Of a DNA stretch of 32,039 nucleotides, positions 1 to 32,039 are shown piece by piece. This DNA comes from a virus. The DNA lies in the IMG/VR virus record IMGVR_UViG_3300044911_002077, positions 1-32,039 of that record; one strand, given 5' to 3'. The first letter of the stretch is position 1. Each line of letters starts with the position of its first letter. The translations under genes were made by a program, and so were the position numbers. A model generated the notes under the pieces. It was not told the origin of the DNA. It made no database searches and saw only the letters and a program-made list of their open reading frames with translations.

Positions 1-1563
1 AGTGCCGGTCGTGGTTGTACCAGTTAATGACGTGAAGCTACCCGTGACAGCAGTTGCAGTTGTGAATTGACCTGCAGTGCCGGTAACAGTGATGCCACTA
101 ATTGTTCCAGTGACACTAAGACCAGAAGCAATAAAGCCGGATCCAAGCGTTGTCGTATTACCAGAAAATGTAAGGTTGCCGCCAAACGTCTGGTTGGTTG
201 CTGTTAGGTTCTGGAAAATACCACTTGTGAAGTTGGCGGTTGTACCAGTGACGGTCGTACCGGAAAGCTGAGTTGTGAATACGCCTGATGCAAAGTTTGC
301 CGTTGTGCCGGTTATGGTCACACCCGTAAGAACAGTAAATGCTCCACTGACGCCAGTGACGGTTGTGAACTGAGCCGTGGTACCGGTTACGGTTGCGCCT
401 GATAACGATGTGGTAAAGACGCCTGTTACGCCGGTCAGTGATGTAAATGCACCACTAACACCTGTGATTGTTTGTCCTGTTAACGATGTAAATGCACCGC
501 TGATGCCAGTAACAGTTGTAAATCGAGCCAGGGTACCTGTTGTAGTTACACCAGTAAGTGACGTAAAGTTCCCTGTGACAGCATTTGCGGTCGTAAATTG
601 TCCCGTATTGCCTGTAACGGTGGTACCAGAAACAGATGTTGTAAATACACCAGTAACACCAGTAAGAGACGTATATTGCCCAACGTTGCCAGTAATCGTG
701 GCACCCGATAACTGTGTTGTATAGACACCGGATACACCTGTTACAGATGTAAAGACTCCCGTTGCACCAGTAATTGTGTTGCCGCTGAGCGTACCAGTGA
801 CATTGACGTTGCCCTGGAAAAGACCTGAGCCAATGAACGTACTAACGCCAGTTACCGTAAGTGTCGACTGGATAATTCCAGTGGCGGCCGTGAGTGTCTG
901 AAAGTTTCCTGTGGTGACGTTAGCGGTAACACCGGTGACAGTTGTCGCTTGAATGGTATTGCCCGTGATTGTGGCACCGGATAACTGAGTTGTGAATACG
1001 CCAGAAACACCGGTGATGTTTGCACCAGAAATTGATTGGCCTGAGACCGTGGTAAATTGACCAACGTTGCCGGTAATTGTCGCACCAGAGAGACTGGTTG
1101 TAAAAACACCGGTCACACCAGTAAGAGACTGATAGTTACCTGTGGTTGCTTGGATGTTATTGCCGGTGATAGTGGCGCCAGATACTCTGTCCGTAAATCG
1201 TCCGGACACAAAGTTTGCCATGGAGCCAGTGAAGGTTGTTCCACTGGTAGTGCCGCTGACATTTAAATTGTTCTGGACGATAACGCCGCTAAATGTTCCA
1301 AGGCCTGAGCTTGTTACTGTGCTCAGGGTTGTTGTACCACTAACGGTTAAACCACCTTGAATTACAACATTGCCACTGATTGTTTCGCCAGTGACGTTTG
1401 CATAGTATTGATCTAGGTAGGTACGGAACTGACTGAAGGTAATTTTTTTGTTGCGCAGTACCGGGTCCACTTCAAAAACGTGGACCAGCGTCATGAGGTC
1501 TTCATCAACAATCGCGGTGCCGTCAATCGACGGAAACTCGCTGATCCTTCTATTGGTGGCCAC
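1..1563 (-). CDS. Tail fibre / virion protein with beta-type repeats, partial
   Basis: The frame is open from a GTG at 1563 to the window edge, so at least 520 residues are present and the C-terminus is missing. The product starts MATNRRISEF and has a short non-repetitive N-terminal part of about 60 residues (ending near FRTYLDQYYANVTGE). The rest is a degenerate Thr/Ser/Gly/Val repeat of units such as GVFTTQLSGATITGN and GQFTTVTGVSGAF, alternating every 13 to 20 residues. Such repeats usually form fibrous beta-structures in phage tail fibres. The N-terminus resembles the baseplate- or tail-anchoring ends of cyanophage fibres (recalled, not searched). An in-frame TAG lies directly before the GTG, so no ATG start is possible upstream; the next in-frame ATG is about 24 codons inside. 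The gene is downstream of the small membrane-protein gene on the same strand. Host recognition is inferred, not shown. Confidence 0.8.
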   Translation of the reverse strand, partial: MATNRRISEFPSIDGTAIVDEDLMTLVHVFEVDPVLRNKKITFSQFRTYLDQYYANVTGETISGNVVIQGGLTVSGTTTLSTVTSSGLGTFSGVIVQNNLNVSGTTSGTTFTGSMANFVSGRFTDRVSGATITGNNIQATTGNYQSLTGVTGVFTTSLSGATITGNVGQFTTVSGQSISGANITGVSGVFTTQLSGATITGNTIQATTVTGVTANVTTGNFQTLTAATGIIQSTLTVTGVSTFIGSGLFQGNVNVTGTLSGNTITGATGVFTSVTGVSGVYTTQLSGATITGNVGQYTSLTGVTGVFTTSVSGTTVTGNTGQFTTANAVTGNFTSLTGVTTTGTLARFTTVTGISGAFTSLTGQTITGVSGAFTSLTGVTGVFTTSLSGATVTGTTAQFTTVTGVSGAFTVLTGVTITGTTANFASGVFTTQLSGTTVTGTTANFTSGIFQNLTATNQTFGGNLTFSGNTTTLGSGFIASGLSVTGTISGITVTGTAGQFTTATAVTGSFTSLTGTTTTGT

Positions 1564-1569
1564 CTACTT

Positions 1570-1583
1570 ATACTGCGCAGTAT
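1570..1583. repeat. 14-bp perfect palindrome in fibre-gene leader
   Basis: The sequence ATACTGCGCAGTAT is its own reverse complement. It lies 7 nt upstream of the GTG start of the fibre gene and overlaps a TATAAT hexamer on the minus strand. It could be an operator for a dimeric protein, or chance; a loopless palindrome is a poor RNA hairpin. Confidence 0.5.
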
Positions 1584-1587
1584 TATA
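1582..1587 (-). promoter_or_regulatory. Candidate -10 box (TATAAT) for fibre gene
   Basis: A consensus TATAAT is present on the minus strand, about 19 nt upstream of the GTG at 1563. No good -35 hexamer is seen at 16 to 18 nt further upstream, so a sigma70-type promoter is only weakly supported. The box overlaps the right end of the palindrome at 1570-1583. Confidence 0.3.
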
Positions 1588-1608
1588 CCTAATTATAGTT
1601 CTCTTTGC

Positions 1609-1920
1609 TCACTTAACCCTTACCTCAATCCTGGGCAGCAGGTTGGAAACACCGTGCCAAACAAATTGGATTCCTGTTACAATTCCACAAGAAATGAGGA
1701 ATACAACCAGTAGTTCTGCAACGGTGAGGTTGCGCCGAACATACATCACCTGCGGCGGTTGCTGTTGAAAGCTTGCTTGCTGGGCCAAGGCTTGTTGGAT
1801 GGCTAGTTCTTTTGCCCTTGCTTTCATTGCTGCAAGATTTTCAGGGCTGATCTCATTCATGAAATAGTCCTGACCAGTGGGTTGACCCGGAAACTGACTA
1901 GGGGGAATTTGTTCTTCCAT
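1609..1920 (-). CDS. Small single-pass membrane protein, unknown function
   Basis: This encodes 103 residues starting MEEQIPPSQF. Residues about 27 to 55 are Ala/Gln/Lys-rich and helical (ENLAAMKARAKELA), followed by one hydrophobic segment at about 66 to 88 (VAELLVVFLISCGIVTG) and a short basic tail. An upstream in-frame ATG at 1950 exists, but it has no Shine-Dalgarno and would add nine residues; the ATG at 1920 has AAAAGG upstream and is preferred. The gene is divergent from the helix-turn-helix gene at 1972, with about 50 nt between starts. One membrane segment next to an amphipathic helix could fit a holin or spanin-like part, but nothing specific supports that, and the lysozyme is 4 kb away. 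Function unknown. Confidence 0.65.
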   Translation of the reverse strand: MEEQIPPSQFPGQPTGQDYFMNEISPENLAAMKARAKELAIQQALAQQASFQQQPPQVMYVRRNLTVAELLVVFLISCGIVTGIQFVWHGVSNLLPRIEVRVK

Positions 1921-1971
1921 GATGCAAAACCTTTTCACACACACTAGCATCTATAGAGAGGATTTGTCGCT

Positions 1972-2397
1972 ATGAACTACGGCTTACGAAAAGGTTTGGA
2001 GGATATTGCCACCGAACTCAAGGGTATTCGCAACATCCTTTCGTCAATGTGGCACAGTCGTTACGGAGAAGATGAAACAAATATCTTGAATCCCCAGATT
2101 TACGCAGATGAATACGTATCAACTGAGGAGTGTGCCAAGCGGTTGGGCGTATCCGATCAAACGATCAGAAATTGGATTTCTATTGGACGTAAGACTCCTG
2201 ACAAGGGTTGGGTAGAAGGTGTTCACTACGTCAATATTTCGCCAGATCCCAATCGCAAAGCGGTTATTCGTATCCCATGGAACCAGATGATTCACGCATT
2301 CTGCAAGAATCGCCAAAGTGATCTCTGGGATTTTATTGGCAACACCGGTGCACGGTCGACCAAATATAAAACAACTAACCCCGATCGTCTCGTATAA
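1972..2397 (+). CDS. Helix-turn-helix DNA-binding protein (excisionase/MerR-like)
   Basis: The product has 141 residues. Residues about 50 to 70 (YVSTEECAKRLGVSDQTIRNW) form a typical MerR/excisionase-type helix-turn-helix, followed by a wing-like segment (GWVEGVHYVNIS) and a conserved-looking RIPWNQMIHAF. The first 45 residues (GLRKGLEDIATELKGIRNIL) look like a helical oligomerisation part. It starts at an ATG with GAGAGG about 10 nt upstream, and is first in the plus-strand operon; its stop TAA shares an A with the next ATG. It is likely a transcriptional regulator or a recombination directionality-type protein. No integrase is seen in the window, so regulation is the more cautious guess. 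Confidence 0.7.
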   Translation: MNYGLRKGLEDIATELKGIRNILSSMWHSRYGEDETNILNPQIYADEYVSTEECAKRLGVSDQTIRNWISIGRKTPDKGWVEGVHYVNISPDPNRKAVIRIPWNQMIHAFCKNRQSDLWDFIGNTGARSTKYKTTNPDRLV

Positions 2398-2864
2398 TGC
2401 CGCACAGATTTCACGGGATTGAAACTGAGGTTGTAACCCTGGTCAATTACAGGGAAGTATTGCCAGCATCACTTGCGGATCAAGTGGAAATGTTCTTGCC
2501 ACCCGAAGGATCTTTCGATGACGGGTGCCTGCAAAGATACCTGGAAAACTTAAAAAATTATGAAGAAGAGGATGCGAACTTTGGTATGACACTTGCCAAT
2601 CGTTTGCGTCTTGCGTTCCAGGACTTAACACCTGATACAATCTGCGGCAAATTCCCGCAAGCCGAATTGCCACTTAAACGACGGCTACGTTGTGTGGCAG
2701 AATATCTGATCCGTTCAGGAGAATTTGAAAAACTGAAGGACGATACTGGACGCCTCGTAAAAAAACGCGGTATCCTGGGCAAGATGGTTGTCTTGTACAA
2801 ACCAACCAATAAACTACTGGAAGCATTAATCAAGCAGGGGTTGATCAAAAATGAGCCGTCGTGA
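2397..2864 (+). CDS. Hypothetical protein, possible winged-helix C-terminus
   Basis: I do not recognise this 155-residue protein. It has an acidic N-terminal half (PPEGSFDDGCLQRYLENLKNYEEED) and a basic C-terminal half. The segment at about residues 95 to 150 (RCVAEYLIRSGEF, RGILGKMVVLYKPTNKLLEALI) has the look of a small winged-helix unit with a beta-hairpin, but this is only a guess from secondary-structure feel. The start overlaps the preceding stop (TAATG) and the end overlaps the next gene by 14 nt, so the three genes are probably translationally coupled. Confidence 0.6.
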   Translation: MPHRFHGIETEVVTLVNYREVLPASLADQVEMFLPPEGSFDDGCLQRYLENLKNYEEEDANFGMTLANRLRLAFQDLTPDTICGKFPQAELPLKRRLRCVAEYLIRSGEFEKLKDDTGRLVKKRGILGKMVVLYKPTNKLLEALIKQGLIKNEPS

Positions 2865-3237
2865 AAAGTTGATCGCATCGGTGATCGGTCCTGAGCTTGA
2901 TCAAACGAAAGCCAAGATGCTTGATGCCACTATCAAGTTGATCCTTGGTGACATGGGGCAGCATTATTGCAAAATGTGGGAGCATGAAGGTCCAGGGGTG
3001 ATGGTGTTTCAACCTGACAATTCCGACCGTTCGATGTTCTTCATGACGCTAAAGGAGATGCACTCAGCGCAAGAGGAGTGTGAACGCGGTAATGATGGGG
3101 ATTTAGCTGAGACATTCAGGCGTATCCTCAGTGCTGCACAGAAAATTAATCCAACGGAAAAAGCTGGTTACATCATCAATGATGCAGCGGGCATGCGTTA
3201 CTTGGAAATCGACTACAACAAAGTATCGGAAGACTGA
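2851..3237 (+). CDS. Hypothetical protein in plus-strand operon
   Basis: The product has 128 residues, MSRREKLIASVIG at the start, and no motif I recognise. It is a mixed alpha/beta-looking soluble protein, with a hydrophobic-rich middle (GVMVFQPDNSDRSMFFMTLKEM) and no membrane segment or signal peptide. The ATG lies 14 nt inside the previous gene and the stop TGA shares its A with the ATG of the Dam-like gene (TGATGG). This tight packing supports it as a real gene and as co-transcribed with its neighbours. Confidence 0.6.
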   Translation: MSRREKLIASVIGPELDQTKAKMLDATIKLILGDMGQHYCKMWEHEGPGVMVFQPDNSDRSMFFMTLKEMHSAQEECERGNDGDLAETFRRILSAAQKINPTEKAGYIINDAAGMRYLEIDYNKVSED

Positions 3238-3824
3238 TGGCAATTGAAAACATCAAGGCTCACGCAGAAGATCGTGAGTTAATCACAAGTTCTGACCTGG
3301 TTTCAGCAGCGCACGCCCTGATGGAGGGTATTGATCTTGATGTTGCCAGCTCAGATTTTGCAAATGAATACGTCGATGCCAAGAAGTATTTCACTCCATC
3401 TGACGATGGATTGAACTGCCAAACGTGGTACGGCAAGGTTTACGTCTTTCCTCCCAGTGGCGCATACTTCTGGGACAAGAAGAATGAACGCTGGAAGATG
3501 ACACGGTCTTCTTCTCCAACTTTGACATCGTCACATGCGGTGTGGTTCCGAAAGCTGTACCGCAGCTGGTTAGCAAGAGAAGTAAGTCAGGGCTTGTACT
3601 TTACCAACTGCCCGGACATGATTCGTTACGAGTTTAAGATCTTTGATTTTCCCATCTGCATCTTGCGGACGCCACCAACGTTAACAGTTCGCAAGAGCAC
3701 AGGTGTTGGCGTGCATAAAACGTGCACCTCACTATTGGTGTACCTGCCTCCCATGGAAGATACGGGGAAAGCAATCGAACGTTTTAAGGATATTTACGAA
3801 CCAAGGGGGCACATTCTCTGTTAA
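3237..3824 (+). CDS. Dam-like DNA adenine methyltransferase fold, altered catalytic motif
   Basis: The 195-residue product shows the N-terminal signature of phage DNA N-6-adenine methyltransferases (the Dam family found in phages, PF05869): LDVASSDFAN at about 34 to 43, YFTPSDDGLN at about 51 to 60, then W64 and a PP pair at 72-73. In active members the last motif is NPPY. Here it reads VFPPSG, so the Asn and Tyr that position the target adenine are missing. It may be inactive, act as a DNA-binding protein, or have a changed substrate. The rest (ICILRTPPTLTVRKSTG, then SLLVYLPP) fits an alpha/beta fold. It lies directly upstream of dCTP deaminase in the same operon. The family assignment is from memory of motif order and is fairly confident; activity is doubtful. 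Confidence 0.65.
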   Translation: MAIENIKAHAEDRELITSSDLVSAAHALMEGIDLDVASSDFANEYVDAKKYFTPSDDGLNCQTWYGKVYVFPPSGAYFWDKKNERWKMTRSSSPTLTSSHAVWFRKLYRSWLAREVSQGLYFTNCPDMIRYEFKIFDFPICILRTPPTLTVRKSTGVGVHKTCTSLLVYLPPMEDTGKAIERFKDIYEPRGHILC

Positions 3825-3856
3825 TTTCTCTAGAGTGAAAAGGATTAAAAGGAATT

Positions 3857-4444
3857 ATGAGCATCCTTGCCGACTGGGAAATTCGTGAGCAGGCCCTTGA
3901 ACATGGGATGATTGATCCATTTGTGGATCATTTGGTAAGCAAGGAGAATGGACGGAAACTTCTCAGTTACGGCCTCAGTTCGTACGGATATGACATTCGC
4001 TTATCACCTAGTCAGTGCCTGATTTTTGGCCGTGTACAAGCCGGGGATTGTGACCCCAAGAATTTTGATCCCGATATTTTGAAGCCAGCGGATCTGCGGG
4101 AAGACGAACGTGGCCAATACTTCTTGCTGCCGCCGTACGGCTATTGCCTTGGCGTAGCGCATGAACGTCTGAGGCTCCCTAGCAACATTAGTGTTGTAGC
4201 TGTTGGTAAATCTACATATGCGCGGTCAGGGATTATGGTAAACATCACGCCTGCCGAAGCAGGATGGGAGGGTTACCTTACGCTTGAAATCAGTAACTGC
4301 ACTGGTTTGTTCAATCGCATTTATGCGAACGAGGGAATTACTCAGCTGTTGTTCCACACTGGTAGCCATTGTGAAGTTACTTACCAGGACCGGAAAGGTA
4401 AGTATCAAGACCAACCAAAGAACGTTGTGTTCTCCCAGGTTTAG
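3857..4444 (+). CDS. dcd: dCTP deaminase
   Basis: This enzyme deaminates dCTP to dUTP, feeding dTTP synthesis. At 195 residues the product matches the length of bacterial Dcd (about 193). The trimeric dUTPase-like fold is shown by SYGLSSYGYDIRLS at about 34 to 47, the phosphate-binding KSTYARSGI at about 116 to 124, and TPAEAGWEGYLTLEISN at about 129 to 145, whose Glu in LEISN corresponds to the catalytic Glu. The ATG has AAGGA 6 nt upstream in a purine-rich leader (3825-3856). It is the last gene of the plus-strand operon, and its stop overlaps by 4 nt the stop of the convergent gene. In a phage it would support nucleotide pools for genome replication; no dUTPase or thymidylate synthase is in the window. 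Confidence 0.92.
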   Translation: MSILADWEIREQALEHGMIDPFVDHLVSKENGRKLLSYGLSSYGYDIRLSPSQCLIFGRVQAGDCDPKNFDPDILKPADLREDERGQYFLLPPYGYCLGVAHERLRLPSNISVVAVGKSTYARSGIMVNITPAEAGWEGYLTLEISNCTGLFNRIYANEGITQLLFHTGSHCEVTYQDRKGKYQDQPKNVVFSQV

Positions 4445-4812
4445 TATTGCTTACCAAAGCTTGATCCAGGTTTACGGGCGTAGCCGGTACTTCCGGCTCG
4501 TCCGATTGTGTCCCCCATACTTGGCAGTGCAACACCGTCCATTGTTGCTTCTGTTCTTGGGGTTTTACCTCGGATGGTCGGTTCAGCAATACCTGCTCTT
4601 TGTCGGTATGCCCCAGCGGTTTTGGCTGCCCTAAAGAACTTACCAACGCGGTCTTGATTATCGTTTAACGATTCAACAGCTTGTCTTTCTTCTGATGGGA
4701 AACGACGTAAATCTGTATCGTACGCCTGTTCAGGATTAAGGTCAGTAACCTCAGCCCCTGACGTACCAGCGTCAGCCGTTGGATCGTAATTGGGGTCAAA
4801 GAATTTTGCCAT
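4441..4812 (-). CDS. Hypothetical phage protein
   Basis: I do not recognise the 123-residue product. It begins MAKFFDPNYDPTADAG, is Asp/Glu- and Arg-rich, has a central helical part (RRFPSEERQAVESLNDNQDRVGKFFRAAKTAG) and a Gly/Ser-rich, apparently disordered C-terminus (GRAGSTGYARKPGSSFGKQY). No membrane segment is seen. I use the ATG at 4812; an earlier in-frame start at 4839 would add nine residues with no visible ribosome-binding site. It converges with dcd with a 4-nt stop overlap. The composition resembles small virion-associated or internal head proteins, which is only an impression. Confidence 0.55.
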   Translation of the reverse strand: MAKFFDPNYDPTADAGTSGAEVTDLNPEQAYDTDLRRFPSEERQAVESLNDNQDRVGKFFRAAKTAGAYRQRAGIAEPTIRGKTPRTEATMDGVALPSMGDTIGRAGSTGYARKPGSSFGKQY

Positions 4813-4853
4813 AGTATCATTGTAGAAGCAATAAATCAACCAGGGTATTCGCC

Positions 4854-5195
4854 ATGCATGGCGTCGCAGGTTTCTTAGATAGCTTCATTCAAGACGAAGT
4901 AAAGTGCCGCTGCCTCAGCGAAGAAGATTTTGGTGCACCGCTCGACAATGAAGCGAATGATGTACCATTAATGGATATGTACAACCGAGGCTTGGTCGCA
5001 TGTCAACAGGGGCGGGAAAGGAATCCACTGAATCTCGAGGGGCAACGGCCTGGAACGACGGGGTATATTCCGTCAATGGAGGAGGGTCTGCAGATGGGGG
5101 CATCACCCAAGCCCAGGGCGTTAGTGCTGGACCTGGAGGGGCCCAGCGAGGAGATGCTGGAGCAGTCACGCAAGCGTCGTGGTTTGAGCCGGTAA
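4854..5195 (+). CDS. Hypothetical protein overlapping the DUF3310 gene
   Basis: The 113-residue product starts MHGVAGFLDSF with AGGG about 9 nt upstream. Its first half (DEVKCRCLSEEDFG, DVPLMDMYNRGLVACQQG) looks like an ordinary soluble protein, and the second half is Pro/Gly/Glu-rich and ends in a basic stretch (EQSRKRRGLSR). Its last 196 nt overlap, in another frame, the first 65 codons of the gene at 5000. Which frame is under protein selection in the overlap cannot be told here. A frameshift fusion of the two products is also possible. I do not recognise the family. Confidence 0.5.
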   Translation: MHGVAGFLDSFIQDEVKCRCLSEEDFGAPLDNEANDVPLMDMYNRGLVACQQGRERNPLNLEGQRPGTTGYIPSMEEGLQMGASPKPRALVLDLEGPSEEMLEQSRKRRGLSR

Positions 5196-5485
5196 CAGAC
5201 GATTCTGGCTGCAAGGACGGCATTTGTCCTGTGCCCTGGCTAACGAAAGAAAAGGCATCGGTGCTCCAGGAGGATGTGGTTAATCATCCTTCTCACTACG
5301 GCGGCATTGAGTGCATTGAAGCCATTGAGACAGCTTTAACCACCGAAGAATTCCGTGGTTTCTGCAAGGCCAACTGCATGAAGTATATCTGGCGTGAGAA
5401 GCATAAAGGCGGGACAGAATCACTGAAGAAGGCACAGTGGTACCTCAACCGCCTTATTGATTTGGACGAAGCTCAAAACGGTTGA
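5000..5485 (+). CDS. DUF3310 protein (T7 gp1.7-like nucleotide kinase family)
   Basis: The last 70 residues carry the DUF3310 signature: VVNHPSHYGGIECIEAIE at about 93 to 110, FCKANCMKYIWREKHKGG at about 121 to 138, and KKAQWYLNRLIDL near the end. T7 gp1.7, a member, phosphorylates dGMP and dTMP; many phage homologues are uncharacterised. The first 65 residues (Gly/Ala/Ser-rich, MSTGAGKESTES onward) overlap another gene and look like a by-product of that frame. No later ATG exists. GTG codons in frame, including one just after AGGAGG at about 5270, could be the true start but the spacing there is too short. The domain is confident; the start is not. Confidence 0.75.
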   Translation: MSTGAGKESTESRGATAWNDGVYSVNGGGSADGGITQAQGVSAGPGGAQRGDAGAVTQASWFEPVTDDSGCKDGICPVPWLTKEKASVLQEDVVNHPSHYGGIECIEAIETALTTEEFRGFCKANCMKYIWREKHKGGTESLKKAQWYLNRLIDLDEAQNG

Positions 5486-5766
5486 AGCTCATCTTCGTCT
5501 TCGTCATCCTCGTCGTCGCCAATACAAGCGGCGGCGAGTTCTGCTAATTCCAAGTCGGTGGGAATGTCGAAGTCAATCGAGATGTTTTCTGCTGCGAGGA
5601 TATCTTTGATGGCATACCACTCCATCAGCCGCTGGTGGTAGAGGTTCAGAAGTGCGTACAGCAATTCATCCCATGTCATCTCTTGCGCTGCAAGTTCTGC
5701 CTTGCGCATGGAGAACTGCAATTCCAACGGGAGTTCAAATTCCCTGGGCTCGACTGATCTCTCCAT
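5473..5766 (-). CDS. nblA: NblA-like phycobilisome degradation adaptor
   Basis: NblA binds phycobiliproteins and the ClpC chaperone, sending phycobilisomes to proteolysis. This 97-residue product aligns without gaps to the NblA core as I remember it: LPLELQFSMRKAE, then AQEMTWDELLYALLNLYHQ, then an IKDIL end. Shared features are the LxLExQF start, the Met-Ser/Thr turn, the LxxLYxQ helix and the closing basic-acidic-hydrophobic end. NblA proteins are about 55 to 65 residues; this one has a C-terminal extension (about 45 residues) ending in a run of Asp/Glu. I use the ATG at 5766, which has AAGG 5 nt upstream; ATG 5778 is an alternative. A TAGAATAA element lies upstream. The stop overlaps the convergent DUF3310 stop by 13 nt. 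It implies a phycobilisome-bearing cyanobacterial host. Confidence 0.75.
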   Translation of the reverse strand: MERSVEPREFELPLELQFSMRKAELAAQEMTWDELLYALLNLYHQRLMEWYAIKDILAAENISIDFDIPTDLELAELAAACIGDDEDDEDEDELQPF

Positions 5767-5791
5767 TCCAGCCTTCATTTGCGTGTTGCAA

Positions 5792-5800
5792 TTATTCTAA
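5792..5800 (-). promoter_or_regulatory. TTAGAATAA element upstream of nblA-like gene
   Basis: The minus strand reads TTAGAATAA 25 nt before the ATG at 5766. TAGAAT is one base from the TATAAT -10 consensus. The same 8 to 9 bases recur before three other minus-strand genes (10050, 28035, 28510). With a -10 here, transcription would start near 5787, which suits the 5766 start. Confidence 0.4.
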
Positions 5801-5802
5801 TG

Positions 5803-6462
5803 CTAGCTGGCGGACAGAAGATCTGCTTCTTGGTCGTTAAAATCAAACCAAGGGTTTTCATCAATCCGGAAGTTGTTTCCAAACTCTGCCAGGATGTATG
5901 GACTCATGAGTTCTTCCAAGCGTCGCACTGCTTTCACCTGATGAGGTGCTGCGGTGTAATTGCGGAATGCTGTCAACAATACTTCGGTAGAGGCCCAGGG
6001 ATTTGCATCAACTCCTTGGAGGAACAGGTTGATTTCTTCTCGGCGTCGATCCAGGAGATTACCAACGACTTGATGATCAGCATTGAAGATCCACCGGCCC
6101 ATTTCTCGCGTGGCACCGCAGTAATCTTCGTGTTCAATGCAATCGATAATGGCGCTGTAAAGGAAGGGTTCCCAGCCGATGGAGTGAATGAAAGAAATCA
6201 AGGCTTGACGCATGCCGTCATCAAGGCCCAGGTTTTGCTTTAGCAGCTGGGTGTCAATGATATTTGTTTCGTGGAATAACAGCTCCAGTGCTTTTTGTGG
6301 ACTGCAACGTTGACCACGTTTGACAGGAGAGCCGTCAGGGTAAAACTGTGTGCCGTAACCAATGGTGTACGGATCTTTCCCTGTGTGAGGATCTGCGAAA
6401 GCTTGTTCGTTAAAACCTTCGTATTTCCTGATCAGATTAAGCGCAGCGGAAAGATCCGACAT
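5803..6462 (-). CDS. Lysozyme, T4-type glycoside hydrolase family 24 (endolysin)
   Basis: It hydrolyses the glycan strands of peptidoglycan and is the probable endolysin. From the ATG at 6462 the protein has 219 residues. The T4-lysozyme triad is visible: E15 in IRKYEGF, D24 in ADPHTG and T33 in PYTIGYGT. The later GH24 motif GNLLDRRREEINLF follows at about residues 144 to 157. It is longer than T4 lysozyme (164), with about 60 extra C-terminal residues. No signal peptide or SAR-type anchor is seen at the N-terminus, so a holin would be needed. A TTG at 6486 is a possible alternative start. A perfect hairpin sits between the GGAG and the ATG (6464-6483). It is downstream of small basic-protein genes on the same strand and next to the nblA-like gene. 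Confidence 0.88.
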   Translation of the reverse strand: MSDLSAALNLIRKYEGFNEQAFADPHTGKDPYTIGYGTQFYPDGSPVKRGQRCSPQKALELLFHETNIIDTQLLKQNLGLDDGMRQALISFIHSIGWEPFLYSAIIDCIEHEDYCGATREMGRWIFNADHQVVGNLLDRRREEINLFLQGVDANPWASTEVLLTAFRNYTAAPHQVKAVRRLEELMSPYILAEFGNNFRIDENPWFDFNDQEADLLSAS

Positions 6463-6463
6463 A

Positions 6464-6483
6464 GGAGTAACATTAGTTACTCC
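6464..6483 (-). promoter_or_regulatory. Hairpin directly before lysozyme start
   Basis: On the minus strand GGAGTAAC, loop TAAT, GTTACTCC forms a perfect 8-bp stem with a 4-nt loop, ending 1 nt before the ATG. The GGAG that would be the Shine-Dalgarno is in the 5' arm and would be hidden when folded. Start-site hairpins are known to delay T4 lysozyme (gene e) translation from early transcripts; a similar role here is inferred. Confidence 0.55.
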
Positions 6484-6497
6484 CAATCATACACAAT

Positions 6498-6623
6498 TTA
6501 CTTACCTTGGCCGCGTGTTTGTTTGCGTCCGTGATTAGGAAGTGAGTGTTGCCCTTGTCCTTGACGAGTCTTTTTAGGGCGGGATTCAATCTTGACGACT
6601 GAGCTGGACTTGGGTTTGGCCAT
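6498..6623 (-). CDS. Small basic protein, 41 residues
   Basis: The product begins MAKPKSSSVVKIESRPKKTR and ends QTRGQGK, with Lys/Arg/Gln/Gly making up most of it. It begins at an ATG at 6623. Its sequence resembles small basic proteins I recall in cyanophages, so I believe it is real although short. The charge suggests nucleic-acid binding; no function is known to me. It lies between the 99-residue basic protein and the lysozyme. Confidence 0.6.
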   Translation of the reverse strand: MAKPKSSSVVKIESRPKKTRQGQGQHSLPNHGRKQTRGQGK

Positions 6624-6641
6624 GGGAAACCAATGTGGTGC

Positions 6642-6941
6642 TCACCATTTTACACGGTGGCTCCAGTAGCGTGCTGACATTTTGTCGGGACTTGAATCTT
6701 GCGCATTGTGACGTGCGTAATAAGACCTGCGACGGGCCTTGTCTTTTTCTGAAGTTGGGTTTTTACCTGCGCCTTCAACTCCTTGCTGTCCAAACCTGAT
6801 AATTTTTTCTTCACCGTCTTTACATGCTTTTACAACATGCGATTTTGTGGCATGACCTGGAGTGCGCTGCGGTTTGTTGCAGGCCATCTTATCTTTTGCC
6901 AACTTGGCAGCACCAGCGGCTTTCTTACGTTTGTCAGACAT
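6642..6941 (-). CDS. Conserved phage protein of unknown function (RFGQQG family)
   Basis: The 99-residue product has a basic N-terminus (MSDKRKKAAGAAKLAKDKM) and a conserved-looking body: KSHVVKACKDGEEKIIRFGQQG at about 34 to 55, then RRRSYYARH, then MSARYWSHRVKW at the end. I recall this pattern (RFGQQG..., ARH..., YW..KVKW) in phages of cyanobacteria and other marine bacteria, without a known role. Its ATG overlaps the stop of the 905-residue gene by 1 nt (TGATG), so the two are coupled. A virion or assembly role is suggested only by that coupling. Confidence 0.7.
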   Translation of the reverse strand: MSDKRKKAAGAAKLAKDKMACNKPQRTPGHATKSHVVKACKDGEEKIIRFGQQGVEGAGKNPTSEKDKARRRSYYARHNAQDSSPDKMSARYWSHRVKW

Positions 6942-9658
6942 CAGAATCCTTTAAACATTGATGTAAATTCACCCAAGATTTGGCTACCTGTCTTTGATTT
7001 GTAGCTTGTTTCTTCATCATCCAATCCTAAGTTAAAGATACTTTTTTCTTTGGTGGTTGTCTCATCTGTTGTATCGGTGTCCTCATCACCAAAGAAACCT
7101 TGGATAGTACCAAGGGATGCGAATGGATCACTTAAGTCAAGTCCTTTTAACTGAAGGGCGCTGCCTGCGCCCGCCTTGGTGAGAAGCTGCTGCTCACTTC
7201 GGTCCGTATCGGGGAACAAATCAGTGTAAAACTCATCTTCTGTTCCCTTGTAACCAGCTTGTTGAAAGACTCTGTACATTTCTGTTTCTGATTTGATCGA
7301 GTCTGTCTTGTAATCTTCGGGCCTTTCAATGTAATCAACACCTAAAACTTTTTGAGTAGGCTTCTCACCTTTTTCATTCAGGTATTTGATCTGCTCTCTG
7401 ATTTGTTGTGCGGAACCCGTGCGTAATGTCTCTGCAACTAAGTCTTTAAATTCACCCAGGTTCCCCTGAAAATCTTTAAGACCAACGGCGTCTAGCGCTT
7501 TTTGCCAAGTAGCTTTATCCGTTGGGTCCAGGCCCTTTAACATTTCGTCGGCAAACTCTTCTGGCGTAATGAATTGACCAAAAATTGTTCCTTGTTTTAA
7601 TGCTTCCTGCTTAAGAGACGGCAAGATTTTGTTGTAAATTTCATCTTGAACTCTTCCTGCCGTTAATATGTCTTCCGCCGGATCGTAGCCTAAGCCTTTC
7701 CCCTTGACCTGGAAGTGCATTCGCGCAAATTGTTCTTTGTTATTTGGATCAATACCAAAGCGATAAGCCTGGCTTGCCCAGTATTCATCACCGGCTTTTG
7801 CCTTTTCCCAATCATCTGCTACTGCCTGAGACTGTTGAGAGTAAGCATCAGTCCTGGCCTTGTCTCCAGTGGGATTGAAATAAAAGTCGGCATTAAAATA
7901 ACGGTCGGGAGTATTTTGAACTTGAGCTAAAAACTGATCGGCACGCAAGTTGGCAACCTGACTAACAGCGTTCAGCATGTCCTGCGTTTGGAACGGGTTT
8001 TGCTCTTGTTGCCGAACATCAAGGTACTCCGTGAATTCACTGATTGAACGAGAGGTGTTAAAACGTGGGATCAAATACTTGTCCATAAAATCTCTCGCAA
8101 ACTGCGCTTCAACTTTTATGGTGTCTTTTGCCGTCTCGGTGCTGTAACCAAGTTCAACTTCTTGTTCGTACTTCTTCTTTAGCTCCGTATCAAACCATTG
8201 TTGCCAGTTGTAGGTGGTGCTGTTGTTGACACCTGTTATGTTTTGAAGGCTTTTCTCCAGGGAATCCTGGGACGCTTTGCCTGATGTAAAAGAAAGAATA
8301 CCACCAACCCCAGAATCACCAAGGATGCTGTTACTGAGTTCTTTGTTGATGTCCATGATTTCTCCAAAGCCGGAGAAGCCTTGCATAAGGCCAAGCATTT
8401 GTTCTTTTCCCTTGGCCTTCTTCATTTGCTCAATGGTGTCCTTTAACACATTTTGAGTTAACGCACCAAATTTTTTTGCGTCTACTGTTGCCTTTTCACC
8501 AACCGCTTGGTTTACTGCATCTTCTAATTCCGTGACGCCATACCCAGCATTCAAGTTGTAAGCAAAACTTACTTGTTTGTCTTCTGGTCGTTGGGACAAA
8601 CGGAACAGTGCGGCAAATTCATCAGGTTTCTCTGGGTTTAAGAACTTCTCTTTGCCCAGTGTTTTCCAGTATTGATCACCTGCTTTTGCTTTATCCCATT
8701 CAGCAGAAACCTCAGGTACTGCCAAGAGGCGTTCAGTTTGTGTGTCAGTATTAAGGCCTAGCTGGAGGCTACGGGCAGCCTGAATGTCGGCATCGGTTGG
8801 CTTGCGTTCCAGGTATTGGTTTGCTGCTGTTGTTTGTTCTGCGGCATTACCTCGCTTCCCAGCTGCTTTCCCTTGGGATGTGTAGTGTTGAAGGTAATAC
8901 GAGTTTTCAGAATACCTTTGGGTGATGTCAATATCATCATTAGCAACTGCGGCTTGCCACTTTTGCCCTACATCTGGATTGATTGATTTGTAGTACTTTG
9001 GATCAAAGTCGCCGTACTGCGGTTTTGCTCCCAGGTTTGCATCCCAGGTTTGTAGCTTTTCAGTTGAATAAAAAGCTTTGAAGTAATCCTCTAATTGTGA
9101 TTTAGTTACATCACTGATACCCTGAAGCCTTCTGATCTGCTCCCTTTGCGTAACATAGTCTCCTCCTTGCGTTGAATTAGCTGTTGCAAGGACGGTGTTA
9201 TAGGCGTTGTTTTTGCTTGTGTTCTCAGTGTTTAAAGTTGTATTCTCTTGGTTTCTTTGGGTGTTTAAGTTGTTTGTTTGTTCATTATTTCTGTAAGTCG
9301 TTGCTGTACTTGCAGCTTTATCGCGCAATGCTTGAGTTGCTGACAAATAAGTAAGACTGTCTAGTCCTCCAAACCTTGAGCTAATTGCTTGTCTAACGCT
9401 TTCATCACTAACGTTGTCCCTTGGTACCGACCCTACGCTAATCCAGTCTTTTCCGGGTGATGAAGATTGTGCCGCTGTGTCGGTTACGACGGGATCGAAA
9501 AAATTTTGTCCTTTGAAAACACGCACACGCTTTTCAGTTTTTACCCAAAGATTTACCGTGCCTGAGTTCTCTAGATTAGTTGGAAAATTAGTTTGGTAGT
9601 CTGTTTTCTCCTGTGCCAGATTCCACTTTTTATTTGTTGGATCGTAAGTTAATGCCAT
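6941..9658 (-). CDS. Large probable virion protein (905 residues) with internal repeats
   Basis: This is a long soluble protein, MALTYDPTNKKWNLAQEK at the start. Residues about 130 to 160 are Asn/Thr-rich. Three related units end with a W..A.A.D core: NPDVGQKWQAAVANDD at about 228 to 243, VSAEWDKAKAGDQYW at about 317 to 331, and VADDWEKAKAGDEYW at about 613 to 627. The region at about 560 to 640 (RADQFLAQVQNTPDRYF) is helical, and the C-terminus is acidic and ends FTSMFKGF. No enzyme motif was found. Size, gene position and Gln/Asn/Asp richness fit an internal/ejection or tail-associated structural protein. It starts by sharing a base with the HNH stop (TAATG). The AT-rich bias and the many Asn codons differ somewhat from the Gly-rich tail genes. 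Confidence 0.6.
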   Translation of the reverse strand: MALTYDPTNKKWNLAQEKTDYQTNFPTNLENSGTVNLWVKTEKRVRVFKGQNFFDPVVTDTAAQSSSPGKDWISVGSVPRDNVSDESVRQAISSRFGGLDSLTYLSATQALRDKAASTATTYRNNEQTNNLNTQRNQENTTLNTENTSKNNAYNTVLATANSTQGGDYVTQREQIRRLQGISDVTKSQLEDYFKAFYSTEKLQTWDANLGAKPQYGDFDPKYYKSINPDVGQKWQAAVANDDIDITQRYSENSYYLQHYTSQGKAAGKRGNAAEQTTAANQYLERKPTDADIQAARSLQLGLNTDTQTERLLAVPEVSAEWDKAKAGDQYWKTLGKEKFLNPEKPDEFAALFRLSQRPEDKQVSFAYNLNAGYGVTELEDAVNQAVGEKATVDAKKFGALTQNVLKDTIEQMKKAKGKEQMLGLMQGFSGFGEIMDINKELSNSILGDSGVGGILSFTSGKASQDSLEKSLQNITGVNNSTTYNWQQWFDTELKKKYEQEVELGYSTETAKDTIKVEAQFARDFMDKYLIPRFNTSRSISEFTEYLDVRQQEQNPFQTQDMLNAVSQVANLRADQFLAQVQNTPDRYFNADFYFNPTGDKARTDAYSQQSQAVADDWEKAKAGDEYWASQAYRFGIDPNNKEQFARMHFQVKGKGLGYDPAEDILTAGRVQDEIYNKILPSLKQEALKQGTIFGQFITPEEFADEMLKGLDPTDKATWQKALDAVGLKDFQGNLGEFKDLVAETLRTGSAQQIREQIKYLNEKGEKPTQKVLGVDYIERPEDYKTDSIKSETEMYRVFQQAGYKGTEDEFYTDLFPDTDRSEQQLLTKAGAGSALQLKGLDLSDPFASLGTIQGFFGDEDTDTTDETTTKEKSIFNLGLDDEETSYKSKTGSQILGEFTSMFKGF

Positions 9659-10029
9659 TATCCAGCAGCAAATGTATCTGGTACCGTCTCAATATTATAA
9701 GTAAACAGGTCGATAATTTCTTGGTGTATCCAGGCCTCAATCCTGTTCATCCTTACTTCGGTGTAGTACGTCTGTTGTGGATACCATTCTTCCATTTTTG
9801 AACTAGCCTTGTTTGCATTACATCTTTTGCAGCAAGGCAGAAGGTTGTTCCGATTGCTGGAACCAGAACGAAACCTTGGGACAATGTGATCCAGGGATGT
9901 AGCTTGTTCTTCGCAATAACCACACTTGTGGTCCCACGCATCGTATATGGATTGACGGTAACGTTTCTTGGCCAATTTAGGAGTTAATTCAAGGAGAAGG
10001 GAAAGGGGTTCCTGCTCACAGTTGAACAT
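9658..10029 (-). CDS. HNH endonuclease
   Basis: The 123-residue product contains a compact HNH nuclease: CGYC at 36-39, SLDHIVPRFRSGSSN at about 45 to 59, NNLLPCCKRCNANK at about 61 to 74. Paired cysteines would bind structural zinc, D47-H48 give the catalytic His, and the later Asn completes the fold. It could be a free-standing homing endonuclease or a packaging-associated HNH; the latter usually neighbours terminase, which is far away here. The stop shares a base with the start of the 905-residue gene. The ATG at 10029 has no clear ribosome-binding site, and the TTAGAATAA element lies 20 nt upstream. Confidence 0.88.
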   Translation of the reverse strand: MFNCEQEPLSLLLELTPKLAKKRYRQSIYDAWDHKCGYCEEQATSLDHIVPRFRSGSSNRNNLLPCCKRCNANKASSKMEEWYPQQTYYTEVRMNRIEAWIHQEIIDLFTYNIETVPDTFAAG

Positions 10030-10049
10030 GCTCTTCGGTTGCCGTTAAC

Positions 10050-10058
10050 TTATTCTAA
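10050..10058 (-). promoter_or_regulatory. TTAGAATAA element upstream of HNH gene
   Basis: The minus strand carries the same TTAGAATAA as at 5792, here 20 nt before the ATG at 10029. A good -35 hexamer is not seen. The 135-nt gap 10030-10164 also holds, on the plus strand, a TTGACG (10113-10118) that could be a -35 for the gene at 10165, but with a poor -10. Confidence 0.4.
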
Positions 10059-10164
10059 TTTCAGGACATGTAGACCAATGTAAACAAAGGGATGAAATCT
10101 TGCTTAAATCCATTGACGATCTGCCTGAGACCCATAACGTACAGAGGCAAGCACATGCCTTTTT

Positions 10165-10383
10165 ATGGCTAAGCATCCAGGTTGGGTCACGGTCCAACAA
10201 GCCGAAGAACTTCTCGGCATTGATAAAAAGACTCTCTTCAAGTACCGCGATGACGGCACACTGAAGCTTGGCCCTCACTACGCTGCCTTTCCTGATACAC
10301 GTTCACGCGACACCTATCGCTGGAACGTAGCAGCAGTACGTAAGCACCTTCGCAAACTGGAGGCTGCTGCTACGGCAGCTTAA
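10165..10383 (+). CDS. Small helix-turn-helix protein (excisionase-like)
   Basis: The 72-residue product has one helix-turn-helix, VTVQQAEELLGIDKKTLFKY at about 8 to 27, then a wing-like DDGTLKLGPHYAAF, then SRDTYRWNVAAVRKHLRKLE. Layout (HTH, G-x-HY wing, W, basic helix) resembles the gene at 1972, so they may share a family. It is the only plus-strand gene between 6 and 18 kb, and it converges with the gene ending at 10388 with a 4-nt gap. The ATG lacks an obvious Shine-Dalgarno; an AGGCA/TGCCT pair followed by T5 lies just before it. A regulatory or excisionase role is inferred. Confidence 0.7.
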   Translation: MAKHPGWVTVQQAEELLGIDKKTLFKYRDDGTLKLGPHYAAFPDTRSRDTYRWNVAAVRKHLRKLEAAATAA

Positions 10384-10387
10384 GGCA

Positions 10388-10621
10388 TCAGTCTTCGGGC
10401 AGTATGCCTTCTGCGTATGCTGCCCAAGCAAGACCAAGTGATTCCATGGAGGATAGTTCATTTGCCTCGTAGGGCAAGTTGACTACATCTCCAGTTTTGT
10501 AAACAGTAGGAGATCCGTCGTAATAAACGGAGCTGAATCCATATTGACGGCGTGTGAGTTGTTCTTCACTTGGAGCTTTAGTGGAGTCAACAACATCGCC
10601 AAAGCCTGGTGTGTTGGTCAT
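10388..10621 (-). CDS. Hypothetical protein, 77 residues
   Basis: The product MTNTPGFGDVVDSTKAPSEE... is small, acidic, and has a beta-looking middle (FSSVYYDGSPTVYKTGDVVNLPYEANEL) and a helical end (MESLGLAWAAYAEGILPED). I do not recognise a family. Its ATG overlaps the stop of the glycosyltransferase gene (ATGA), which supports it as a coupled real gene. Confidence 0.55.
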   Translation of the reverse strand: MTNTPGFGDVVDSTKAPSEEQLTRRQYGFSSVYYDGSPTVYKTGDVVNLPYEANELSSMESLGLAWAAYAEGILPED

Positions 10622-12237
10622 GGCTTACGAAACACCAAAAGGTTTTGAAGGAACCAACCCATATGATAACCCTTCTCAATAAAGGAAATTAACTGGGCTT
10701 CAATTACCCAGTCATGAATCAAACCTGTATCTTCAAGTAGCAGTTTCCAATAGTCTTTGGTTTGACAGTTAATGTGACCAACGCCACCTTGGCCTGGTTT
10801 AGCGGCGGTCCAAATTAACACGCCGCCAGGTTCCAGTGCTTGATGCATTGTGTCAACAATCCGCTGATTCTCAGACCCATCAATGTGCTCTGCCACTTCC
10901 ATGCATAAGACGACAGGTGCAGAATGCTCAAGATCAAAAAGACTCTTGCAAAGAAGGCGATCTTGATTCTCGACACGCAAATCAGTGTCATAACCAATGC
11001 AATCAATTCCAAGGTCAGTAAAGCAATCAACATAAGTACCTGGCCCGCAACCAAGATCTAGTACATGTGTGGGATGAAGATTCTCCCCAATCCAACTTGT
11101 GAGTCGCTTTGCGAATGGACGTTCTTCGGCATCGAGGTGATTGTAGTCAATCCTGGACGGCTCTCGTAACTGATACCAACCCGCGTGGTGAAGAGCATCG
11201 ATTGTTTTAAAGATCTTGTCATATTTTGCTCCACAGGCTTCCAGGCTGTAACGAGACCTGGCAGTGGCGGCAACTACCTGACGGTCGAGATCTCCTGCTG
11301 CGTGGATGGCGTCAATCCAATCTTGGAGAGTATGGCAGCGAAAACCTGTGCAACCTTCGATAATGGTTTCAGTAAAGGCTCCGTAATCAACTGCAATTAA
11401 CGGAGTGCCGCACAACATTGCTTCTACGCCACTGCCGCCGAATGGCTCAGTGAAATTAGTTGGCATCAAAGCTGCACGTGCTTTACCTAAGAAATCAGAC
11501 CGCTCACGACCTACCAACGGACCGCCGTACTTAATGTTCGGATGGCTCCAGGGGGTTGGATCACCTTGACCGTGGATGACAATTGGCCATGGACTGTGGC
11601 TTGCCAATTCCTTAATGGTGTCCATCCCTTTGACTGAACAGATGCGTCCAAGGAATGCAAGATATTCTCCGTCTTCGTAACAAGGATCCCAATCAGACAA
11701 TTCAAAGTAATTGGGCACAACCCATTCGTAGTTTTTGCCTTGCCTTTTTTCTTGTCCCTGGTGGTAATGCATCCAGGCGTACGACTCGAAGATCCGAAAA
11801 CTGTTCGGCATCAAAGTCGGATACCCAATCCCCGTTTCTACATGGTGATGAGTGGGGAACTTCTCCATGAGAATTTGATGGGCGTGCCCGAAGGGATGAC
11901 AAATAATGTCACGTGGCTCCAGGCGTTTACGCATCTCGACAATTAAACGTTCTTCAAATGCTTGATGCCCTTCGCTGCCAATGGTTGCATCGTTGCCATG
12001 GAAGTCGGTTTTCTTCCGATCACCGTAAAACTTCTTGAATTCTTTCTCGGTCAGGATTGGTACGTGCTCTGTTGCGCCAGCTTCACTTCCTTCGTTGCTG
12101 TACTCAATCACGTCATAGCCATACGCCTGCATCATCTTGGGAAAACGCAAAGCCTTACCAGTAAATGCACAGTGAGAGTATTGACTGGTTGCCTGTGTGT
12201 GAAAGATCCCAATCAGATGCAGGCGAGGTTTTGCCAT
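10618..12237 (-). CDS. Fused glycosyltransferase and SAM-dependent methyltransferase
   Basis: The 539-residue product has two enzymatic parts. Residues 1 to about 345 are a GT-B glycosyltransferase (family 4-like): YLAFLGRICSVKGMDTIKEL at about 192 to 211, a central HGQGDPTP, then EPFGGSGVEAMLCGTPLIAV with the EX7E pair E264 and E272. Residues about 390 to 539 are a class I methyltransferase: VLDLGCGPG at 392-400 binds SAM, and CMEVAEHID follows at motif III/IV position. ATG 12237 is preferred over an upstream TTG. The gene lies next to the polyglycine and collagen-like fibre genes. It may glycosylate and methylate a cell-surface or virion component; the substrate is unknown. A joint activity is inferred from fusion only. 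Confidence 0.82.
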   Translation of the reverse strand: MAKPRLHLIGIFHTQATSQYSHCAFTGKALRFPKMMQAYGYDVIEYSNEGSEAGATEHVPILTEKEFKKFYGDRKKTDFHGNDATIGSEGHQAFEERLIVEMRKRLEPRDIICHPFGHAHQILMEKFPTHHHVETGIGYPTLMPNSFRIFESYAWMHYHQGQEKRQGKNYEWVVPNYFELSDWDPCYEDGEYLAFLGRICSVKGMDTIKELASHSPWPIVIHGQGDPTPWSHPNIKYGGPLVGRERSDFLGKARAALMPTNFTEPFGGSGVEAMLCGTPLIAVDYGAFTETIIEGCTGFRCHTLQDWIDAIHAAGDLDRQVVAATARSRYSLEACGAKYDKIFKTIDALHHAGWYQLREPSRIDYNHLDAEERPFAKRLTSWIGENLHPTHVLDLGCGPGTYVDCFTDLGIDCIGYDTDLRVENQDRLLCKSLFDLEHSAPVVLCMEVAEHIDGSENQRIVDTMHQALEPGGVLIWTAAKPGQGGVGHINCQTKDYWKLLLEDTGLIHDWVIEAQLISFIEKGYHMGWFLQNLLVFRKP

Positions 12238-12281
12238 TGTCAACAAACACTATGACGGTGAAGGAACCAATTGTATCCCGT

Positions 12282-13220
12282 CTACCAAGAATAAATTAGA
12301 ACCAGGCCTGCGCCACCGTTTCCACCAGCGCCACTTCCACCTGTGGTACCACCAGCACCACCGCCTCCTCCACCGGAACCGACGCGGCCGTCACCTCCGC
12401 GGCCGCCAAGTGCGTTGCCGCTGTTACAGCCACCGCCAGACCCACCGGTAGAAAGTAGCGGAGTGTTGCGTTGGTGCCCAGGACTGCCAATGCCTGCAGT
12501 GGCACCTGCCGCACCACCGTTCAACGTTGGAAACAGGTTCAAGACAGCGGTCTGAGATGCTGGCGCTGTGATGTTGCCCCCTGCGCCAGTAGAGCCACCT
12601 CCACCGCCTGCACCACCGGAGAGGAGCAGTCCGGTCGTTGGGTATGTGATTGCGCCCCCTGCACCGTTAGCGACTGCACCACCAGCACCACCGGCCTGTC
12701 CTGCAAGAAAAAAGCTAGTTCCCAGTCCAGCCAATATAGAGTTGGCTACTGTTGCAACTGCACCAGCACCACCCGCCGATCCTACAACCGTCGCTGTAGC
12801 CGCTGTAGTGCCCGCGCTTCCAGGGTTGGCAAAACATACGGTGTAGATAGCGGCAGTCGCTGGAGCGATTGAAACATAAGATCCAATACCATTAGCCCCA
12901 AGAGTGCCGACAGTAGTTGAGGAAGCACCACCGTTACCGCCAAGACCTGCTGAAACGTACAACAGATCAGGCAATAAAGCAGCAGGAATTTCTACTGTTG
13001 AGATGCCGCTACTGCCACCGCCACCGCCACCGCCTCGGTTTCCTGTGGCCGCTGGAAAACCACCGCCGCCGCCTCCGCCGCCGCCAATGCAGACGATGCG
13101 AACCATGGCAATACCTGCTGGTTTCTCCCAGGGAACCCACTGTGTGTTGGCGTTTGCAAAACCTGGGAATACGTCGACAAAACCGTTTTGCGGCTTTGGA
13201 ACGCTGAATACGTTAATCAT
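12282..13220 (-). CDS. Polyglycine-rich tail or adhesin protein
   Basis: The 312-residue product has a normal N-terminus (MINVFSVPKPQNGFVDVF, WVPWEKPAGIAMVRIVCIGG) and then runs of Gly with Ser, Ala and Asn (for example GGGGGGGSSG and GSGGGGGGAGG). Six or more Gly tracts are separated by variable spacers. Phage tail-tip adhesins, for example the gp38-type adhesins of T-even relatives, use stacked polyglycine helices, so a receptor-binding role is plausible. The N-terminal part would be the attachment part. It is coupled to the upstream 150-residue gene (TGATG). The high GC reflects the Gly codons. Confidence 0.7.
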   Translation of the reverse strand: MINVFSVPKPQNGFVDVFPGFANANTQWVPWEKPAGIAMVRIVCIGGGGGGGGGFPAATGNRGGGGGGGSSGISTVEIPAALLPDLLYVSAGLGGNGGASSTTVGTLGANGIGSYVSIAPATAAIYTVCFANPGSAGTTAATATVVGSAGGAGAVATVANSILAGLGTSFFLAGQAGGAGGAVANGAGGAITYPTTGLLLSGGAGGGGGSTGAGGNITAPASQTAVLNLFPTLNGGAAGATAGIGSPGHQRNTPLLSTGGSGGGCNSGNALGGRGGDGRVGSGGGGGGAGGTTGGSGAGGNGGAGLVLIYSW

Positions 13221-13672
13221 CAGTAGTCACCTCCAATCGCCAATCCCTGCCAGTTGGAGTTGGTGTTTTGAGCAACGGATTGCGCCACGAGTAGGAATCT
13301 GTTAGCTGGAATTGCAAAGTTAAACGGAATCTCGATTTGGTAGGGCGCAGTTGTTACTGCCGAGACAGTTTGCGCTGCAGCCTGAACTATCGCAAGCAAG
13401 TCGGTGTTGGCTGCTGTTGTGGCACCAGTATTGACAGTGGATGAGTACACTTGCAGTGTAGTGGCAACAGAGCTAATAACACTTGTGGTTGAAACGAATG
13501 AGAAGCGGAATTTTTGTATGTAAGAGCCGTTTACGCCAGATGTAAATGCTACGAAACAGTTGGTCCCTACTGTACCAGGGGCCGTGGTATTAGTGTTTGT
13601 GGCTGTAGTCAAGATGTCGGCATGACTGACGTTTGGGGTTAACGTCCAAATGGGCGAAGTGTTAGCGGGCAT
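13220..13672 (-). CDS. Probable virion protein next to fibre genes
   Basis: The 150-residue product starts MPANTSPIWTLTPNVSHADIL. It is Thr/Ala/Val-rich and looks all-beta (FRFSFVSTTSVISS, APYQIEIPFNFAIPANRFLL), ending GLAIGGDY. No enzyme motif, membrane segment or signal peptide is seen. It lies between the polyglycine protein and the collagen-like fibre and overlaps the former by 1 nt, so it is probably a tail or fibre-associated subunit. Confidence 0.6.
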   Translation of the reverse strand: MPANTSPIWTLTPNVSHADILTTATNTNTTAPGTVGTNCFVAFTSGVNGSYIQKFRFSFVSTTSVISSVATTLQVYSSTVNTGATTAANTDLLAIVQAAAQTVSAVTTAPYQIEIPFNFAIPANRFLLVAQSVAQNTNSNWQGLAIGGDY

Positions 13673-13690
13673 GGCGGGTAAAAGTAAATG

Positions 13691-15691
13691 TTAGGGCATT
13701 GCTGCGCCGTAGTGAATAGCAAGAATATCACCGTATTTTGTTGCGCCTGCAGGGCCAGTAGCCCCTGTTGCACCTGATACACCTATTACACCAGTAGCTC
13801 CTGTAATGCCTATCACTCCTGTGGCACCTGTAACACCAGTGGGGCCAGCAACGCCCGTGGCACCGGTAGTACCTTGAACACCTGTCGCCCCTGTAATTCC
13901 AACAACTCCTGTGGCACCTGTTATTCCTACACCTGTTGCACCTGTTGGTCCGGTGATTCCCACACCAGTGGCACCTGTTGGTCCCGTGATTCCAGTGGCA
14001 CCTGTTACGCCCTGAACACCTGTGGCACCGGTGATTCCAATAACACCCGTCGCACCTTGTACGCCAGTTGCGCCGGTAACACCTGTTACACCTGTAGCAC
14101 CTGCAACGCCTGTAGCACCTTGAACACCTGTTGCTCCCGTAGTTCCAGCAACTCCTGTAGCGCCGGTTATTCCTACACCTGTGGCACCAGTTGGCCCGGT
14201 GGCACCTTGTGGTCCGCTAACCAACGCTAAGAATACAGCTAGGTTATTCGCAAAGTTTGTCGAGCCCGTACCACCGGATGCAACTAAAGTTGCTGGATAT
14301 GTCCAGTAGCTGGTTGACGTGCCAGGATTAACGTTCGTTGGGGTGCCGTTAACTTTCCATGTTTGGTAATTAGAACTGGAGCCTTGGTCCTGGATTGTAA
14401 TAATTTCTGTATTGAAAACTTGCGCAAGAAAGATATCGATATCAATCGCATCGCTTGTTAAATGGCTAACGTTGATTTGCGTTGCACTTGCTTGTGTTGC
14501 GTTGTTCCAAATTACAAAACCTGCGCCTGGATCTCCGCTTGTAATTGTTGTCTTTGCGGAATACTTAAAGAGGCTGGAAGAAAAACCTTGTGGGCCAGTC
14601 GCACCAGTGGGACCTGCAACACCAGTAGCGCCAACACCCGTGGCACCTTGTACGCCTGTAGCGCCAGTGGAACCCTGCACACCCGTAGCACCAGTGGCTC
14701 CTGTAACGCCCTGTATGCCGGTTGCACCTGTGATACCAACAACGCCTGTGGCACCTTGCACGCCAGTGGCACCTGTGGCTCCTGTAGCGCCTTGCGTACC
14801 AGTGGCACCGGTAACTCCTGCGACACCGGTAGCACCCGTGGGACCAGTTATGCCCTGAACTCCGGTAGCACCTGTGACACCGGTAGGACCCGCAATGCCT
14901 GTTGCGCCCGTTACTCCAGTAACTCCTTGGATACCAGTGGGACCTTGTATGCCAGTGGCACCTGTTGGACCGGTAATACCTTGAACACCAGTGGCACCAG
15001 TAGGGCCGTCAATACCTGTGGCACCGGTGGGACCAGTGGGTCCATCTACGCCTGTTACACCTTGAATACCCGTGGCACCTGTGATACCAATGGGGCCTGT
15101 AGCGCCGGTAACTCCAGTGACACCTGTAGGACCAGCTACGCCTGTAGGACCGGTAATACCTTGAATACCAGTTGCGCCTTGTGGACCAGTGACGCCTTGT
15201 ATGCCGCTCGCACCTGTAGGGCCACTTGGACCTGTGGGGCCTGTAGTACCAGAGGGACCAGTAGGGCCGGTGGGGCCGCCACTAGGGCCAGTGGGACCTG
15301 TCGGGCCAATCATTGTATAGACCTTCGCCAGACCGGCGGAATCGTATACAACCCAATCTGCGTTCTCATTGAGGACCACAGATTCGCCAGCGAGAAGCAA
15401 ACCGGTCCACACCGTGGTTGTTAGTGCACCATCAGTGTGATTGATGGTAATACTGTTGCTTAAAGTTGGATCATCATTCTTGATAAAACAGGTTCTTAAG
15501 TTGCGCTGAATAGTAGAGGTTGTGGGACCAGTGACAATTGTAGTTGTTGTGGCAGTTGTGATATTGGTGTCAAGTCTACCGGCGGACACATTACCGCTGT
15601 TGTTATCTGCAAACGCAGCATGAACTTCAACATTCGTTGCCGCCGAAGTAACAATACGAACAGCATCCGACGTGGAAGTCAGCAGTAACAT
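13691..15691 (-). CDS. Collagen-like tail fibre protein
   Basis: The 666-residue product has an N-terminal beta-type head (residues 1 to about 128, [14 protein letters not shown] to VYTMIG). A first G-X-Y repeat follows at about 129 to 365, with [10 protein letters not shown] and GATGVQG-type triplets. A non-collagen domain at about 366 to 490 follows ([18 protein letters not shown]..., containing the segment [14 protein letters not shown]), then a second collagen stretch, then a short tip [18 protein letters not shown]. Collagen-like rods are common in phage and bacterial surface fibres, giving length and trimerisation. Thr is common at X and Y positions, and few Pro are seen at Y. The repeats are near-identical in DNA and could recombine. 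ATG at 15691 follows GTAGG. Confidence 0.85.
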
Positions 15692-15732
15692 TTCAGCCTA
15701 CCTACCGTAATAATCTATTTTAATCTATTTGC

Positions 15733-17370
15733 TTAAGTTGCGGGCATGCCGCCTTGAGAAGGAATGTACAGATTTCCTTCCTTGTCAAACATTGAGAAGC
15801 CTTGCATGCGAATAAAGGTCGACGGTACGTTAAACAGTTTCTGCATCATTGGCATCATCATTGGTGCCTGGCAGTTATACGGTGGTACGTCCATGTAAGA
15901 AACGGCGTGCCTGGCTAGTTCGACACTGATTCTTTCTTGGTTTTTTTCATTTGTATCCACAAGTTGTTGTTCCCATTCAACTAAACTGCCGTTGCTTATT
16001 GGAACATCTGACGGCTCGGGCGGGAATACTCCCTCCTTAAAGCGCATTGCGTAAACATGTTTGCAATACCGAAATTCATCTAAGACTGGGGTCCACGTAT
16101 CCGTCAAGGATACCAACTCATTTCCTACCGTGGAGTAGTCAGCGTAAGTCGGCAAGCCGTCTGATTTTGCACCAGGTAATGCTGGGTCTGTCCCTCTTAA
16201 GTAAACAGAGCCAAAGTCTGTAAACAAACCAGGACTGTCCCTGGTCGTACCTTCTACTACCGATGAGTTTGGTGTGATGGTTGGTGGAACATTATATTCT
16301 GGTGCAGGGGCAACAATCTGCATTCCACGATTGACATTACCTGGTGTCATTGCATTATTGTTGACGAGACCATTGAGCGTAATGATTTCCTTGCGACCAG
16401 GCTTCACGTTGCCGATGCTATTCCTGGGGAAACATCTACGGTTGGAATCTTTTAGATTCATCATGAATGCATAATCTCGCCTTGTGAAATCTTGGCAAGA
16501 ACAGCAGTAACGCGTACCCGTCATGAAGAAACGCCCCACGTTTGGCGGCCTGGTAGCAGGAGTAACCAGTGCTCGATCTGGGGTTGCCTCAACGGAACCA
16601 CGCTTGCGAAGTGTCAATACACCCGTGAATGGGTTGGTGTCTACCAGGATGGCTTGAACGTATCCGTAGCGCTTCTGTGTTAACGGATCAATCGTATCCC
16701 TGGTAATCGGCACACCATTCTGAGTGATAATTCGATCCTCTAAGATCTCACCGTTAATTGCCTTGAGTCCCCCTGGTACTCCTGGGAGTGCAACGTATAG
16801 CGGAGGTGGTAATGGATTTTGTGTACTCCAATCACCAGCCAACTGGACGTACCAATACTCATCATCTTCCGTTACGGAAGCAATCGAAGCAGTTCTTGTG
16901 GTTATGTAAAATTGCGGATCAAACCACTGACCAATGTTTTCATAGTTGTTGAATTGCGCGGCATGCCAATAGAACGGATTGGTAACGCGAGTGTTGCGTA
17001 TGTTATCAAACCGAAGACTTCCTGCGACCCGGATCCCGGACCAGTGCATCCCAAACTCTTTGTTGACTGTTGGGAAACCTTTGAAGATACCAGGCAATAC
17101 TGGTGGGTTAGACCCAGGGGTTGATGTTGCTCCTTGTGGGATTGGTACTTGGTATAAGAATGGATATTCGTACGACGTATCCGTTACCGATGCTGTGGCC
17201 AGCTCGTAACCACGGCGCCAACGTGCCCAAGAGGACTCCCGATCGAGAGCCGCAAAAGAGTTTGGGACGCTGCCCTGTGAAAACTCTGTTGTAATCGGTT
17301 TTACTTTTGGCGGTTCAAAAGCTCGTTGCTTGCTGAAACCGTCAAACGAACCACCAAATTTTTTTGGCAT
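15733..17370 (-). CDS. Probable virion structural protein with split SWIM-like zinc motif
   Basis: The 545-residue product has no enzyme motif I recognise. Residues 1 to 200 contain aromatic-rich beta-type segments (PFYWHAAQFNNYENIGQWFDPQFYI). At 290 to 295 the sequence is CSCQDF and at 436 to 441 CKHVYA. Together these match the two halves of a SWIM zinc finger (CxC...CxH), but 143 residues separate them instead of the usual 6 to 25. C289 and C313 are other cysteines nearby. It lies between the 261-residue structural protein and the collagen fibre, and its ATG follows the neighbour's stop by 3 nt. A tail or baseplate role is inferred by context. Confidence 0.6.
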   Translation of the reverse strand: MPKKFGGSFDGFSKQRAFEPPKVKPITTEFSQGSVPNSFAALDRESSWARWRRGYELATASVTDTSYEYPFLYQVPIPQGATSTPGSNPPVLPGIFKGFPTVNKEFGMHWSGIRVAGSLRFDNIRNTRVTNPFYWHAAQFNNYENIGQWFDPQFYITTRTASIASVTEDDEYWYVQLAGDWSTQNPLPPPLYVALPGVPGGLKAINGEILEDRIITQNGVPITRDTIDPLTQKRYGYVQAILVDTNPFTGVLTLRKRGSVEATPDRALVTPATRPPNVGRFFMTGTRYCCSCQDFTRRDYAFMMNLKDSNRRCFPRNSIGNVKPGRKEIITLNGLVNNNAMTPGNVNRGMQIVAPAPEYNVPPTITPNSSVVEGTTRDSPGLFTDFGSVYLRGTDPALPGAKSDGLPTYADYSTVGNELVSLTDTWTPVLDEFRYCKHVYAMRFKEGVFPPEPSDVPISNGSLVEWEQQLVDTNEKNQERISVELARHAVSYMDVPPYNCQAPMMMPMMQKLFNVPSTFIRMQGFSMFDKEGNLYIPSQGGMPAT

Positions 17371-17373
17371 TGA

Positions 17374-18159
17374 TTAGAAGAAGCCGCCTTGCGCAGCAAC
17401 GTGCACACCTGGGATGTAACCAGAACTATTGGGACCATCCGGGAACACGCCAACGTAAACACGATCGCCACGCTCAAGGTAAATTCCTTTGTTACGCAGT
17501 GGAGCTGTAGTACCAAGGCCGTTGGTATTACCTGCGCTCACACTGGGAACTGCCAGTTGTGGCATCACATCCGAACAGTCAACCACACCGCTGTTTGCGG
17601 GGATTGTTTTGGCGAATAACACTTTGTAGTCACCAGAGCCAGGGATTGGTGTGGTTGTGCCACGTGTCTGGTAAAAGACAAAGGTAGCAGCGGGTTGATC
17701 CCCGTATGCAATACCGTTGTACAAGAAACCAGACGTAGTACCGCCCGAATAATTCAATGCACTGTTGACGCCTGTCAGCGTGCCAGAACCGGTGTATGTG
17801 TAATAGCCGTAACCACTGTATGGTGCGCCAGCACCAGTGAGAGAACCTGTGGCGGATACAAAAACAATCTGTCCGCTAACCAGGGAGACTGGTGTTCCTG
17901 ACGTTGTGGAATTTACTGTATAGTCGGGGCCGCGATAAAAATCGTTACGTGTGATCGTGATGGAATCAATGACACCGCCACTGTTATTGTCTTCGCTCAG
18001 TGACGCATCCATGTCTACCAAGATGGAAGGCGCTTGGCCACCTTGGACAAACAAAGTATTACTTGCTGCACTACCAACGGTTTGCGTTGTAACACGCACC
18101 GAATCAAATAAGGGCCTATCAACCAACAGTGGCTGCTTGTTTGTAGATGTCGAGCTCAA
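17374..18159 (-). CDS. Probable virion structural protein
   Basis: The 261-residue product is Gly/Ser/Thr/Tyr-rich and looks like a beta-sandwich protein (SGYGYYTYTGSGTLTG, GDYKVLFAKTIPANSG, KGIYLERGDRVYVGVF). No catalytic motif, signal or membrane segment is seen. The only start in frame is a TTG at 18159 a few codons after a TAG, so initiation is unusual; a later CTG or TTG is not better. It precedes the SWIM-like protein by 3 nt on the same strand and faces away from the divergent HNH gene. Tail decoration is a reasonable guess. Confidence 0.6.
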   Translation of the reverse strand: MSSTSTNKQPLLVDRPLFDSVRVTTQTVGSAASNTLFVQGGQAPSILVDMDASLSEDNNSGGVIDSITITRNDFYRGPDYTVNSTTSGTPVSLVSGQIVFVSATGSLTGAGAPYSGYGYYTYTGSGTLTGVNSALNYSGGTTSGFLYNGIAYGDQPAATFVFYQTRGTTTPIPGSGDYKVLFAKTIPANSGVVDCSDVMPQLAVPSVSAGNTNGLGTTAPLRNKGIYLERGDRVYVGVFPDGPNSSGYIPGVHVAAQGGFF

Positions 18160-18214
18160 AGTAGACTTAACACCCTATCTCTGTTATATTGATAGGGTCC
18201 CCGAGAAACTCCCT

Positions 18215-18223
18215 TTATTCTAA
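18215..18223 (-). promoter_or_regulatory. TTAGAATAA element in divergent spacer
   Basis: The minus strand carries TTAGAATAA 55 nt upstream of the TTG at 18159. The plus-strand ATG of the HNH gene starts on its last base. The spacing to 18159 is longer than at the other copies, so it may be chance here. Confidence 0.25.
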
Positions 18224-18822
18224 TGGTCCAAACTGTTTTTACTTGCAAGAATTGTGGCAAAATTTTTGAACGTTCTGGCATGGCTGGGGCTACGTGCCGG
18301 GCTCGGGTAAGGCAACGTGGTTATGTTTTTTGTTCTAAAGGCTGTGGCAGCTACAAGCACGGTGGGTACAAAAATCAAGACTCGGAATATTGCTCGTGGA
18401 ACGCAATGAAGTCTCGTTGCAATAATTTAAACCATGGCTCTTATGCCCGCTATGGAGGCCGTGGTATTACGTATGATCCATCATGGGAAATTTATACAAA
18501 TTTTCTTACTGACATGGGGCCAAAGCCAAGCCCTGAAATGGAGTTAGAAAGAATAGACAATGACAAAAACTATTGTAAAGAAAATTGCCGCTGGGCCACG
18601 CATAAAGAACAGACTCGCAACCGTGGCGGAAAACGTGCAACACGTCTTTACACGTTTAACGGGAAAACTCAATGCATTGCCGATTGGGCAAAAGAAGTTG
18701 GCATCAGCCCGCAATCAATGCAAAAACGGCTCAACAATGATTGGCCTTTGGAAAAAGCGTTTTCCAAAGAAAGGCACGACGCAAAAGGCAAACCACAAGT
18801 AAAGCCAAGGCAGAATACCTAA
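18223..18822 (+). CDS. HNH-type homing endonuclease, free-standing
   Basis: The 199-residue product begins with a zinc-ribbon-like part (FTCKNCGKIF, then FCSKGCGS). It continues with YGGRGITYDPSW at about 77 to 88 and LERIDNDKNYCKENCRWATH at about 108 to 127, then KEQTRNR. This RIDND...ENCRWAT pattern is typical of phage HNH homing endonucleases as I remember them. The C-terminus (TQCIADWAKEVGISPQSMQKRL) looks like a small helix-turn-helix DNA-binding repeat. It is on the opposite strand to all neighbours and converges with 18825 with a 2-nt gap, which fits insertion of a mobile endonuclease. No intron or intein was seen around it. No good Shine-Dalgarno precedes the ATG. Confidence 0.82.
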   Translation: MVQTVFTCKNCGKIFERSGMAGATCRARVRQRGYVFCSKGCGSYKHGGYKNQDSEYCSWNAMKSRCNNLNHGSYARYGGRGITYDPSWEIYTNFLTDMGPKPSPEMELERIDNDKNYCKENCRWATHKEQTRNRGGKRATRLYTFNGKTQCIADWAKEVGISPQSMQKRLNNDWPLEKAFSKERHDAKGKPQVKPRQNT

Positions 18823-18824
18823 CG

Positions 18825-19091
18825 TCAACCACCCATGCCTGACATCGCCATAAAAGCTTGGAAATTTGCGGGCAATTTCATCTTGGATTCAACCAGGGCA
18901 TTGGGATTGTTTTGCAATGCAAGGAAACGACCGAACAGATTACCGTCTTCCGCTGGTTGAAATTTAAATTTCTGAGCGGCTAGGTAATCTGTTTCAGCTT
19001 GTGGTTCTGAGAGGAAGCTATCGCCAATCCCAACTTTCAAGGCTTCGCTTGGAAGGTAATCATACTCAGAGTATTTGTAAAAACGAGACAT
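18825..19091 (-). CDS. Hypothetical protein in tail cassette
   Basis: The 88-residue product MSRFYKYSEYDYLPSEALKV... is aromatic and acidic in its first part and ends with a hydrophobic, Met/Gly-rich tail (NFQAFMAMSGMGG). No motif is recognised. The ATG at 19091 is 5 nt after the stop of the transglycosylase gene. Its co-orientation with virion genes suggests a small structural or assembly protein. Confidence 0.55.
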   Translation of the reverse strand: MSRFYKYSEYDYLPSEALKVGIGDSFLSEPQAETDYLAAQKFKFQPAEDGNLFGRFLALQNNPNALVESKMKLPANFQAFMAMSGMGG

Positions 19092-19096
19092 TGTGA

Positions 19097-19780
19097 TTAC
19101 CCAAGGAAGCCAAAAGGATTAAGCAAATTAGGAAGCATTGAACCAAGTACTTCTGCTACCAATTGATTGGCAGTAGCTTTCCTCTGTTCTAATACTGGTT
19201 TTTGCATTCCAGAAAATGCAGCCCCTAAGATGCTTTCAACAGACAACTTATTACTTGCTCCGGTGGTTGCCGGGGCAATCGAAGGAGTAGAAGGAGCTTG
19301 CTTCATTCCTTCTTCATAAAACTTCTGAATGTCTGTTTGTTTTTTGACCGGCTGTCCGTAGTAACTAGCGCCTCCCATCGTGGGAAAAGACGCCCACTCT
19401 GGGGCCAATCTTGCTTGAATTTGCGGACTCATGCCTTGTTTTGAAAGGGCGGCTAAACCGCCAACAGGCATCAGACGGTTTCTTGCCAAATAAGCAAGGG
19501 CACGATCTTGGTTTTGGGGAGAAAAGTCACTTAGTCCCAAGGCTTTTTGTGCGCCTGCCCAAGTGTCTGGCATGAATTGACCAATTCCTGCAGCCGCACT
19601 TGAGTATCCACCTGAACGAATGACTTTATCCGGATGTTTACTGTAGTCATTAAAACGCCCACCGCCAAACATGACGTTATAATCTGAACCCTCTGCTCGT
19701 TTGATGGCATTTTTTAAGCCAGCAAACTGCTGAGGATTAGACCGCATCCATTGATCAATTAGTTCACGTGTGGATGACAT
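19097..19780 (-). CDS. Lambda-endolysin-R-like lytic transglycosylase, virion-associated
   Basis: Residues about 22 to 155 match the lambda R fold by motif order. IKRAEGSDYNVMFGG carries the candidate catalytic Glu30. FNDYSKHPDKVI then follows, corresponding to the FTDYSDHPRKLV of R, then AAGIGQFMPDTW, LSDFSPQNQDRALAYL, and EWASFPTMGG. R cleaves glycan strands without water (GH104). The rest, about 160 to 227, is an Ala/Pro/Ser linker and a helical end ending LLNPFGFLG. With GH24 lysozyme elsewhere in the window, this copy in the neck/tail cassette is more likely a virion enzyme that opens the wall during DNA entry than the endolysin. The C-terminal end shares LNPxGFL with the M23 gene. Confidence 0.82.
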   Translation of the reverse strand: MSSTRELIDQWMRSNPQQFAGLKNAIKRAEGSDYNVMFGGGRFNDYSKHPDKVIRSGGYSSAAAGIGQFMPDTWAGAQKALGLSDFSPQNQDRALAYLARNRLMPVGGLAALSKQGMSPQIQARLAPEWASFPTMGGASYYGQPVKKQTDIQKFYEEGMKQAPSTPSIAPATTGASNKLSVESILGAAFSGMQKPVLEQRKATANQLVAEVLGSMLPNLLNPFGFLG

Positions 19781-19924
19781 ACTATTAGCTTTCGGCTCCT
19801 ACCCAATTTGAACTTGCTCTGAGACCAGGGATAAATACTGTTTGAAGAACCAGTGTTGATGCCAGGTAGGTCAGGGTTCGTTTAACAAATTTTGGGCAGA
19901 GAATCATGGGTTTAAAGCAACTAC

Positions 19925-19959
19925 ACTGGCCCCCGTGAATCAAAAGATTCGTGTCCAGT
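19925..19959. promoter_or_regulatory. Structured element in 213-nt gene-free gap
   Basis: The gap 19781-19993 has no supported gene. It contains ACTGG-cccc-CGTGAATC-AAAA-GATTCGTG-t-CCAGT, an interrupted inverted repeat that could fold as RNA from either strand. No poly-U follows, so it is not a clear terminator. I looked for a tRNA and did not find a T-arm or acceptor stem. Confidence 0.35.
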
Positions 19960-19993
19960 CGGCTGGGCTTACATGCTTTGCAATGCCAGGGTA

Positions 19994-21019
19994 TTACTTT
20001 TGTGTAGTGAAAATGGAGTCCTTGAACATTTCCAGGAGCCTTTGGGCCTCTGGCCCCTTAGGGTCAAACTTATCAACAGCGGACCCCATTGGTTGGATGC
20101 CTGTTGCGCCTGCGTATGAGGCAGTGGGCATTTCTGAGGGGAAGCCTAGGGGGGCGCTCTGAAGTGTGGGGCCCTGACTGAAACCAGCATAAGGAGCTGC
20201 AGAGGCACCAGCGAAGGCATTCCTCGGCACAGTGGAAAGACCTAATCCTTGGGCCACCTTGCCAGCATCATAAGAAGCAGGAGAAATAGGGGGCGTAGTT
20301 CCAAGGGGGGAGTTGGTGTCAAACGGTAAGTTCAACGGTGAGCCCATCTGACCCGCGCCAAGGGTACGTTGGATGACATCGTAACCAGCCTGACCGGGCT
20401 TAACGCGTGACGCAAGATCTCCTGGTTTGTTATATTTTTTTGCCCAAATCTGCATCCCAAGATCTTCTGCAGATTGTTCGGCAGCAGAACCAGGGCCTGC
20501 AAGTTTTGCCTTTTGGCGAGCGTCTTCGTAACGCTGGAGCTCAGGGTCTTGAGCGGTTAGCTGGGCAACACGAGAAACTTCCTGCTGGTAAGCGAGTTCT
20601 GCTGCTGAGCGATCGCCAAGGGGAGGCGGTAAATCTGGGGCGGGCGGCGCAGATGTAGGTCTTCCAACAATAGTATTAAATCGTGTGGTTTCGCCACGGG
20701 GAATGTATACAGCATTAGCCCCCTGCTGCGCTAAATCCCAGGTGCGTCCTACAACGTTTACATTGCCGGGCATATTTGAGCGATTATTCCATCCCCCAGG
20801 AACGACCAACTGATTCTTGCCTTGCATTTGAGTTGCAAAAGCTGTCGGCGGTTTTGTAATGCCGAAAAAAGAACCAATTCCTTGTACAGCCGCTTCTAAG
20901 GGATTTGCAGAATACAAGCCAATTCCGCGACCGGCTTGCAGACGTTTCTGTACTTGCGCCTGATCAGCGGCCCGACGCTGTTTTGCCTGAGCGCGTTGTT
21001 GTTCAGAATAAGACGCCAT
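19994..21019 (-). CDS. Probable virion protein, Ala/Gln/Pro-rich
   Basis: From ATG 21019, which has GGAGG with a 5-nt spacer, the protein has 341 residues. The first 35 residues are a basic coiled segment (MASYSEQQRAQAKQRRAADQ), then Pro-rich linkers and a helical part (RSAAELAYQQEVSRVAQLT, DPELQRYEDARQKAKLAG). No enzyme motif is visible. Disordered, Pro/Gly-rich virion proteins of this kind occur in neck or head-tail regions. Its start lies within 3 nt of the preceding stop. Function unknown. Confidence 0.55.
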   Translation of the reverse strand: MASYSEQQRAQAKQRRAADQAQVQKRLQAGRGIGLYSANPLEAAVQGIGSFFGITKPPTAFATQMQGKNQLVVPGGWNNRSNMPGNVNVVGRTWDLAQQGANAVYIPRGETTRFNTIVGRPTSAPPAPDLPPPLGDRSAAELAYQQEVSRVAQLTAQDPELQRYEDARQKAKLAGPGSAAEQSAEDLGMQIWAKKYNKPGDLASRVKPGQAGYDVIQRTLGAGQMGSPLNLPFDTNSPLGTTPPISPASYDAGKVAQGLGLSTVPRNAFAGASAAPYAGFSQGPTLQSAPLGFPSEMPTASYAGATGIQPMGSAVDKFDPKGPEAQRLLEMFKDSIFTTQK

Positions 21020-21021
21020 CT

Positions 21022-21483
21022 TTACCTCCAAACCTCATGTAAATAAATACGGGAGCCAACTGCGGTGTCGGCAGGTCCAGGTAATGCCTGGATGAATTCA
21101 GCGCCAGAGCGTTCGTAACGGTATCTGGCCTGGAACGGATCCTTGTAGTTTGGAACGTAAAGGATGCCGGCTAAACGGTTTGTTTCGTAGAGATAAATCT
21201 CATCCCAAACCTTTAAGGCTTCTTTGGCATTACTGGATCTAATGGTGCGATCAACGTCACCAGCAATGCTTTCAAGGCGCGTAGAAGGAGAAGTAGCAAC
21301 TTCAGTTTTCTTTTCAGCTGTGTCACAACGACCCAACTGAATAGCGAGTTTGTCGTAGAAGTACGAATCCGGCACGGTGTTCATTGCTTCTTCCAGGCGG
21401 GCGTAATCGCCAGCCGGAACAGAAACAGTAAAGTAACCGAGGTGGTAACGAACTCTACTTTTGTCGTAGTCGCTTAACTGCAC
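21022..21483 (-). CDS. Putative head-tail connector or neck protein
   Basis: The 153-residue product starts at a GTG (MQLSDYDKSRVRYHLGYFTV). Features include a helix-rich N-terminal half (AGDYARLEEAMNTV, FYDKLAIQLGRCD) and a C-terminal part ending IYLHEVWR. I recall similar small neck proteins with RYHLGY near the start in cyanophages, but cannot name the family with certainty. It is a good fit by position for a connector or tail-completion protein. Confidence 0.5.
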   Translation of the reverse strand: MQLSDYDKSRVRYHLGYFTVSVPAGDYARLEEAMNTVPDSYFYDKLAIQLGRCDTAEKKTEVATSPSTRLESIAGDVDRTIRSSNAKEALKVWDEIYLYETNRLAGILYVPNYKDPFQARYRYERSGAEFIQALPGPADTAVGSRIYLHEVWR

Positions 21484-21522
21484 TTCTACGTGTCGTTGTC
21501 TTTCAATTATAAAAGCAAGTAA

Positions 21523-22260
21523 TCAACCAAACAGGCCATTGAGGTAATCTGATGTGGCGCTGGATTGACCCATAAGTAACGGATCGTTTGTTCTGTAAGA
21601 ATCCAGGAATCCCATGGGGTTGAGTGCTTGTGAAATTAAACCTCCGACCAACTGTTCTTTGAGTGTGTCTTGTATTGTTTTCTTGGGTTTTTCTGGTTCT
21701 TTACCCTGCAACTGAGCACCGTACATAAATGCTTTAATGATGTCTTCAGCGCGAGAATCGGCGCCCCCTTGTGGTTGAGTCGGTGCTGCAGTTGGTGCAG
21801 TTGATGCAATAGCCCCGGCTTTGCCAAGGGACTTCATGTGTCCGAAACCAAGTTCGTATTTGTTATCTCCTGTGGTAAATGCTGCCAGGTTGCCGTAACC
21901 ACCTTGATTAGCAAGGGGCTTGTATGTACCAGAGCCTTCAAAATAAACTGGAGTTCCTTCTGGAAGAGCCCAATCTTCCCCCCGGTGAAACGAACTGGCC
22001 CCCTTGGTTGGGGCACTGCGCGGACCATACTTGGAAGTCAGGCTGATCCCAGCTTGTGGATTGAAATCATATTTGCCTTCTTTGTTTTTAATCAGTGCTG
22101 GGACTCTTTGCTCGCCAATGCGAACACCAGCCAAAGCAGAACGAATAGTAGAGGGATCAATATATTGTCCTGTCGAAAGATCTTTCACATAAACATGCTT
22201 ATGGGGACCGGTTGATACTCCGGTAGAACCCACCTGTCCTAAGTATGTTATGCCTGCCAT
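21523..22260 (-). CDS. M23 zinc endopeptidase with circularly permuted motif order
   Basis: M23 enzymes cut peptide cross-bridges of peptidoglycan. All key motifs are present in this 245-residue protein but in unusual order. GSTGVSTGPHKHVYV at about 11 to 25, normally the C-terminal HxH motif, comes first (H20, H22). FHRGEDWALPEGTPV follows at about 91 to 105 with HxxxD (H92, D96), then GYGNLAAF and GFGHMKSLG (H141). In a canonical member the order is HxxxD, H, HxH. A linker rich in Ala/Pro/Gln and a helical tail with LNPMGFL and LNGLFG follow. It sits in the tail cassette, so it is probably a virion-associated muralytic enzyme. The motifs are confident; permutation needs structure support. 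Confidence 0.78.
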   Translation of the reverse strand: MAGITYLGQVGSTGVSTGPHKHVYVKDLSTGQYIDPSTIRSALAGVRIGEQRVPALIKNKEGKYDFNPQAGISLTSKYGPRSAPTKGASSFHRGEDWALPEGTPVYFEGSGTYKPLANQGGYGNLAAFTTGDNKYELGFGHMKSLGKAGAIASTAPTAAPTQPQGGADSRAEDIIKAFMYGAQLQGKEPEKPKKTIQDTLKEQLVGGLISQALNPMGFLDSYRTNDPLLMGQSSATSDYLNGLFG

Positions 22261-22289
22261 GGTATCGTTTTATTCTTCATTGTAAGATT

Positions 22290-22313
22290 AAAAAACCCCT
22301 GGTTTCCCAGGGG
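22290..22313 (-). terminator. Intrinsic terminator after the head operon
   Basis: On the minus strand CCCCTGG, loop GAAA, CCAGGGG (7 bp) is followed by six Ts. It lies 14 nt after the stop of the helix-hairpin-helix gene and about 30 nt before the M23 start. It should end transcription of the capsid group and separate it from the tail cassette. Confidence 0.85.
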
Positions 22314-22327
22314 CTTGGTGGAGATAG

Positions 22328-22738
22328 TTATACGCGAATTAAATCAGCAGCAAGTACGGACTCCCAATCAACACGCTTGATTTGCTTCAGCTGTTCAAGA
22401 TTATTAAACCTTTCACCCGACAGAGACATCTGAAGATCTTTAATCTCACGTGCTGTTTTAAGGCCAATTCCCTTAATGTGATCCGCAAGCATTTGTGCGG
22501 TAGCGGAATTGACATTTAAACGGTGATCGGGGGGAAAATCCCGTGGGTCCTCTTTGGCTGCTTTATCTTTGACTTGAAGAGTTTTTACCTTTTTGGTAGC
22601 CTCTTCATCTGGGATAAGTTCAGAGTTGTAAGCGGTGTAAAGGCGACCGTCCTGATCTTCGACCATGAACCAATCGCCATTATCAAACTCACTGACAACT
22701 TTGACGCGAGCGCCAGTTTTTTTGTGCTGGTAAAGCAT
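22328..22738 (-). CDS. Helix-hairpin-helix DNA-binding protein
   Basis: The 136-residue product has an N-terminal beta part (KKTGARVKVVSEFDNGDWFMV), a charged linker, and a C-terminal part with ComEA/PolX-type helix-hairpin-helix signatures: LNVNSATAQMLADHIKGIGLKTAREI at about 73 to 99, then FNNLEQLKQIKRVDW. Such domains bind DNA backbone non-specifically. It sits directly after the capsid and decoration genes, so it could help DNA organisation in the head or packaging. A hairpin precedes its ATG by 1 nt, and a terminator follows. Function beyond DNA binding is not known. Confidence 0.75.
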   Translation of the reverse strand: MLYQHKKTGARVKVVSEFDNGDWFMVEDQDGRLYTAYNSELIPDEEATKKVKTLQVKDKAAKEDPRDFPPDHRLNVNSATAQMLADHIKGIGLKTAREIKDLQMSLSGERFNNLEQLKQIKRVDWESVLAADLIRV

Positions 22739-22739
22739 A

Positions 22740-22764
22740 AGGACCAGATGTTAATTCTGGTCCT
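22740..22764 (-). promoter_or_regulatory. 9-bp hairpin directly before helix-hairpin-helix gene
   Basis: On the minus strand AGGACCAGA, loop ATTAACA, TCTGGTCCT forms a perfect 9-bp stem ending 1 nt before the ATG. AGGA in the 5' arm is the only Shine-Dalgarno-like sequence. The arrangement is the same as before the lysozyme start. No U-run follows, so a terminator is less likely. Confidence 0.55.
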
Positions 22765-22776
22765 AGTTTAGCTTAT

Positions 22777-23586
22777 TCAGCTGACAGTGCGGCCAAGCAG
22801 GTAAGCTTCGATGTCTTCGTAGCCAGGGGCAATGTCAGGCTGGACGTAGCAGGTTTCCACAACCAGGTAACCAATACGACCGGCGGCGGCGTCACCGCTG
22901 GAGATGTAGAAACCACCGGAAGTTGTGGTGGAGTTTGCAGTTTCCTTAGCAAACACACGCATCGTGGTCGCGGCAGTAACCGGGTAGTTCACCACGGAAC
23001 CAGAGACACCAGCGGCGCCAGTAGCGGTCAGGAAGGCGTTGGTACCATAACCGGCAGTGCCGCCAGCGAAGTAGATTTCGCCAGCTTGGAGGCCGGAAAC
23101 AGTGGAAGTTAGGTTGGCTTGAATCACGCCTTCACCCACGCCAGAAGCGGCGACAGGTGCACCACCGTTGCTGCGACCGAACGAAATGACGTTACCGGTA
23201 GCGGCATACACACCAGAGGCAACACGACCGTCACCCCAACCAGAGGCAACCGAAATGGCGGTGCGGTACACGTAAGCAGGCAGTGTGCTGCTGCCAGAGA
23301 TCACCATGCCCGTGATGTCGGGACGAGTGTCATCCTGACGATAGGGAGAAGGAACGATCACAGCAGCGGAGTTGACGCTACCAGCACCAGAGGTGGTTGT
23401 CACTGCGACATAGCCACGCTGCTGGAAATAACGGTAACCAGGCAGAGCAAGGACCGAGGTGGGGCCACCAAGGGAGCTGTCGAGAGCAGTACCGCCTTCG
23501 ACAACAGAGTCAATGTTCTTGTACCAGCCGTTCAGGGGTTCTGCCCAGTTGCCTGGGAAGATTTTTTTAGCGGACAAATAGGTCAT
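22777..23586 (-). CDS. Capsid-associated (decoration-like) protein, downstream of MCP
   Basis: The 269-residue product begins MTYLSAKKIFPGNWAEPLNGW. It is Gly/Ala/Thr/Val-rich and predicted all-beta (GYRYFQQRGYVAVTTT, GYGTNAFLTATGAAGVSG, RIGYLVVETCYV). No enzyme motif is found. It is directly downstream of the major capsid gene with good AAGG spacing, a common place for head decoration or fibre proteins. GC and codon use match the MCP gene, suggesting strong expression. The exact role is uncertain. Confidence 0.6.
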   Translation of the reverse strand: MTYLSAKKIFPGNWAEPLNGWYKNIDSVVEGGTALDSSLGGPTSVLALPGYRYFQQRGYVAVTTTSGAGSVNSAAVIVPSPYRQDDTRPDITGMVISGSSTLPAYVYRTAISVASGWGDGRVASGVYAATGNVISFGRSNGGAPVAASGVGEGVIQANLTSTVSGLQAGEIYFAGGTAGYGTNAFLTATGAAGVSGSVVNYPVTAATTMRVFAKETANSTTTSGGFYISSGDAAAGRIGYLVVETCYVQPDIAPGYEDIEAYLLGRTVS

Positions 23587-23621
23587 TTATTTTTCCTTTT
23601 GTTAGTTGTTTACGTTATTGA

Positions 23622-24785
23622 TCAGATGTTACCGTCATCTTGCACGAAGCTGAACGCGGTGGTCACAAAGTCCTTGTTCAGGATTTCAAAACCGGCGTAC
23701 AGTTGCCAAATAAGAATGATGAAACGGCTGAAATCGTCGTTGTTGTTGATGAGCACCTGGGCGTTCGGGCCACCGATACCAACGCCAATCGCTTGAGGAC
23801 CGAAGAAGTAACCTTGAGCGGCTTCTTTCACGTTATAGGTAGAACCACCGTCAAAGGAAGTGCTGATGCTCTTGATCGGGAAGTTGGTGGATTCGAAGAA
23901 CTTAACGCCTTCAAACTGCACACCAGTAGGCATAACAGGTTCGCCAGCCAGGAAGTAGGCTTGACCGGCCTGGGGGCCTTGGTAGAAGCTGGCGTTGTTA
24001 GGCAGCATGGGGTTGCCCATGTACATGCCTTGACCAGGATTACCAGCGTAACGGGCGATCTCACGGAAGTCAGGGTCACGACGCAGGTGCATCATGAACG
24101 TGGGATCGCAAATACAACGATACAGACCATCGGCATAGGTCGGAACGTTGCGCTTGCGCAGGTCCTTAACAACGGTCAGCAGGTCAGTACGCACCTGGAA
24201 CTGCTGCAGGTCAGCGGTGTATTCAGTACCAGTGTAGGAAATACGACCGGAAGAATCCTTAACCTTGTTACCAGCGAAGTAGTAACCGCCTTGAGTTGTA
24301 GAGGCTGCACCGTTGGCTTCAGCTTTGGACAGTTCATCAATGAACACGCGGTCACGCCACCGGCGATAGTCGTCAAGCAGCGTCAGGCTACCGATCGACT
24401 GGTGGAACATATTCAGGTTGCCGGTATCCAGCAGCATGCGCTGAGCGGTAACCAGAGTTTCGCGAGCAATCTTGAATGTGCTAGGCTGAGTCGGGTCGCC
24501 CGGATCCGCAGGACCCGTGTACTCCTTAAGCACCACCAGAACTTTCTCTTTGGTGATGTTACGGCTGTTAGCGGTACCGATCGTTTGGTCAGCAATACGC
24601 TCACGGCTGTCCTTAGTACCAGGGGTACCCCAGAACTTGTAGCGGTCCAACTGAACGGTTTGACCAGGCTGACGTGTGAAGTCGTGGACAACCACGGGCT
24701 CCACAGCCATCTCAGCGATGTACGCAGGGTGGGGACGATAAAGTTCCGCACCTAAAATCTTTGGAAAGTCGTTATCAATAAACAC
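23622..24785 (-). CDS. Major capsid protein
   Basis: The 387-residue product starts with GTG (MFIDNDFPKILGAELYRPHPAY), preceded by GGAGG with a 10-nt spacer. Segments such as GLYRCICDPTFMMHLRRDPDFREIARYAG and GVQFEGVKFFESTNFP fit the HK97-fold capsid proteins, possibly the N4-gp56-type family (recalled pattern). It is between the scaffold-like gene and the decoration-like gene, as usual in tailed phages, and codon use (many C- and G-ending codons) suggests high expression. The entire antisense strand is open in one frame, but that is a side-effect. No prohead protease gene is seen in the window. I am confident of MCP by position, less so of the subfamily. Confidence 0.82.
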   Translation of the reverse strand: MFIDNDFPKILGAELYRPHPAYIAEMAVEPVVVHDFTRQPGQTVQLDRYKFWGTPGTKDSRERIADQTIGTANSRNITKEKVLVVLKEYTGPADPGDPTQPSTFKIARETLVTAQRMLLDTGNLNMFHQSIGSLTLLDDYRRWRDRVFIDELSKAEANGAASTTQGGYYFAGNKVKDSSGRISYTGTEYTADLQQFQVRTDLLTVVKDLRKRNVPTYADGLYRCICDPTFMMHLRRDPDFREIARYAGNPGQGMYMGNPMLPNNASFYQGPQAGQAYFLAGEPVMPTGVQFEGVKFFESTNFPIKSISTSFDGGSTYNVKEAAQGYFFGPQAIGVGIGGPNAQVLINNNDDFSRFIILIWQLYAGFEILNKDFVTTAFSFVQDDGNI

Positions 24786-24836
24786 TTTGTTTTATCCTCC
24801 AGTGTCGCAGGAAGTGTGTTGTCAGGTGAAAGATTC

Positions 24837-24897
24837 AGACATGATTATGTCTTATCTAACACAAATTTTAGCAGCCGATAATTTATTTAATTACCGG
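24837..24897 (-). promoter_or_regulatory. Hairpins in capsid-gene leader
   Basis: The 119-nt gap 24786-24904 holds two inverted repeats: AGACAT-GATT-ATGTCT (24837-24852) and GCCGATAATT-TATTT-AATTACCGGC with one mismatch (24874-24898). Neither is followed by a U-run. CATAAT, one base from a -10 consensus, lies inside the first on the minus strand. A dedicated capsid promoter is possible but no -35 is clear. Confidence 0.35.
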
Positions 24898-24904
24898 CAT
24901 TAAA

Positions 24905-25891
24905 TCATTCCATTACAAACAGTTTGTTTGCAACGGTTTGAGGCTGAGCTTGGTTCAGGACGCGCCAGGCATTCTGAGGATCGCGATTCATCATCTCGCC
25001 AAAAGTGCCCCAGAAATTCTCAGGTGCTTGCGGAGCAGCAGCTGTCGGGGGAGCAGGGAAGTTGCCAGCTTGGAACTGACCAATCGACTGGGTCGGATAA
25101 CCGCGTGTCTCAAGTTCCTGCTCGTTTTCGTACACAGGGTACGGACCTTCAGGACCAAAGAACTTAAGCGTGTAATCGCTCAGAACATCGGGATTGGTAA
25201 GGATCTCGTTGTAGGCAAGATTCTCTTGATGCTCGTTAACAGCGAAATTAGCGTAACCCTTGATGGTATCAGCGGCGCGGTTTCCCCACGCGACGGCGCT
25301 GTCCAGCATTTGCTCCAGGTTTAGAGCGTAGTTGTTCAGCACTGCCGGAGCTTCGATCCCGAACGCGTCCATCACGTACCGACTGTCCTGGCTCATTCCC
25401 AGGAGGTCCGCCATTTGGCTTGCCGCCTCCTGCAAGGATTGATTGGAGGAGGTTGGGGAATAGCTGGGCGAGTATGCCTGGTTGGGAGACCAAGTCTGCG
25501 GAGCCGATTGTTGCGTAGCTTGGCTGCTGTACTGTCCGTAATTGGCCGGGGTATACGCCGTCGTCGGCTGCGAGGGTTGACCCTGGAACGGGGATTGGAC
25601 TGGTGCGCTCAGCAGATTCACCACCTTGTTGAACGCCGATTCCCAGGGATTCCCCGCCGAGTCCGCCGCCGGTTGGGATTGGGGGGCGTACTGAGTAGGG
25701 CTGGATTGGTAGCTGGGGGCTGCCTGAGGTACCGCTTGGGGGTAACTGGTACCCACCTGATACGCCACCGGAGCCGGAGCCTGGTAGCTGGCCGGAGCTG
25801 CTTGCGGTGCTGCCACCACGTAGCTGCTCGGCGCGACGGCCACTGGTGCTTGGCTCGTCTGTGGGATCGATTGGACGGTAGCGTCCTGCAT
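24905..25891 (-). CDS. Scaffold-like protein, overlaps portal gene
   Basis: The 328-residue product lies between portal and MCP, the usual place of a scaffold. The first 175 residues are Pro/Gln/Ala/Ser/Tyr-rich (SYQAPAPVAYQVGTSYPQ, SPSYSPTSSNQSL) and probably disordered. The rest is helical (EAASQMADLLGMSQDSRYVMD, LNLEQMLDSAVAWGNRAADTI). The ATG at 25891 has AAGGAG with a 7-nt spacer, so this start is good. The first 623 nt overlap the portal frame on the same strand. No protease motif is seen. Scaffold is inferred from position and composition. Confidence 0.65.
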   Translation of the reverse strand: MQDATVQSIPQTSQAPVAVAPSSYVVAAPQAAPASYQAPAPVAYQVGTSYPQAVPQAAPSYQSSPTQYAPQSQPAADSAGNPWESAFNKVVNLLSAPVQSPFQGQPSQPTTAYTPANYGQYSSQATQQSAPQTWSPNQAYSPSYSPTSSNQSLQEAASQMADLLGMSQDSRYVMDAFGIEAPAVLNNYALNLEQMLDSAVAWGNRAADTIKGYANFAVNEHQENLAYNEILTNPDVLSDYTLKFFGPEGPYPVYENEQELETRGYPTQSIGQFQAGNFPAPPTAAAPQAPENFWGTFGEMMNRDPQNAWRVLNQAQPQTVANKLFVME

Positions 25892-27641
25892 AACTCATCT
25901 CCTTTTGTAAAGCTTCTAAAGTGCGATATAGATAGGGTGTTAAATCTAATCGCGGGTCCGCAGCCATCGGTAAATCCGGTGATTGCGGATGGGGAGTTTG
26001 CATCATTCCCCCCACAAGGCGAGCAAATTGAGAGTATGCACCCTGCAATTCATTCACCATTCTGAACGGAAACCCAGATAACATCTCGGCCCGTTCCTCA
26101 TCCGTCTTGGACGGGAAGAGGTATTTCAGTGCCTCAATGCTATCAACACCTAACTCCTGTAAGTTGCGTACCACGATGGAGTTGTTCAGGATGTCTTGAG
26201 TGGAATCCTCATAAACAGGTCCAAGCCAACGCCACTGCATGGTCACATCGCCATCTGGAATCAAACCAGAAACACCGGGCGGAATCTGCTGCGTTTGAAG
26301 GCAAGCCATCATCAACTGCTTGACCTGATCATCAAATGCACTCATGGCATCGTTGTACGCTGCCAAGTCTTCCGCACTAGATTCCTCTGGGAGATCCAGG
26401 GGTTTTTCTAATCCTGCAGCAGCGGCCAGCGTCTCCCTGAACAGACGTTCTTCCTGGTAGATGATCAGTTCAAAACAACGGCAAATACCGTAAGTGTAAA
26501 TAGCGATTGCCTTTTTCTTGGACGTGGCAGAAACACGACCAAACAGTGACTTGTACTCAGTTGCAGTCACGCCTGCAGAAATTGACAGTTCGTCAACGCC
26601 GCCCAGGGCAGTGCGAATTTCTTCTCGGTACTGACGTGCGAAAGAATTCTGGTCGCCAGTGATGGCATCAGGAACAATGTAACCAACACGGTCGTTTGGT
26701 TCCAGGTTTGCAATGACGCGTGGAACTCTGATCTGTCCGTCAATACCACGGTGAATGGGATCAGCCTTGAATCGGGATTGACTCAGTCCACTGGGACCAC
26801 TGAACCCAGAGTTAGCTGCGATAGAAGGACGCTGGACAACGTTCTCGCCACCGGCCTCCATAAGGTCAGTCTTGGGCCTGGAGGAAAGAAGCGTGGGGTT
26901 ACCAAAGAACTGCACGTTCTTACGCATGGTACGAACCATTTCATCATGCGTACAGATGTGATTGGCTAACGCTTCAAATTCACCAACACCTTCAGTAGAG
27001 AAACCCTTGACGTTGTGGAAAATTTCTACGCAAGGAATAAAGCCCAGCGTATTTTTGAACGTTTTTGTCCTACCGAAATTTGCTTGGTAGTTGCTATCAA
27101 ACGACAGCTCGCCTTCCGAGTGCGTTTCTTCAATCGTTTTGCGTTTGATGGAAAGGCGGATGTAACGCTTTGCACCGCCCCGCCCCATGGTGGCCGGACC
27201 ACTTAAACTTGCGGAATCAATGTCCTGCTGGTAACCAAACCCGTTCTTGACCTTGTAGCTGTAAATAATTACAACTTCATCAAGCTCGCCATCAATGTTG
27301 TAATAGCTACGATATTCGTGCTTACGAAAGTAGTAAAGACGATAGTTGTTCTGAGTTGGACGGATGTAAAGAAGACCTTGCCCATCACAAAGTGAATAAT
27401 CCCAGATTGAATCGAAGCGGATGTCGAGAGAGTTGTATTTGATTACACGGTCAATAAAGTCTTTGCGCTGATTACCAAAGTTATCTTGCACAGGAAAAAA
27501 CTCGACACCCTGGCGGATGCCGAATAATTTCATCTGCGCCAGGTGTGAAGCTACGACGCCAGTGTCAATCATTGACCCGCCGTCTTTTTCAAGATACGAG
27601 TCAATAATTTCCTTGAGTCTAGACTTAGCGTCGACGGCCAT
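25269..27641 (-). CDS. Portal protein with a long C-terminal extension
   Basis: The portal forms the dodecameric ring for DNA entry and exit at a capsid vertex. The frame codes 790 residues. Residues 1 to about 580 have the expected mixed fold, with a long helix-rich part (FGRVSATSKKKAIAIYTYG, CRCFELIIYQEERLFRE) and a beta wing. From about residue 584 to the end the frame overlaps the scaffold-like gene. That part is Gly/Ser/Pro/Arg-rich (SSSGQLPGSGSGGVSGG) and ends in RRRVGKPRR. A protein ending near 583 would be a normal portal length, so the extension may be an overprinted product. Context is terminase upstream and MCP downstream. Start at ATG 27641 shares a base with the previous stop. 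Confidence 0.82.
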   Translation of the reverse strand: MAVDAKSRLKEIIDSYLEKDGGSMIDTGVVASHLAQMKLFGIRQGVEFFPVQDNFGNQRKDFIDRVIKYNSLDIRFDSIWDYSLCDGQGLLYIRPTQNNYRLYYFRKHEYRSYYNIDGELDEVVIIYSYKVKNGFGYQQDIDSASLSGPATMGRGGAKRYIRLSIKRKTIEETHSEGELSFDSNYQANFGRTKTFKNTLGFIPCVEIFHNVKGFSTEGVGEFEALANHICTHDEMVRTMRKNVQFFGNPTLLSSRPKTDLMEAGGENVVQRPSIAANSGFSGPSGLSQSRFKADPIHRGIDGQIRVPRVIANLEPNDRVGYIVPDAITGDQNSFARQYREEIRTALGGVDELSISAGVTATEYKSLFGRVSATSKKKAIAIYTYGICRCFELIIYQEERLFRETLAAAAGLEKPLDLPEESSAEDLAAYNDAMSAFDDQVKQLMMACLQTQQIPPGVSGLIPDGDVTMQWRWLGPVYEDSTQDILNNSIVVRNLQELGVDSIEALKYLFPSKTDEERAEMLSGFPFRMVNELQGAYSQFARLVGGMMQTPHPQSPDLPMAADPRLDLTPYLYRTLEALQKEMSYAGRYRPIDPTDEPSTSGRRAEQLRGGSTASSSGQLPGSGSGGVSGGYQLPPSGTSGSPQLPIQPYSVRPPIPTGGGLGGESLGIGVQQGGESAERTSPIPVPGSTLAADDGVYPGQLRTVQQPSYATIGSADLVSQPGILAQLFPNLLQSILAGGGKPNGGPPGNEPGQSVRDGRVRDRSSGSAEQLRSKPGANAGQRRRVGKPRR

Positions 27642-27787
27642 TAACTATTTTCCTTTTTCTTTGACTCAATCTTAGCAGCTTTTGCCTGCTTCTTAAGGTC
27701 TAACCATTTGCCAAAATACACCAGTTCGGCAGAGGAATAAAGCTCTGGATGATGCAGCGCTTGCTTTACAAGTTTTTTAGTTTTCAT
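27641..27787 (-). CDS. Small basic protein, 48 residues
   Basis: The product MKTKKLVKQALHHPELYSSA... has an HHPELYSSAELVYFGKWL core and a Lys/Ala-rich end. GAGG precedes the ATG by 7 nt. The stop shares its last base with the portal ATG (TAATG). I recall a similar short LYS.AEL...W protein in cyanophages, without a known role. Too short for a domain call, but start, spacing and coupling support it. Confidence 0.6.
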   Translation of the reverse strand: MKTKKLVKQALHHPELYSSAELVYFGKWLDLKKQAKAAKIESKKKENS

Positions 27788-27796
27788 AGCGTTTCC

Positions 27797-28015
27797 TCAC
27801 GAAACAAACTTGGATTGGAACCCGGCTGGCAACTGCTCAGCGTCAGCCACTCCCTGAAGATTGCCAACAGCACCGGGTAAATTGCTGGAACCAAACGCCG
27901 AAGGGAATTTTTTAAATTTTGCGCCGGGGGGAGTGTCGAAACTTGGGTTAACAGCAAGTAGGCCACCCTGGTTACCAGGGGCTCCAGGGACGTTAGATTC
28001 TCCGCCGTAATACAT
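27797..28015 (-). CDS. Small hypothetical protein in head cassette
   Basis: The 72-residue product begins MYYGGESNVPGAPGNQGG, is Gly/Pro-rich, and has the segment PPGAKFKKFPSAFGSSNLPGAVGN. No family is recognised. It is 9 nt before the small basic gene and 24 nt after the AbrB-like stop. The CTAGAATAA element lies 19 nt upstream of its ATG and overlaps the AbrB-like stop codon. Probably a minor head or assembly protein, by position only. Confidence 0.5.
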   Translation of the reverse strand: MYYGGESNVPGAPGNQGGLLAVNPSFDTPPGAKFKKFPSAFGSSNLPGAVGNLQGVADAEQLPAGFQSKFVS

Positions 28016-28034
28016 GTGCTTATCTTGTTTTCCC

Positions 28035-28043
28035 TTATTCTAG
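28035..28043 (-). promoter_or_regulatory. CTAGAATAA element upstream of 28015 start
   Basis: The minus strand carries CTAGAATAA 19 nt before the ATG at 28015, a variant of the repeated element at 5792, 10050 and 28510. It includes the TAG stop of the AbrB-like gene. Confidence 0.4.
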
Positions 28044-28222
28044 TCCTCTAAAACTTCGTAACCAGACGCGTCATTTACCTTAGAAATTACGATACCTTCG
28101 CCGCGTACATCCCAATTCAAGACATCGCCTTCTTGCCAACCCAACTCTTCGATTACTTCATCAGGCAAAACAATATATTGATCTCCGTTTTCGTCCTCTT
28201 GTACTTCAAGGATGTAACTCAT
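28040..28222 (-). CDS. AbrB/MazE-like SpoVT domain protein
   Basis: The 60-residue product is almost wholly one swapped-hairpin domain: DQYIVLPDEVIEELGWQEGD at about 14 to 33, then VLNWDVRGEGIVISKV. This is the SpoVT/AbrB DNA-binding fold (as in antitoxins and transition-state regulators). The EDENGD start and acidic end are unusual, so DNA binding may be weak. It overlaps the neighbouring gene (ATGA) and sits within the packaging/head cassette. No toxin partner is next to it. It could regulate phage or host promoters; this is inference. Confidence 0.75.
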   Translation of the reverse strand: MSYILEVQEDENGDQYIVLPDEVIEELGWQEGDVLNWDVRGEGIVISKVNDASGYEVLED

Positions 28223-28491
28223 TTGGTCAAAAGCTTTTCCATCAGTTTATCAAGCTTATTATTGATCTCGCGAAAATTGTTGTGCATTTCTTGAATTTCC
28301 CTTAAGAAGTCCACCTTGAGCACGTAGTCTAGTGGCATGCGGTTGACTTGGTCTTCCAAGAGATCCACTCTTCGGTTTTGTGAATTAAGTCTTTCGCCCA
28401 GGCGGCTCATAAGCTTACTCATTGCCCAGGAGCCACCTGTCGCAGCTGAGATCACTGCCGTAAGAGCAATAGCTAAATACTCTGGTCCCAC
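28219..28491 (-). CDS. Membrane protein with coiled coil (cyanophage-type)
   Basis: The 90-residue product starts with GTG at 28491, with no strong Shine-Dalgarno. Residues about 5 to 25 (YLAIALTAVISAATGGSWAM) form one membrane segment. The rest is helical and charged (LLEDQVNRMPLDYVLKV, REIQEMHNNFREINNKLDKLMEKLL) and is likely a coiled coil. I recall similar proteins with DYVLKVDFLREIQEMH in cyanophages. Topology resembles a class III-like holin or a spanin, but it lacks a lipobox and is next to terminase, so function remains unknown. It ends overlapping the AbrB-like start. Confidence 0.7.
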   Translation of the reverse strand: MGPEYLAIALTAVISAATGGSWAMSKLMSRLGERLNSQNRRVDLLEDQVNRMPLDYVLKVDFLREIQEMHNNFREINNKLDKLMEKLLTK

Positions 28492-28509
28492 GAATCCAAG
28501 GTTTTTTAA

Positions 28510-28517
28510 TATTCTAA
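28510..28517 (-). promoter_or_regulatory. TTAGAATA element upstream of 28491 start
   Basis: TTAGAATA lies on the minus strand 18 nt before the GTG at 28491, in the 29-nt spacer after terminase. It matches the element at 5792 and 10050 except for the last base. Spacing to the start (18 to 20 nt in three copies) is similar. Confidence 0.4.
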
Positions 28518-28520
28518 GAG

Positions 28521-30050
28521 TCAGTAATCAAGGTGAAGCTGTCCTTTTCTTGCTAATCCAGTAACAAGCCAGACGAGAGCGTCAACACAATCGTCGTGAC
28601 TACTTACGCCAAAGTTGGTAAGCTCTTCAAACATATTGGTGAAATTACGAAAACGATTGAAGATGATCTTGCGGTCCTCAAACATACCCATAATGCCACG
28701 GAAGCGAGCCAACTTATCTGCCCTGAAACCTTTGACGGGATGCCAAATCAAATTGTAAAGACCTTCATTGTTCAAGCAAACACGTTTGAAGTCTGCCTCC
28801 AGGGATGCCTGGTACTGTACGGCCTCACTCCAAATGTCGCACGTTGAATAGCTGGGGTAATACAAACCGCTTTGTTCGTCTTTGGCAATCACTGACCAAT
28901 CATTCAACAACTCCTTGAGGGCATCAAGTTTTTCAAGGTTACCCATGACGCGAATACGTCGGTAATCAATGATATGAATGCGGTCGCCAATGCGACCACC
29001 AAGAATCATAACCGTGTAATCGTTTTTCTCTTTAGTGCCAGCGGAGAGGTCAACCCCAACTCCAAGGGCGTCAAACTCCGTTGCAATTTCCGCTTTTACA
29101 ATCAACTCCGGAGCCAACGAAAGTTCGTTCTGCCGGATGACTTGATTCATGTACTGGAACGAGAAAGCAATTGGTGCCTGCCGTTTTTTCTCCTTCAGGT
29201 AATCCAATGACCACATGTCCGGCCAATACGATTCCTCTTCGCCAGTGATGGGATTGTTTTGAATTGCTGAAAGGATAATCTGTTGCCAGTTGTTTTGTTC
29301 GTTGAATGTTGTGGAGTGAATGTCATCGTGTCTGAAGCGAGTACCAAGACAGATTGCTCGTGCACCTTCAAACATGGTGGGTGCAATCACAGCATTCCAG
29401 TTGTCCTGCATCTGTTTCCTGATGTCAGGGTTGGCAATATCTGCGGCTGACTTAATGGCGTCATCAATCATGACCAAGTGCGAACGCTTGGAAGTCACCG
29501 AACCCTTGAGGCCTGCTGCGCAAAGCGTAAACTGTTCGTCACCTGTTACGTCAATGCCAGCAAACTTGTGATCAATTGACCAGTACTCATTACTGGTGGC
29601 GTTCTTCAGAAGGCGAACTTTAGGGAAAACCTCTTGGTATCGTTTGCTTTCAATGATGCGTTTGATGGTGGAAGATTTGGAACGAGCAATGTCAACCGTA
29701 TAGGACAGATACAGAATCTGCAGTGGCAGCCCTGCGTGCGTGTGGATGCCAATGGCCCACGCCGTAAGCAGACCCAACACTGTGGACTTGGCAGAACCCC
29801 TGGGCGCCAGGAGATCCACATTGGGACCAGCGATCTTAATGAGGCAACTGCTATCCTCCTCTGTGACGAAGTGTCGATGCCAGTTGAGGTGATGAGCAGC
29901 CGGTGGTTTATCTGCTACGTATTCACAGAAGAAGCCAAAATCTTCCTGGGCTTTCTTCAGTGCTTCTGCGTTACGTGGCTTGCGTATTTGCTGTCTGCGT
30001 GCGGCGGCTTGAGCATTGCGGCGGTAAGCAAGATGCGTATAGCTTGGCAC
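28521..30050 (-). CDS. terL: Terminase large subunit
   Basis: The 509-residue product is the DNA-packaging motor ATPase and nuclease. Walker A is APRGSAKST at about 82 to 90. Walker B is LVMIDDAI at about 192 to 199. The RNase H-like nuclease part has VGVDLSAGTKEKNDYTVMILGG at about 331 to 352 (first Asp D334) and SSHDDCVDALVWL at about 483 to 495 (last acidic pair). Start is a GTG at 30050 just after an in-frame TGA, with no clear ribosome-binding site. Length is typical. It is upstream of the portal region. A phage of headful or cohesive-end type cannot be told from these motifs. Confidence 0.95.
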   Translation of the reverse strand: MPSYTHLAYRRNAQAAARRQQIRKPRNAEALKKAQEDFGFFCEYVADKPPAAHHLNWHRHFVTEEDSSCLIKIAGPNVDLLAPRGSAKSTVLGLLTAWAIGIHTHAGLPLQILYLSYTVDIARSKSSTIKRIIESKRYQEVFPKVRLLKNATSNEYWSIDHKFAGIDVTGDEQFTLCAAGLKGSVTSKRSHLVMIDDAIKSAADIANPDIRKQMQDNWNAVIAPTMFEGARAICLGTRFRHDDIHSTTFNEQNNWQQIILSAIQNNPITGEEESYWPDMWSLDYLKEKKRQAPIAFSFQYMNQVIRQNELSLAPELIVKAEIATEFDALGVGVDLSAGTKEKNDYTVMILGGRIGDRIHIIDYRRIRVMGNLEKLDALKELLNDWSVIAKDEQSGLYYPSYSTCDIWSEAVQYQASLEADFKRVCLNNEGLYNLIWHPVKGFRADKLARFRGIMGMFEDRKIIFNRFRNFTNMFEELTNFGVSSHDDCVDALVWLVTGLARKGQLHLDY

Positions 30051-30082
30051 AGCAGTAATTCAGAGTATCACTGAATACTACC

Positions 30083-30247
30083 TTACTTTTTGTCTTCTTG
30101 TTTTTTGGCCTTTTGCTTTTGATACTTACGTGCTTTTTCTAAAGCGGCCTTACGCTTTTCCTTGTCCGACATCTCAGTGCCGTCTTCTTTCTTCGCATCT
30201 TTTTTCTTAAGGTGCGCAAGAAACTGCGGAGGAACTTTACCAGCCAT
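30083..30247 (-). CDS. Small Lys-rich protein, 54 residues
   Basis: The product MAGKVPPQFLAHLKKKDAKK... is about one third Lys, with a helical middle (EMSDKEKRKAALEKARKYQ). It begins at an ATG at 30247 and ends 32 nt before terminase. The VPPQFLAH start is like short cyanophage proteins I recall. A role with DNA during packaging would suit the charge, but this is a guess. The 54-nt stretch 30248-30301 upstream is AT-rich, with no clear promoter. Confidence 0.6.
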   Translation of the reverse strand: MAGKVPPQFLAHLKKKDAKKEDGTEMSDKEKRKAALEKARKYQKQKAKKQEDKK

Positions 30248-30301
30248 TTAAATCAGTTATCTGTTAACAATGTTGTATTGCACCTCAATATTTTAAGGCA
30301 G

Positions 30302-30835
30302 TTATTCGTCAAGTTGCATTTTTGCCCACACACTCATGGTCGCTTCTTCCAGGGGGATCTCAATGGGATCATCCTTGAAGACGGATAGGAGTTCACGAAT
30401 GGCACGATCGGCACCAGCCATTAACAGGCCTTTGCGATCTTTCATGCCAGTGAATCGGTCAATTTGTTCGATGTGACCACGAATTTCTTTTTGCATTGAC
30501 GCAATGCGAGCAACGCCCGCATCACGTTTAACATTGCCGTTCTCAACATCTTCACGGAGTTTGCGAACATCCTCCTGCATCTCGTCAATTTCGTACAGAA
30601 GTTTTTGACGATGGTCAGCCTTTGGGTAATTGTTTTGCACCCAAAGCTCACACGCAGTAATGCTACCTGTATACCGCAAGAACCGGGCATACAAGTAGAC
30701 TTCGACTACAGAATAGTTGTTGCTGGCGAAAGAGCAAAATGTTTCCTGAGTTGACGCATCGAGATTGTCAACCCATGAATCAAATAACTCAATATCGATA
30801 AGCTCGTTGGGCCTGCCCGTAATCCCGCTCTTCAT
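30302..30835 (-). CDS. Terminase small subunit candidate
   Basis: From ATG 30835 the product has 177 residues. N-terminal residues to about 70 contain a helical part (STQETFCSFASNNYSVVEVYLYARFLRY), then a long charged coiled coil (LLYEIDEMQEDVRKLREDVENGN, IASMQKEIRGHIEQIDRF), and a C-terminal end PLEEATMSVWAKMQLDE. DNA-binding N-terminus and coiled-coil oligomerisation are typical of small terminases, and it lies near terL. No clear helix-turn-helix is seen. A longer open frame (to 30961) overlaps the preceding gene and is not used. No good Shine-Dalgarno is visible. Confidence 0.5.
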   Translation of the reverse strand: MKSGITGRPNELIDIELFDSWVDNLDASTQETFCSFASNNYSVVEVYLYARFLRYTGSITACELWVQNNYPKADHRQKLLYEIDEMQEDVRKLREDVENGNVKRDAGVARIASMQKEIRGHIEQIDRFTGMKDRKGLLMAGADRAIRELLSVFKDDPIEIPLEEATMSVWAKMQLDE

Positions 30836-31037
30836 CGCGTTGCTTGAACTGCTGGCCTTGTTCGGCAGAGCTACGTTGTTCTTCTGCGCCCTTACCGATG
30901 GTTTCACGTTCTTGTTCACCAGCAGTCTCCATTTTTTTCTTGGAAAATTCGTAAGCCACACCAGCAGCCTGGCGGTACTTGTCTAGATCAAACCAGTCAT
31001 CAACGTCTGTTTGACCAGCGGGTACACTGCTTGTCAT
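30789..31037 (-). CDS. Hypothetical charged protein, 82 residues
   Basis: The product MTSSVPAGQTDVDDWFDLDK... has an acidic start and then a long Gln/Glu/Arg helix (EQERETIGKGAEEQRSSAEQGQQFKQRDEE), probably a coiled coil. Its last 47 nt overlap the start of the small-terminase candidate. It is a clear ATG start in a minus-strand series. I do not recognise a family; a minor virion or scaffold-like role is possible. Confidence 0.5.
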   Translation of the reverse strand: MTSSVPAGQTDVDDWFDLDKYRQAAGVAYEFSKKKMETAGEQERETIGKGAEEQRSSAEQGQQFKQRDEERDYGQAQRAYRY

Positions 31038-31061
31038 GGCTTAGATAGTTTACAAGAAAAA

Positions 31062-31235
31062 TCAGAAGTTGGACATCATCGATGCCAGGCCCTGGGAGAA
31101 GATGTCGCGGCGACCTTCAACAGACTTTTGACGTTGTTGACGCCCCTTAGAGGCTTCAAGCCGATTCAGTAATTCCTGAAAACGATCAATGTTAAAATCT
31201 GTGGCCGTATCGGTTCCAGATAACTCGGTAGACAT
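31062..31235 (-). CDS. Small hypothetical protein, 57 residues
   Basis: The product MSTELSGTDTATDFNIDRFQ... has a central helix (DRFQELLNRLEASKGRQQRQK) and ends FSQGLASMMSNF. It starts at an ATG at 31235 and ends 25 nt before the next gene. No family is recognised, and no Shine-Dalgarno is clear. Its end resembles the hydrophobic C-terminal ends of the 905-residue protein and the partial gene at 31277. Confidence 0.5.
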   Translation of the reverse strand: MSTELSGTDTATDFNIDRFQELLNRLEASKGRQQRQKSVEGRRDIFSQGLASMMSNF

Positions 31236-31276
31236 TTTGCAAAAGTGTTAACTAAATAAATTATAGCAATAACAAG

Positions 31277-32039
31277 CTATGACCAAAAACCAGAAACAAG
31301 ATTTGAAAACACACTAGTTTCGCGATTTATTCTTGCGACTTCTTTGGAGCCTTCATTTTTCAACTTCTGGGTTTCTTTGTCGATCTCTCCTTGAAGGTTG
31401 GTCAACCCAGCGCTGTAAAGATACTTGCGGGTGTCACGTACGTTTTGTAGGTTCTCTTCAATTTCACTGGGAGTTCCGGTGAAGCTATCAGCAAAGTTTG
31501 GCAGCTGGACCCCAGCCCTTGCTTTAGTTGTGTCTGCGTAGCTGGGGAGAAGATTCTTGTCAAACTTGAAAGTACGTTGTCCTGTTTTCTTGCCAGCAGC
31601 GTCAGTCGCCTGCTTGCCAAACGTTGTGTCGTAGTAATTATCAAGATAGCTATTGTTGAACTTATCTTGATACTCTTGACCCTTTGCGAGAGAATCGCGA
31701 AGATCCTGGACGGTACTGTAGTAGCCCTGATTAAAACGTTCCAGTGCTTCTGTTTTTTCTTCTTCTTTAGCCTCTCGACCCAATACTTCTTTATACGCAG
31801 ACGTAATGCCTGTGGCACGCCGACCAGGGAGAAGTTCTTTTGTATAGATATCCGTCAATCCAGCAACGTCTTGCTCCGGTGGAGAAAGATCATATTTGGA
31901 TGCATAATCACGTAATTGTGACGCTGCATCATTGTACGAAATTAAACCCTGGCGAAGTTGAGATTCAATTCCGGAACGCATTCCGGAGTATGCAGCTGCA
32001 CCAGATGATTTACGTGCCTCGGCAGCTGCTTTTTGTTCT
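31277..32039 (-). CDS. Partial virion protein with DUF4214-like motif
   Basis: The frame is open to the window edge, so the N-terminus is missing (at least 253 residues). Upstream of the first ATG in frame (31981) it continues as EQKAAAEARKSSGAAAYSG, which is Ala-rich and helical. The segment ITSAYKEVLGREAKEEEKTEALERF...LAKGQEY fits DUF4214 (LGR near a second helix ending in Ser/Gly-x-EY), a domain found in surface-associated bacterial proteins. Helices with Gln/Lys/Asp follow, and the end is SVFSNLVSGFWS. Structural protein by context. Confidence 0.6.
   Translation of the reverse strand, partial: EQKAAAEARKSSGAAAYSGMRSGIESQLRQGLISYNDAASQLRDYASKYDLSPPEQDVAGLTDIYTKELLPGRRATGITSAYKEVLGREAKEEEKTEALERFNQGYYSTVQDLRDSLAKGQEYQDKFNNSYLDNYYDTTFGKQATDAAGKKTGQRTFKFDKNLLPSYADTTKARAGVQLPNFADSFTGTPSEIEENLQNVRDTRKYLYSAGLTNLQGEIDKETQKLKNEGSKEVARINRETSVFSNLVSGFWS

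Follow-up and report, generated by a model that had tools for sequence, protein, structure and literature searches.

The minus-strand gene at positions 5473 to 5766 of the window, the whole stretch of 32,039 nucleotides analysed here, joins an NblA-type core to a C-terminal tail with an SSB-like end. By sequence comparison the first 64 residues of its product are a true homologue of cyanobacterial NblA, and the tail, in its sequence and its predicted structure, has the layout of the SSB C-terminal tip: a terminal Phe, a penultimate Pro and an acidic disordered linker. The gene belongs, on the evidence of its sequence relatives, to the Synechococcus phage S-EIV1 lineage. We lean, tentatively, towards a predicted role as a small NblA-derived adaptor of S-EIV1-like cyanophages that carries an SSB-tip-like docking peptide.

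The NblA-like ORF is a real gene. Its full open frame is 5473-5778 (minus strand, 101 residues), and 5473-5766 is the same frame read from the internal Met5. All 40 distinct homologues keep Met5, while 8 lack the upstream Met, making a 97-residue product likelier than one of 101; the four residues from the upstream ATG (5767..5778, minus strand) are an optional N-terminal extension that is not conserved. The ORF described in the earlier note is thereby confirmed, and its start, at Met5, proves to be the better one. Residue numbers below run on the 101-residue form, in which the 97-residue start is Met5 and the tail is residues 87-101. A gene for a DUF3310 protein with the PHROG label 'nucleotide kinase' (5000-5485, plus strand) converges on the NblA-like gene and overlaps its end by 13 bases.

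The NblA-homologous core, 54 gapless columns, spans residues 11-64 (5587..5748, minus strand, as are all the following segments). Within it lie helix 1 and the turn (residues 18-36; 5671..5727), with the NblA motif residues L18, E19, Q21 and F22 kept, and helix 2 (residues 36-63; 5590..5673), whose positions 53, 54 and 62 are unlike those of host NblA. A third predicted helix (residues 75-86; 5521..5556) falls within the conserved segment PTDLELAELAAAC, and the disordered acidic tail with its invariant Pro-Phe end occupies residues 87-101 (5476..5520). An acidic extension of about 45 residues had been proposed: the extension is there, its acidity confined to the last 15 or so residues, residues 64-86 being conserved and including the third predicted helix.

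Homology of the core to NblA is best seen at the level of profiles. Pfam NblA (PF04485) matches residues 15-61 of the window protein at 20.1 bits (E 9e-4), so that the Pfam search suggested in the earlier note did yield a match, while the gathering score of 25 bits was not reached. Some relatives pass that cut-off in a six-frame search (G005, 25.6; G300, 26.4; G301, 25.6), and all 29 members of a diverse family alignment match the model, with a best E of 1.1e-5. Aligned by hhalign to 54 distinct host NblAs, the phage family gives 54 gapless columns with a score of 50.7 and a probability of 96.5; permuting the phage columns gave a mean of 10.9 (sd 2.3, maximum 20.5, n=200) and reversing the alignment 10.0, which places the gapless core alignment of the earlier note above chance. 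A search of the PDB with the family profile returned Anabaena NblA (1ojh) as its sole significant sequence (E 2.6e-4). In the reverse direction the phage profile found 15 matches in 14 of 292 cyanobacterial-phylum genomes, each of the 15 coinciding with a known NblA locus. Three PF04485 matches in cyanobacterial-phylum genomes of 2.8-3.1 Mb (L313, L314 and L315, in G154, G190 and G275) contain several internal TAG/TAA codons, and may be nblA pseudogenes or a reading artefact.

By way of calibration, the NblAs of phages Ma-LMM01 and PaV-LD score 52 and 45 bits with PF04485, and the model finds no match anywhere in the S-SCSM1 and S-TIM5 genomes, both from phages with NblAs that the literature accepts (PMC9602691). 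Anabaena NblA used as a tblastn query found no phage record, though the collection searched includes Ma-LMM01 and PaV-LD; plain sequence search therefore cannot tell which phages have NblA. In tblastn a Microviridae record from elk feces also matched, at 36% over 55 residues (E 0.01); the hit falls within a larger annotated stretch of a genome of 6 kb, with no lysozyme neighbour, and was put down to chance. Yeast HRD1 turned up weakly in the PDB through matches that track the acidic run, and these were set aside too.

AlphaFold2 predicts helices at residues 18-32 and 36-63 joined near M34-T35, a third helix at 75-86 and then a disordered tail, with a pLDDT of 92 for the core alone and about 42 for the acidic tail. 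The core is thus predicted to fold as an NblA-type two-helix hairpin, a likeness of shape only, and the structure prediction proposed in the earlier note came out as expected there; a profile match and a hairpin were both obtained, where the lack of both had been named as grounds for giving up NblA. Foldseek against the PDB found nothing significant (best E 6.6 with the whole model, no match with the core), an outcome that speaks neither for nor against NblA, a hairpin of two helices being too simple a fold to be informative. The SSB family PF00436 has no match in the window protein, whose prediction is all-helical with no OB fold, and neither the predicted structure nor the sequence contains a membrane segment or signal-like stretch.

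The window, an IMG/VR virus record, shares about 94-98% DNA identity with an 85-kb record (G003) along most of its length, and the sole clear match to the protein among 50,697 phage records is AHV82245.1 of Synechococcus phage S-EIV1 (65% identity), annotated as a hypothetical protein, encoded directly after lysozyme and ending in KELAPF. Relatives abound in IMG/VR: at least 545 stretches encode one in a single scan, and two scans gave hundreds; we read 166 relative loci, which reduce to 85 distinct nucleotide ORFs. The host of S-EIV1 is Synechococcus sp. PCCC-A2c, which supports the Synechococcus host suggested earlier and, by way of this relative, lets us infer by analogy a phycobilisome-bearing host for the window virus. 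The photosynthesis genes listed for the S-EIV1 group are hli and ptoX only, with no nblA (Table 2, PMC5332604). An 89-kb prophage most similar to S-EIV1 has been reported in the genetically tractable strain S. elongatus UTEX 3055 (PMC9239245); the NblA-like gene had no match in two genomes from the genus of an S. elongatus-like genome, a pair not known to include UTEX 3055.

The adjoining upstream gene (5803..6486, minus strand) is a lysozyme, as the earlier note had it, matching an endolysin PHROG and Pfam Phage_lysozyme (57 bits); it has the same orientation, with 24 nt between it and the 101-residue start of the NblA-like gene. The arrangement is conserved, a lysozyme being found just upstream on the same strand in 81 of 81 loci checked (L002-L082), at 27-113 nt as measured by alignment ends. 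The NblA-like protein is probably made late, together with the lysozyme. A scan for promoter-like sites found none in 5300-6900, a region where shuffled sequence averages 1.5, making the scan uninformative. Elsewhere in the window, an ORF running off the left end (1-1563, minus strand) consists of low-complexity Thr/Gly/Val-rich repeats (SGATITGN, TGVTGVFTT), and another encodes a 666-residue, low-complexity collagen-like Gly-X-Y protein (13691-15691, minus strand); both have the look of tail-fibre or adhesin proteins. In a 542-residue ORF (10618-12246, minus strand) the N-terminal part resembles a glycosyltransferase and the C-terminal part a UbiG-like methyltransferase, on weak NCBIfam matches.

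The extension is built in three parts, the conserved segment followed by an acidic run that varies in sequence and length and then by Pro-Phe. All 85 distinct ORFs end in -PF, through seven synonymous codon pairs, and have 6-10 acidic residues at positions -16 to -5. A drifting acidic stretch with a fixed two-residue end looks like the result of selection on a docking peptide. This tip, common to the phage's own SSB, did not figure in the earlier description of the extension. The best-known bacterial peptide of acidic -PF layout is the SSB C-terminal tip (DFDDDIPF in E. coli). In SSB partners the terminal Phe is buried, its carboxylate held by a basic lip and the acidic residues by a basic ridge (PMC10164576; see PMC4118853); binding is lost without the terminal Phe and is much reduced by the Pro-to-Ser change of ssb-113 (PMC10164576).

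The phages' own SSBs have the same end: 10 of 10 from S-EIV1-like phages finish in -PF (LEEVPF, NLDEIPF, NDEVPF, DDDNAPF, MTDEPF and others), that of S-EIV1 itself scoring above the Pfam SSB cut-off, and cyanobacterial SSBs end in NLDEVPF, SLDEVPF, DEIPF or DDIPF. Two of the 128 annotated S-EIV1 proteins read have a -PF end, the SSB and the NblA-like protein, and five relatives (136-204 ORFs each) have no acidic -PF proteins other than this pair; one of the five has in addition a -PF ORF that is not acidic. No ORF ends in -PF among 222 in 200 kb of one host genome, and the acidic -PF tail is absent from all 54 distinct host NblAs and from the NblAs of Ma-LMM01, PaV-LD and S-SCSM1. Position -3 of the NblA-like tail is mostly Gln, with some Leu, Ile or Ala; in these phages' own SSBs it is V, A, I, P or E, and in cellular SSBs Ile or Val.

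Helix 2 departs from host NblA at charged positions. Residue 53 is R/K in 52 of 54 hosts as against E in all 40 lineage homologues, residue 54 is E/D in 50 of 54 hosts as against W in all 40, and residue 62, K/R in 49 of 54 hosts, is mostly A/E and never K/R in the lineage. In the alignment with 1ojh, residue 62 falls opposite Lys53 of Anabaena NblA, which is reportedly needed for phycobilisome binding. These changes speak against phycobilisome binding in the canonical manner; the N-terminal NblA motif (L16, L18, E19, Q21, F22) is kept in the lineage, which argues for some retained NblA-type function. Degradation of antennae during infection, as supposed in the earlier note, goes a step beyond the homology itself, the distal helix-2 charges kept by nearly all hosts being replaced in every lineage homologue; judged from sequence it is possible, though no better supported than retargeting. 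One relative, G004 (IMGVR_UViG_3300042503_000838, 125.8 kb), has a second, short NblA of 84 residues (L345:16532-16786, minus strand). It is canonical-looking, scores 30.8 bits, above the Pfam cut-off, lacks the acidic tail, and sits at another place in the genome, where it overlaps an HNH-endonuclease-like ORF at that ORF's end. Such a separate, canonical-looking NblA would be expected if the canonical job were not done by the tailed protein; it was seen in this one lineage record only.

If the protein is an adaptor of the kind we tentatively propose, its hairpin would dimerise and still contact ClpC, as NblA does; NblA is known to reach ClpC (PMC7966870). The acidic -PF tip would dock in the SSB-tip-reading pocket of a phage or host replication or repair protein, and late in infection the adaptor might then tether the docked protein to Clp or just keep it sequestered, which could replace, or add to, action on phycobilisomes. 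Several points stand against SSB-tip docking: Gln prevails at position -3, which in cellular SSBs is Ile or Val, a target other than an SSB-type pocket is conceivable for an acidic tail with a hydrophobic end, and the gene sits in a late/lysis module, not among replication genes. Retargeting, for its part, has against it the kept N-terminal motif, which fits continued NblA-type function. The more specific reading, that an SSB-tip mimic captures SSB-interacting repair and replication proteins of host or phage and the NblA hairpin hands them to ClpC for removal, we think unlikely; were it true, the virus would be using the cell's antenna-recycling route to remove DNA-metabolism factors.

The main competing account, plausible though we hold it doubtful, is that of an ordinary phage NblA: its hairpin would bind phycobiliproteins and ClpC so that antennae are broken down faster, with no role for the tail beyond tuning solubility or regulation. 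The clear NblA homology with its intact N-terminal motif, the Synechococcus host of S-EIV1, and the functionality elsewhere of phage NblAs of low similarity (PMC9602691) all fit it; replacement of host-conserved helix-2 charges in all homologues, an invariant -PF end on an otherwise drifting tail and the separate NblA of G004 do not. The tail might instead have nothing to do with SSB partners, being a handle for Clp or another protease, or an autoinhibitory tail folding onto the hairpin. Acidic tails are indeed often autoinhibitory. As to a protease handle, NblA itself is reported to be co-degraded by Clp (Baier 2014, as cited in PMC7966870). We nevertheless regard either form as improbable, since the tip coincides with the way in which phage and host SSBs end, and these genomes contain no other acidic protein end like it.

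Its constant place beside lysozyme, across a gap of 24 nt in the window, might also mark the protein as part of the lysis module, a regulator of lysozyme release for example, its NblA ancestry being incidental. Phage late-operon neighbours need not share a function, the absence of a membrane segment or signal-like stretch is against such a role and the SSB-like tip would be left unexplained, making it very unlikely in our estimation. Least credible of all is a convergent helical hairpin with no NblA homology: a single-sequence Pfam score below cut-off and the failure of Foldseek to find an NblA structure could be taken that way, but the permutation test, the reverse genome search and the PDB profile search each point specifically to NblA.

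The S-EIV1 lineage is widespread, and if the protein still bleaches cells, nblA would be among the core genes of a cyanophage lineage that is common, and would have been missed there because it falls under the Pfam cut-off. Should the tip dock in the place used by SSB, the SSB recognition code would occur naturally on an unrelated protein, connecting antenna proteolysis to DNA metabolism. In the literature searched, the S-EIV1 genome paper being outside its scope, none calls the gene NblA, and priority for the assignment is not established; the same search found no NblA with an SSB-like end.

Phage NblAs are already known from Ma-LMM01, MaMV-DC, PaV-LD, S-TIM5, S-SCSM1 and uncultured marine phages (PMC9602691). 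With cyanobacterial NblA (PF04485; PDB 1ojh, Anabaena) the lineage protein shares the gapless 54-column core, the L-x-L-E-x-Q-F start, the M-T/S turn and the helical hairpin; unlike it, the lineage protein is about 97 residues long instead of about 60, carries E at position 53, W at 54 and mostly A/E at 62 in place of R/K, E/D and K/R, and adds an extra helix and the acidic -PF tail. The Ma-LMM01 and PaV-LD proteins are likewise phage-borne NblA homologues but are short, with host-type charges at 53, 54 and 62 and no acidic -PF tail, and that of S-SCSM1 (QFG06501.1; assigned by HHpred, PMC9602691), also phage-borne and a distant NblA, has 54 residues and no tail. What the lineage protein shares with the SSB C-terminal tip (E. 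coli DFDDDIPF, picocyanobacterial NLDEVPF, phage SSB LEEVPF) is a disordered acidic stretch ending in Pro-Phe, set on an NblA-type hairpin instead of an OB fold and with mostly Gln at position -3.
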